Notes under the pieces: generated by a model
Database searches by the model: none
The model's input: only the letters and a program-made list of their open reading frames with translations
What the model was told of the DNA's origin: nothing
Shown: piece after piece, positions 1-48,385 of the stretch
Numbering within the stretch: position 1 is the stretch's first letter
Layout of the letters: the number at the start of each line of letters is the position of its first letter
Program-made: the position numbers and the translations under genes
NCBI GenBank assembly: GCA_021732845.1
Contig: JAKFUF010000128.1
Location: 1-48,385 of the forward strand
Source: Planctomycetaceae bacterium
GTDB taxonomy: Bacteria > Planctomycetota > Planctomycetia > Planctomycetales > Planctomycetaceae
DNA length: 48,385 nucleotides
Direction: 5' to 3'

Positions 1-402
1 CGTAAAAAGTTTTGACATCTCTGCGATCCGTGACAGGGCGAGGGTGATGGAACATCACCGGACGGCTTGCGCCGTGCCGCTCTTGGCCGCTGTCGAATCC
101 TGCCCCGTGGGGGCGGTTGGCCAGAGTTTGATCAGAGGCAGAGCCCGCGATTGATCACTGATTTCCAGCCCGCGCTGGCCAGATCGTCGCGGCCAGCGAG
201 CAACCTGACGGTGATGTGCCTTTCGTGGTTATTCCTTCACGGAATGAGAAAACGCCGAGTTCAGGTCAATGGCTCCCGGGTCGATTTCGCCGTGCGAGTC
301 TTTCGTGCCGGGGTAATAGCGTGGGTTTCAACCCACGTCGCTGTGTAACATGGATTGAGTCGGGCCTTTTGCAGGTCGGCTGAAGCCGACGCTACGGGGT
401 TG
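1..402. other. Gene-free stretch with repeat hairpins
   Basis: I see no convincing gene here. The stretch holds three palindromes typical of the dispersed repeats in this window. One is a copy of the ACGGC/GCCGT hairpin family around 57-80. One is a perfect hairpin with 7-nt arms GTGGGTT/AACCCAC at 321-336. One is a GTCGGCT/AGCCGAC hairpin at 375-390 followed by GCTACGG. The last has a sister copy at 39624-39646 in inverted orientation. Small open frames here lack coding character. Confidence 0.6.
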
Positions 403-1017
403 TTACTCGATGCCGGCAAGTTCCCGGGTGCTTTTCAAAATTGCCTCAATCGCCTTGGCATCGAGCTGACCGGCGCGGTAGGCGAAGTTGGCCGTCACCG
501 TCTGGTCGCGATAGAGGATCACCGTCAGGCTGGCATCCGGGTGGATCTCCTGACCGGATGGCCCTTCAGTGGCCGTGGTGGCGATGGTCAGGGGCATCGA
601 CAGGTGGGCGTTGAAGGCCAGGGTTTGAACCTTGGGGAACAGTTCCTTGCCTTCCTGCGGGAGAAACACTCCGAAGCCACGGAGTCCTGCCGCACGGTTC
701 TGGTCGACAAGTGCGTCGACTTTCTGCAGCAACTGGGTGAGTTCGGGAGTCATGTCGCGGGCGATCAGCATCACGACAGGGCGGTCGCCATTGCGGCAGA
801 CGTAGCAGACGGACTTGTTCTGATGAGCGCCGCTCACCGCCCGCACATAGAATTGCGGGACTTTCGCACCCACCTTGAGACCGGATTCGAAGCGGGGCAC
901 GCCGGAGTGCATCTCGACCGCTGGTAGCTCATCCGCCGCGACAGCGCCGCCCAACAGCAGGCACAAAGTGGCTGCCGCAAGCGGGACGAATGTGGCACGA
1001 CGCGTCAGCAAGCCCAT
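403..1017 (-). CDS. Exported thioredoxin-like protein
   Basis: Predicted secreted protein of about 204 aa. The N-terminus (GLLTRRATFVPLAAATLCLL) is a signal peptide ending near AVAADE. The rest has the look of a thioredoxin-fold domain: a CYVC motif follows a short hydrophobic strand, then a region like the peroxiredoxin/thioredoxin family (RPVVMLIARDM, later LTVILYRDQTV). A CxxC pair suggests a redox or metal-binding role in the periplasm, but the CxxC sits in an unusual context (CYVCRNGDRP), so function is inferred only from fold-like features. A TTG codon 12 nt upstream (1029) is an alternative start; neither start has a well-spaced ribosome binding site. It is transcribed away from the repeat-rich region at 1030-1420 and appears monocistronic. 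Confidence 0.75.
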   Translation of the reverse strand: MGLLTRRATFVPLAAATLCLLLGGAVAADELPAVEMHSGVPRFESGLKVGAKVPQFYVRAVSGAHQNKSVCYVCRNGDRPVVMLIARDMTPELTQLLQKVDALVDQNRAAGLRGFGVFLPQEGKELFPKVQTLAFNAHLSMPLTIATTATEGPSGQEIHPDASLTVILYRDQTVTANFAYRAGQLDAKAIEAILKSTRELAGIE

Positions 1018-1420
1018 GCCTTTACACAAAAGCGATGAGAAAAATCGATCGGCGACGGAAAAGTTTTACATCCTTTCCAAGACCATTCTGCCGCCGGTCC
1101 ACCTCCCGAAACAAGCCTCTCCAGCAGAATCTCTTGGTGTTCTCGCTCGGCCATCATATCGAATTGTTTGGCCGGGCGGTTTTTACCAGATGGGACGAGT
1201 CGCGGAAACACCGGACAGTGGCTGGGTGGCTGGGACCAGCCACAAGTTTCGATGTTGACGAGTCACTCCCTGACTCGATCTGGCAACCGATTGTCGACTC
1301 GCGCTCCGCCGCGAGGACGCGTGCGTGAGCAAAGGGCGACATGCCGCCATTCACTTTGAGCGGCACGGCGCAAGCCGTCCGATGAGTGAGGACCAACCGC
1401 GGATGGACGCCCAGCCTGGG
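1018..1420. other. Intergenic region with degenerate repeat copy
   Basis: No gene seen. Positions about 1255-1395 resemble the repeat units at 47.2-48.2 kb. They contain a degenerate GAGTCACTC..TGACTCG hairpin, a GAGGACGCG..CGTGAGC segment, and at 1361-1380 a copy of the GGCACGGC-GCAA-GCCGTCC hairpin. Confidence 0.5.
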
Positions 1421-2482
1421 TCAAGCCAGAAACAGCACTCCCAGAAGCCCCATGCCAATGGCGATCGCCGCCAGAACCACGGTCAGGATTCCGCGGGCGC
1501 GGCCCATGGTGGCGGAATTGAGCCGCAGGAAACCGGCCGTCAGGGCGACGACCAGGACACCCAAACCCGTGGCTCCGCCGAACTGCCACAGCCGGTCGTT
1601 GACGATGGACTTCTTCCAGAGACGATGCACGGCCTGTTGGAGTTCCGGGGTGACCTCAACGCGGGCGTGCAGCTTGTACATCGGCTCTGGCTTGCCCAGC
1701 CCGAAGTCCTTCTGAAATTCCTCCCGCACGATTTCGCGGACGCCATACTGATTGATCAGTTCCACGGGTACGGTGCTGTCCTGTGGCACATCACGAAACC
1801 TGGCCCGCAGTTTCTGGGTGACGGCGGTCACCACGCGGGGCGTCAACTGCAACCGCGTGGCTTCTTCTTCCGTGGCGTAAGGATCAGTGCTGACGACGAC
1901 CAGCGGCGAGTCTGGGGACGTCGCGAGATTCGCCCAGGCCGGCGCGTCACTGGCCTGCTGTCGAGCCCAAAGAAGGTTCGACGAGTGTTCAATCACTTTG
2001 GTCGCGGGCGTGGGGACGGGTGCCCCAATGTGGTCCTGTGGATGGTCATCACTCTCGGCGTGCGCGGAATCGGAAGGGGTCGCGGGCCTTTCGATGTCAG
2101 CCGGACCGTGGCCGTGTTCTTCGGCATGGCCGTGGTCGGAATCCTGAGCCCCGGCCGCTTCGGGCACGACGGTGACACGCTGCTGGGCCTGTTGGGTATG
2201 AACAATCTCCTGCCGATGCCCGTCATCCCAACGAATTTCGACGTGGCTGCCATCTGGCATGCTCCTCACCGAAGTGACGCTTGCCTGCCGAACGCCCACT
2301 AAAAATGTGGCAGCGAACAGCACCAGGCCGAGTCCGCCGAGAGCCACGCCGCCGAGGATCTTGGGGGCCTGAGCCGGATAGCGGATGAGGACCACCGCCA
2401 GGGCGATCAGGAGGAAGAACCCCACGACCGCCAGGACCAGGGCGAAGAGCAACCCCCAGGCGAATGTCGCTTGCGCTTGCAT
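1421..2482 (-). CDS. Membrane protein with His-rich segment, unknown function
   Basis: A 353-aa membrane protein that I do not recognise. Two hydrophobic helices at the N-terminus (about residues 8-33 and 40-63) and two at the C-terminus (about 298-320 and 330-352) frame a hydrophilic centre of about 230 residues. The centre carries a His/Asp/Glu-rich stretch (DSDHGHAEEHGHGPAD, about residues 113-128) that could bind metal ions. The start is supported by GGAAGGGATTTGAC directly upstream of ATG. It lies 227 bp downstream of the kinase gene, with GAAATYT repeats between, so co-transcription with the signalling operon is possible but not shown. Confidence 0.75.
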   Translation of the reverse strand: MQAQATFAWGLLFALVLAVVGFFLLIALAVVLIRYPAQAPKILGGVALGGLGLVLFAATFLVGVRQASVTSVRSMPDGSHVEIRWDDGHRQEIVHTQQAQQRVTVVPEAAGAQDSDHGHAEEHGHGPADIERPATPSDSAHAESDDHPQDHIGAPVPTPATKVIEHSSNLLWARQQASDAPAWANLATSPDSPLVVVSTDPYATEEEATRLQLTPRVVTAVTQKLRARFRDVPQDSTVPVELINQYGVREIVREEFQKDFGLGKPEPMYKLHARVEVTPELQQAVHRLWKKSIVNDRLWQFGGATGLGVLVVALTAGFLRLNSATMGRARGILTVVLAAIAIGMGLLGVLFLA

Positions 2483-2585
2483 GTCAAATCCCTTCCGGAA
2501 CGAACCGGCAACTCTCTGTCGATGGCGAAGAAAATCAGTTTGTAAACAGCGTCGTGCGTATAATCAGGCTTTGGTGTCGGCGCGA

Positions 2586-2660
2586 GAATTTCAAATTTGA
2601 CGTGTCCGACAAAAGTCGGGCGTCTCAGTTTCATGGAATTTCAAATTTCAGATTTTATTG
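2586..2660 (-). repeat. GAAATYT heptamer elements (two)
   Basis: Two short AT-rich elements built from tandem heptamers GAAATTT/GAAATCT, read on the minus strand, at 2586-2601 and 2635-2660, in otherwise GC-rich DNA. A small hairpin (CCGAC-AAAA-GTCGG, 2607-2620) lies between them. They belong to the dispersed family also seen at 4.6, 10.6, 15.5, 21.9, 29.2 and 43.7-43.9 kb. Confidence 0.6.
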
Positions 2661-2709
2661 AACTGAGCGAGACCCAACTTTTGTCGCACACGGTGGACCT
2701 CACATCCAC

Positions 2710-4566
2710 TCACGCGGCCTTCGTCAGAAACTCAGACCTCTCTGCCACAGGAACCCAACCCGCCGACAACTGCACGATGGAGGACAGGCTCACCGCCCAC
2801 AGGACCGCCCAGTTCTGCGGGAACACGAAGGCGGCGGGAATCACGAAGCCCAGGAGAGCCGTCAGGATTGTCGAACTGAAGCGGAACCGGGCGGAGCGGA
2901 AGGCGTCGGCCTGCCACCACCATCGGCGGATGCCGAACAGGGCGGCGAAGAACACGGCAAACCCCGCGGTGGACGGCTGGAGGTCCGGCCCGAACAACGG
3001 TCGATCGCCGACCGTCCGGAGGAGCCCGGGGAAGGTATTCGCCGTCATCGTCATGCTTTCCAGGTACAACTGCTCATGCAGCCAGGCGGCACCCACTCCG
3101 ACTGCGGCACCAATTGCCGTCAGGATGACGCGCCGCGCGGGTCCTTGGGCTTCTTTTCCCTCCCACAACTTGGCGGGGATCAGCAAGGCCCACGTGCCCA
3201 ACAGCGTCGTGATGCTGTAGAACGCGAGCCGCGCCGGGTCGGAGGTCAGATCGCCGATCTGCCCCAGCAGCGTCGTGTTCAACCCCACGATGACCGTGGC
3301 GATGGCGGTCCAAAACGCGGCACGGGTCATGGAGGTGGTCAGATCCTCCATCCGCGACGAGAGCGGCAGGCGACGAAGTGTCGCAGGCGATGTCGCCTCG
3401 CTTCGATACCGAGGTGCCTTGGGGATTTGTGGGATGACAGGCGGACGGGGGGCCGACACCGGGACGAGGTTGGCGCCGCGCATCGCACTGCCGAAGACTC
3501 CCCAGCCTTTGTAGACGGCCACTCCAACCAGACCGAGCACCAATAATCTAAACATCCCCGCGGAACCCGCGCCGCTCTTCATGGCGAAGATGACTCCCAT
3601 GATGCACATGGCGATCACCAGCGGTTTCATTGGGGAAGCGGCCCCAGAACGGCGTGAGGCCTGCGTCTCAGCCAGGGGATTCGACTTCCGTGGCTGCGCC
3701 ACCGGAGGTGCGGATCGTCGCGGTGCGGGGGGAGCGACCATGTCGTCCCAGGTGAGTTCCTGAGCCACGACTTTGCCTCCCGCGGCGGCGCGAAACTCCT
3801 CGGCCAGCACGCTGGCGGATGGGGTGCGTTTCGTGGGATCCTTGGCGAGGGCGCGGGCGACAACTGGCCGAAACCGCTCGGGCACCTTTTCCAAATCCGG
3901 CTTCTCGGTGAGATGTTTCATCAGAATCTCGCCCGTACTCTCGCCAGAAAATGGGAGACGCCCGGTCAGCATTTCGAACAGCATGACGCCCAGGCTGTAG
4001 ACGTCGATCTCGCTCCCATATTTGCCCTTGGCGACTTCCGGAGCCATGTAGTACACGGTTCCGACGCTTTCGGTTTGGATGCTGCGGCGGCTGGGGGTGA
4101 TCGACTTGGCGAGCCCCACGTCGCCGATCTTGACGATAGGGCCTTCGCGGAAAATGTTCGCCGGTTTCAGGTCGCGATGCACGACGCCCCGCTCGTGCAG
4201 GTAGTTGACGCCGGCACACATCTGCGTGAACCAGTTTTCCACTTCGGCCGGCGGCAGCCCCTGTGGGTGGCCTTCCAGTGTCAGTTCCAGGCTCTTGCCC
4301 GAGATGTACTCCATCACCAGCCAGTGGGAGCCCTCTTCATCGGTGCGGACATCGAACAGCGAGAGCAGATTGGGGTGCTTGAGGTTCAGGCACTCAGCGA
4401 TCCCGCGCAGCTCCACATCGGTGTTTCGCTGGAGCAGCTTGAGTGCAACCTCTTTGCCAGAGTCGCTGAGCGCGTAATACACCTCGCCAAACCCGCCACG
4501 GTCGATCGCACGCTTGATCGTGTAGCCCGGGAGGGGCCGCGCTTCGGGTGCAAACATGAATTTCAT
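2710..4566 (-). CDS. Membrane-anchored Ser/Thr protein kinase
   Basis: A 618-aa Hanks-type (PknB-like) protein kinase that phosphorylates Ser/Thr residues of partner proteins. The catalytic domain spans about residues 15-275. It has a glycine loop RGGFGEVY (23-30), catalytic Lys43 in VALKLL, HRDLKPAN (130-137), and YMAPE in the activation segment. The metal-binding DFG is DVG here (149-151), a mild departure that still keeps the Asp. The C-terminal half holds about seven hydrophobic segments (from PLVIAMCIMG onward), so the kinase is a cytoplasmic head on a polytopic membrane domain with no recognisable extracellular sensor. The ATG at 4566 is preferred over an in-frame upstream codon at 4617, because the extra N-terminus overlaps a GAAATYT repeat. 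It is the last gene of a probable operon and sits right after an FHA protein, a natural phospho-Thr-binding partner. Confidence 0.92.
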   Translation of the reverse strand: MKFMFAPEARPLPGYTIKRAIDRGGFGEVYYALSDSGKEVALKLLQRNTDVELRGIAECLNLKHPNLLSLFDVRTDEEGSHWLVMEYISGKSLELTLEGHPQGLPPAEVENWFTQMCAGVNYLHERGVVHRDLKPANIFREGPIVKIGDVGLAKSITPSRRSIQTESVGTVYYMAPEVAKGKYGSEIDVYSLGVMLFEMLTGRLPFSGESTGEILMKHLTEKPDLEKVPERFRPVVARALAKDPTKRTPSASVLAEEFRAAAGGKVVAQELTWDDMVAPPAPRRSAPPVAQPRKSNPLAETQASRRSGAASPMKPLVIAMCIMGVIFAMKSGAGSAGMFRLLVLGLVGVAVYKGWGVFGSAMRGANLVPVSAPRPPVIPQIPKAPRYRSEATSPATLRRLPLSSRMEDLTTSMTRAAFWTAIATVIVGLNTTLLGQIGDLTSDPARLAFYSITTLLGTWALLIPAKLWEGKEAQGPARRVILTAIGAAVGVGAAWLHEQLYLESMTMTANTFPGLLRTVGDRPLFGPDLQPSTAGFAVFFAALFGIRRWWWQADAFRSARFRFSSTILTALLGFVIPAAFVFPQNWAVLWAVSLSSIVQLSAGWVPVAERSEFLTKAA

Positions 4567-4594
4567 AACACTTGCCCTGACGCGCTTCCTGTCG

Positions 4595-4625
4595 GAATTG
4601 CAAATCTCAGATCTCAAACTTCACA
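4595..4625 (-). repeat. GAAATYT heptamer element (variant)
   Basis: Minus-strand reading gives TGTGAAG, TTTGAGATC, TGAGATT, TGCAATTC: a degenerate copy of the AT-rich heptamer element, located between the FHA and kinase genes of one operon. Confidence 0.5.
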
Positions 4626-4681
4626 GCCAGCAGGACGCAAGATTTCTCATCAAGTCCGGTGCCAACCCCGCGAAATTTCAC

Positions 4682-5317
4682 TCACTTCGAAAGACTCTCC
4701 AGCCGGAACCGCATGTCACTGCCTTCCACGATGGCTCCCGGCGGGATGGCAGCCCCGCCCGGCTGAAACTGCCCGTTCACAAACAGTTCATTGCGCGACT
4801 TGCACCAGATCTCGCCCTGCTTGCGATACAGCAGGACCGGCGCGGTGAAGGACGGGCACGCGATATGGTGGTCGTCTTGTGGCCCCAGCAGACAGGTGTC
4901 GTCCATCAGGACAATGCCGTCCACCACCTGCCGTGGCCGATGATCACTTAGAAATTCGAGCCGCGCCGAACCGCTCATGACGGTTGGCAGCCGAAACCGG
5001 AGCCGGACTCCCGCTCCCAGTCGCAGCTCATTTCCATCATAGATCTCGGCCCGGTCGTGCAGTGGCTTGTGTCCCAGGTGCACCGCGGCGTGTGGTTGAA
5101 CAACGTAACTTTCGCCCGAGCGGATCAAAGTGGCATGTTTTCTCGACAGTGGAGCCATCAGCCCGATGTCGGGCAGATCGCCTTCGATGCCCGGCCCGCC
5201 GATGGTCACCTGGTCTGTCATACAAACCAGAAAAACCCCCACCCGGTCGATCCACAGCAGGAACTTGGAAGTTCCGGCGAGCGTGGAGAGAGCGGGTGAA
5301 GGTTGCAGGTTGAACAT
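4682..5317 (-). CDS. FHA-domain protein
   Basis: A 211-aa soluble protein with an FHA (phosphothreonine-binding) domain in about residues 15-115. The core shows a Val-Thr-Ile-Gly-Gly strand (VTIGG, 37-41), the hallmark LSRKHATL (57-64), and a later strand region with LGHKPL in the place of the usual N-G-x-x-v. FHA domains read Ser/Thr kinase activity by binding phosphorylated partners. The C-terminal half (residues 120-211) holds a second region with FLSDHRPRQVVDG and LFVNGQFQPGG, which may be a second degenerate beta-sandwich; I do not name it. It lies 115 bp upstream of the kinase on the same strand, so the pair probably forms a signalling module. Confidence 0.85.
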   Translation of the reverse strand: MFNLQPSPALSTLAGTSKFLLWIDRVGVFLVCMTDQVTIGGPGIEGDLPDIGLMAPLSRKHATLIRSGESYVVQPHAAVHLGHKPLHDRAEIYDGNELRLGAGVRLRFRLPTVMSGSARLEFLSDHRPRQVVDGIVLMDDTCLLGPQDDHHIACPSFTAPVLLYRKQGEIWCKSRNELFVNGQFQPGGAAIPPGAIVEGSDMRFRLESLSK

Positions 5318-5372
5318 AGTGGTCCTCCATCGGCGGCGGTTCCGATGGACTCAGGTTGCGGGCTGGTATGAG

Positions 5373-5594
5373 TTACTGCGGCAACGATCCCGTGGGTTCA
5401 TCATCTTCCATGGGAATGTACGGCTCCCATCCTAAAAACTCGTGCTTCTTTGCCTGGGCTTCGTTCCAAGTGGCAGCTTCCACAGTCCAGAGCTGCCGGG
5501 CATCCGGCTCCAACGCGCCTTGTGTTGGCGATGACTCACTGGGGAAGAAGGTGAAGGCGTTTTCGGTGGCTGAATGCCAGAGTTCGTACTTCAC
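5373..5594 (-). CDS. Small 73-aa protein, GTG start
   Basis: A short soluble protein (VKYELWHSATENAFTFF...) that I recognise only as the kind of small conserved protein found in planctomycetes; no function is known to me. The GTG start at 5594 is chosen because GGGAGAGG lies 4 nt upstream and because the frame further upstream does not look coding. The composition (Trp, Glu, Thr rich, no low-complexity stretch) supports a real protein. It is packed between the small membrane protein (stop at 5618) and the FHA gene (start at 5317) on the same strand. Confidence 0.7.
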   Translation of the reverse strand: MKYELWHSATENAFTFFPSESSPTQGALEPDARQLWTVEAATWNEAQAKKHEFLGWEPYIPMEDDEPTGSLPQ

Positions 5595-5617
5595 GATGCC
5601 TCTCCCACCAGCCTCGC

Positions 5618-5848
5618 TCAAGCCTTCTTGCCCTTGTCGCCGGCTTCCAAGACGCTGCAAATTTCCGCGGCCGACATTCCGCGTTCCGCCAAGTCCCGCT
5701 TCAACGCCGCCCGATGCTCCGATTCCTTCACCTTCTGCCACGCGGAAGCAAGGACCGGCACACAGGTACAAAGTGTGATGCAGGCGAAGAACATGAAGGC
5801 CGGGTCGGACAGGAACCGGAATGCGGAGATGGTCTGGGCGAAGAGCAT
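5618..5848 (-). CDS. Small single-pass membrane protein
   Basis: A 76-aa protein starting MLFAQTIS, with one transmembrane helix (about residues 15-36, FMFFACITLCTCVPVLASAW) and a basic/acidic helical tail (VKESEHRAALKRDLAERGM) ending in a short SAAEICSVLEAG motif. The start at 5848 follows AGGAAATCAGAA; a longer in-frame version exists, but its extra residues look non-coding. The tail could act as a docking motif for its operon partners; this is a guess. It is the second gene of the operon that ends with the kinase. Confidence 0.7.
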   Translation of the reverse strand: MLFAQTISAFRFLSDPAFMFFACITLCTCVPVLASAWQKVKESEHRAALKRDLAERGMSAAEICSVLEAGDKGKKA

Positions 5849-5973
5849 TTCTGATTTCCTGACGTGTGAACGACCCGCAACAGATTCTACCCCGGCACCC
5901 GCCCAACCTGCGATCAGGCTGGCGGACTGAGATGTCCGCCAGCCTGCCGCATCCTTCGCGAATTCTTCCAGCA

Positions 5974-6786
5974 TCAGGTCTTCGGTCCCTCTTCGACGGT
6001 CGGAGGCACGGTGGAGCCCTTCAGGTATTCTTCCACCTGGCTGCTGACCTCTTCCGGCGTGACTGCTTCGGAAGAGCCAACGGGGATTTCACCCAGATCG
6101 CTGCCAGTGGAGCTGAGAACCTTCTCCTTGACCCGGATCTGCGTGTCGATCTCGTCGATCAACTGCTTTGTGCGGGACAGATCACTATCGTCGATGACAA
6201 TGTTACTGGCGGTTTCGCGGGCCTGGACTTCCTGCAGCTTGGCTTCCAGCATGTCGACCTGGGCTTCCAGCTCGCGCTTCTTGGAAACCATTGCCTGAAG
6301 CTTGTTGTGTGCCGCGATGACGACTGCTGACTTGGCTTCCAACTGCCGCGTGCGAGCCTGCAGCTCCTGCTTCCGGGCCTTGCCGCGGCTCACCCGCGAA
6401 GCCAGGTCACGCTGCACATCGTCAGATGAATACGTCCGGCCGGTCAACTGCACGCTGCTCTTGCCGCCGCCGCTCTTCTCCCACAATTTCTTCATGTCGG
6501 CATCGTGCGCCGCCAGTGCGTTGTTGAGATCCTGCACTTCACGCTGCAGTTTCTCGACGATTACCTCTTCCGTGGCGATCACGTGCTTGTAGCGGTTGAT
6601 TTCGGGATCGACGTCTTGGAGAAGGACGCGCGCCCGCTTAAGTTCGAATTCCAGCGGTACCGCACCCTTGAACGCCTGCCGGACTTCTGTTCCGACAGTC
6701 CGGACGTAACTTCGCGCGCCTGTCCACATCACCAGACCGCCAAGCACGGCGACCGCCACCCCACCGATAATGGCTTTCTTAATCAT
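5974..6786 (-). CDS. Membrane-anchored coiled-coil protein
   Basis: A 270-aa protein with one N-terminal transmembrane helix (residues about 3-22, KKAIIGGVAVAVLGGLVMW) followed by long alpha-helical, heptad-like stretches (about 50-95 and 125-210) rich in Glu, Lys, Gln and Leu. These predict coiled coils in the periplasm or cytoplasm. The C-terminal tail is acidic and Pro/Ser rich. The size and layout resemble PspA/IM30-like or adaptor hairpin proteins, but no diagnostic motif is visible. The start at 6786 has AGGGG upstream; a start 36 nt further up is less likely. It is the first gene of the probable operon with the small membrane protein, 73-aa protein, FHA protein and kinase, so it may be a kinase substrate or scaffold (inference). 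Confidence 0.8.
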   Translation of the reverse strand: MIKKAIIGGVAVAVLGGLVMWTGARSYVRTVGTEVRQAFKGAVPLEFELKRARVLLQDVDPEINRYKHVIATEEVIVEKLQREVQDLNNALAAHDADMKKLWEKSGGGKSSVQLTGRTYSSDDVQRDLASRVSRGKARKQELQARTRQLEAKSAVVIAAHNKLQAMVSKKRELEAQVDMLEAKLQEVQARETASNIVIDDSDLSRTKQLIDEIDTQIRVKEKVLSSTGSDLGEIPVGSSEAVTPEEVSSQVEEYLKGSTVPPTVEEGPKT

Positions 6787-7102
6787 GATCCAAACCCCTG
6801 ATGTATTGTCTTGCGGAGCCACAAGCTCTGTTGTCCGCTGACCTGAGCGGTCGCCAATCGACCTCTACATGGAGTTATTCGACGGGCGATCGGGATTCTT
6901 AACGCGATCGGCAAGTTTTTTTGGTTTTCCGCGCAATGGCATTTGTTGAACCCTAAAGATCGATTTTGCCGATACTTGTGTCCACGGACCAGTCTGTTGG
7001 TAAGCCGGACGAGTCAAATTGATGCACGAGTGGCCGAAAATGCGTGGAGTGGCACGGAAACTGTGTTAACGTAGGCCACTGCTCGTCCATGAATCGACGA
7101 AT
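6787..7102. promoter_or_regulatory. Divergent intergenic region
   Basis: A 316-bp region between the divergently read coiled-coil and glycosyltransferase genes. It must hold promoters for both directions, but no clear -35/-10 pair can be named. An AT-rich run (GTTTTTTTGGTTTT, about 6914-6927) is the only compositional feature. Confidence 0.4.
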
Positions 7103-8563
7103 TTGCATGCGTCGATCCCACAAGTGTTTGGGCAACGCTGCCCTCGAGATTGCGGAGCACTGAAAATCGCTACTACCTCGGCGGTGGGCCTCCGGCCGAA
7201 AATTGCTCCGCACATTGATCTGCGCGTCGTGTCAGTGCCGGAAACTCCGGCAGTGTTTGGATTTGTGCTGCTGGGCGGGGCGATCCTGGGAGCGACGGTG
7301 CGCGACATCCGGCTGGCCAATGAACTGGCGCGGCGGGGGCACGAAGTCCACGTGTGGTGGGTGTTCGATCTGCCCCCAAACCCGGGGCTCGATGCCAAAA
7401 TCCACCAGCACCTGTTGTTCCACGCCTTCCGCTACATCCGCTCGGGGAAGCCCAGCCGGATCCTGGACACGCTGGGTCGGATCAATACCGCCATCTCGCC
7501 CGGCAGCTTCCGTGTCCGCTCGGTTCAATGGTTTCCCGGCCTCATCGACACCATGCTGCGGGGCCTTCTAAAGTTCGTGTGCGGCGGCGTCGAGAAAGAC
7601 TCGTCGCTTGTCCGGCGGTTTGCCCGCCAGATGGACAAATACAACGTCACCCACATGCTGCCCAGCCTGGAGATGCTCGCTCCACTGGTGATCCACGCCC
7701 GCCGCCAGTCGGCCCGCGACATCAAGCTGCTGGTGACCTTTCAGGGCTACGAAATTTACGCCAACTACGCCCGCGCCATTGGCCTGGAGCAGCCGCTCTA
7801 CGCGCGGCTGCGAAATGTCGCGTTGGAATCAGATTTCCCGGCGGTGGCCGTCAGCCAAGATTATTCGCAGCGGATTCAGGAAGACATCGGCGTCCCTGGC
7901 GAACAGTTGACCGTCATCCCGCCAGGGCTCACCCCTGCCCGGTTGATGGAGCGGAGCCGCGCGTTTTCGCTGCTCAAGCAGCACAACATCGACGTCCACG
8001 ACAGTCTGCCGATTGTCACCTATTTCGGCCGCGTCGACACCGAGAAGGGTTTGGATCTGCTGCTTTATGCTGCCCGCATGGTGGCCGAGCGCGGCGTGAA
8101 GTTTCAATTTGTTGTTTGCGGCCCATCGGCAATGGGCCAGCATTACCGCCACGTCTGCCGCGACATCGCCGAACACCTGCGGCTGCCGGTCTCGTGGTGC
8201 GGGCAGATCTCGGACGAAGTTCGCAGCGCCCTGTACCGGGCGAGCCGCTGTGTCGTGTACCCCTCCATCCATCGCGAACCGTTTGGAATGGTGCCCGGCG
8301 AAGCCATCGCTCACGGAACTCCGTGCATCGTTCCCGACAAGGGCGGCGTCACGGAACTCGCCCGCGTTGGCGGTGAAAAAACCGGACTAATCTTCCGTGC
8401 CTGGGACTCCGGCGATCTGGCCACCCAGCTCCATACCGTGCTGACCGACGAGGCCTGCTGGACTGCCATGTCACAAGCTGGGCTGCGAACCGCTGCGGAA
8501 CTGAGCGTCGAGCGCCTGGGTGACCGCATCCTGGAACACATGGGAGTTGGTGTGACACGCTGA
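7103..8563 (+). CDS. GT4 family glycosyltransferase
   Basis: A GT-B fold, retaining glycosyltransferase of family GT4, which moves a sugar from a nucleotide donor to a glycan or lipid acceptor. The N-terminal Rossmann domain starts with FVLLGGAILGATVRD and LANELARRGHEVHV. The C-terminal donor-binding domain has VTYFGRVDTEKGLDLLL, then the E-x7-E signature in HREPFGMVPGEAIAHGTP, and ends with a typical helix pair. At 486 aa it is slightly long for the family. The first 40 residues before VSVPETPA are not convincing, so the true start may lie around 7210-7235. It is followed 9 bp later by the Rpn nuclease gene; the pairing has no obvious functional logic. Confidence 0.85.
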   Translation: MHASIPQVFGQRCPRDCGALKIATTSAVGLRPKIAPHIDLRVVSVPETPAVFGFVLLGGAILGATVRDIRLANELARRGHEVHVWWVFDLPPNPGLDAKIHQHLLFHAFRYIRSGKPSRILDTLGRINTAISPGSFRVRSVQWFPGLIDTMLRGLLKFVCGGVEKDSSLVRRFARQMDKYNVTHMLPSLEMLAPLVIHARRQSARDIKLLVTFQGYEIYANYARAIGLEQPLYARLRNVALESDFPAVAVSQDYSQRIQEDIGVPGEQLTVIPPGLTPARLMERSRAFSLLKQHNIDVHDSLPIVTYFGRVDTEKGLDLLLYAARMVAERGVKFQFVVCGPSAMGQHYRHVCRDIAEHLRLPVSWCGQISDEVRSALYRASRCVVYPSIHREPFGMVPGEAIAHGTPCIVPDKGGVTELARVGGEKTGLIFRAWDSGDLATQLHTVLTDEACWTAMSQAGLRTAAELSVERLGDRILEHMGVGVTR

Positions 8564-8572
8564 GGAGCTGGT

Positions 8573-9508
8573 ATGGGAATTGGCATTCGTCCGACGGTCG
8601 ATTTTGCCTTCAAGCGGCTGTATGGAAATGACCAACACCCCGCCATAACGATCCATTTTCTCAACGCGATCCTCGGGGATCAGCCGAGTGATCATCCGAA
8701 GATCACTACGGTGGAGTTTCTTGATCCCTTTCTCGAAAGGGTCTCGGAGAACGACAAACTGGCGATTCTCGATGTGAAGGCCAAGGATAACCATGGCCGC
8801 ACTCTGAACATCGAGATGCAGACCAGTTTGCCCGAGGGGATGCCACAGCGGCTGGCCTACTACGGTTCGCGGCTATATGCCGGACAACTGTCCGCAGGCG
8901 AGAACTACGTGGAGTTGCTCCCCGCCATGAGCATCTGCGTGCTCACGAAATCGTTGTTTGCCGCACGTCGTGCCCTTCATCTCGACTTCCGCCTCAGGGA
9001 AGCGTCCGGCCAAATTTTGACCAACGATTTGCAAATCCACCTTCTGCAGTTGTCCCATCTGAAGGTAAAATTAGAGAATATCCGGTACGCAAGCCCCATC
9101 GAGCAGTGGGCCTGTTTCTTGTTGAAAGCTCAAGACTTGACGCCGCAAGAAATTGCGAACCTCTTTCCTGATCCGGAATTCGCCGAAGCCGCAGGAGTTT
9201 TGCAAATGATTTCGCTCGACCCCGCCGAACAACGGCTCTACGAAGACCGTCTCAAGGTGCAGCGCGATGAACGAGCGCGATTGGCCGGCGCTCGTCGGGA
9301 GGGTGAGGAAAGAGGGGAGGCAAGGGGTGAAGCAAGAGGAAAAGCTCTGGGCCTTCGCAGGGGCATCCTCCTCGGCCAGATTGACCTTTTGCAGAGAATG
9401 CTGGGTTTGACGCCTCTCAAGCCCGACGAACTCTTGGACGCCAGCGAGGAAGAGTTGTCGCGGACCGTCGAGGCCTTGCAGGTTCAGCTGGCTCAACGCG
9501 GAAGATAA
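8573..9508 (+). CDS. Rpn/PDDEXK-type transposase-like nuclease
   Basis: A 311-aa member of the Rpn family (recombination-promoting nuclease; PD-(D/E)XK fold), found across bacteria in mobile or fast-evolving loci. The N-terminus has VDFAFKRLYG. The PD-(D/E)XK core is visible as LAILDVKAKD and then LNIEMQ (Glu-x-Gln). The C-terminal part holds the Arg/Glu/Gly-rich linker (GEERGEARGEARGKALG) and a leucine-rich helical end (LLGQIDLLQRMLGL) typical of the family. RBS-like GAGGAGCTGGT precedes the ATG. These proteins cut DNA and have been linked to RecA-independent recombination. Its 3' third is duplicated just downstream (9625-9944). Confidence 0.85.
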   Translation: MGIGIRPTVDFAFKRLYGNDQHPAITIHFLNAILGDQPSDHPKITTVEFLDPFLERVSENDKLAILDVKAKDNHGRTLNIEMQTSLPEGMPQRLAYYGSRLYAGQLSAGENYVELLPAMSICVLTKSLFAARRALHLDFRLREASGQILTNDLQIHLLQLSHLKVKLENIRYASPIEQWACFLLKAQDLTPQEIANLFPDPEFAEAAGVLQMISLDPAEQRLYEDRLKVQRDERARLAGARREGEERGEARGEARGKALGLRRGILLGQIDLLQRMLGLTPLKPDELLDASEEELSRTVEALQVQLAQRGR

Positions 9509-10108
9509 TCCAGCCACGACCGGATCACCCATCAACCTCACGGTCCCAGCCGTGGCAGCGGGTCGGGGATTTCCGGAAGTGCGCCCGAGGCGAGCAGAAT
9601 GTCATCTCTGCCCAGCCGCCCGCCGATCCAGAATTCGCCGAAGCCGCAGGAGTGTTGGAAATGATCTCGCTTGACCCCACCGAACAACGACTTTACGAAG
9701 AGCGTCTGAAGGTGCAGCGCGATGAACGAGCGCGATTGGCGGGTGCTCGTCGCGAGGGTGAGGCACGCGGCGAGGTGAGGCGCGGGGGCTTCGCCGGGGG
9801 ATGCTTCTCGGCCAGATTGACTTGCTGCAGAGAATGTTGGAGCTGATGCCCCTCAAACCAGACGAAATCCTGCACGCCAGCGAGGAGGACTTGTCCCGGA
9901 CCGTCCAAGAGCTGCAGGAGCAACTGTCTCAGCGCGGGAAGTGATCGAGCTACGTCCGGTCGCGCTTCAACTTTACGGTCCCAGCCGTGGCAGCGGGTCG
10001 GGAATCTTCGCCAACGTGCCTGAGGCATGCAGGTCGGCGGTCAATCGCGGCATGTGCTGGTTGACATAGGCGAGCAGAATGTCGTCCCGGCCTGGTCGCC
10101 AGCCGAAA
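9170..10108. repeat. Tandem duplication of nuclease/phosphatase gene ends
   Basis: Unit A (9170-9624) and unit B (9625 to about 10108) are imperfect direct repeats with a 455-bp offset. Each contains the 3' end of the nuclease gene, the short spacer, and the 3' end of the convergent phosphatase gene. The intact nuclease ends in unit A; the intact phosphatase begins in unit B. Unit A has lost about 50 bp of phosphatase sequence between short GAGGC-like repeats. Unit B's nuclease part is frameshifted. Confidence 0.8.
9625..9944 (+). pseudogene. Frameshifted 3' fragment of Rpn nuclease
   Basis: Translates as DPEFAEAAGVLEMISLDPTE followed by the same linker as the intact gene, then a loss of about 25 nt and a frameshift near 9780. 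The other frame then continues GMLLGQIDLLQRMLEL to a stop at 9944. It matches residues about 200-311 of the preceding nuclease with many substitutions, so it is a decayed duplicate. It has no start region of its own. Confidence 0.85.
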
Positions 10109-10596
10109 CGCACAAGATCCGTATAGGCTTCCTGCCCGGACTTTCCCCGGAACAGCATCTCGTAACAGGCCACAACGCCGCCGGTGCGCTGGCTGCCGGC
10201 ATGGCAGTGGACAAGTACCGCCTTGCCCGCGTTTCTGGCGCTGACAATCGCCTCTAGAGCCTTGGCGTACTGCTCAATGTCGCCCGTCCCGTCGCCGATC
10301 AGCGGGCATTCCTGCAGCTCGATCCCCAAATCCGCGATGGCCCTGCGTTCCGCAGGCTGATCGGCGTTGTTTGGATCGGTGCCAATCAGATCGACCACAA
10401 GCTGAATCTTGTGGTCTTCCAGCATCGGCCGGATCAGCCGTGAGGAGATCTGTCCGCTGCGGTAGAGGCCCGGTTCAACTTCGCCCCAGCGTTTGGCCGT
10501 CAGTTGATACCGCAGCCCCCCAAACCACAGGCCCGCGCCCAGGGCAACGAGTGCCACAAAGGCGGCGAGCGAAATTTTGAGCCACCGAAGTTTCAA
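9973..10596 (-). CDS. Membrane-anchored dual-specificity phosphatase
   Basis: A 207-aa protein tyrosine/dual-specificity phosphatase. One N-terminal helix (residues about 8-29) anchors it in the membrane. The domain follows with EVEPGLYRSGQIS (typical of the Siw14/DSP-like group), a general-acid loop region around GDGTGD, and the P-loop HCHAGSQRTGG with catalytic Cys131 and Arg137. It removes phosphate from Tyr/Ser/Thr or from small substrates. The start is a TTG at 10596 that overlaps a GAAATYT repeat, whose GAGATCCGAGA may serve as ribosome binding site. The end of the gene lies in the duplicated block. Confidence 0.88.
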   Translation of the reverse strand: MKLRWLKISLAAFVALVALGAGLWFGGLRYQLTAKRWGEVEPGLYRSGQISSRLIRPMLEDHKIQLVVDLIGTDPNNADQPAERRAIADLGIELQECPLIGDGTGDIEQYAKALEAIVSARNAGKAVLVHCHAGSQRTGGVVACYEMLFRGKSGQEAYTDLVRFGWRPGRDDILLAYVNQHMPRLTADLHASGTLAKIPDPLPRLGP

Positions 10597-10617
10597 TCTC
10601 GGATCTCAGATTTCAGG
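10594..10617 (-). repeat. GAAATYT heptamer element at gene start
   Basis: Minus strand reads GAAATCT, GAGATCC, GAGATTG, AAACTT: four heptamers overlapping the TTG start of the phosphatase gene, so the repeat itself may supply the translation start context. Confidence 0.55.
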
Positions 10618-10636
10618 AGAGGAGCAGGGCCAGGGG

Positions 10637-11692
10637 TCAGTTGGTCTTGGTTTTCGCGGGGCCTTGAGCACTCCGTGTGCGAGCCTCGGGAGTCGCGGTG
10701 CGACTGGGCACCGACTTGTCCGACTGTGGGACGGCTCGACCTGGTCCGCCGGGCACGGCTGGTCTTGCGGCACCCGCGGCGTTCTCATTTTCCACAGTGC
10801 GGCGGTAATCGGCGGTCAATGTGTAGAGTTTCGCCAAGGCACCGGCCGGCTGGTTGACCTGCAGTCCCGTGAAGTTGTGAACGGTTTCCTCTTGGCCGGC
10901 GGCGTCGATCAACCGGACTGCCCGCGGCAAGAATTCCTTGTCGTCAATGAATAAGAAGGCTTTGCGGTAATTCACAGAATCCATCGCTAGCTTGGGAATC
11001 ACCTCCAACAGATAAGAACCCTTGTCGTGGCTCAAAATCCTCATCTGATACCGCCGCTTGGCCTGCTCTGCCTTCATTCCGAACAGAAACGGGAGTGGGC
11101 TCTCGATTATGTTGGCTCCCTGGCTCGACTCGGGGACGTCGGTCACCGTATAGGTCTTCAACCCTTCCTTGACCTGCTTAACCTGCTTACCCGTGCAAAT
11201 CCATCGTTCGGCCTCTTCCGCGGGTTTCAATGTGTAAGGATCGCACTCCTTGCCAGCCTCATCCTTCGAGCGTCCAATGTCGCCTTTCTTAATCTTCGCC
11301 GGCATCGTCCGGTAGACGCCGCGATCGGGCATCTCATAGAGAAATTCGCCGACCGCCCGCTCCTCAACCTGGAAACGATGGTTGTAGGTGTATTTGTAAA
11401 ACGAGCCAGTCATCGTCTCAATCTGACCAGACGACTTCTCCCAGTCCGCCAGCAGTTGTTCCAGTTCGGGTGAGACGGCATCGACCCGGAGCGGCTGACC
11501 AACCGGACGCTCTTTGCCAGCGGTGCGCGTCGTGGGAGCAACTCCGCCGGCTGGCAGTCCGGTACCAGCGACGGGCTTTTTCTGGACCTGCGTGCCCGCA
11601 GGCCGTTTGGCAGGGGGCTGGGTCTGTGCCACGACCTGACAACAGGTGCCCAGCACCAAGATAACGGCAGCAACACGCGTAGAGTGTGACAT
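10637..11692 (-). CDS. Exported LolA-like planctomycete protein
   Basis: A 351-aa secreted protein. A signal peptide (MSHSTRVAAVILVLGTCC, cleavage near VVAQ) is followed by a Pro/Lys-rich linker. Then comes a domain of about 220 residues with the pattern of the LolA/LppX-like fold as found in planctomycete TIGR03009-type proteins: an amphipathic helix (LEQLLADWEKSSGQIETMTG), then strand-rich repeats (GEFLYEMPDRGVYRT, YQMRILSHDKGSYLLEVIPK, AFLFIDDKEFLPRAVRLID). LolA-like proteins carry lipids or lipoproteins across the periplasm; for this family the substrate is unknown. The C-terminal 50 residues are low complexity. The ATG at 11692 is chosen because the signal peptide begins there. Confidence 0.8.
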   Translation of the reverse strand: MSHSTRVAAVILVLGTCCQVVAQTQPPAKRPAGTQVQKKPVAGTGLPAGGVAPTTRTAGKERPVGQPLRVDAVSPELEQLLADWEKSSGQIETMTGSFYKYTYNHRFQVEERAVGEFLYEMPDRGVYRTMPAKIKKGDIGRSKDEAGKECDPYTLKPAEEAERWICTGKQVKQVKEGLKTYTVTDVPESSQGANIIESPLPFLFGMKAEQAKRRYQMRILSHDKGSYLLEVIPKLAMDSVNYRKAFLFIDDKEFLPRAVRLIDAAGQEETVHNFTGLQVNQPAGALAKLYTLTADYRRTVENENAAGAARPAVPGGPGRAVPQSDKSVPSRTATPEARTRSAQGPAKTKTN

Positions 11693-12128
11693 CGGGTTCA
11701 GGATCCTTCCCGGAAGCTCCCGCAACGCAATGCATTGCGGGGAGGAGACCTTGGCGACCATGCCTAGGCTTCCGCCCTGTGCCATAAGAGATTCAACAGT
11801 TTGTACTTAACGATTTATCGGCGAGAGAGAGGAGCGGGATGATACTCCTCCGCAGTTTTTTTCGCCAGATCGATTTTATTTGCGTCACCGGCATTGTCGC
11901 TGCCATTTCTCCGGTCCCACTTGCGGTGGTGTCGGCGTTCCCAAAATTACAATGTCGTGTAAGTTCTGCCGTTGTCATGGGCGGCGCGGGAGGGGTCTTT
12001 TGTAAATTGGTGTGTTGTTGGATGAAAATGAACTGTGGAGCATTTGCCGTGCCATGCCATGCTAGCCACCGCAGTCGCGCTCCACCGATTATCGAGGACG
12101 CGGCAGTAACCCATGGCAGCATTTCCGC
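11693..12128. other. Intergenic, nothing clear seen
   Basis: About 436 bp between two minus-strand genes. No gene, tRNA or strong terminator was recognised. A short poly-T run (11856-11863) follows a GC-rich patch but without a good stem. Confidence 0.4.
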
Positions 12129-13076
12129 TTATTTCGCCCGGGCCTGTTCTTCCGCCATCTTCCCCGGAGCAATCGCCATTTGGCCGTGCATGCCGGGGCG
12201 GAGGATCAAGCCACGGTTCTCGACCTCGGCCCAGACGCGGACCTGGCCGTTCACCGGATTGATTTCCGGATGTTCGAAAACGATCTTGCCGGGGAATTGC
12301 TGGTTCTTCTGCCCAATCGTGACTGTCAACTGCATGGGACGACCGACGATGGTTCCCAAGGCTTCCAGATCGCGGTGGCTCACAAAGGCTTCCACCCGCA
12401 GGCGGTCCAGCCGCAGAATGCGGATTACTTTTTCACCGGGCTGCACCCATTCCCCCGGGTGGCGGTGCAGTTGAACGACCATGCCGGGGAGCGGCGACAG
12501 CAGCTTGCGCTTCTCGACGCGGTACACCGCCAGCTCATGTTCGCTGGCCTTCAGGTCCTGCGTGAGCCGCGCCATCCGCCGTTCGTGTTCCACCTGCTCT
12601 ACATCGAAGGCCGCCCGTTCGGCGGTCAGTTTCAGCCGGTCCAGCTCAGCTTCCGGCAGCGCCTTGCTGAACCGTTGGACGGACTCTTCAGCCCGCCGCA
12701 GTTCTGAGGCGGCGACTTCGTACACCTTCTTGCCTGAACGCACTTTGGCGTCAATCTTGGCTTCTTCTTTGGCGATCTCCGCTTCGATGCGGGATTTGGT
12801 TTCCGCCAGTTTGACTTCCCGGTCTTCAATTTGGGCGAGCGGCGTGCCCTGTTGAACCAGTTGCCCTTCGCTGACCGCAATCTGCACCAGCACGCCGGCT
12901 TCACTGGCCGGAACCTCCACCTGCTCAATCAGCGTGACAATCGCCTTTTCCACCTGCAAAGGTGCGCCAGTCGAGTTGTCCAGCGCAGGCTTGGCTCCCG
13001 GTGCGGGCGGATCGTCGCCCGCAATTCCCAGCGTGCACAAGCCAACGCAGGCCAGGATGTACAAGCTGCGCTTCAT
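12129..13076 (-). CDS. HlyD-type periplasmic adaptor protein
   Basis: A 315-aa membrane fusion (adaptor) protein that links inner-membrane transporters to an outer-membrane channel. The N-terminal signal peptide is MKRSLYILACVGLCTLGIAG. The lipoyl half-motifs are VPASEAGVLVQIAVSEGQLV and LSPLPGMVVQLHRHPGEWVQ, separated by a coiled-coil hairpin (about residues 95-185). A beta-barrel domain follows (VEAFVSHRDLEALGTIVG) and a closing RPGMHGQMAI segment. An in-frame ATG at 13115 would add 13 residues; neither start has a strong ribosome binding site. It lies directly downstream of the GAF-HlyD gene, so the two adaptors probably form one system. No transporter or protease partner is present in the window. 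Confidence 0.85.
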   Translation of the reverse strand: MKRSLYILACVGLCTLGIAGDDPPAPGAKPALDNSTGAPLQVEKAIVTLIEQVEVPASEAGVLVQIAVSEGQLVQQGTPLAQIEDREVKLAETKSRIEAEIAKEEAKIDAKVRSGKKVYEVAASELRRAEESVQRFSKALPEAELDRLKLTAERAAFDVEQVEHERRMARLTQDLKASEHELAVYRVEKRKLLSPLPGMVVQLHRHPGEWVQPGEKVIRILRLDRLRVEAFVSHRDLEALGTIVGRPMQLTVTIGQKNQQFPGKIVFEHPEINPVNGQVRVWAEVENRGLILRPGMHGQMAIAPGKMAEEQARAK

Positions 13077-13337
13077 CTGGAACAAAGGACGCAGACACAG
13101 GTGGAGGCAATTCATGGCAGGTATTTTCGATTGATGATGTTCGATTGGATGGCACACAACGTGTGATCTGCACGTGAAGTCGGCTGTTCAGTGAAACAAG
13201 TGAACCGAACGAGTCAGTTCGACGTCACCATCGCGTGCGGCGTGAATGAAGAGCTTTCATTCGTGAGTCGTTTTATTCGTGGTTAAACTTTTTAACGTCT
13301 CGAACTGGGAATTGTCGTCGCCTCTGAAGTCTGAGAA

Positions 13338-15332
13338 CTAGAACAACAGTCGCGTCCGGACGGCGTCGATCACGTCGTGCAGCCACACGTAGCCGATGGA
13401 CTTGCGGCCGCATTGGATCTTGGGGATCACCTTCGCGCCGGGGCGGAAGGCCGTGCCAGCCGTGTCTTTGACTTTGACCACCACCTGCACGGCGGGGCCG
13501 GCATTGCCATGGACTTCCGCGGCGTTGGCCACCTTCTCCACCGTACCGTGATAGACCACGCCTGGGTCGCTCGCCAGCAAGAACTCAACTGGCAGGCCAA
13601 TCGGACCTTTTTTGCTTGCGTTCAGGACGTGGCCGATGTCGTAGTCGGGAACCTGCATTTCCAACTGCCAGTCGCCCTCCAGGCTGGCCACGGTCAGCAA
13701 CTGGTCGCCCCGCTGGACAGGCCGTGTGAGCAGTTCGCGGTCCAGATCCCATGTCAGCACATACCCGGCCATCGGACTGCGCACGGACAGTTCGGCCTGC
13801 TGCTTTTTGAGAATCTCCTGTTGCTCCAGCAGGCTCTTCCGCTGAATCTGGAGTTCTTCCTGCTCGGCGGCGAGCTTGGTGATGTCAGTTTCTCCCGGTC
13901 CGCCGAGCCGGGCGGCTTCGATGCTCGCCAGCCGCTTTTCCACGGTCAGTTTCTCGCCCAGCACGCGGCTCAACTCGAAATCCAGTTCAGTCGACTGCAG
14001 AACCGCCAGCACTTCGCCCTTGGCGACTTGTTGGGCGGGTCGCACCTTCAGTTCGTCAACCACCCCGTCACTGGGCGCAAACAGGTTTCGCCGCAGGGCA
14101 GGTTGCAGTTCGCCCTGGCCGGAGACCTCGAATTCATAGGGAATGAGCCACGCGAGGAAGCCAAGAAGGACCAGGCCGCAGCCGATCAACGCGGCCTTGC
14201 GTGTCTTGAGGGCCTGCATCGGCACGCGGAGCAGCCGCAGCAGCGGGACAAACGGAATGCTTTCATGTTCGTGGGTGTTGCGCAGCGCCAGCCCAGTCTG
14301 CCGGGTGACCGCCGCAATCCGTTGCCGAAAGGCGTCATCGGCCCGGGCGGATTCGAAGCGTTCCACGATCAACGCCCCCAGGATGGGCGCGGGTGCCGTC
14401 GCTGTGGCCTCACCCTTCAAGGGGAGTACGGCCAGCATTCGCGCCCGCGAGGCGGGCAGATAATTCGTCAGCGCCGTCTCCATCTGCGGCGACAACACGG
14501 GCGAAGGTTCCGTGTGCCAGAACGGCTCACCCGTGGCACACGCCACGCGCGTCAATTCTTCCAGCCGCTGGACAACATTCGCCCGTTGGTCGAGCGCGTC
14601 CAAGCCGCTGACCGCCTGCAGGCGAAACCGCTCGCCGACCTTGGTCGCCAGCGTGAGCCGGTCACACTGGATCACTCGGCGGCCTTCGTTCACCACGGTG
14701 AACGCCAGTTGACGGGTGCTGAGCGCCGTATGCACGCGCTGCGTGAACTCTTCAAACTGCTGCCAGACCGCTTCGCGATCGCGCAACAGCCGCAATTCGC
14801 GGTTGCGCTCAAACTCCGCACACAGTTCCCCCAGCGCGGCCAGAAACTGCAGAAAGCCCTGTTGAGCCGCGGGAGAGGAGCCCGGACGCAGGAACAGTTC
14901 GAGCCCGGCCACGGGAGCATCGTTGACGAGCACCGGACAGATGAGGGCAGCGTAGTCGCTGGGGTTGCCGCCGCGTTCTGTTGTCGAGCCCGACGAGGGC
15001 GGCACGAGCCGCACATCCTGGCCGGAACAGACGCCCGCCAGCAAGACTTGATGCTGCCGTTCGTTGTGAGGATCGGAGGGCAGCACGTCTTTCAGCCGGA
15101 TCTGGCAGAGTATGTTGCTCCCCGCGTCGTCATCAATCCGCCACACCACGCCGCCGGCGGCGCTCAGGGCGCGCACCGCCCGATCCAGCACACCCTGGTA
15201 GAAATCCAGTGTGTCGACATCGGCGCGGGCCAGTTCCGCAACCTCGCGGACCAGCCGCTCGATTTCGTCCCAGGCGTCAGCAGTTCCGGAGCCCGCCCCC
15301 GATCCGGAACGTTGTGGCGTGTTGGTGAGCAT
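13338..15332 (-). CDS. GAF-like domain fused to HlyD adaptor
   Basis: A 664-aa protein in which a large cytoplasmic N-terminus (about residues 20-370) carries two GAF-like regions (first around YQGVLDRAVRALSAAGGVVW to LELFLRP, second around QLAFTVVNEGRRVIQCDRLT to GALIVERF). A single transmembrane helix (KAALIGCGLVLLGFLAWLIP, about 388-407) follows. The rest is an HlyD-type periplasmic part with a biotinyl/lipoyl motif (LFAPSDGVVDELKVRPAQQV), a coiled-coil hairpin and LSVRSPMAGYVLTWDL. GAF domains bind small ligands or act in signal sensing, so this looks like an adaptor regulated from the cytoplasm (inference). It precedes the second adaptor gene (12129-13076). Confidence 0.85.
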   Translation of the reverse strand: MLTNTPQRSGSGAGSGTADAWDEIERLVREVAELARADVDTLDFYQGVLDRAVRALSAAGGVVWRIDDDAGSNILCQIRLKDVLPSDPHNERQHQVLLAGVCSGQDVRLVPPSSGSTTERGGNPSDYAALICPVLVNDAPVAGLELFLRPGSSPAAQQGFLQFLAALGELCAEFERNRELRLLRDREAVWQQFEEFTQRVHTALSTRQLAFTVVNEGRRVIQCDRLTLATKVGERFRLQAVSGLDALDQRANVVQRLEELTRVACATGEPFWHTEPSPVLSPQMETALTNYLPASRARMLAVLPLKGEATATAPAPILGALIVERFESARADDAFRQRIAAVTRQTGLALRNTHEHESIPFVPLLRLLRVPMQALKTRKAALIGCGLVLLGFLAWLIPYEFEVSGQGELQPALRRNLFAPSDGVVDELKVRPAQQVAKGEVLAVLQSTELDFELSRVLGEKLTVEKRLASIEAARLGGPGETDITKLAAEQEELQIQRKSLLEQQEILKKQQAELSVRSPMAGYVLTWDLDRELLTRPVQRGDQLLTVASLEGDWQLEMQVPDYDIGHVLNASKKGPIGLPVEFLLASDPGVVYHGTVEKVANAAEVHGNAGPAVQVVVKVKDTAGTAFRPGAKVIPKIQCGRKSIGYVWLHDVIDAVRTRLLF

Positions 15333-15730
15333 CCCTGAAGAATACTACGCGTTTTGCGAACTTGTCATTAGGAAGTTGAAGAATCCTGGCAAATGGGCGG
15401 CTTAGGCCGCAAAGTCGCTGTTGGCGGATATGTCGCATCCACTCGAGCAGAATTTCAAATTTCAGATTTCAAATTTCACAGTAAAATGCTTTTTCAAGAA
15501 TCTGTCTGCAGGGCGAGTTGCGTCCTGCCGAGCGGAGCCGCCGCCGCCAGCTCGATGCGGCCGCGCAGTCTGTGAAATCTGAGATTCACTTTGCCTTCGA
15601 CCCAAATCTTGCAATTTGAGCCTGCCCGACGTGCATGGCGTTCCTGAAGCGAGGTATATTCGTTCCTTCCCACGCAGCACCGCGTGGCAGTTCAATTGCA
15701 GCAGGCTGGGCGGAAGTTCACACTCATCTT
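15333..15730. other. Divergent intergenic region with repeat pair
   Basis: Region of about 400 bp between divergent genes. It holds an inverted pair of GAAATYT elements (15451-15495 minus, 15571-15589 plus) separated by a GC-rich core. No promoter could be named. Confidence 0.5.
15451..15589. repeat. Composite inverted GAAATYT element, copy 1
   Basis: A left arm of tandem GAAATYT heptamers (minus strand) is followed by a core of about 75 bp and a right arm (TGTGAAATCTGAGATTC, plus strand). The 45-bp block at 15451-15495 is identical, as reverse complement, to 43811-43855. The arms point outward from the core, as in a small inverted-repeat element. Confidence 0.7.
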
Positions 15731-17626
15731 ATGTCCACACCGTTTTCCGCCTGCGTTCAAACCGTATTCCGTCTGAACGATGCCGTTCGAGAACTGGCCC
15801 GGCTCGCCGAACCGTTACAGCTTCCGCCGCTGGCGGGACGCGAGTGGTACGAGCAGTTGCTCCGCAAGCTGCTGCCGCAGTTGGCCGAGCAGCCGTTTCT
15901 CGTGGCTGCGGTTGTCGGTGGCACGAACATCGGCAAGAGCGTGGTGTTCAACCACATCGCCGGCTGTCGCGCCAGTGCCACCAGTCCGCTGGCCTCCAAA
16001 ACGCAGCATCCCGTCTGCCTGGTGCCCGTCGGTTTCGCCGATCACCACAAGCTGGCCAACATCTTTCAGGGCTTCAAGCTGCTGGAGTGGGAGGACGCCA
16101 ACGCCGCCATCGAGAGCCACGATGAACACCATTTGTACTGGCGGGTCAGTGCCGAAGTGCCACAGAACCTGCTTGTCTTGGACACTCCCGACATCGATGG
16201 CGACGCCGTCGTGAACTGGCTGCGGGCCGACCGGATTCGGGCCTGCGCCGATGTGCTCGTGGCGGTGCTGACGCAGCAGAAGTACAACGATGCGGCGGTG
16301 AAGCAGTTCTTTCGCAAGGCGGCGGCGGAAGACAAGGCAGTGCTGGTGGTCTTTAATCTGTGCCAGTTGCCCGACGACGAGGCCTACTGGCCACTGTGGC
16401 TCGAAACCTTCTCCAAAGAAACCGGCGTGAAGCCGGACCATGTCTATGTCGCCCCCATCGACCGGCGGGCGGCCGAGTCCAACAGCCTGATGTTCTATCC
16501 CCGCGCCTGGCCGGTCCCTGTGACTGGCACTGCGGCAGGCGACGGCTTCGATCCCAACATGCCCCGGCTGTTGGGGGCCGATCTGGCGGAACTGCATTTT
16601 TCCGAGATCAAGCTCCGCACGCTCCGTGGCTCACTGATGCAGTTGATTGCCGAACGCGACGGAGTGCCCGCCTACCTGGCCGAAATCCAGGCCTCCAGTT
16701 CTGCGTTTCAGGCCGCAGCGGACCTCTTGTCGGCCCAGAAGCTGGCCCAGGTGGACAACTGGCCAACGCCTCCCAACAGCCTCCTCATTGGTCAGGTCCG
16801 CCAGTGGTGGCGGAGCCACCGCGAGGGCTGGACACGGACGATTCACGACACCTATGGGAAGCTCGGGGAGGGTCTGTCGTTTCCGTTTCGCTGGGTGCAT
16901 CGCCGCGTCACGGGTGAGCCACCGGATCTGCTGGAGGTCTATCGCAAGCAGGAATGGGATGTGATCCTGCAGACGGTGAATCAACTGTTCGAGGAGTTGA
17001 GCCGGCTGAGCCACCTGGGGAACGAACAACTGCGACCGCGGCTCGAAAGCGTCTTGGCGGGGTCGTCGCGTTCAGCACTGATTGAGGACCTGCGGCTGGA
17101 GCATGCCAAGGTCGATCTGGAGGCGGAGTTCAACGAGATTGTTGCAGTGCAGATGCAGGCCTTCGCGGCGGAGAACCCCGGGGCGTTCAGCATGCTGCGG
17201 AGGCTGGATTCGGTGGCGGCTGCCGCCCGCCCGCTGACCTCGGTGGTCCTCTTCTTCGCTGCCGCCGGGCCGGTGGGCCACGCTGTCTTGCCGATGGTCA
17301 CCGATGCCGCGGCGCAATCGTTGGTGCATGTCGTGGGCGATGTGGCCGGTGGTGCCGGAGCGGTCGTGGTCGGCGAGGCGGCGATGTCTCAGACGGCCGG
17401 GCGGCTGCGGCAACTGGAGGCTCATTTCCGTCGCCTCAATTCCGCCTGCGCCAGCCGCCGTGTTGAGTGGCTCGTCGAGTTCCTGCGAACGCGGGTTCTG
17501 GGGCAACTGCAGTCGGAACTGCAGAATGCCATCGGCGTCCCCCAAACAACGGCCTTCCGCACGGCAATTGAGTGCGTCAAGGAACTGCAGGCGCAGTTGG
17601 GGTCCCAGCCTGCGCAGCCGACATGA
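15731..17626 (+). CDS. Dynamin-like/ribosome-type GTPase, large
   Basis: A 631-aa protein with a P-loop GTPase domain. The G1 motif is GGTNIGKS (63-70), G2-like Thr lies near SKTQHP (about 91), and G3 is DTPDIDGD (151-158). The usual G4 NKxD is degenerate (FNLCQLPDD, 208-216). Beyond residue 300 the protein is helical, with a hydrophobic region (VVLFFAAAGPVGHAVLP, then VVGDVAGGAGAVVVG) that may insert in or touch a membrane. This arrangement recalls dynamin-like GTPases (G domain, helical bundle, membrane paddle) but could also be a simple membrane-linked GTPase. The ATG at 15731 was chosen because the preceding 32 in-frame codons lack coding character. It is divergent from the GAF-HlyD gene. 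Confidence 0.78.
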   Translation: MSTPFSACVQTVFRLNDAVRELARLAEPLQLPPLAGREWYEQLLRKLLPQLAEQPFLVAAVVGGTNIGKSVVFNHIAGCRASATSPLASKTQHPVCLVPVGFADHHKLANIFQGFKLLEWEDANAAIESHDEHHLYWRVSAEVPQNLLVLDTPDIDGDAVVNWLRADRIRACADVLVAVLTQQKYNDAAVKQFFRKAAAEDKAVLVVFNLCQLPDDEAYWPLWLETFSKETGVKPDHVYVAPIDRRAAESNSLMFYPRAWPVPVTGTAAGDGFDPNMPRLLGADLAELHFSEIKLRTLRGSLMQLIAERDGVPAYLAEIQASSSAFQAAADLLSAQKLAQVDNWPTPPNSLLIGQVRQWWRSHREGWTRTIHDTYGKLGEGLSFPFRWVHRRVTGEPPDLLEVYRKQEWDVILQTVNQLFEELSRLSHLGNEQLRPRLESVLAGSSRSALIEDLRLEHAKVDLEAEFNEIVAVQMQAFAAENPGAFSMLRRLDSVAAAARPLTSVVLFFAAAGPVGHAVLPMVTDAAAQSLVHVVGDVAGGAGAVVVGEAAMSQTAGRLRQLEAHFRRLNSACASRRVEWLVEFLRTRVLGQLQSELQNAIGVPQTTAFRTAIECVKELQAQLGSQPAQPT

Positions 17627-18244
17627 CCCGATAGAACGGCGCGTCGTGGCAACGCAAAGTCGCCAGACTCGCCAGGATTTCGGCGTTGCGCCAATTGACC
17701 TCGAAGTGGACCGCTCGAATAATATTTTGTCCACCAGCAGGATCTGAAAAAACGGGGGCAGCCCCGCCAACAAGTCACATCCTCGAAGTCGACAGAAGAA
17801 TCTGCAGAGAATATTACCGACACGCCAGTTCAGCCGTCGGTGTCTGATGGTCGCCCGTTGTACGATCCATCGGCCGCGGCCCACTCGCAGCAAAATTAGC
17901 TCGCAAGAGTTCGGGCTCCCGGGATTCAGCAGGGCCAATCGCTCTGCCAACCACCGCATCCCGAATTTTTGCGGCTTCAGGAGTCAGGATTCCGAGTGCG
18001 GGAGTGACGGCGCGGCGCGCGTCCACCTCCCGCCCGGAATCCAACAGGATGCAAGACATTTAACGACGCGCAGCAAGCGTTTCGTTCCATCAGCCCGTGG
18101 CTTTGTGAATCAAGTCTTCATGCCTTTTGATCGTAAGTTCGATCCTCGCATGCGGCAGTCCTGCCGATCGTGAATGGGTGACCTCAGGCCGCCGGTTCAC
18201 GGCAGGCACGGCTGATTCATGCATTGAATCAGTGAGGTGACATC
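17627..18244. other. Long intergenic region
   Basis: About 618 bp with no gene I can support. Nothing in its six frames resembles a known family. Its only notable element is the palindrome at 18212-18232, just before the acyl-CoA ligase gene. Confidence 0.45.
18212..18232. promoter_or_regulatory. 21-bp palindrome before fatty acyl-CoA ligase
   Basis: Two perfect 8-bp arms, CTGATTCA and TGAATCAG, separated by TGCAT, ending 12 bp before the ATG of the ligase gene. The spacing and symmetry fit an operator for a dimeric repressor (TetR or GntR type regulators of fatty-acid genes bind such sites), but no regulator gene is in the window. It could equally be an RNA hairpin in the leader. Confidence 0.5.
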
Positions 18245-19966
18245 ATGATCGCTCCTCGCAATTTCCTGCCTCAGGAAGCCTCGCAGCGCCCATGGGAGGC
18301 GCATTATCCCGCCGAAGTGCCGGTCAGTCTGCACTACCCGCAGCGGCCGCTCCCCTTCCTGCTGGAGCACACGGCAGCGAAGTTCCCCGACCGGGTGGTC
18401 TGTCATTATTACAGCCAGCATCTGACCTACTCACAGCTTTTGCACTCCGCCCGGCGGTTCGCGGCCATGCTGATCCGCGAGGGGGTCCAGCCGGGCGACC
18501 GGGTGGGAATCCTGCTCCCCAATCTGCCGGAATATCTCATCAGCTTGTTTGGCACATGGATGGCCGGCGGCGTAGTTGTCGCCTTGAGCCCCATGAACCC
18601 CCGCGAAGCGATCTCGTCCCTTGTTGCCAAGTCCGAGTGCAAGGTGATCGTCTCCCTGGATGTGCTGGCCCCCCTGATGGAGCATCTGGAGCATCAGCCG
18701 GAACTCGTGCTGCTCACCTCGCTGAATGACCGCCTGTCGTGGCTCGAACGGATTGGTTACGCCTGGGTTCGCTTCCAACGCCTCGGATTCGGGAAGCCCT
18801 GTCCCGGCATGCGGGTGATGGATTTTAATGAAGCGCTCAAGTCTAGTCCGGAACTAGTGGTTTCGGTCGCGGTGGATCCCGAGGAGCCAGCGTATATCCT
18901 GCCGACGGGTGGCACGACAGGCGCGCCCAAGGCCGTGTTGCTGTCGCACAAGAATCTGATGGCCAACGCCTGGCAGCTTCGTCACTGGTCGATGGGCGAG
19001 GCGGGTGCGGAGACCATGCTGGCGGTGCTGCCGTTCTTCCATAGTTATGGTCTTTCGGCCTGCGTGCTGAACGGGATCGCGATGGGGGCGACGCTCGTGC
19101 TGCAGCATCGGTTCAGTCCGGCTGGGGCGATCCGGCTGATTGAGCAGTACAAACCGACGATCCTACTGGCGGTCCCCGCCATGTTGACGGCGTTTATTAA
19201 GGAGATCCGGCAGCATAAGCACGACCTGCACTCGTTGAAGGTCTGCATTTCCGGTGGCGCGCCACTGCCCAAATCGGTCGCGGAAGAGTTTAGTGCGCTC
19301 ACAGGTTGCACAGTGGTCGAAGGGTATGGTCTCTCAGAAGCCAGTCCGGTGACCCACGCGGGCCCCCTGGATGGCACAGCCGTGCCCGGCACGATCGGCC
19401 TGCCCCTGCCCGACACCGAAGCGCGAATTGTCGATGCCGCCACGGGAACAGAGCAATTGCCGCACGGTGAGGTGGGGGAATTGATCGTCCGCGGACCGCA
19501 GGTGATGCTCGGCTACTGGAAGAATCCCACCGAGACGGAACGGGTTTTGCGGAATGGGTGGCTGCACACGGGCGACCTGGGCACCTGCGACGAGAACGGT
19601 TTCTTTCGCATCGTCGACCGGAAAAAGGATCTGATCATCACCTCCGGGTTCAATGTGTACCCGGCGGACGTGGAAAGTGTGTTGCGCAACTACCCCGGCG
19701 TTCAAGATGCCGCGGTGGTCGGCGTGCCGAATGATGATACCGGTGAAACGGTCAAAGCCATTCTCGTGCTGGAGTCCGGACACAAATTCAACCGTCGCGA
19801 TTTCGACGAGTTCACTCACCGACATCTCTCGGCCCAGCAGCGGCCAAAACTTGTTGAAGCTCAAAGTGCGGACCTGCCGCGAAACTTCCTGGGGAAGGTC
19901 TTGCGGCGGGAACTGAGGGAAGAAGGAGCCAAGGCGGCTGAGCCACTGGCCAGTGCCGCGCCGTAG
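18245..19966 (+). CDS. fadD: Long-chain acyl-CoA ligase (AMP-forming)
   Basis: A 573-aa adenylate-forming enzyme that activates fatty acids: fatty acid + ATP + CoA gives acyl-CoA + AMP + PPi, the entry step of beta-oxidation. It shows the AMP-binding signature YILPTGGTTGAPKAVLLSH (about 218-236), a second motif YGLSEASP, GELIVRGPQVMLGYW, and the ANL hinge/GWLHTGDLG and RKKDLIITSGFNVYP segments, ending with the catalytic Lys in FLGKVLRR. The ATG at 18245 is preceded by GTGAGGTGACATC. It is the first gene of the beta-oxidation cluster; the next gene starts 405 bp on, behind a repeat-containing gap. Exact chain-length preference cannot be read from the sequence. Confidence 0.93.
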   Translation: MIAPRNFLPQEASQRPWEAHYPAEVPVSLHYPQRPLPFLLEHTAAKFPDRVVCHYYSQHLTYSQLLHSARRFAAMLIREGVQPGDRVGILLPNLPEYLISLFGTWMAGGVVVALSPMNPREAISSLVAKSECKVIVSLDVLAPLMEHLEHQPELVLLTSLNDRLSWLERIGYAWVRFQRLGFGKPCPGMRVMDFNEALKSSPELVVSVAVDPEEPAYILPTGGTTGAPKAVLLSHKNLMANAWQLRHWSMGEAGAETMLAVLPFFHSYGLSACVLNGIAMGATLVLQHRFSPAGAIRLIEQYKPTILLAVPAMLTAFIKEIRQHKHDLHSLKVCISGGAPLPKSVAEEFSALTGCTVVEGYGLSEASPVTHAGPLDGTAVPGTIGLPLPDTEARIVDAATGTEQLPHGEVGELIVRGPQVMLGYWKNPTETERVLRNGWLHTGDLGTCDENGFFRIVDRKKDLIITSGFNVYPADVESVLRNYPGVQDAAVVGVPNDDTGETVKAILVLESGHKFNRRDFDEFTHRHLSAQQRPKLVEAQSADLPRNFLGKVLRRELREEGAKAAEPLASAAP

Positions 19967-20371
19967 GGTTGCATCAGCATCGGATCAAGAACGAATAAGG
20001 ATCGCGGCAACAATTACTTTCGACTTTAGGGCAAGCCGTACAGCGAATGAGCCGGAGGGCGTTAGCCCCCGGTTGGAGGACAATCGGAAGACCCCAACGC
20101 CATGAACCGGACGCTAACGCGTTCCGGCTGATGAACCTGCTCTTAATCGAGAGTCTACTCAAAACCACTATTGTTGCCGCGATCCACAGAACCAACTCGG
20201 GCACTCAAACGTGATCACGAAGCCTTCAACGTCGAATGACGTTGTCCACTGTCCTGTCTCTGATTGCGGCATCTCCTGTGGAGCCGCGCGAAGCGATTCG
20301 CGCCCGCTACAAGGAATGCCGCCGGAGGCAGGGCGACAAACGGTGTGCTGGACACACCCAGGGGCAATCTC
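19967..20371. repeat. Intergenic region with REP-like hairpins
   Basis: 405 bp between ligase and thiolase genes. A hairpin with arms CCGGAGGGC and GCCCCCGG and loop GTTA lies at about 20050-20070, and a related segment with GGACGCTAACGCGTTCCGGC is at about 20111-20130. A further perfect hairpin GCGCGAA/TTCGCGC is at 20286-20303. The RBS-like AGGGGC lies just before the thiolase ATG. Confidence 0.55.
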
Positions 20372-21703
20372 ATGGATACTTCCGTAAACACTTCAACTCA
20401 TAACGGCAGGAGTACGCTTGAGCCACTGGCAGTGATCGCCGGTGTGCGGACACCCTTCGCCAAGGCGTTCACCGCGCTGATGGATCGCCCCGCGGAAGAA
20501 CTGGGCCGGGTCGCCCTGATTGCGGCCCTGGAGCGAGCCCAGGTCAAACCCGCTGAAGTCGACGAAGTCATCTTTGGCAACGTCGCCAGCCCGCCCGAAG
20601 CGTCAAACGTCGCCCGCGTCATCGCCCTCAAAGCCGGCATCCCATGGGAGAAGCCCGCCCATACCGTCAACCGGAACTGTGCGTCCGGGATGGAATCGGT
20701 GATCTCGGCCTGGCAGACAATCCGCGAGCGCCGGGCCGAACTGATCGTCGCCGGCGGCACAGAGTCGATGTCCAGTGTCCCCCTCTTGTGGGATCCCGGC
20801 ATGAAGGAGTGGATGCTGAAATTCGCCAAAGCGAAGGGATTTTACAAAGCAACGCTGTTGGCGCAGTTGCGACCGGGATTCTTCAAGCCGGTGCCGGGTC
20901 TGGAACTGGGTCTGACGGATCCCACCTGTGGCCTCAACATGGGTCAGACTGCGGAAATTCTCGCCAAAGAGTTTGCCATCAGTCGCGAAGAGCAGGATGC
21001 CTTCGCCCTGCAAAGTCATCTGCGAGCCGCCGCCGCATGGGACCGATGCTTTTATGGTGGCGAGACGACACCCGTTCCCGCCGATGGTCATGGTCAGGCG
21101 GTGGATCGCGATGTCGCCCCGCGAGGCAATCAGTCACTCGAAGCCCTGTCGAAGCTCAAGCCAATCTTCGACAAGAAGAACGGGACGGTGACCGCTGGGA
21201 ACAGTTGCCCGATCACCGACGGCGCTGCCGCGTTGGTCGTGGCACCGCCCGAGCGGGCGCAAAAGATCGGTAAACCGCTCGGATACATTCGTGACTATGC
21301 AGTCGCTGGTTGCGACCCGCGGCGGATGGGCCTCGGTCCGGTCTTCGCCATTCACAAACTTCTCCAGAAGACGGGGCTGACACTGAAGGACTTCGATCTG
21401 TTCGAGATCAATGAGGCGTTTGCCACACAGGTCCTCGCCTGCCGCAAGGCGCTCGCCTCGGCGGACTTCGCCCAGCAGGCGTGGCAGGAACACGCCGCCG
21501 TGGGCGAGATCGACTTGGATCGGCTGAACGTCAACGGTGGCGCCATCGCGCTGGGACATCCCGTCGGCACGTCGGGAACACGCATCATCCTGACACTCCT
21601 GCGGGCGCTGAAGGAGAAAGGCCTGCGGCGTGGCCTGGCCTCCTTATGCGTTGGCGGCGGCCAGGGAGTGGCGATGTGGCTGGAGACGGAAGCGCCGGCC
21701 TAA
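20372..21703 (+). CDS. fadA: Acetyl-CoA acyltransferase (thiolase)
   Basis: A 443-aa thiolase (FadA/FadI type) that cleaves 3-ketoacyl-CoA with CoA to acetyl-CoA and a shortened acyl-CoA, the last step of beta-oxidation. The catalytic Cys103 lies in NRNCASGMES, the general-base His is in ALGHPVGTSG, and the second Cys is in LCVGGGQGVAMW. The length is slightly longer than the usual 390-435 aa because of an extended N-terminus. The ATG at 20372 was picked over a further upstream codon because AGGGGC precedes it. The enzyme fits the cluster with the ligase and with the hydratase/dehydrogenase that follows. Confidence 0.93.
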   Translation: MDTSVNTSTHNGRSTLEPLAVIAGVRTPFAKAFTALMDRPAEELGRVALIAALERAQVKPAEVDEVIFGNVASPPEASNVARVIALKAGIPWEKPAHTVNRNCASGMESVISAWQTIRERRAELIVAGGTESMSSVPLLWDPGMKEWMLKFAKAKGFYKATLLAQLRPGFFKPVPGLELGLTDPTCGLNMGQTAEILAKEFAISREEQDAFALQSHLRAAAAWDRCFYGGETTPVPADGHGQAVDRDVAPRGNQSLEALSKLKPIFDKKNGTVTAGNSCPITDGAAALVVAPPERAQKIGKPLGYIRDYAVAGCDPRRMGLGPVFAIHKLLQKTGLTLKDFDLFEINEAFATQVLACRKALASADFAQQAWQEHAAVGEIDLDRLNVNGGAIALGHPVGTSGTRIILTLLRALKEKGLRRGLASLCVGGGQGVAMWLETEAPA

Positions 21704-21735
21704 AACGCGATACGGGGCTCAGACCTTTTTGGATT

Positions 21736-21844
21736 AACCACGAATCTCACGAATAACACGAATGTTACGAATGCAGCCAGCACTGCGCACTACTGTCGAT
21801 TTTGGTGACCCTCTGAACTCGTGTTATTTGTGAGAGTCGTGGTT
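21736..21844. repeat. Inverted 9-bp-unit repeat (CACGAATNN)
   Basis: The left arm (21736-21773) is made of near-tandem 9-mers: CACGAATCT, CACGAATAA, CACGAATGT, TACGAATG. The right arm (21818-21844) is its reverse complement with three mismatches over about 27 nt. Together they would form a long hairpin between thiolase and hydratase/dehydrogenase. Confidence 0.65.
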
Positions 21845-21920
21845 CCACTCTTTTGTTAACAATCGCGCGTCCTCCATTCTTACGAATTCCTCCGGGAAGC
21901 GTTTCCTCCAGTGAGATCAC

Positions 21921-21974
21921 TGTGAAATTTGAAATCTGAAATCTGAGATATCCGAGATATCTGGGATTTTGAAA
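21921..21974 (+). repeat. GAAATYT heptamer element
   Basis: The longest single run of the AT-rich heptamer family (TGTGAAATTT, GAAATCT, GAAATCT, GAGATAT, then CCGAGATAT), ending 20 bp before the ATG of the hydratase/dehydrogenase gene. Confidence 0.65.
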
Positions 21975-21994
21975 CCAATAACGGGAGCCACATC

Positions 21995-24208
21995 ATGTTC
22001 AACTTTCGCAATCTCAAGCTGGTCAGCAACAACCCCGGCGTGATGACCGTTGTTGTGGACATGCCGGACCGGGCCGTGAATGTTCTGGACCAATCGTTGC
22101 TTGAGGATCTGGCCACGTTGGTGTCGCATCTTGAACAGAGTCCGCAGGTCCGGCTCGTGGTTTTCCGGAGCGGCAAAGAGTCCGGCTTTCTCGCCGGGGC
22201 CGATGTGAAGCAACTGCATGAGATTTCGACTGCCGAGCAGGCGGACGTGGTGCTCAAAGTGGGACAGGATCTGTTCAGCCGGATCGCCGCGTTGAAGGCG
22301 ACAACCGTGGCTGTGATCCATGGCAGTTGCCTGGGCGGCGGGTTGGAATTTGCCATGTCCTGCACGCACCGCGTCGCCCGCGATGATGCCGGGACCCGGC
22401 TTGGCCTGCCTGAAACGCAGCTTGGGATCCTGCCTGGTTGGGGTGGCACGCAACGACTACCCCGGCTCGTCGGCGCGGAAACCGCGCTGCGGATGATCCT
22501 GGAAGGGCAGCGCCTTTCGGCCGCGAAAGCCTACTCGCGTGGCCTGGTCGACATGATCGCCCCGCCGGAACAGTTTGAGGCGGCCCTCGACAAGTTTCTC
22601 ACCGATCGTCTCGCCGGAAAATCGGTCCGCCGCAAGAAATCCAAGTGGCTGGCGTGGCTCGCGTGGCTGCGCGACGAAACCACCGCCGGCCGCTGGGTGC
22701 TGTTCCAGTTGGCGCGAAGGCAATTGGGCCGCAAAGCCAAGCAATACCCGGCCCTGCCGGCGGTCCTGCGCGCTGTGGAGACGGGCCTGCGGCGCGGCAT
22801 CGACCACGGTCTGGCCGCAGAGCGCGCCGAGTTCGGGAAGGTCTTGTTCTCCTCCACATGCCGCCGGCTGCTGGACCTGTTCTTCCAGCGCGAGCGGGCG
22901 CGAAAGCCTGCGACATGGGTTTCGGGCACGGAAAACAATCCGCACACCGTCAAGACAGTGGCGGTCTTGGGGGCCGGCACCATGGGGGCCGGAATCGCGC
23001 AACTGGCGGCCTTCCAGGGATATCATGTCGTCCTCAAAGACATTCAGCAGGACCTGGTCGACGCCGGCATCAAGCGGATCAATCAACTGTTTGACGATGC
23101 CGTGAAGGCGGGAGCCCTCGGGTCCGCTGAAGCCGACCACGCCCGCCTTGCGGTGGAAGGCACTGTCGACTGGAAGGCGGTCGAAGCGGCGGATGTGGTG
23201 ATCGAGGCGGTCGTCGAACGGATGGAAGTCAAGCAGGATGTGTTCCGTGAACTCGACCGCCGGCTGCCGCCAATGTCGCTGATGGTCTCGAACACTTCGG
23301 CCCTGCCGATTCACGAGATGGCGAGCGTCACGCAGCGGCCCGATCAGGTGGCCGGCCTGCACTTCTTCAACCCCGTCCACAAGATGCAGCTTGTCGAAGT
23401 CGTCAAAACGGAAAACAGCAGCGAACAGACAATCGCCACGCTGGTGGAACTGGTGCGTAACCTGGGCAAGGTACCCATCGTCGTCGCCGAAGGTCCGGGC
23501 TTCCTCGTGAACCGGATCCTTTTCCCCTACCTCGACGAAGCGGTGCGGCTGGTGAGTGAGGGAGCCACGGCGGAAGAGGTCGATCGGGAAGCCAAACGGT
23601 TCGGCATGCCGATGGGACCTTTGGAACTCCTGGACCAGGTCGGCGTCGACATCGCCCGCGATGTGTCGCATTCGCTTTCTGCCCTCAGCGGCGAACCGAG
23701 CCCCACGCCCGAGTGGCTGGCGGCGATGGTCGCCAAGGGGCAGTTGGGCAAGAAGTCGGGGGCCGGCTTCTACAAATACAGCAGCAAGGGTGACAAGGAG
23801 GGCGTGGCTCCCGCTGCCCAGGTGACGCACGGAAAACCGGCCCTGTCGCCGCCGGTCTGGTTCGGCGACGGCGAGATGGTCGGCGGCATTGCCCAACGGC
23901 TGATTCTGTCACTCGTCAACACGGCTGCCGTCTGCCTCTCGGAACGAGTGGTCACCGACGCGTGGATCGTCGATCTGGGGATGGTGCTGGGCACTGGCTT
24001 CGCACCGTTCCGGGGCGGCCCGCTCCGGCTGGCCGACAGTTGGGGCCTGCAGCATGTGGTCGCGACGCTGGACCGTCTGGCAACCACCTGCGGACCAAGG
24101 TTCAACGCCTGTGCTCTGCTCCGCGACATGCACCAGCGGGGAGAGACCTTTTACCACGATGCCCACATCGAACGGGATGTCGAAGTGATGGAAGTCAATG
24201 CGATGTGA
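21995..24208 (+). CDS. fadJ: Bifunctional enoyl-CoA hydratase/3-hydroxyacyl-CoA dehydrogenase
   Basis: A 737-aa multifunctional enzyme of beta-oxidation. The N-terminal crotonase domain (residues about 1-190) has the oxyanion segment FLAGADVKQLHE, the catalytic Glu118 in SCLGGGLEFA and Glu140 in LGLPETQLGI. A linker leads to the NAD-binding dehydrogenase domain, with GAGTMGAG at 325-332 and NTSALPI. The catalytic His lies in GLHFFNPVHKMQLVEVV, and the C-terminal helical domain ends with GPGFLVNRIL and GTGFAPFRGGPL. The domain order matches FadB/FadJ alpha subunits; the thiolase is separate. GGGAGCCACATC precedes the ATG. It is followed by the acyl-CoA dehydrogenase gene after 116 bp. Confidence 0.93.
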   Translation: MFNFRNLKLVSNNPGVMTVVVDMPDRAVNVLDQSLLEDLATLVSHLEQSPQVRLVVFRSGKESGFLAGADVKQLHEISTAEQADVVLKVGQDLFSRIAALKATTVAVIHGSCLGGGLEFAMSCTHRVARDDAGTRLGLPETQLGILPGWGGTQRLPRLVGAETALRMILEGQRLSAAKAYSRGLVDMIAPPEQFEAALDKFLTDRLAGKSVRRKKSKWLAWLAWLRDETTAGRWVLFQLARRQLGRKAKQYPALPAVLRAVETGLRRGIDHGLAAERAEFGKVLFSSTCRRLLDLFFQRERARKPATWVSGTENNPHTVKTVAVLGAGTMGAGIAQLAAFQGYHVVLKDIQQDLVDAGIKRINQLFDDAVKAGALGSAEADHARLAVEGTVDWKAVEAADVVIEAVVERMEVKQDVFRELDRRLPPMSLMVSNTSALPIHEMASVTQRPDQVAGLHFFNPVHKMQLVEVVKTENSSEQTIATLVELVRNLGKVPIVVAEGPGFLVNRILFPYLDEAVRLVSEGATAEEVDREAKRFGMPMGPLELLDQVGVDIARDVSHSLSALSGEPSPTPEWLAAMVAKGQLGKKSGAGFYKYSSKGDKEGVAPAAQVTHGKPALSPPVWFGDGEMVGGIAQRLILSLVNTAAVCLSERVVTDAWIVDLGMVLGTGFAPFRGGPLRLADSWGLQHVVATLDRLATTCGPRFNACALLRDMHQRGETFYHDAHIERDVEVMEVNAM

Positions 24209-24324
24209 AGCGGAACTCTTTACGACAGTGAACAACCCAAACATCAGCACGTTCAACATCGGGGTCTCAATCACAGCGTTCGCTCGACTTGAGCCAGCCC
24301 CATCGAATAACAAAGGAGGAGATC

Positions 24325-26283
24325 ATGGTGACTTCAACCGTTCCGGTCACTCCGCACGACCACGAGCCGGACTCGAAAGATCCCCTGCACAAGCGGCAGC
24401 AGAACTCGTTCGCGGCGGAAGCGTTGAAACTCGGCGGCAAGGCCGAAGAAGAAATCCGCCGGACTGGGGCGCTCGACACCGCCGACGATGATGTCGAAGC
24501 GATGTTCGCCGCGCGGTATCAAACCATCAACAGTCCGATCCATCTGGCTGTCTGGGGAAAAAAGGTCCCGGCCGATCTGTTCGGGTTTCCCAAGAGCCCG
24601 GCCATCCCCTCGGAAATGGCCAGTCTGGCGATCCGGCGTTCGCTGAACGTGGTGAAGCGGCATCACGAAAACAAAACAATCTTCGACTCGCAGCGCAAAA
24701 TCAGCACCCAGGTGATGGACGAACTGGGTCACGCTGGATACTGGGGGCTGCTGATCGGTCCTGAGTACGGTGGCTCAGGCGCTCCATTCTCACAGTTTGC
24801 GCCGATGCTGACACAGATGGCGACGGTTGACCCCACAGTCGCCGGCCTGGGCTCGGTGCATGGCTGCATCGGCGCGGTGGACCCATTGTTGGCGTTCGGC
24901 AATGCCGAACAGAAAGCGCGGCTGCTGCCCAAGCTCGCCAGCGGCGAACGGCTGTCTGCCTTCGCCCTGACTGAACCCTGTGCAGGCTCGGACCTGACCG
25001 CCCTGCGGACCACGGCGGTCCGCAACGGCGATGACTATGTGCTGAACGGTGAGAAACTGTTCATCACCAATGTGCTGCCCGGCCGCATGATCGGTGTCGT
25101 CTGTCTCATTGACGATGTCCCAGCAGTGCTGATCGCCGAACTGCCGCCGCAGGAGGACGAAACCTTTCAGTTGAAGCGGTATGGGCTGTATGCCCTGCAG
25201 CACGCGCATAACTACGGCATCGTCTTCAAAAACTTCCGCGTGCCCGCCAGCAACCGTTTGGTTCCCGAGGACGGTGACGGCCTGACAATCGCCTACCACG
25301 GCTTGAACCGCGGCCGGGTGGCGCTGTGTGCCGGCGCGGCTGGCACCATGCGGTTGATGATGTCGGACATGCTGCCCTGGGCGCGGTTCCGCCGCACCTA
25401 TGGCGCGGCGATTGAAAGTCGCGAATTGGTGCGTCGTCGCGTCGGCCATCTGGCCGGCCTGATCGTGGCTTGTGACGCGCTGACAGAATGGTGCGCTGGC
25501 CTGCTCGATCAGGGTTATCGCGGCGAGATGGAATGTGTCATCGCCAAGATCTTTGGCAGCGAGGCGCAGAAGGAAGCGGCGATTGAGCTGCACATGAAAA
25601 CGCATGGCGGCCGGTCGTTCCTGTCCGGGCATCTGTTTGGCGACAACATCCACGACTTCCTTGCTCCCTGCATCTACGAGGGCGAGGGAGAGGTGCTGGG
25701 GATGTCGTTCTTCAAGTCGCTGGTCAAGCATCACGGCCGGACTTACTTCGAACCGATCGGGAAGGCGCTGGCCGCCCACCAGATCAAGAACCCCAACATG
25801 GCCAACCCGGCACATGCCTGGGCGCTGCGGAAGCCGCTGTGGGATTACTCCAAATGGTGGATGGCCCAGAAGCTGCACCGCAGTGCCAAGCCGGAACTGC
25901 CCTCCATGCCCGCCGAACTGCGGCAGCATGCGGAGTTCGCCGCGGACTTTCTGCAGCGGTCGTCGATGGAACTCTCCTCAGCGATGCGCAAGCATCAGTT
26001 GAAATTGGCGGACCGGCAGTGTCGCATGGCCGAGCTTTCCGCCCGCGTGCAAACGGCGGTAGTGATCCTGTGTACGAGTCTCTACGGTGCCCGGCAGGAA
26101 AATTCTGTCCGGCTGGCCGCCGAAGGGATCTGCACGGCCCTGACAGACCGGTTGCTGGGGCGTCGGCCCAAGGATCGGTATTACTCCAAGGTCACGAAGC
26201 TGGGAGCCACGATTTCGGAAATCGGCTTCCCGGGTGTCAGTACGACTTCGCCCACAGGGATCTTGATGAAGTACGCGCAATGA
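24325..26283 (+). CDS. Long acyl-CoA dehydrogenase
   Basis: A 652-aa FAD enzyme that makes the first double bond in acyl-CoA beta-oxidation. The N- and middle domains show [19 protein letters not shown] (FAD/substrate binding) and [12 protein letters not shown]. The active-site region reads [16 protein letters not shown], which differs from the common YEGTNEI pattern. The length and extra C-terminal helical domain (after residue 450) resemble very-long-chain acyl-CoA dehydrogenases. A strong Shine-Dalgarno, AAAGGAGGAGATC, fixes the ATG at 24325. It closes the fatty-acid cluster. Confidence 0.9.
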
Positions 26284-26301
26284 CGCGGTGTTGGCTGTGA
26301 A

Positions 26302-26380
26302 ATGAGCCACGGATGGAGCGGGAAAACTTGGATCAGGCATCGACGTAATCCGTGGTTTCTCCGTGTTCATCGGTGGCTCA
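26302..26380. repeat. Inverted repeat, GAGCCACGG arms
   Basis: Arms TGAGCCACGGATG (26303-26315) and CATCGGTGGCTCA (26368-26380) match with one mismatch. The inner sequence repeats CCGTG-type units. It lies between the acyl-CoA dehydrogenase stop and the HD gene and may act as a transcription stop or be a mobile hairpin; no T-run follows. Confidence 0.5.
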
Positions 26381-26499
26381 GACTCACTTCGTTTGCCAGT
26401 TTCATTCCAGTCCTCGATAATGGCGACCGCGTCGCGTTGGGTTCTGCCGCAGCCTGCCCGGAACCGCAAAACGCGAGACAGTCGACGGAGAACTGGCGT

Positions 26500-27066
26500 A
26501 TGGACCGTGAAGCAAACCTGGCGCTCGTGCGGGAGTACACGAAGAGCGACAGCCTCATCAAGCACATGCTGGCGGTGGAAGCGGCCGTCAGAGCCTACGC
26601 CCGCAAGTTTGGAGCTGACGAAAAATTGTGGGGTGCCGTCGGCCTGCTGCACGACTTCGACTATGAACGCTGGCCCAATCCGCCGGACCACCCGCTCCAG
26701 GGGTCCAAGATTCTCCAAGAGCGTGGCTACCCCGCCGAATTGATCTATGCCATCAAGTCGCACGCGGATTATCTCACCGATTGCCCGCGCGTCTCGCAGC
26801 TCGACAAGACGCTGTATGCTTGCGACGAACTCTGTGGCTTCATCACCGCCTGCGCCCTCGTCCGTCCCGGACGCCTCCGTGGCCTGACTCCGTCCAGCGT
26901 GAAGAAAAAGCTCAAGCAGCTCTCCTTTGCCGCTTCGATCCATCGCGAGGACATCTTCCGTGGCACGCAGGATCTGGGCGTCGATCTCGACGAACACATC
27001 GCCTTTTGCATCGCGGCGCTGGAGAAGATTGAAAGCGAACTGGGGCTGACGCCGGTTGAGGCATAG
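26500..27066 (+). CDS. HD-domain hydrolase-like protein
   Basis: A 188-aa HD-superfamily protein (metal-dependent phosphohydrolase fold). His22 in LIKHMLAVEA, the HD pair in GLLHDFDYERWP (51-52) and His in IKSHADYL match the usual H-HD-H pattern; the final Asp likely lies in KTLYACDEL. Proteins of this family hydrolyse phosphate bonds in nucleotides; the substrate here is unknown. The ATG at 26500 has GGAG upstream; an upstream extension crosses a repeat and is not credible. It follows the acyl-CoA dehydrogenase on the same strand after a gap of about 216 bp. Confidence 0.8.
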   Translation: MDREANLALVREYTKSDSLIKHMLAVEAAVRAYARKFGADEKLWGAVGLLHDFDYERWPNPPDHPLQGSKILQERGYPAELIYAIKSHADYLTDCPRVSQLDKTLYACDELCGFITACALVRPGRLRGLTPSSVKKKLKQLSFAASIHREDIFRGTQDLGVDLDEHIAFCIAALEKIESELGLTPVEA

Positions 27067-27269
27067 AGGCATCGACCGGCAATCCCATGAAAGCGGAAGG
27101 GCGCGAGCCGGCGCGAGCCCTCCGGTGAGCGAGGGGCATCGCCAAGAACTGGCCACCCCTGCGTCGCAGTCCGTCCGCCCTTGCTTCACGACCGCTGCCG
27201 ACTATGCTGGAGGGCAGGTCGCGATGATGTCGCGAGACAATTCTCGGACAGCCTCCTCCCGGATTCCCC

Positions 27270-29024
27270 GTGTTGGGCCATGAAAGTCCTCCCAATCTGA
27301 GCGACGAGCAGCTTTGCAGCCTGCTCGAAGAGTACCTGGCAGCCGTGGGCCAAAGCGATGGTGCGCGGCGAATCGAGTTGTTGGACCAATACCCGCAACT
27401 GCTGCCGTTGCTGAATTGCCTGGATGCCCTGCAACAGGTGGCCGATTCGTCCATTCCGCCAGACCTGACGCGGTTTCCGGCGGTCATCGATCCGCATCAT
27501 CAGCCGACGCTCCTGCAGTCGTCTCAGGGGAATCCTGATCCCGGGGCACACCCCGGCACCGGTCGGCCGGATGATACGCCGACCGATGAGCAATCGACTG
27601 TCGTGCTTCACAGAAGCCGGTCCGTTCCCGCGATGCCTCCCGGCCGGCAGTTCGGCAAGTACGAATTGTTGAACGAGATGGGGCGGGGCGGCATGGGCGT
27701 GGTGTACCGCGCGCGGCAAATCGATCTGAACCGCATCGTCGCCCTCAAGATGATCCGGTCGCATCAGCTCGCTTCGGATGAGGAGGTCCGCCGCTTTCAT
27801 GCCGAAGCGCGGGCGGCCGCCAGCCTGCGGCATCCGCACATCGTGGCTCTGTACGATGTGGGCGAGGTCGAAGGCCAGCAGTATTTCACCATGGACTGCA
27901 TCACCGGCAGCAGTCTGGCGGCAATCTTGGCTGACGGTCCGCTGGAGCCGGAAACCGCGGCGGTCCGGCTCGCGGAGGTCGCCCGGGCCGTTCATTTTCT
28001 GCATGAGCGCGGCATTCTGCACCGTGATTTGAAGCCAGCCAACATTCTGATGGATGAATCCGGCCATCCCTTCGTCACCGATTTTGGTCTCGCCAAGTTT
28101 TTCGATGACGATTCGACGCAGACGCAAAGCGGGGCGATCCTGGGCACGCCGAGTTATATGTCGCCCGAGCAGGCGGCGGGCCGGCTCGCGCTGATCACGT
28201 CCCGCAGTGACATCTACAGCCTGGGGGCGATTCTCTATGAAATGCTGACCGGCCGGCCGCCGTTTCGCGAAGCCTCGCCGCTCGACACGCTGGTCCAGGT
28301 CATCGAAAGTGAACCGACGCAGCCCTCGCGGCTCAACCGGGCCATCCCGCTTGAACTCGAGTGGATCTGCCTGAAGGCGCTCGAAAAGGATCCCGCCGCG
28401 CGGTACGGCTCGGCCGCAGAGTTCGCCGAAGACTTGGAACGGTTTTGCCGTCAGGAACCGACCACGGCCCGCCCCTCCGGCTGGTACCCCGCGCTGCGCC
28501 GTTTGACGCGGCGGATGCCCAACCTTGTCGCCCATCTGGGGGTGGTCGCTGCCGCCACGGTGATCGTCAATCTCCGCTGGTGGCTCGGTGGATCCACAGA
28601 CCTACCAAATCTGCCCGCGCAGATGAGCGTGTTCGCCATTTGGACCGTTCTTTGCCTGGTCTGGCAGCGGCTGCTGGATGACGAACGCTGGACGGAGAAA
28701 GCCCGTTATGGCTGGGTGCTGACGGATGTGGTGCTGGTCACCGCGACGCTGTGGCTCGCCCACGCCCCGCGGGGGCTGCTGATGGTGACCTACCCGATGC
28801 TGATCACTGGAGCGGGGCTCTTTTTCCGCGTCTCCCTGGTCGCCTTCACGACGTTCGCGACGCTGATCGCATTCTCGCTACTCGTGGTGCTGCATCCCGA
28901 AGAGGCGCGGCCGCTGCATTTCGCCTGCATCTACTGCGTCGAGGTGATCGGCATCGGCTTCATGGTCGGCTATCAAGTCCAGCGCGTCCGTGCCCTGAGC
29001 CGGTTCTACGAACGCCGCGACTGA
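27270..29024 (+). CDS. Ser/Thr protein kinase with membrane domain
   Basis: A 584-aa Hanks-type kinase. Residues 1-125 hold a planctomycete-type N-terminal segment (DEQLCSLLEEYLAAVG, YPQLLPLLNCLDALQQV) that precedes many kinases of this phylum. The catalytic domain spans about 131-395: glycine loop GRGGMGVVY (138-146), Lys160 in VALKM, HRDLKPAN (251-258), DFG (271-273), MSPEQ in the activation segment. The C-terminus has about five hydrophobic helices (from LVAHLGVVAAATVIVN on), without an obvious extracellular sensor. The GTG at 27270 is the chosen start, with no good ribosome binding site nearby. The next gene downstream is an ECF sigma factor, 1.2 kb away, so a link is only possible, not shown. 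Confidence 0.9.
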   Translation: MLGHESPPNLSDEQLCSLLEEYLAAVGQSDGARRIELLDQYPQLLPLLNCLDALQQVADSSIPPDLTRFPAVIDPHHQPTLLQSSQGNPDPGAHPGTGRPDDTPTDEQSTVVLHRSRSVPAMPPGRQFGKYELLNEMGRGGMGVVYRARQIDLNRIVALKMIRSHQLASDEEVRRFHAEARAAASLRHPHIVALYDVGEVEGQQYFTMDCITGSSLAAILADGPLEPETAAVRLAEVARAVHFLHERGILHRDLKPANILMDESGHPFVTDFGLAKFFDDDSTQTQSGAILGTPSYMSPEQAAGRLALITSRSDIYSLGAILYEMLTGRPPFREASPLDTLVQVIESEPTQPSRLNRAIPLELEWICLKALEKDPAARYGSAAEFAEDLERFCRQEPTTARPSGWYPALRRLTRRMPNLVAHLGVVAAATVIVNLRWWLGGSTDLPNLPAQMSVFAIWTVLCLVWQRLLDDERWTEKARYGWVLTDVVLVTATLWLAHAPRGLLMVTYPMLITGAGLFFRVSLVAFTTFATLIAFSLLVVLHPEEARPLHFACIYCVEVIGIGFMVGYQVQRVRALSRFYERRD

Positions 29025-29194
29025 TGCGAATGCGCTTCAGAGATCTCGGATTGGACGCAAACGAATATACAGAGATGGACCGACAGTTCTGGGCGGGAAT
29101 TGTGGAGTCCGGATTGCTGCCCATCACGTGGGCAAGCAAAGTAGCGCGTGCCTAATCCATTCTCTGCCGAAAGTTCGATCGCCGTTTTACAGAC

Positions 29195-29218
29195 TGTGAA
29201 ATCTGAAAATTGAAATTC
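29195..29218 (+). repeat. GAAATYT heptamer element
   Basis: TGTGAAATCTGAAAATTGAA followed by ATTC; a single, slightly broken copy of the AT-rich family, after the kinase gene. Confidence 0.5.
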
Positions 29219-29617
29219 GACCGCGACGCCATTCCCGCATATCTGTTGATGCATAACTATTTGTCAGATAATGGCTTGTGGTGCTGGCCTTGCACGGCGG
29301 CTGCGGCACAACCTGTAGCCAGATTCGATGTGGAAGTCGTCACCGTCCGCAAATTTCCAAAATTCTTGAAAAACGGGTGAACCTTTTCTGCGAAAGTGTC
29401 GTCCTTAAGGGGAAGCTGCATCGTCCATGCCTCATCCGCTGGGCGAGGGCGGTTTTTCAAAAGTTGGACTTTCAGATGTCTGTGCCACGTGGCACAATCT
29501 GAGGGTCGTGCCGGTTGGCACACAAAAGTGTTGGGAGAACGCGGCGGAGTTTCATCCGCGGTTCGATCCCCATCCAGTAGTCACGGTGTCTGCGGTAACG
29601 CAAGAAGAGGTGCTTCG

Positions 29618-29992
29618 ATGCGTCAGAACAGCCAAAACCGTAATTCGGTCGTCTCCGTCCTCTCCACCGTTGATTGTGGACTGGTTCAGGATACGGGGCT
29701 GTTCCATCGGGTCACCGAGCGCCGCAGCGTGGGAACACGACGCGTACGTTTCGCGATGGCAGAGGCGATTGCACATCCGGCCCACGGGCATCTGCCCGCG
29801 GCCCTGATGCCGGCAGTCAGAATACTGGCGGACATGCCGGCAAGTTTGCCGGTCCCATGTGCCGCCGGTAAACCAGCCTCGAAACCTGCCGGCGGTACGG
29901 GCTATCCGTACTCATGGCAAGAACAGCCCGCCGGTTCGCAACAGGCAGTCCTCCGGGCCGCCCTGACGCTGAGCCGGTTATCGCGAGTCTGA
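29618..29992 (+). CDS. Doubtful small hypothetical protein
   Basis: A possible 124-aa protein starting MRQNSQNRNS behind AGAAGAGGTGCTTCG, which would be a fair ribosome binding site. The residue composition (Ala, Arg, Pro rich, no helix or motif) is close to what a GC-rich non-coding stretch would give, and no family is recognised. I list it because it is the only frame with a plausible start in a 1.2-kb gap. Confidence 0.2.
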   Translation: MRQNSQNRNSVVSVLSTVDCGLVQDTGLFHRVTERRSVGTRRVRFAMAEAIAHPAHGHLPAALMPAVRILADMPASLPVPCAAGKPASKPAGGTGYPYSWQEQPAGSQQAVLRAALTLSRLSRV

Positions 29993-30270
29993 AAACGTAC
30001 AAGCGTTGTGTGACGGAAGAGGTGCCGGTCGAATTCCCGCCGCGGGTTTCCCACTGATTTTTCACAGTGAGGCCCAGGCGAGAAATTCTTCCTGCTGGCC
30101 GTGGGCAGTCCTGCCCGGGGCTCAGCCGCGCACCTGCCCGCAAGCCAGAAACCAGCCCCAGAGTGGCATTTCCGGCGAAGCGGTTTCTGTCACGGTCCCA
30201 TACATCCAAACGCCGATGGTCCTGCCCATCGCGTTTTGCTCCCACGCCGAGGATCGGCCCGGAGGATACC

Positions 30271-30822
30271 GTGGAAGAACAGGAACTTTTAAACTGCGTT
30301 CGGCTGGCTCAGGCGGGCGATCACGAGGCGTTCGGCATTCTGGTGCAGACCTTCGAGCGGACGGTCTTCGCCATCGTGCTGAAGCGGCTGCGGTGCCGGG
30401 CCGAAGCCCACGAAATCACGCAGGACGTGTTCCTGCAGGTGCTCCGGAAGCTGCCGCAACTGCGGGAGCCCGAGCGGTTCTGTGGGTGGCTGCGGCGGAT
30501 CGCAGTGCGGATGGCGATCAACCGGGCGGTCCGGCGGCCCAAGGAAATTCTGAGCGGCGATGCTCTGGAAGCGGTGAATGTCGAACGGGACAACCCGCTC
30601 GACAAGATCCTGCGGAGCGAGCATGCCGCGCAGCTTCGGGACGGCCTGGGCCAGCTCCGGGAACTGGACCGGCAGACGCTGCTCGCCTTCTACTTCGAAG
30701 GCCAGTCGCTGCAGCAGATGAGCGCCGAATTCGACAGCCCCATTGGAACCATCAAGCGGCGGCTGCACACGGCGCGCAACCGGCTGCGGGACCAGTTGAT
30801 GAAGCTGCAGCCCGTCGGCTAA
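30271..30822 (+). CDS. ECF RNA polymerase sigma factor
   Basis: A 183-aa sigma-70 family factor of the ECF type. Region 2 is visible as AFGILVQTFERTVFAIVLKR to ITQDVFLQVLRKLPQL and FCGWLRRIAVRMAINR. Region 4 is LRELDRQTLLAFYFEGQSLQ to MSAEFDSPIGTIKRRLHTAR, with the recognition helix. It directs RNA polymerase to specific promoters. The GTG at 30271 is fixed by GGAGG six bases upstream (30261-30265); a longer in-frame version lacks coding character. No anti-sigma gene follows, which is common for planctomycete ECF factors that are controlled by kinases or other partners (inference). Confidence 0.9.
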   Translation: MEEQELLNCVRLAQAGDHEAFGILVQTFERTVFAIVLKRLRCRAEAHEITQDVFLQVLRKLPQLREPERFCGWLRRIAVRMAINRAVRRPKEILSGDALEAVNVERDNPLDKILRSEHAAQLRDGLGQLRELDRQTLLAFYFEGQSLQQMSAEFDSPIGTIKRRLHTARNRLRDQLMKLQPVG

Positions 30823-30921
30823 TAACCCATCGCCCGACCGTCGTCAGACGGCCGGGTGATGGCGTTTCTAGAGTTCGGGAGAAATTCAGTGATGGCTCAT
30901 GGGAAGCGTTCGCAATTGATC

Positions 30922-30972
30922 ACCGGACGGCTTGCGCCGTGCCCGCTAAAACCGGACGGCTTGCGCCGTGCC
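30922..30972 (-). repeat. Tandem pair of GGCACGGC hairpin repeats
   Basis: Two direct copies, at 30922-30943 and 30951-30972, of the ACGGC/GCCGT hairpin with a GNRA-type loop (read on the minus strand). They lie between the sigma factor and the ABC-NHL gene. Confidence 0.7.
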
Positions 30973-31044
30973 GCTAAAATGCGGGGGGAATCAGCAGAAC
31001 GACTCTCTGGCGGTTCCCCAGCCGATTTGTGAAAATCAGACGGC

Positions 31045-32940
31045 GTGTCACAACCGCTCTGGACTCTGGATCGCGTCACGTTGGCCGGTGGCAACCGGCC
31101 GCGGCTGGAGGCGGTGTCGCTGGAGATTCGTGCTGAGACCACGGTCGTTCTGGGCTACTCCGGCGCGGGAAAAACTTCGCTGCTGAACCTGCTGGTCGGC
31201 TTCGAATTTCCATCCTCCGGCCGACTGCACACTCATCTTGATAAATCTCCAAATTCAGCGGTAAAGGGCACTCCGTCGGCGTCGCGGCTGCCGCTGTACT
31301 GGGTGCCTTCAGACAACGGCCTATGGCCGCACTGGAGCGTGGCTCGGCATGTGCGGGATGTGGCCGCCAGCGGTGTGGACTGGCAGGAATTGCTGACCGA
31401 TTTTGATTTGGCACATCTCGCCGACTCCCGGCCGGACCAGTTGTCCCAAGGCGAACAATCGCGGCTGGCGATCGCCCGTGGCTTGGCGACTCGTGCCCGA
31501 GTGCTGGTGCTCGATGAGCCACTGGTACACGTCGACCCCGCGCGCATCGGCCAGTATTGGACGGTGCTGGAGCAGGCGGCCATCGAGAACGGCACCACGC
31601 TGATCGTCGCCACGCACTCGCCAGAACTTGCCATGCGGCTGGGCGGCCGGATCCTTTGTCTGCGGGCCGGCGCTGTGGTCTACTCCGGCACGATCACGGA
31701 ACTCTACGCGTATCCGCCCAGCGAAGAGATTGCGACGTTTCTGGGGCCGGTCAACTGCGTTCCCGCCAATCAGACGGAAATTTGGAGTGGTGTCCGCGAG
31801 GCGGTGCCGCGCATCGCCCGCCCCGAACAGCTTTGCATTGAACCGGACGAAGGCAGCAACATCGTCGTGGATACCGCCCGGTTTACCGGCTCAATTGCGG
31901 AAGCCACGTTGCGGCATGAATCGAGCGGCCTGGTGCGGACGTTTCTGCATCGACCGGCACTGCCGGTGCTGCGAAGCGGGATGCGGGTCAGGCTGAACTG
32001 GCTGAGGATCGGCTGCCTGCTGATGCTGTGCAGCGCGGTTCTGGCCCTCGCCGGGTGCGACAATGCCGCTGAGCCACGGCTGCCAGTGTCCAAGTTTTCT
32101 GCCGTCACAATCCCCGCCGAGGGCCGTCGCCTTCCCGCCCCGCGCGGCGTGGGAGTCGACCAGCAAGGACACCTGGTGGTGCTCGACAGCATCGGCCGCG
32201 TGCTGGTCTATGCGGAGGGCGGCAAGGTCGAGCGAAAATGGTTCATGCCGGCCTACGATGTCGGCCGGCCCGAAGGCGTGATCCAACTCCGCGACGGGCG
32301 GTTTGTGGTGGCCGACACGCACTATCATCGCGTGGTGATCTTTGACGACCAAGGTCAGGTCCTCTCGATGTTTGGGACCTATGGCAAGGAGCCGGGGCAA
32401 TTCATCTACCCCGTGGCTCTCGCCGAAGATGATCAGGGCGACCTGTACGTGGCCGAGTACGGCTCGAACGACCGGATTCAGAAGTTTCATCTGGACGGCA
32501 AGTTCATCCTGCAATTCGGTGGGTTTGGGACGGATCCCGGACAGTTCCAGCGGCCCAGCGGGATGATCTGGAGCCACGCGCCCGAGGGCAGTGTGCCGGT
32601 TGGGGCGCGGGTCTATGTGGCGGACGCCTTCAACAACCGGCTGCAGGAATTTACGGCGGACGGCAAGTTTCTGCGGATTCTGGTTTCCGCCGAGACGGGG
32701 ACCGCGCTACACTACCCGTACAGCATGGGGCAGGCCCCCAACGGCGATCTGGTCGTGATTGAGAACGGCGCGGGGCGGCTGTCGCGGTTCACGCGCGAGG
32801 GGCGGCTGGTGGGTCGCTATGGGCAGACGGGTCACAATGAGGGAGAATTTCAGGCCCCTTGGGGAGTGACGGCTGACAAACAGGGCCGCGTGTATGTGGC
32901 CGACACCGGCAACAGCCGCGTGGTGGAGTTGCAACCATGA
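31045..32940 (+). CDS. ABC ATPase-TOBE-lipobox-NHL propeller fusion
   Basis: A 631-aa fusion. Residues 1-235 form an ABC ATPase: Walker A GYSGAGKTS (37-45), signature LSQGEQ (133-138), Walker B VLVLDEP (153-159), H-loop His191. Residues 240-318 look like a TOBE domain (NIVVDTARFTGSIAEATLRH to RSGMRVRLNW). Residues 320-338 are hydrophobic and end in a lipobox LAGC (335-338). The rest (about 360-631) is an NHL-type beta-propeller with repeated R/P-x-G-V, FVVADTHYHRVVIFD, LYVAEYGSNDRIQKF, VYVADAFNNRLQEF and VYVADTGNSRVVEL. The fusion is read in one frame from GTG 31045 with no stop, but an internal ATG at 31981 before the lipobox could start a separate lipoprotein. Its stop overlaps the VWA gene (ATGA). 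Confidence 0.85.
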   Translation: MSQPLWTLDRVTLAGGNRPRLEAVSLEIRAETTVVLGYSGAGKTSLLNLLVGFEFPSSGRLHTHLDKSPNSAVKGTPSASRLPLYWVPSDNGLWPHWSVARHVRDVAASGVDWQELLTDFDLAHLADSRPDQLSQGEQSRLAIARGLATRARVLVLDEPLVHVDPARIGQYWTVLEQAAIENGTTLIVATHSPELAMRLGGRILCLRAGAVVYSGTITELYAYPPSEEIATFLGPVNCVPANQTEIWSGVREAVPRIARPEQLCIEPDEGSNIVVDTARFTGSIAEATLRHESSGLVRTFLHRPALPVLRSGMRVRLNWLRIGCLLMLCSAVLALAGCDNAAEPRLPVSKFSAVTIPAEGRRLPAPRGVGVDQQGHLVVLDSIGRVLVYAEGGKVERKWFMPAYDVGRPEGVIQLRDGRFVVADTHYHRVVIFDDQGQVLSMFGTYGKEPGQFIYPVALAEDDQGDLYVAEYGSNDRIQKFHLDGKFILQFGGFGTDPGQFQRPSGMIWSHAPEGSVPVGARVYVADAFNNRLQEFTADGKFLRILVSAETGTALHYPYSMGQAPNGDLVVIENGAGRLSRFTREGRLVGRYGQTGHNEGEFQAPWGVTADKQGRVYVADTGNSRVVELQP

Positions 32941-35900
32941 CACGCAGGAAAAAGTTCACAGAGTGGCTGACCCGCCTCCCCGCCTGGGGATATCGGCTCG
33001 CCGCCAGCTTTTTCCCCCGTCCCCGGCAACCCGTCTCCTGGCGCGACGCGTGGCCGGTGGTGGGGTTTCTCGCCGCCTACGCCGGGTTGTGCCTGTGGCT
33101 CGTGTTCTCCAAGCGGGTGATGTTTGCCCGGCCACAGATGTTCGCCCTGATGGCTGTGTCGCCGTGGGTGTGGTGGATGGCGGTGGCGGGCTACGCCGGC
33201 TTGAGCAAATCGCGGGCAGCGGTGGCCACACTCGTGCGGCTGTCGCTGGCGGGCTTGTTCGCGATGGTGCTGGCTGAGCCACGCTCGGTGCGGACGCAGG
33301 ACGTGCAAAGCATCGTCTTCTGTGTCGACGTGTCGGCCTCGGTGTCCGAAGACTCGGAAGACCAGAACGAGACTTCGTCCAACAAGGCGTTCGAGTTCGT
33401 CGCCAAGACGATCTCTGAGAAGCCCGAGAAGGATCAGGCGGGTCTGGTGATCTTTGCCCGTAATGCCGCGGTCGAGCAGCCGCCGCGGCAATCGTTCTGG
33501 CTTGATCAAAACGAGATTGTTCCGACCTCGCAGATGGACCGCGACGCCACCAACCTTGAGCAGGCGTTGTCGTTGTCGGCAGCGATGATCCCGGAGGACA
33601 CGACCGGGCGGGTGGTGCTCATCAGCGATGCCACCCAGACGGAAGGGAATCTGCAGCAGGTGCTGGGCGAGCTGAAGTCCCGCGGCATCGCGGTCGATGT
33701 CCTGCCGATCAGCTACGCCTACGACCGTGAAGTGTGGCTCGAAAGGCTGGACCTCCCGCGGATTGTAAAGCTGGGGGAGCCTTACAAGGCGACCATGGTC
33801 ATCTCTGCCCTGGGTGCCGGCAAGGGTGAATTGACGCTGAAGGAAAACGGCAAAGAACTCAAAAAGATCCCGGTGACATTCCCGGCAGGGAAGAGCCGCC
33901 AAGACATTGAAATCAGCCTGCGGCAGCCCGGCTACTACGAGTACACCGCCACGATTGACGTCCCCAAAGGCGAGGACCACGTTCCCCAGAACAACACGGT
34001 GACCAACTACATCATGGTTGCTGGCGAGGGAAAGGTGATGGTCGTCGTCGATTCGCAGGGGGATGTCCGCGACTGGCAGAGCATGGTTCAGGCGATGAAG
34101 GAGGGCGACCGCCTGGTCGATGTGGTGTCGGCCACCGACCTGCCGCGCGACCCGCTGTCGCTGATGCCGTATGATGCCGTGGTGTTCGTGAATGTCGGTG
34201 TCGAAATGTTCGACGCCGTGCAGTTGCAGGCGGTGCATGATGCGGTCCACGACCTGGGGATCGGCTTCATGATGGTTGGCGGGCAGAACAGCTTTGGCCC
34301 CGGCGGCTATCAGCGGACGGTCATCGAGGACGCACTCCCCGTTTCGATGGATGTCACGCAGAAGAAGGTCCTGCCCAAAGGGGCCTTGGCGATCATCCTG
34401 CACACCTGCGAATTCGCCGATGGCAACACCTGGGCCAAGCGGATCACCAAGCAGGCGATCAAGGTACTCAGCGCCCAGGATGAAGTGGGCGTACTGGCAC
34501 TGACGCAAAACGGCGAAGAATGGATTTTCGAACTGACGCCCGCCGGCGACTACGACAAACTCGTCCCCAAGATCAACGGGGCCGAGATTGGCGACATGCT
34601 CGGGTTCCAGAACGCCATGACGATGGGGCTGGCGGGCCTGAAGAAGAGCGATGCCTCCACCCGGCACATGATCGTGATTTCTGACGGCGACCCCTCGCCC
34701 CCGCCGCCGGCTCTGCTCAAAGCCTTTGTCGACGCCAAGGTCAGCATCTCGACCGTGGCCGTCTTCCCCCACGGCGGAAACGACATCTCCCTGCTGCGGG
34801 CGATCGCCGAACAGACGGGCGGCCGGTACTACTTCCCCAGCGACCCGGCCCAACTGCCGCAGATCTTCATCAAGGAATCCAAGACCCTCAAACGGGGGAT
34901 GATCAACAACAAGACGGTGCAGCCGGAAGCGGGGCAGACATCGCGGATTCTGGAGGGGATTGATGCCGTCCCTAAACTACATGGATATGTGCTGACAACG
35001 CTGAAGGAGCGGTTGACGGAGAACGCCCTGCGGGTCACCGAAGAGGATCAGATCGATCCAATCCTCGCCACTTGGAGTTACGGGCTGGGGAAAACCGCCG
35101 CCTTCACCTCGGACCTGTCGCCGAACTGGGGCAAGGACTGGGTCTCGTGGCAGCAGTACCGCGCGTTTGTGAAGCAACTGCTGATCGACATCTCCCGCAT
35201 CCGCCGCGATGGCCAGTTGCGGCTGTGGACGCAGACGATTGGCACACAGGCCGAAATCTTCGTCGAAGACTTCGCCCCGGGTGATGACACGCTGGAGATC
35301 AAAGCCCGCGTCTCCGGCCCGCGCGAGAAGTCGGAAACGGTGACGCTTAAGCAGGTCGGACCGCGGCGCTATCAGGCCAGCGTCCCGCTGTGGGGCCGCG
35401 GGCGCTACCAGGTGCTGGCCGCCGGGGTCGGCGGTGACCGCAAGGAGAACGCCCAGGATGGGTTCATCGTTTCTTACTCGCCAGAGTACCTGCGGTTTCG
35501 CTCGAATCCTCAGGTGTTTCGCGACATCACCACCAAGACCGGTGGCTCAGTCCTCACCGCCCAAAGCACGGCCGACGAAATCTACAATTCCCATCGCCAG
35601 CCGAAGACCAGTTCCAAGCCGATTTTCGACTGGTTCCTGATCGCTCTGGCCTGCCTTGTGCCACTGGATGTCGCCGTCCGCCGCGTGCAGATCGACTTCA
35701 GCCTGCTGCTGAACGCACTGGGCTATGGCCGCAAACCGGTTTCGGTCCCCTCGACCGCCTCCATGGGCACGCTGCTGGACCGCAAGAAACAGGTTGGTGC
35801 CGCGCTCGGCACCCGCCGCGAAGACCCACCGCCGCTGCCACCACTCTCGCCACCCACCGGTCCGACGCGTCCGCCCTCCACGGGCGGCCCGCCGGTCAAA

Positions 35901-35984
35901 CCTGCCGCTCCGGCGAAGCCACCGGAACCGGATACGACCACCTCGCGGCTGCTGGCGAGCAAGCGGAAGCGGAAGAGTGAGTGA
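32937..35984 (+). CDS. Giant VWA/amidotransferase-like membrane protein
   Basis: A 1015-aa membrane protein. The N-terminus has two hydrophobic segments (WPVVGFLAAYAGLCLWLVF; MFALMAVSPWVWWMAVAGYA, then VRLSLAGLFAMVLAEP). A von Willebrand A domain follows with the MIDAS motif DVSASVSED (about 131-139) and ATNLEQAL, ending at RVVLISDATQTEG. Then come Ig-like and class I amidotransferase-like regions (YDAVVFVNVGVE, GFMMVGGQNSFGPGGY), a second VWA-like segment (HMIVISDGDPSPPP), and a C-terminal helix (FDWFLIALACLVPLDVAV) with a Pro-rich tail. Similar proteins in planctomycetes sit in clusters with ABC transporters, but their role is unclear. ATG at 32937 overlaps the previous stop by 4 bp, so the two are translationally coupled. 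Confidence 0.85.
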   Translation: MTRRKKFTEWLTRLPAWGYRLAASFFPRPRQPVSWRDAWPVVGFLAAYAGLCLWLVFSKRVMFARPQMFALMAVSPWVWWMAVAGYAGLSKSRAAVATLVRLSLAGLFAMVLAEPRSVRTQDVQSIVFCVDVSASVSEDSEDQNETSSNKAFEFVAKTISEKPEKDQAGLVIFARNAAVEQPPRQSFWLDQNEIVPTSQMDRDATNLEQALSLSAAMIPEDTTGRVVLISDATQTEGNLQQVLGELKSRGIAVDVLPISYAYDREVWLERLDLPRIVKLGEPYKATMVISALGAGKGELTLKENGKELKKIPVTFPAGKSRQDIEISLRQPGYYEYTATIDVPKGEDHVPQNNTVTNYIMVAGEGKVMVVVDSQGDVRDWQSMVQAMKEGDRLVDVVSATDLPRDPLSLMPYDAVVFVNVGVEMFDAVQLQAVHDAVHDLGIGFMMVGGQNSFGPGGYQRTVIEDALPVSMDVTQKKVLPKGALAIILHTCEFADGNTWAKRITKQAIKVLSAQDEVGVLALTQNGEEWIFELTPAGDYDKLVPKINGAEIGDMLGFQNAMTMGLAGLKKSDASTRHMIVISDGDPSPPPPALLKAFVDAKVSISTVAVFPHGGNDISLLRAIAEQTGGRYYFPSDPAQLPQIFIKESKTLKRGMINNKTVQPEAGQTSRILEGIDAVPKLHGYVLTTLKERLTENALRVTEEDQIDPILATWSYGLGKTAAFTSDLSPNWGKDWVSWQQYRAFVKQLLIDISRIRRDGQLRLWTQTIGTQAEIFVEDFAPGDDTLEIKARVSGPREKSETVTLKQVGPRRYQASVPLWGRGRYQVLAAGVGGDRKENAQDGFIVSYSPEYLRFRSNPQVFRDITTKTGGSVLTAQSTADEIYNSHRQPKTSSKPIFDWFLIALACLVPLDVAVRRVQIDFSLLLNALGYGRKPVSVPSTASMGTLLDRKKQVGAALGTRREDPPPLPPLSPPTGPTRPPSTGGPPVKPAAPAKPPEPDTTTSRLLASKRKRKSE

Positions 35985-36045
35985 TTTTCGATTGGTTGTC
36001 GATCGCACGTTGCGCGCTGACGGAAGCGCGCCAGAGGTCCGAGTT

Positions 36046-39000
36046 TCAAACCTTTGATTCCATGATTCGCAGGATGCCTCCCAGCGGCACCTGCACCCAA
36101 CTGGGCCGGTTGTTGAGTTCATAGGCCAGTTCATACACCGCTTTTTCCAGCAGGAAGACATCCAGCAGGGTGCGGATCTGCTCCTCGCCCTGGGTGGCGA
36201 AGCTGGCTTCCCCCACGGTCTTCAAGTAGCTCGACACGAACTGGGCGCTGATCGATTGGGTCCAGTACCGCGACCATTCCTGGAAGACCGGCATTTCTTC
36301 CTTCTTCACGATTGTCGCCATCCGGTTGAGCAGGATCGTCTGGCTGGCATAGTCGAACGAGCGAAGCATGCCGGCGACATCGCGCAGGGGCGAGCGTTTG
36401 ATCCGGCGTTCGCTCAAGCGTCGCGCCGGTTCGCCTTCGTAGTCGATGATCACGAAGTCTTTGCCGGTGAACAGAATCTGGCCCAGATGGTAGTCGCCGT
36501 GGCAGCGGATCCGCGCGCCGCTCAGCTTGCTGCCGACAATGCTGTTGAACCGGTCCATCAGCTCCTGTTCAAGCAGCACCAGCGTGCTGGCATCGTCCTG
36601 GGTCGGCCGTGGCAGGTCCTTCATCCGAGTGCGCAGCAGGCGGAGTGTCTTGCGGGCCAGGCCACGCATCCCCTGGTAGAGCGACCGTTGATACAGCTCG
36701 GAGAATGGCTCGGGGGAAAAGTCAGGGTTCTCAGGCGCTGACGCCAGAGCCAGATGCATCTCCGCCGTCCGTTGCCCGAGGAGCGCCGCCGATTCGACGT
36801 AGGATTCGCACAGTTCGCGAGCCAGTTTGGGCAGTGGCGCAGACGCCAAGGCGACGATCCCGCCCGTCGGGAAATCCGCAGCCACCGGTGGCTCAGTCCG
36901 CCGCTTCGTCAGCACCAGCTCAAAGAAGCGGTGGACGTTCTCCAGGGTGTAGGTCCAGGCATCCCCTTCATTCCGGGTGAACTCCTGCAGGATCCCCACC
37001 GTCGAAGTCTGGCCGCTCGCGTCGAGGTAGTCGACCGACCCGGCCACCGTCGGCGAGTGCGGGAAGTGCGCGGTTTCGGTGAGAAACCGGCCCAACTCCA
37101 TGTCGGGGTTCACACCCTGTTCCAGCCGCCGGAACAGTTTCAACAGGAGCTTGTCGCCGTAGATGATGGTGCTGTTGCTCTGCTCGGCCTTGAGAGCGCG
37201 AACTGCCAGCCGTTCGTCGCCTGAGCCACGCAGGGTACGATACGCTTTCAGAGGATGACCCACAATTTTCCCCACCCGTCCGGCGGCCCGCGCGCGTCCG
37301 CCAATCAGGTGCAGCATCAGTTGACCGAGGGCCTCTCCCCCGAAGGCGTCATACAGAACCCCCGAGATGGTTTCTGAGCCACGGGTGACTTGCAGCGCGG
37401 CGATCAACGCCGGCGAGTTGTCGCCCACCATCTGTGTGGCTTGATCACCGGTAGCGAAGCCAACGGGCAGCAGGTAGGTTTCAGGCAGGTCGCCGACATA
37501 GTCCACCTGCACCAGCAGCAGACTGAACTGCAGGGTTGAGTCGGCATCGTCGTGGAGCGGCACAACATCGGCGATGGCGGCACTGCGGATCGTCTTCGCC
37601 TTGCCCGAGAACCAGCGGCGCTTGACCAGCCACTCGGGCAGCAGCCGGGCCAGGGCATCGCGGCCCCTCGCATCCAGTACGCCCTGCCACTTGTCACGGG
37701 CCGACAGAACCGGCAGGTTGTCGGCCGAACGCACCACGGTCGGCGCATTCTCGGCCTCCGTCAACGTCGGTTCGATGCTGGGTTGAATTGAGAACCAGTA
37801 GAACCCGTGCGGCCCCAGCGTCAGCAGATAGGGCAGCTCACCAATCCGGGGGAAGGGCGTATGGCCAAACAGTTCGGTGGGCGTGCAGCCCCGGAAGGCT
37901 GAGAGGTCGAGTTCGACGAATTGGGCGAAGCGGGAGAGGTTGGCGACGACGAGGATCGACTTCCCTTCATAGGTGCGAAGATAGGCCAGGACGCGGTTGT
38001 TCTCGGGCAGCAGGAATTGCAGTGACCCACGGGCGAAAATGGGGTTCCGCTGCCGCAGCGCGATCATCCGCTTCATCCACCAGAAGAGTGAGATCGGGTT
38101 GTGCTGGGCTGTCTCCACATTGACCGCTTCGTAGTGGTATTCGTGGTCGATGATCGCCGGCAGGAACAACTGTTGGGGATTGGCCCCCGAGAATCCGGCG
38201 TTGCGGTCGGGGCTCCACTGCATCGGGGTCCGCACGCCGTTGCGGTCGCCGAGGTAGATGTTGTCCCCCATGCCGATTTCGTCGCCGTAGTAGATCACCG
38301 GGGTGCCGGGCAGCGACATCAGCAGCGAATTCAACAGTTCGATCTTCCGCCGGTTGCCACCCATCAGCGGTGCCAGGCGGCGGCGGATGCCCAGGTTGAT
38401 ACGGGCCTGTTTATTGTGGGCATAAACGCTGTACATGTAGTCCCGCTCTTCATCGGTGACCATCTCCAGCGTCAGTTCGTCGTGGTTCCGCAGGAACATG
38501 AACCACTGGCAGACTTCGGGAATCTCCGGCGTCTGCTGCATAATGTCGATGATCGGGAAGCGGTCCTCCATCTGCACCGCCATGAACATCCGGGGCATCA
38601 CGGGAAAGTGAAACGCCGCGTGACACTCGTCACCCTTGCCGAAATACTCGACAGAATCTTCCGGCCATTGATTGGCCTCGGCCAGCAGCATGCGGCCGGG
38701 GTAGTTCTTGTCGACATAGGCCCGCACCTGGGCCAGAAAGGCGTGCGTCTCCGGGAGGTTTTCGCAGTTGGAGCCTTCCCGCTCGTAAAGGTAGGGCACG
38801 GCATCCAGCCGCAACCCGTCCACCCCCATCGACAGCCAGTGGTCGAGCACCTGAAACAGGGCCTTGTGGACCTCGGGGTTGTCAAAGTTCAGGTCGGGCT
38901 GGTGGCTGTAGAAGCGGTGCCAGAAGTAAGCCTCGGCAACTGGATCCCAGGTCCAGTTGGAACGCTCGAAATCCTTGAAGATGATCCGGGCGTCTTTGTA

Positions 39001-39417
39001 TTTTTCGGTGGTGTCGCTCCAGACGTAAAAGTCGCGGTAGCGGCTGCCGGGTTTCGACGTCCGCGCCCGCTGGAACCACGGATGCTGATCCGACGTGTGA
39101 TTCAGCACGAGTTCGATGATCACCTTGAGCCCGCGCTCATGCGCCGCCCGCAGGAACGCCTTGAAATCCTGCAGCGTCCCGTAGCTCGGGTTGATGCTGG
39201 TGTATTCGGCGATGTCGTAGCCGTCGTCCCGCAGTGGCGACGGGAAGAACGGCAGGAGCCAGATGGCCGTGGCTCCCAAATCCTGGATGTAGTCCAGCTT
39301 GCTCAGCAGACCGCGAAAATCCCCAATGCCGTCCGCGGTGGAGTCGCAGAACGACCGGACATGGAGCTGATAGACCACAGCATCCTTGTACCACAGCAAG
39401 TTTGGATCTTTGCTCAC
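36046..39417 (-). CDS. treS: Trehalose synthase fused to maltokinase
   Basis: An 1123-aa two-domain enzyme of trehalose/alpha-glucan metabolism. The N-terminal 550 residues are a GH13 maltose alpha-glucosyltransferase (TreS), which interconverts maltose and trehalose: YQLHVRSFCDS, VLNHTSDQHPWF, nucleophile Asp205 in GLRLDAVPYL, acid/base Glu247 in LLAEANQWPED, Asp313 in FLRNHDEL. The C-terminal 450 residues are a maltokinase (Pep2-like): EQSNSTIIYGDKLLLKLFRR, then the catalytic loop RCHGDYHLGQ and metal-binding VIIDYEGEP. Together they make maltose 1-phosphate, the GlgE substrate; glgE is not in this window. Fusion of the two is common. The gene stands alone. Confidence 0.92.
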   Translation of the reverse strand: MSKDPNLLWYKDAVVYQLHVRSFCDSTADGIGDFRGLLSKLDYIQDLGATAIWLLPFFPSPLRDDGYDIAEYTSINPSYGTLQDFKAFLRAAHERGLKVIIELVLNHTSDQHPWFQRARTSKPGSRYRDFYVWSDTTEKYKDARIIFKDFERSNWTWDPVAEAYFWHRFYSHQPDLNFDNPEVHKALFQVLDHWLSMGVDGLRLDAVPYLYEREGSNCENLPETHAFLAQVRAYVDKNYPGRMLLAEANQWPEDSVEYFGKGDECHAAFHFPVMPRMFMAVQMEDRFPIIDIMQQTPEIPEVCQWFMFLRNHDELTLEMVTDEERDYMYSVYAHNKQARINLGIRRRLAPLMGGNRRKIELLNSLLMSLPGTPVIYYGDEIGMGDNIYLGDRNGVRTPMQWSPDRNAGFSGANPQQLFLPAIIDHEYHYEAVNVETAQHNPISLFWWMKRMIALRQRNPIFARGSLQFLLPENNRVLAYLRTYEGKSILVVANLSRFAQFVELDLSAFRGCTPTELFGHTPFPRIGELPYLLTLGPHGFYWFSIQPSIEPTLTEAENAPTVVRSADNLPVLSARDKWQGVLDARGRDALARLLPEWLVKRRWFSGKAKTIRSAAIADVVPLHDDADSTLQFSLLLVQVDYVGDLPETYLLPVGFATGDQATQMVGDNSPALIAALQVTRGSETISGVLYDAFGGEALGQLMLHLIGGRARAAGRVGKIVGHPLKAYRTLRGSGDERLAVRALKAEQSNSTIIYGDKLLLKLFRRLEQGVNPDMELGRFLTETAHFPHSPTVAGSVDYLDASGQTSTVGILQEFTRNEGDAWTYTLENVHRFFELVLTKRRTEPPVAADFPTGGIVALASAPLPKLARELCESYVESAALLGQRTAEMHLALASAPENPDFSPEPFSELYQRSLYQGMRGLARKTLRLLRTRMKDLPRPTQDDASTLVLLEQELMDRFNSIVGSKLSGARIRCHGDYHLGQILFTGKDFVIIDYEGEPARRLSERRIKRSPLRDVAGMLRSFDYASQTILLNRMATIVKKEEMPVFQEWSRYWTQSISAQFVSSYLKTVGEASFATQGEEQIRTLLDVFLLEKAVYELAYELNNRPSWVQVPLGGILRIMESKV

Positions 39418-39956
39418 GGGGGTGTCTCCAGGCGCGCGGTTGAGCGGGTGTCAGGCAAAACGTCGCCTGGTTTGCAATCTGATCATGCAATGCGCTGGTT
39501 ATCACGCCATGGATTGGACCTTCGTTCTCGTGGAATTGCCCTGCCCGGTGCGCCAGAGCGCACAACGCCTCTTAGATTAGGGCGTTGTGGGTCGTTCTGC
39601 AAAAGACGTACCTTTCGTCGGCACCGTAGCGTCGGCTTTAGCCGACACCGATTGGCCAAGCAACAAGGATGGCGTCCAAGAAGCCACGCAGGCGATGCAT
39701 CCGCTCAGCCAACGCCGGCGCGCAGGGCATTGCCCGTCAGAACCGGCCCGCCAGAACCTGCCCGAGATTGGGGGCCGGCTGGTTGTTTGAAGAGAGGATT
39801 TTGAGACTGGATGTAAAAGGATGACAGAGGATCAGAAAGGATGTTCTCACTGAAACCTGGCACAAACAGATCCATTTCTCATCCTCTTTTCATCCCCTCC
39901 AATATCGAGGCCACCTCCATCCGCGCGACGGGTCGGCCTCCCAAATCCGTTAGACC
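39418..39956. repeat. Intergenic region rich in hairpin repeats
   Basis: 539 bp with no gene. It includes a GTCGGCT/AGCCGAC hairpin with flanking CCGTAGC (39624-39646; sister copy 375-397). It also has a large inverted repeat built from AGGAT-type units (39809-39843 against 39873-39897). Confidence 0.6.
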
Positions 39957-40730
39957 TCACTCGAAGTCCGTCTCGGTCACGACCGGCGTGGTATCGATGT
40001 GAATTTGGATTTCGGTGCCGCCGATGCACAGGATGTCCCCGTCGGCCAGCACCTGGCTCGTGACGCGCCGGGCGTTGACATAGGAGCCACGGCGACTGTC
40101 CAGGTCGTTGACTTCGACGCCGTCGGGGTTGATGGTTAACTGCATGTGCAGGCGGGACATGCGGGGATCGGCGCGAAACCGCAGATGCGCATTGTGGCCA
40201 CGGCCCAGGCGCAGCACCGTGCCGGGGGTGAACGAAAATGTCGGTCCCCGATGAGGTCCTCCCAAAATGCACAGCGTCACGAGTTTCACGCGGTCTGGAG
40301 ACTTCGTGGCTCTGCGAGAGGAGGACTGGGGTGACTTCGCCTTCAGTTTCTCATACGCCTGCAAGACTTCCGTCACGTAGTGCGGATAGCGCCGCAGGTA
40401 CCGGCTCATGATCGGCAGGGCCTGCCGCCGCTGCAGAACATCCAGTTCGATCTCCAGCAGTTTGATGAACAACGTCCGCTGCTCTTCGGGCGGAACCCAG
40501 GTCAAAAACTCGCGAATTTCCGGTTCGGCGTCGCACGTCCAGTCTTCCAGAAACAGCTCGCACGCCTGCCGGATATGATCCGGGACGAGCGGCTTGTGTG
40601 GCGGCAGGGGGATTGAGCGACCGCCTGCGCGCGACGCATGATCCGACCGCGGGCGGCTGCGCGACTTCTCCGACCAGGAGGATGGATCGCGACTCGATTG
40701 GGCGCTGGCATTAACGGATGAGTGGGGCAT
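39957..40730 (-). CDS. FHA-domain protein with planctomycete N-terminus
   Basis: A 257-aa protein. After a basic, Ser/Arg-rich start (about 1-50) comes a helical segment (VPDHIRQACELFLEDW to YVTEVLQAYEKLK, about 50-128) like the N-terminal parts that precede kinases in planctomycetes. The C-terminal FHA domain (about 145-245) has LRLGRG, the RMSRLHMQL motif, VNDLDSRRGSYVN and DILCIGG, so all the conserved positions for phosphothreonine binding are present. The ATG at 40730 was picked because the upstream in-frame part reads like non-coding sequence. Neighbours (trehalose synthase and tRNA-Val) do not suggest a pathway. Confidence 0.85.
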   Translation of the reverse strand: MPHSSVNASAQSSRDPSSWSEKSRSRPRSDHASRAGGRSIPLPPHKPLVPDHIRQACELFLEDWTCDAEPEIREFLTWVPPEEQRTLFIKLLEIELDVLQRRQALPIMSRYLRRYPHYVTEVLQAYEKLKAKSPQSSSRRATKSPDRVKLVTLCILGGPHRGPTFSFTPGTVLRLGRGHNAHLRFRADPRMSRLHMQLTINPDGVEVNDLDSRRGSYVNARRVTSQVLADGDILCIGGTEIQIHIDTTPVVTETDFE

Positions 40731-40952
40731 ACGACACTCGGTTTCTATTCGCCTGGCGCAAGTGGAGTCACGGAGCAGTTTCGATTCGTCACGCCTTGTA
40801 AATGCGATTCGTCCGTCGAACTCTGCCAGTTCGCGGGCGGATTTGTGGCAAATTTTGGGGGCTTCTCTGGAAACCGGCCGCAAACATCTCCCGTAAAGAG
40901 GCTTGCGGCTTTTGAGTTTGGCGTGTCAGGGCAGCCAGCAGCGCAGAGGCGC

Positions 40953-40982
40953 AAAGAAAAACCACCGGGTAAACCGGTGGTT
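40953..40982 (-). terminator. Rho-independent terminator of tRNA-Val
   Basis: On the minus strand a perfect 9-bp stem, AACCACCGG/CCGGTGGTT with a 5-nt loop, is followed by TTTTCTTT, directly after the tRNA gene. This is the clearest terminator in the window. Confidence 0.9.
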
Positions 40983-40987
40983 GAAGT

Positions 40988-41061
40988 GGACGATACTGGA
41001 TTCGAACCAGTGACCCCCTCGATGTCAACGAGGTGCGCTAACCGGGCTGCGCTAATCGTCC
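40988..41061 (-). tRNA. tRNA-Val(GAC)
   Basis: A 74-nt tRNA gene on the minus strand. The acceptor stem GGACGAT/ATCGTCC closes. The D arm is GCGC..GCGC, the anticodon stem CCTCG/CGAGG has loop TTGACAT with anticodon GAC (valine), and the T arm is ACTGG-TTCGAAT-CCAGT. CCA is not encoded. A long open frame on both strands crosses it but is non-coding. No integrase gene lies nearby. Confidence 0.97.
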
Positions 41062-41399
41062 GTGCCGCCGCAATGCGAGCGGTGAGAGAGAAGTTTAAGG
41101 CAACTTCGCTGAGAACGGAAGTTCGATGTTCAAAAAATCGCCATCGCCCCCAAAACCCACGTCGTAGATTCGGCTTCCTCGCCCGTTCCTGGACGAACGA
41201 CATCGTTTGGTCAGTCCCACGGCTTGGGAAGGCCGTGCCGCGTGACACCCGCCCGCGACCGATCTTGCGACCCCTTGGTTCGCGGTTTAGACTCGGTCAA
41301 GATAGAATTAAACCGCCGGTCCTTAATCCTGAGTCCTTGATTCGCGGCGGCATTTTGGTCCGATCGCGGGCGGCTGATGGTCTTTGCTCAATAGCCTAG
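41062..41399. other. Intergenic, tRNA promoter side
   Basis: Between the tRNA start (minus strand) and the inverted-repeat element at 41400. It must carry the tRNA promoter, but no clear -35/-10 boxes could be named. No gene recognised. Confidence 0.4.
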
Positions 41400-41449
41400 G
41401 TGATTTCGGGACGCCGCCAGCGAATCCGCGACAGGTGTCCCGGAAGCAC
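41400..41449. repeat. Imperfect palindrome, copy A
   Basis: Begins GTGATTTCGGGACGCC and ends GGTGTCCCGGAAGCAC; the two ends are imperfect reverse complements around GCCAGCGAATCCGCGAC. A longer relative (42871-42948) sits before the following ABC gene. It lies about 65 bp before the HlyD start. Confidence 0.65.
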
Positions 41450-41513
41450 GCAATGTCATCTAGAGTCGGCGGCCACCGCAGCCTCTCTCCCCTTCCCACC
41501 CTTGAAGGCCATC

Positions 41514-42833
41514 ATGTCCAGTGAAGTCGCCAGCGAACTGCGACGTCCGCTCAGCGAGAAGGTCCAGTCACTGCGGATGCCGGTCGGCAACCGCAAGTCA
41601 GGTGGTTCCGTGGTGCCGTGGGTTCTCTGCCTGTTCCTCGTCTGTGCCACGGCGGTGCTGGGGTATCGGGAATATCAGCGGTACTTGGTCCATCTGGAAG
41701 AACTCGACGCGGTCGGGATGAACACGGTCGTCCTTAAGGGCGATCCGACGCAGCCTAAAAATGCGGCTGCGGCGGAAGACTCCGCATTGGTGGCTCCCGC
41801 CGCTCCGGAAGCAGACCCGGACGGCGTGGCTCTGCAGGCGAAGGGCTACATCATCCCCACCCACCAGATCCTGGTCAGTCCCAAGGTCAGCGGGATGGTG
41901 CTGGAGCTGAATTTTGAAGAGGGCATGCTGATTCAAAAAGGCCAGATTCTCGCCAAACTGGAGACCACGGAATATCAGGCTGATTTCCAGAGCGCCAAAG
42001 CCCTGGTCGCCGTGGCCCAGCAAACCGTCAACGAGCGCGAGGCCGGCAACCGTCCCGAGGAAATCAGTGCGGCGGAGGCCGAATTGGGAGAGGCCGAGGC
42101 TCAGGCCGTCCAGCTCAAATCGCAACGCGACCGCACGCGGCTGCTGTTCAAGGGCAACAACATCAGCAAGGACGAGAATGAGCAGGCCGAAGCGGCCTAT
42201 TTCGCCATGGAACGACGCGTCGCCCGCCTCAAAAACCAGCTTGTGTTGATGGAAAAGGGCGAGCGGATTGAACGCAAGAGCCTCGCCGTGGCTCAGCTCG
42301 ACAAGGCCCGCGCCGACCTCGACAAGGCCAAGTGGCGCCTCGACAACTGCACCATCATCGCCCCCATCACTGGGACAATTCTCAAGAAGAACGCCGAAGA
42401 GGGCAACATCGTCAACCCGGTGGCGTTCAACGGTTCATTCAGCCTGTGCGACATGGCCGACCTCTCGGATCTCGAAGTCGAATTGAACATTCAGGAGCGC
42501 GACATCGCCCAGGTCTTCAAGGGCCAGCGCTGCGAGATTCGCGCCGAGGCGTTTCCCGCCCGAAAGTATGTCGGCATCGTCTCTCGGCTGATGCCCATCG
42601 CCGACCGGTCCAAAGCCGCCATCCCCGTCCGCGTCAAACTCCAAGTCCCCGCCGATGAAGACGGTACCTATCTCAAGCCGGAAATGGGGGCGATTGTGTC
42701 GTTCTTCGGCAAGCAAAAGAAGCCGTCTCCCGAGAAGCCCACTGCGGACAAAGCGCCGGCCAACAAGGCTGCCTCCGACGAGAAAACCATCGAAAAGGCG
42801 GCCGCGACACCGCCACCAGTGGACGGGAATTAG
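41514..42833 (+). CDS. HlyD-type membrane fusion protein
   Basis: A 439-aa adaptor anchored by one N-terminal helix (about residues 33-51, VVPWVLCLFLVCATAVLGY). It has a lipoyl half (YIIPTHQILVSPKVSGMVLE), a long coiled-coil hairpin with NISKDENEQAEAAYFAM, the second half CTIIAPITGTILKKNAEEGN, and a beta-barrel part (LEVELNIQERDIAQVFKGQR). The C-terminus is a Lys/Ala/Pro-rich tail. The layout matches the DevB/MacA adaptors that work with an ABC permease and ATPase. The ATPase gene follows after 147 bp, but no permease lies between or after. GAAGG upstream supports the ATG. Confidence 0.88.
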   Translation: MSSEVASELRRPLSEKVQSLRMPVGNRKSGGSVVPWVLCLFLVCATAVLGYREYQRYLVHLEELDAVGMNTVVLKGDPTQPKNAAAAEDSALVAPAAPEADPDGVALQAKGYIIPTHQILVSPKVSGMVLELNFEEGMLIQKGQILAKLETTEYQADFQSAKALVAVAQQTVNEREAGNRPEEISAAEAELGEAEAQAVQLKSQRDRTRLLFKGNNISKDENEQAEAAYFAMERRVARLKNQLVLMEKGERIERKSLAVAQLDKARADLDKAKWRLDNCTIIAPITGTILKKNAEEGNIVNPVAFNGSFSLCDMADLSDLEVELNIQERDIAQVFKGQRCEIRAEAFPARKYVGIVSRLMPIADRSKAAIPVRVKLQVPADEDGTYLKPEMGAIVSFFGKQKKPSPEKPTADKAPANKAASDEKTIEKAAATPPPVDGN

Positions 42834-42870
42834 CGGCCCGCCTACAGTGGCTGGGCATCCACCACCGCGC

Positions 42871-42948
42871 GTGATTCTGGCACACCGCCAGCGGATCCAC
42901 GAGTAAGCGCCAGCGGGCGGATCCGCGATAGGTGTACTGGAATCACGC
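42871..42948. repeat. Imperfect palindrome, copy B
   Basis: Outer arms GTGATTCTGGCACACC and GGTGTACTGGAATCAC are inverted with three mismatches; the interior repeats GCCAGCGG and GGATCC-like units. It is related to copy A at 41400-41449 and lies 33 bp before the ABC ATPase ATG. Confidence 0.65.
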
Positions 42949-42980
42949 AAACTTACACAGGTCCGCAACAAAGATTTCAA

Positions 42981-43670
42981 ATGTCCGATAAGTTGAGCGT
43001 CCGGCTTGCCAATGTCCACAAGTATTTCACGCGTGGCAGCGAGCGGGTGGAAGTTTTAAAGGAGCTGAACCTCTCGGTCGAAGAGGGGGCGTTTCTGGCG
43101 CTCATGGGTCCCAGCGGATCCGGAAAGACCACGCTGCTGAACCTCATTGCCGGGCTGGATGTGCCCAGCGAGGGCGAGGTCTGGGTCGGTGGCCAGTTGA
43201 TTTCCAAGATGAGCGAAGCGGCGCTGGCCAAGTGGCGGACGCGGCATGTGGGGTTCATCTTCCAGTTCTATCATCTGCTGCCGGTCCTTTCGGCCTACGA
43301 GAACATCGAGCTGCCGCTGTTGCTGCTGCCGCTGTCCAAGGCCGAGCGGAAGGAGCGGGTGATGACGGCTTTGGATCTGGTGGCATTAACCGAGCGCAAG
43401 TCGCACCGGCCAGGCCAGCTCTCCGGCGGCCAGCAGCAGCGCGTCGGCATCGCCCGGGCCATTGTCACCGACCCCACGCTCATCGTTGCCGACGAACCGA
43501 CAGGCGACCTCGACAGCAAGTCGGCCGAAGAAATCCTGAAGCTGATGGATGAACTGCAGTCCGGCCTGAAAAAGACCATTCTGCTGGTCACTCACGACCC
43601 CCGTGCCGCCCAACGGGCACAAAAGATCCTGCACTTGGAAAAAGGCCAGCTCGTCGAACAGGCGAATTAG
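42981..43670 (+). CDS. ABC transporter ATPase, LolD/MacB-like
   Basis: A 229-aa ATPase of the LolD/MacB/DevA group. It has Walker [11 protein letters not shown], the Q-loop [10 protein letters not shown], signature [14 protein letters not shown], Walker [15 protein letters not shown], and the H-loop LVTHDP. It would power an exporter together with the HlyD protein just upstream. Normally such operons contain an FtsX-type permease; here the next gene is on the other strand, so the permease is missing from this locus. The start is clear from the family alignment; the ribosome binding site is weak (AAAGATTTCAA). Confidence 0.92.
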
Positions 43671-43708
43671 AAGGTCGCCGCCGCGCTGAATGGCCAGGCA
43701 ACCTTGTT

Positions 43709-43855
43709 GAATTTCAAATTTCAAATCTCACAGTCCGTGCAGCTACACCGAACGGTCGACTGAGCTTCAAGGGCGCGAACTTAACTGTTGCCCAACAGTG
43801 TGGATGCCGCGAAAAAGCATTTTACTGTGAAATTTGAAATCTGAAATTTGAAATT
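43709..43855. repeat. Composite inverted GAAATYT element, copy 2
   Basis: Minus-strand arm at 43709-43733 and plus-strand arm at 43811-43855, the latter identical over 45 bp to the reverse complement of 15451-15495. The core in between shares little with copy 1. It lies between the ABC ATPase and the convergent desaturase genes, where it could also act as a bidirectional stop. Confidence 0.7.
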
Positions 43856-43892
43856 GGCTTGCTCGGTCACCTCGGATCTCAAATTCCGAAGC

Positions 43893-44858
43893 TTACCGCG
43901 CCACCGTCACGGGCCGGTTGCTCAGTTCATTGACATCCGCAGCCACGCGCCCGCGGTTCACGGGCTTGCGAACCACGTTCCATACCAGGCCGGTGCGTTC
44001 AAGCGTCCAGATCGTCCAGAAGGTCACGTCAATCTCCCACCAGCGGTGTCCGTGCTGGGCCACGCGCTGGAAGGCGTGGTGGTTGTTGTGCCACCCCTCG
44101 CCGTAGGCCAACAAGCCCACCCACCACAGGTTACGGCTGTTGTCGCTGGTGTCGTAATTCTGGTAGCCCCACATGTGCGTGGCTGAGTTCACGGCCCAGG
44201 TGACATGCAGCACCCACACCAGGCGGAGAAACATGCCGTACACAACGAAGGAGATGCCCGTCCGCAAGTCCCAGCCGAAGTACCCCAGGCAAAACACCAC
44301 AATCCCCAGTGCCAGGTGCCACCACAAAAACGTGCGGTCCAGCAGGCGGATCGATTTGTCCTTCAGCAGGTCGGGGGCGTACTGGCGAAACAGTTGGGCC
44401 CAGTGCTGCGAGCCATAGTGGGGGAACATCCACATCATGTGGCTCCAAGCCGAGCCATCCCGTGGCGAATGCGGATCGTGTTCCTTGTCGCTGTATTTGT
44501 GGTGCTTGCGGTGCGCCGCCACCCACATCGTCGGCGGACCTTCGCCCGCCAGGGTGCCGCACAGGGCGAACATAAACCGCAGCGGCCGATACGTATCGAA
44601 ACTGCCATGTGTCAACAGCCGGTGGAACCCCAGGCAGATCCCTAGGCTTCCTGTCACCCAGCTCATCACCACGGCCAAAGCCAGCCCGTACCAACTGAAA
44701 TAGAACGGTGCGGCCAAGGCTCCCAAGTGCAGGAACCCGATCCAAATGACCGCCGGCCACTCCAGGCCATCCTTCCAGTGTGACGCCGTGCCAGATTCCT
44801 TCGGGACCGTCTGTGGTGGGGCGGCGAGTTCAAGCGATGGGGCGGTTTCTGGCGGCAT
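43893..44858 (-). CDS. Fatty acyl-CoA/lipid desaturase
   Basis: A membrane di-iron desaturase of about 321 aa (stearoyl-CoA delta-9 type) that puts a cis double bond into a saturated acyl chain. It shows four hydrophobic helices (for example WPAVIWIGFLHLGALAAPFY) and the three His boxes: HRLLTH, HRKHH and HNNHH. The ATG at 44858 is preferred to a GTG 15 nt upstream (44873). It faces the ABC ATPase gene convergently. It may supply unsaturated lipids for the envelope; no partner ferredoxin or cytochrome gene is nearby. Confidence 0.93.
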   Translation of the reverse strand: MPPETAPSLELAAPPQTVPKESGTASHWKDGLEWPAVIWIGFLHLGALAAPFYFSWYGLALAVVMSWVTGSLGICLGFHRLLTHGSFDTYRPLRFMFALCGTLAGEGPPTMWVAAHRKHHKYSDKEHDPHSPRDGSAWSHMMWMFPHYGSQHWAQLFRQYAPDLLKDKSIRLLDRTFLWWHLALGIVVFCLGYFGWDLRTGISFVVYGMFLRLVWVLHVTWAVNSATHMWGYQNYDTSDNSRNLWWVGLLAYGEGWHNNHHAFQRVAQHGHRWWEIDVTFWTIWTLERTGLVWNVVRKPVNRGRVAADVNELSNRPVTVAR

Positions 44859-45224
44859 TGGGCTCACTTTCACAGCGTCGAACCCCCATCCTGAGGATCT
44901 GGGGTTGGCAACAGTATCCGATGAGGCAACTTGTTCGCCAGCCCAGCTTCACAGTTCCGGCCGTGTTGGAAGGTCAAAATCAGGACTCCGGCGACCATTC
45001 CGACGGCGTTCACCCCGCGGCCACGAGTGGCTCAAGGCGATTTTTGGGTCATCACTTGCGGATCGAACCGCGCCGAACGTCGTCTGTCGCCGAAACAATA
45101 ACAATTTCGTAAGAGTTCTGTCGGGCGAGGTTGTGTGCCACTGGCTTTGCCAGTGCTGACGGCGCAACCTGATCCGCCGACAGGCCCTCTCGGCGGAGAC
45201 CGGTGCCAGTTTTACGCGTCACCA
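44859..45224. other. Intergenic region with hairpins
   Basis: Contains a hairpin CACTGGC-TTT-GCCAGTG at 45139-45155 and a TCCGCCGA/TCGGCGGA hairpin at 45173-45197 just after the CoA-transferase stop. Neither has a T-run, so their stop function is uncertain. It also has to hold the promoter of the desaturase gene. Confidence 0.45.
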
Positions 45225-46820
45225 TCACGCAAACAAATGCGGCGGCATCAACCGTTGCCTTCCGACACGGGGGGCGAATGCCATCTGCCCCAAGACATCA
45301 CGCTCCAAGTCGATGCCCGGAGCGATTTCGATCAGCTCCAACCCCTCAGCGGTCAGTTCAAACACGGCCCGTTCGGTGATGTACAACACCCGCTGCCCCA
45401 GTTCGCGGCTGCGGGCGGCACTGAAGGAGATCAACTCGACGCTTGGAACAAACTTCTTGACGTCGCCCTCCCGCAGGATCCGCAGCCGGCCCTGCTCGAT
45501 GGCGACCTCCAGGCCACAGGCGGTGAAGGTGCCACAGAACAGCAGTGTGCGGGCGGACTGCGAGATGTTGACGAAGCCACCGACCCCGGCGAACCGCGTC
45601 CCAAACTTGGAGACATTCACGTTGCCCGCCGCGTCGATTTGAGCAGCGCCGAGGGCGGCGAAGTCCAAGCCACGGCCGTCGTAAAAGTCGAACTGCGAGG
45701 GTTGGTCGACAATGGCTTCCGGATACCGCGCGGCTCCGAAACTCAGGCCGCCCGCCGGAGCACCGCCGATCGGACCGCTCTCCACGGTCAGCACCAATCG
45801 TGCGGCCCCCGCCACCGGCGACAGCCACCCGCGTTCGGCAGCGATGGTGGCGATCCCTTCCGGCATGCCGATCCCCAAATTGACAATGGTCGCCGGACCC
45901 AGCGTGCCCTCGGCGGCGGCGTGCCGGGTCGACCGCAGTTCATCGCACGCCCGCACCGCGATGATCCGCCGCTCGTCCGGCGGCAGCGGGGGCAGGGAAT
46001 CCCACAGCGTGGCTGGATTCGCCCCCGCCGGCGAGCAGTAGGCGGGGTTATGCGCTTCGGCAAACGTCTGGTCGTGTTCGCCCGGTCCGGCAACGACGAT
46101 CTTATCCACCAGAATCCCAGGAACACGCACCTGTTGCGGAGCAGCCGGCAGTTCCAGCAGCCGCTGGACTTGGGCGATGACCAGACCACCCGCATTACGG
46201 GCCGCCTGGGCGATCGGCAGCACCTCGCCGATCGTGGCTTCCTCATCCATCACCAGGTTACCCCATGGGTCGGCGGCGGTCGCGCGGATCAGCCCAACGT
46301 GGATCGGCAGCGACTTGTACCAGAGCCACGTCTGACCGCCGAGTTCGATCCGCTCGATCAACCCTGGTGGCGTGCGGTCGTTCAGGCGTCCGCCCTGCAG
46401 GGCCGGATCGATGAAAGTCCCCAGACCCACCGCGGTGATGCAGCCCGGCCGGCCAGCGGCGATGTCGCGGAACAACTGACACACCACGCCCTGAGGAAAG
46501 TTGTAGGCTTCGATCTGTCCAGTCAGCGCCAGCCGGCCGAGTCCCGGAGCCAGACCCCAGTGCCCGCCGATCGCCCGTTTCAACAACCCGACATGGGCCA
46601 GATGGTTCAACCCCCGGGTGCGGCCATCGCCCTGGCCAGCCGCATAAATCAACGTCAAATCCCGTGGCTCACCCGTCGCCAAAAACCGCCGTTCCAGCGC
46701 CGCGGTCAGGGCCTCGGGGTGCCCGGCCCCCACAAATCCGCCCGAGGCCAGCGTCACGCCGCTCTGGATGCACGCCACCGCGTCGTCCGCATTGCACAGC
46801 TTGGCATCCTGCGGCCACAT
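45225..46820 (-). CDS. Acyl-CoA:acetate/3-ketoacid CoA-transferase
   Basis: A 531-aa family I CoA-transferase with both halves in one chain, as in propionate CoA-transferase/YdiF. The N-terminal half has [20 protein letters not shown] (about 20-39) and [12 protein letters not shown]. The C-terminal half has [12 protein letters not shown], the catalytic Glu in [20 protein letters not shown], and later [20 protein letters not shown]. It moves CoA between acyl-CoAs and short acids. AGGGAA lies before the ATG at 46820; an upstream frame extension is not coding-like. It links to the fat metabolism genes of the window in theme but not in operon. Confidence 0.9.
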
Positions 46821-48259
46821 GGTGTTCCCTGCGAAGTGTTTGGAAGTCTGCCGAACCCGGCGACCTGTTCGTACTGTATAAGATCGACGGATGCCGGGAC
46901 ACCAATCGTGCCTTCGCGTCTGGCGTTGGCGTCTTCCGATCATCCTCCAACCGGGGGCTAAGGCCGGCTAAGGCCCTCCGGCTCATTGGCTGTGCGGCTC
47001 GTCAAAAATCGACAGTTATTCTTGCCGCCGTCTTAAGACCCTGAATGAAAACTTCCATAACTCACACGACAAAACACAATGTACTCATGTATCAACTACA
47101 CTATCCGCCTGTCGTGTCAAACACAAAAACGACAGAATTTGAAAGTCGTTTCGCGTTTGTCAGCGTAAAGTCGCCTTTCGCTCCTGCGAAAGGACGCGGG
47201 CGTGGTCCGGCGCGGACAAACACGGAGGCTCTGGAATCGCGCTGTCGGCATGTCGCCAGACGTTCGCGTTCTGTTGCGGAGAAAAAGACGACTTGACGCC
47301 CACTTGTAGCGGCACGGCGCGAGCCGTCCGGTGAGCCGCTGGGACAAACCGGTTGTTTCATTTGTCAATCGGCGTGGCGGGAGGGCTTTGGTCTTCAGAG
47401 CCGCGGGCAACTCGCAAGCTGAACGTCGTCCTCTCTCGAGCACCGCAACGTTGCCGAGTCACTCCGTGACTCGAACCCAGCCGGAGTGACTGGGCGACTT
47501 TGAGACTCACCAGAGGGCTTGTGCCCTGCCGCTCGCTTTGGAGGGCAAGCCGTCGAGGAAGCCACGATGCGAGTCACGGAGTGACTCGACTACTTTGTGT
47601 TGCCTCTCGCTCTGCGAGAGGACGCGAGCGTGGTCCGGCGCGGACAGACACGGAGGCTCTGGATTCGCGATGTCGGCATTGTCGCCAGACGTTCGCGTTA
47701 TGTTGCGAATAACAAGACGACTTTACGCCCACTTGTAGCGGCACGGCGCAAGCCGTCCGGTGATGCGCTGGGACAAACCGGTTGTTTCCATTCGCCGATC
47801 GGCGTGGCGGGAGGGCTCTGGTCGTCCAGAGCCGCGGGCAACAGACGATCCGGCGTTTTCGAAGGACTTTCGAGTCATTTGCGAATCGTTCACACCCAAG
47901 CAGCGCCCACCCTTCACCGTCGCTCAGCAGGAGCTGGAGCCCTCCCGCCGCGTCGCCCGCAAGCTGAACGTCGTCCTCTCTCGAACATCGTAAAGTTGCC
48001 GAGTCACTCCGTGACTCGAACCCAGCCGGAGTGACTGGGCGACTTTGAGACTCACCAGAGGGCTTGTGCCCTGCCGCTCGCTTTGGAGGGCAAGCCGTCG
48101 AGGAAGCCACGATGCGAGTCACGGAGTGACTCGACTACTTTGTGTCGCCTTTTGCGGAGCAAAAGACGACTTTACGCCCACTTGTAGCGGCACGGCGCGA
48201 GCCGTCCGGTGAGCCGCTGGGACAAACCGGTTGTTTCCATCTGTCGATCGGCGTGGCGG
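46821..48259. repeat. Repeat array without genes
   Basis: About 1.4 kb of non-coding DNA made of repeat units. A GNRA-loop hairpin recurs at 47311, 47740 and 48189 (steps 429 and 449 bp), each followed by GCTGGGACAAACCGGTTG and CGGCGTGGCGG. A 150-bp block (47451-47600) recurs identically at 47996-48145. GAGTCAC-TCC-GTGACTC hairpins recur twice per block. A REP-like segment CCGGGGGCTAAGGCCGG is at about 46962-46978. Small open frames here are in repeat DNA and are not genes. Confidence 0.8.
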
Positions 48260-48385
48260 ATAGGGGTAGGGAGGGCCGATTGGTTTCGGCTCCCCCCTCC
48301 CTCCGAACCGGACTGGCGGATTTCCCGCATCCGGCTCTCCAGTTGATGGTCTTACCTGGGACAGGGTTGAAGTGCGAGTTTGTGG
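48260..48385 (-). mobile_element. 3' end of a group II intron (partial)
   Basis: On the minus strand, 48337-48305 folds as domain V: GAGCCGGA paired with TCCGGTTC, the AGC triad near its 5' end, and a GAAA-type loop region. It is followed by a domain VI-like hairpin (AGCCGA/TCGGC) and a 3' end CCCTACCCCTAT at about 48260. The rest, including any maturase gene, lies beyond the window end. The intron interrupts the third copy of the repeat after CGGCGTGGCGG. Confidence 0.8.

Follow-up and report, generated by a model that had tools for sequence, protein, structure and literature searches.

One reading frame spans an importer ATPase, a lipobox and an NHL propeller

Does a reading frame that runs from an ABC importer ATPase through a lipobox into an NHL β-propeller give rise to one protein or to two, and if to two, by which route? 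The question is raised by a locus in the window, by which we mean the whole stretch of DNA that was analysed (48,385 nucleotides of contig JAKFUF010000128.1 from a Planctomycetaceae bacterium). A single open frame, encoding 631 amino acids, extends on the forward strand from a GTG at 31045 to a TGA at 32938-32940 and is stop-free in between. Pfam matches to ABC_tran (residues 22-160; E = 1.3e-22) and to NHL repeats (E = 4.5e-24) both lie within it, and the encoded parts come in the order importer ATPase (FbpC-like, including a TOBE domain), hydrophobic helix, the sequence LAGC, and NHL propeller. The initial annotation had described such a frame, and this observation is confirmed in a stronger form than first stated.

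The nucleotide-binding domain comprises residues 1-240 (31045..31764, + strand), as judged by the Pfam match, the invariant columns and the FbpC-like fold, and contains Walker A (G37-K43), Walker B (D157-E158) and the H-loop (H191). An alignment of 22 fused proteins shows no variation in Walker A, in Walker B with its Glu, in the Ser/Gly of the signature or in the H-loop His, and the same holds for 49 N-terminal halves; in 61 aligned sequences His191 is nearly invariant (≥90%). The "complete ABC ATPase" of the initial annotation is borne out by these motifs, but not by the Q-loop, whose Gln position (residue 89) is occupied by S, A, P, Q, H and others in the 22 aligned fused proteins. Residues 256-321 (31810..32007, +) form the TOBE domain, with AlphaFold2 strands at 256-319. 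The TOBE_2 match (residues 259-321) scores 20.1 bits, just under the Pfam cut-off of 21, and TOBE_2 is found at E ≤ 0.001 in 10 of 49 aligned members. The positive n-region of the signal discussed below is provided by the last TOBE strand (residues 314-319, RVRLNW).

Residues 1-323 of the model align with residues 1-335 of the 340-residue ATPase chain of the FbpBC ferric importer (9j4r; Z = 26.3, rmsd 3.4, 310 residues), and PotA and MalK chains are among the other structure matches of this half. Since the ATPase model ends where FbpC ends, the hydrophobic helix (residues 322-336; 32008..32052, +) comes directly, without a spacer, after the point at which an importer ATPase naturally ends. It leads into the lipobox LAGC (residues 335-338; 32047..32058, +), in which the codon for Cys338 is at 32056-32058, and then into the propeller (residues 345-631; 32077..32937, +), which is supported by the Pfam NHL match and by fold matches to an NHL domain (Z = 38.9) and to the PknD propeller (Z = 30.0). 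An AlphaFold2 model of the full-length protein, built with 61 aligned sequences (pLDDT 93.6), comprises the ATPase, the TOBE strands at 256-319, a helix at 322-335 and propeller strands from residue 350. The pLDDT falls below 50 only in a dip at 337-340, on the lipobox, and with a pTM of 0.55 the model is unusable for the orientation of the ATPase relative to the propeller. When the N-terminal part was modelled alone (49 sequences), the pTM was 0.90 and the helix spanned residues 322-336.

Fused, tandem and unlinked forms

We searched 170 genomes of the window's family, of which 127 match at 1e-35. The two halves are fused in 73 of these, tandem in 39, and represented by a propeller without an adjacent ATPase in 11, whilst four are unclassed (G008, G017 and G102, with no propeller on the pieces examined, and G114, whose locus lies outside the comparison). 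The 73 include the window genome (G000) as well as G020, which has a stop inside the ATPase half; the 39 include G185 (the same locus as L249), which has a broken fused-type frame, and G104, where 1.7 kb lie between the genes. The 11 propeller-only genomes, which were judged on the available stretch, include G130, where the contig end cuts the ATPase and which is probably fused. The initial annotation had named orthologues that are always two genes as a finding that would speak against a real in-frame fusion, and this is not what the genomes show.

Outside the family, a sample of 392 genomes drawn from the phylum gave 87 matches at 1e-60, 62 of them extra-family. Four of these (G215, G328, G387 and G516) show a match along the full length within a single frame, G229 has two adjoining matches, G329 has the ATPase part, and in the other 56 the match is confined to model positions from 260 onwards, essentially the propeller. 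We also scanned contigs with the alignment of fused proteins, and the best 80 of 433 relatives comprise 73 fused, four tandem and three propeller-only loci; as these were ranked by score, which favours full-length matches, 73 of 80 is not a frequency. Seventy-two of the 73 were kept (L204, which like G020 carries one stop, was left out), and the 47 that share an identical 100-residue junction stretch with a family protein were removed. The remaining 25 loci comprise 12 from Verrucomicrobiota (the strain Chthoniobacter flavus Ellin428 and 11 metagenome-assembled records), three from Lentisphaerota (all metagenome-assembled), four from Phycisphaeraceae/Phycisphaerales, and six other records that are in part planctomycete.

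In total, we examined 98 fused frames, from 73 genomes in 26 genera of the window's family and from 25 loci spread over Planctomycetota, Verrucomicrobiota and Lentisphaerota; because these frames share ancestry and include near-identical ones, counts among them are not counts of independent events. Fused proteins are 38-51% identical to the window protein (61 aligned), and strain records that carry the fusion include Thalassoglobus neptunius KOR42 and Alienimonas chondri LzC2 besides C. flavus. A local accident or an assembly error is ruled out by the 98 fused frames, 17 of which (among the 73 of the family) come from single-contig assemblies.

In 11 genera of the family, the ATPase and the propeller are encoded by two separate, adjoining genes, and in 11 of the 38 tandem cases measured the propeller starts 4 nt inside the ATPase stop. 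Many of the separate ATPases stop a few residues beyond the same TOBE strand; exceptions are G030, G113 and G061, which end earlier, and G068, which is broken by stops. In three genomes (G006, G019 and G031), the two genes are found on separate contigs. The ATPase of G006 and G031 lies with the coiled-coil, binding-protein and permease genes, apart from the propeller-VWA pair, and in G019 it lies with the permease gene, on a contig other than that of the pair. Given these tandem and unlinked arrangements, the covalent link is not needed for function.

The junction has the look of a lipoprotein signal

The lipobox Cys is kept in all 98 fused frames; the linkers had been excised around a Cys located by a rule, and every fused frame has such a Cys. 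The residue at -1 is Gly in 88, Ser in five and Ala in five, and positions +1 and +2 are variable, which argues for the pattern of a lipobox, not that of a plain membrane anchor. Across the whole protein, Cys338 is one of 36 invariant columns in 61 sequences.

As a yardstick, we used 55 non-fused propeller lipoproteins, made up of 38 tandem and 17 propeller-only rows, the latter including six extra-family genomes and G130. The last charged residue upstream of the Cys is Lys or Arg in all 73 family frames and in all 25 from other loci, compared with 49 of the 55 non-fused. This Lys/Arg sits at the end of the TOBE strand, typically within G-x-R-V-x-L-R, and the Gly of that motif is kept in 92 of 98. 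The uncharged run up to the Cys has a median of 13 residues in the family, 15 at the other loci and 14 in the non-fused propeller lipoproteins, and in the window protein the hydrophobic helix is 14-15 residues long. An uncharged run of 13-15 residues is short for a stable membrane span.

Judged by its sequence, then, the junction looks like a lipoprotein signal. As in lipoproteins cut by signal peptidase II, it has a positive n-region (a Lys or Arg precedes the hydrophobic stretch), a short hydrophobic region and a [GAS]C lipobox, all present in 98 of 98 frames, and the window genome holds both signal peptidase II (two matches) and Lgt (three matches). Signal peptidase II works where a signal helix ends in a lipidated Cys. 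Unlike the N-terminal signals of usual lipoproteins, which have their own start, the signal here is internal, comes after a cytoplasmic enzyme, and lacks a conserved start codon. The initial annotation placed the ATPase and the propeller on opposite sides of a membrane; the charge pattern of the signal fits this topology. Within genera (227 pairs), pN/pS is 0.32 for the lipobox, 0.42 for the signal, 0.50 for the stretch before it, 0.36 for the ATPase and 0.18 for the propeller. These values are compatible with constraint, with no weight placed on them since synonymous sites are near saturation.

Cutting at the lipobox as the favoured explanation

Of the explanations considered, the one we favour, and regard as reasonably probable, is that the frame encodes a single precursor that is cut at Cys338 by signal peptidase II, with the importer ATPase and the lipoprotein propeller as its products in a 1:1 ratio. 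The initial annotation, whose interpretation is partly supported, offered two options, a working fusion or an internal start; it omitted this third, which is now the likeliest. If the chain is cut at the lipobox, both the retention of the Cys in all 98 fused frames and the absence of the covalent link in other species would be explained, and a cut precursor is preferred over an uncut sensor because it would give the same two proteins in the fused and split arrangements.

The proposed steps are as follows. The ATPase and TOBE domain would fold in the cytoplasm, and the last TOBE strand (GxRVxLR) would serve a second purpose as n-region in a lipoprotein signal lacking a conserved start codon. 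The short hydrophobic helix would be inserted N-in/C-out via the Sec route, whereupon Lgt would attach diacylglycerol to Cys338 and signal peptidase II would cut before it. The products, in equal amounts, would be an importer ATPase with a short hydrophobic tail, perhaps later trimmed, and a lipid-anchored propeller facing the periplasm. The ATPase would then power the importer formed by the solute-binding protein and permease of the gene set (whose genes adjoin the fusion in most fused relatives but lie on a separate contig in the window genome), and the propeller and the VWA protein would act together, either on the outer side of the inner membrane or in the outer membrane. What the data show directly is the continuous frame and its conservation, the lipobox, the lack of a conserved start inside the frame, and the gene neighbourhood; insertion, lipidation, cleavage, partners and role are inferred.

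In broader terms, we think it fairly probable that this is a polyprotein of the PVC group, found in three phyla, in which a start-less lipoprotein signal is the cutting site between a cytoplasmic transporter ATPase and an extracytoplasmic lipoprotein, signal peptidase II is the polyprotein-processing enzyme, and a single round of translation fixes a 1:1 ratio of the proteins on either side of a membrane. Signal peptides are usually sought at the N termini of proteins; if the proposal is correct, such searches would overlook some lipoproteins, namely those with a conserved internal lipobox. Signal peptidase II, a drug target, would moreover be able to process polyproteins, and bacteria would have a means of setting the proportion of a cytoplasmic to an outer protein through synthesis of the two as a single chain.

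The same lipobox would be expected in a protein that is lipidated without being cut. Two loci are counterpoints to a polyprotein, namely G020 with its stop in the ATPase half and G185/L249 with its broken frame.

The strongest alternative, although in our view an unlikely one, is that the chain stays uncut and spans the membrane, with the ATPase inside, the propeller outside, the helix as a permanent anchor and the lipid on Cys338 optional. PknD consists of a cytoplasmic kinase, one membrane helix and an extracytoplasmic NHL propeller, and is not known to carry a lipobox; in an uncut fusion, as in PknD, the propeller could sense or scaffold and pass a signal to the ATP-using domain, here the ATPase. 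Both proteins would have an ATP-using domain, a membrane helix and an outer NHL propeller, and the extracellular propeller of PknD is a close fold match. In addition, the frame runs singly through the junction in 98 cases, and in the window genome the ATPase is still joined to the propeller though the permease and binding protein are on another contig. Here, however, the enzyme is an ABC ATPase, not a kinase, and an anchor would need neither the Cys nor the small residue at -1, yet both are present in 98 of 98, which is not the lipobox-free helix of the PknD type. The uncharged run shares the short length seen in the non-fused lipoproteins, and the tandem and unlinked species do without the link. 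Lastly, in importers of the MalK/FbpC type the TOBE domain is situated away from the membrane, so a helix attached directly to the last TOBE strand would hinder docking of the ATPase.

Start codons at the junction

A second alternative is that the propeller lipoprotein is made from an internal ATG, GTG or TTG (in the window, the ATG at 31981) and that the full-length chain is a by-product. If so, start codons would be expected to be enriched or conserved in the linker, and we examined ATG, GTG and TTG. There is no enrichment in the linkers of the 73 family fused frames, where all three are near background: GTG makes up 55 of 157 Val codons in the linker and 1205 of 3454 in the rest of these frames, for TTG the counts are 34 of 163 and 725 of 3791 Leu codons, and ATG accounts for 16 of 1679 codons in the linker and 468 of 39062 outside it. 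At the 25 other loci, the corresponding counts are 22/46 and 492/1113 for GTG, 17/67 and 242/1294 for TTG, and 7/575 and 180/13253 for ATG; the slight TTG excess is the sole one visible.

An ATG lies 14-36 codons ahead of the Cys in 14 of the 73 family fused frames and seven of the 25 others, compared with 35 of the 55 non-fused; for the family, the difference gives a Fisher P of 4e-7, uncorrected for relatedness. Eighteen of the 98 fused frames (16 of 73 and two of 25), that of C. flavus among them, have no ATG, GTG or TTG at all within those 14-36 codons, and still keep the lipobox; the same is true of four of the 55 non-fused. A looser rule for a plausible start is satisfied by 54 of 73 fused and 46 of 55 non-fused rows and so separates the two classes poorly, for which reason we relied on codon frequencies and ATG counts instead.

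The ATG at 31981..31983 (+ strand; Met313) is present, as the initial annotation had stated, and initiation there would yield a well-formed signal; the same column is Met in just 10 of the 98 fused frames, the window's included. On these codon counts, an internal start is not the general rule for the family, contrary to the suggestion of two products by that route, although for the window sequence alone it is possible. The well-formed signal in the window, the plausible starts under the looser rule, the 11 tandem cases in which the propeller starts within the ATPase stop, and the TTG excess outside the family all speak for internal initiation. Weighed against the lack of enrichment, the 18 frames without a nearby start and the rarity of ATG compared with separate genes, they leave it, as a general explanation, quite improbable and behind the uncut fusion.

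Changes between the fused and separate states

On a propeller tree of 127 rows, from which G185 and G130 are omitted, the fused label is scattered across the family and requires at least nine changes between fused and not fused, three of them forced by strongly supported branches. The window genome is sister to a 29-row clade that is all tandem. One genus has both states (G028 fused, G061 tandem), and in G068 and G152 the two frames are in register with stops between them. A tree of 61 fused proteins is only partly sorted by phylum, so lateral transfer of the fused gene is possible.

Neutral loss of the stop codon between adjoining genes, with a tolerated and inconsequential fusion as the result, would account for the repeated changes, the mixed genus and the two in-register pairs, but is very improbable given that the fusion persists at 38-51% identity in records of three phyla, that none of the 98 fused frames has lost the Cys, and that few ATG starts remain. 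Neutral loss predicts the same cut products as the precursor cut at the lipobox, and thus concerns selection, not mechanism.

Gene neighbourhood

Immediately downstream in the window is a gene for a 1015-residue protein with VWA and GATase1-like domains (32937..35984, +). Its start and the propeller stop overlap by 4 nt (ATGA at 32937-32940), as noted initially. In relatives, the gene order is coiled coil, solute-binding protein, permease, ATPase-propeller fusion, VWA, MoxR, DUF58 and BatA-like VWA, with an EF-hand protein upstream of the set in some. Among the best 80 of 433 loci, many of which end at contig ends, same-strand matches were found for VWA in 73, permease in 69, binding protein in 55, MoxR in 50, DUF58 in 46, coiled coil in 38, BatA-like in 36 and EF-hand in 13. 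Judging importer partners on gene presence, the permease is upstream in 43 of the 46 fused family genomes that have more than 2.6 kb before the propeller, and is missing from that position in G000, G028 and G161.

In the window genome, the ATPase-propeller fusion and the VWA gene are still together, and the rest of the gene order is dispersed: the binding protein and permease are on contig C30, and the best MoxR match (75%) is on C1. Within the 18 kb examined around the C30 genes, there is no ATPase of this family. The proposal that ATPase, propeller and VWA protein form one machine is in keeping with the conserved gene order, but with partners on other contigs it cannot rest on the window locus alone.

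The closest PDB proteins to the binding protein are of the FbpA type (E = 9e-22), and in NCBIfam the closest models are for 2-aminoethylphosphonate-binding proteins, far under their cut-offs. The iron ligands of FbpA are a Tyr-Tyr pair. This pair is unaligned in the alignments examined, and we did not accept iron as the substrate from the likeness to FbpA. The permease was unmatched in Pfam, in NCBIfam and in a profile search of PDB sequences.

Comparison with known systems

The protein shares its ATPase and TOBE fold, up to residue 323, with the ATPases of FbpC-type importers (FbpABC, PotABCD and relatives of MalK), and an FbpA-like binding protein adjoins it in its relatives. It differs from the FbpC type in that the Q-loop Gln is not kept and a lipobox and propeller follow at the C terminus, from FbpABC in that the binding protein lacks the aligned Tyr pair, so that iron is not implied, and from FbpC-type importer sets in that the permease is without a match in the databases searched.

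For the proposed cutting, a likeness is offered by fbcH of Bradyrhizobium, which encodes the cytochrome b/c1 precursor, one chain that is parted at an internal signal peptide by signal peptidase I into two subunits of one complex. Both cases would involve two proteins, one chain and an internal signal peptide. Here, in contrast, a cytoplasmic ATPase is joined to a lipoprotein and the signal carries a lipobox, whereas fbcH uses signal peptidase I. In the open-access literature, to which our search was confined, we did not find the cutting of an internal lipobox, this fusion, or the fbcH precedent, nor a documented case of signal peptidase II cutting behind as much as 337 residues of a different protein; such a negative result speaks only weakly for absence.

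The neighbourhood also recalls the MoxR-vWA-β-propeller ternary systems, which occupy one gene neighbourhood, occur in planctomycetes among others, have a vWA protein that bears the propeller, and frequently but not universally have the MoxR P-loop variant GXXXTAKS (PMC7159879). The window protein's relatives likewise have MoxR, vWA and β-propeller as neighbours, but the propeller here is a separate lipoprotein, unlike the arrangement described there, and the window VWA protein has no match to a propeller family in Pfam at E ≤ 0.1. Membership of the ternary systems is ruled out by this separation of the propeller from the VWA protein. The one MoxR protein examined, from the relative L041, has the P-loop GVPGLGKT and scores 43.8 bits against bpMoxR (cut-off 27) and 209 against AAA_3.

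Q-loop and presumed transporter partners of the fused ATPase

The Q-loop region of the fused ATPase lies at 31300-31317 (residues 86-91 of the 631-aa protein). Its glutamine is not conserved among the aligned fused sequences; Trp86 and Pro88 are invariant in an alignment of 22 sequences, and nearly so in another of 61.

A solute-binding protein and a permease are encoded on the reverse strand of contig C30 of the window's genome (locus L092, 7619-10080). No ATPase of the fused-gene family was found beside them in the 18 kb of the contig covered, and the ATPase that serves this pair is presumed to be the fused one of the window. Outside planctomycetes, a permease lies upstream of the fusion at L207, L214, L222, L242, and L245 (Verrucomicrobiota) and at L234 (Lentisphaerota), and comparison with the VWA protein of planctomycetes revealed no VWA neighbor at these loci.

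Genomic surroundings of the fused gene

Upstream of the fused gene, the window encodes a Ser/Thr protein kinase (27270-29024, + strand) and an ECF-type sigma factor (30067-30822, + strand), both of which fall outside the gene order common upstream of the fusion in relatives. An alpha-amylase-family enzyme, which we take to be of the trehalose synthase type, is fused to a maltokinase N-cap domain in a protein of 1123 aa (36046-39417, - strand).

The window also contains a REP-like hairpin element, GGACGGCTTGCGCCGTGCC. Two copies (30925-30943 and 30954-30972, + strand) precede the ATPase start by 70-120 nt, with further copies at 60-78 (+), 1362-1380 (-), and 47740-47758 (-). Allowing ≤1 mismatch, the window's genome holds 288 matches (155 forward, 133 reverse), and the same search with a control pattern returned 0. 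On contigs C36 and C34 of this genome, the copies form regular runs with spacings of 119 and 139 nt.
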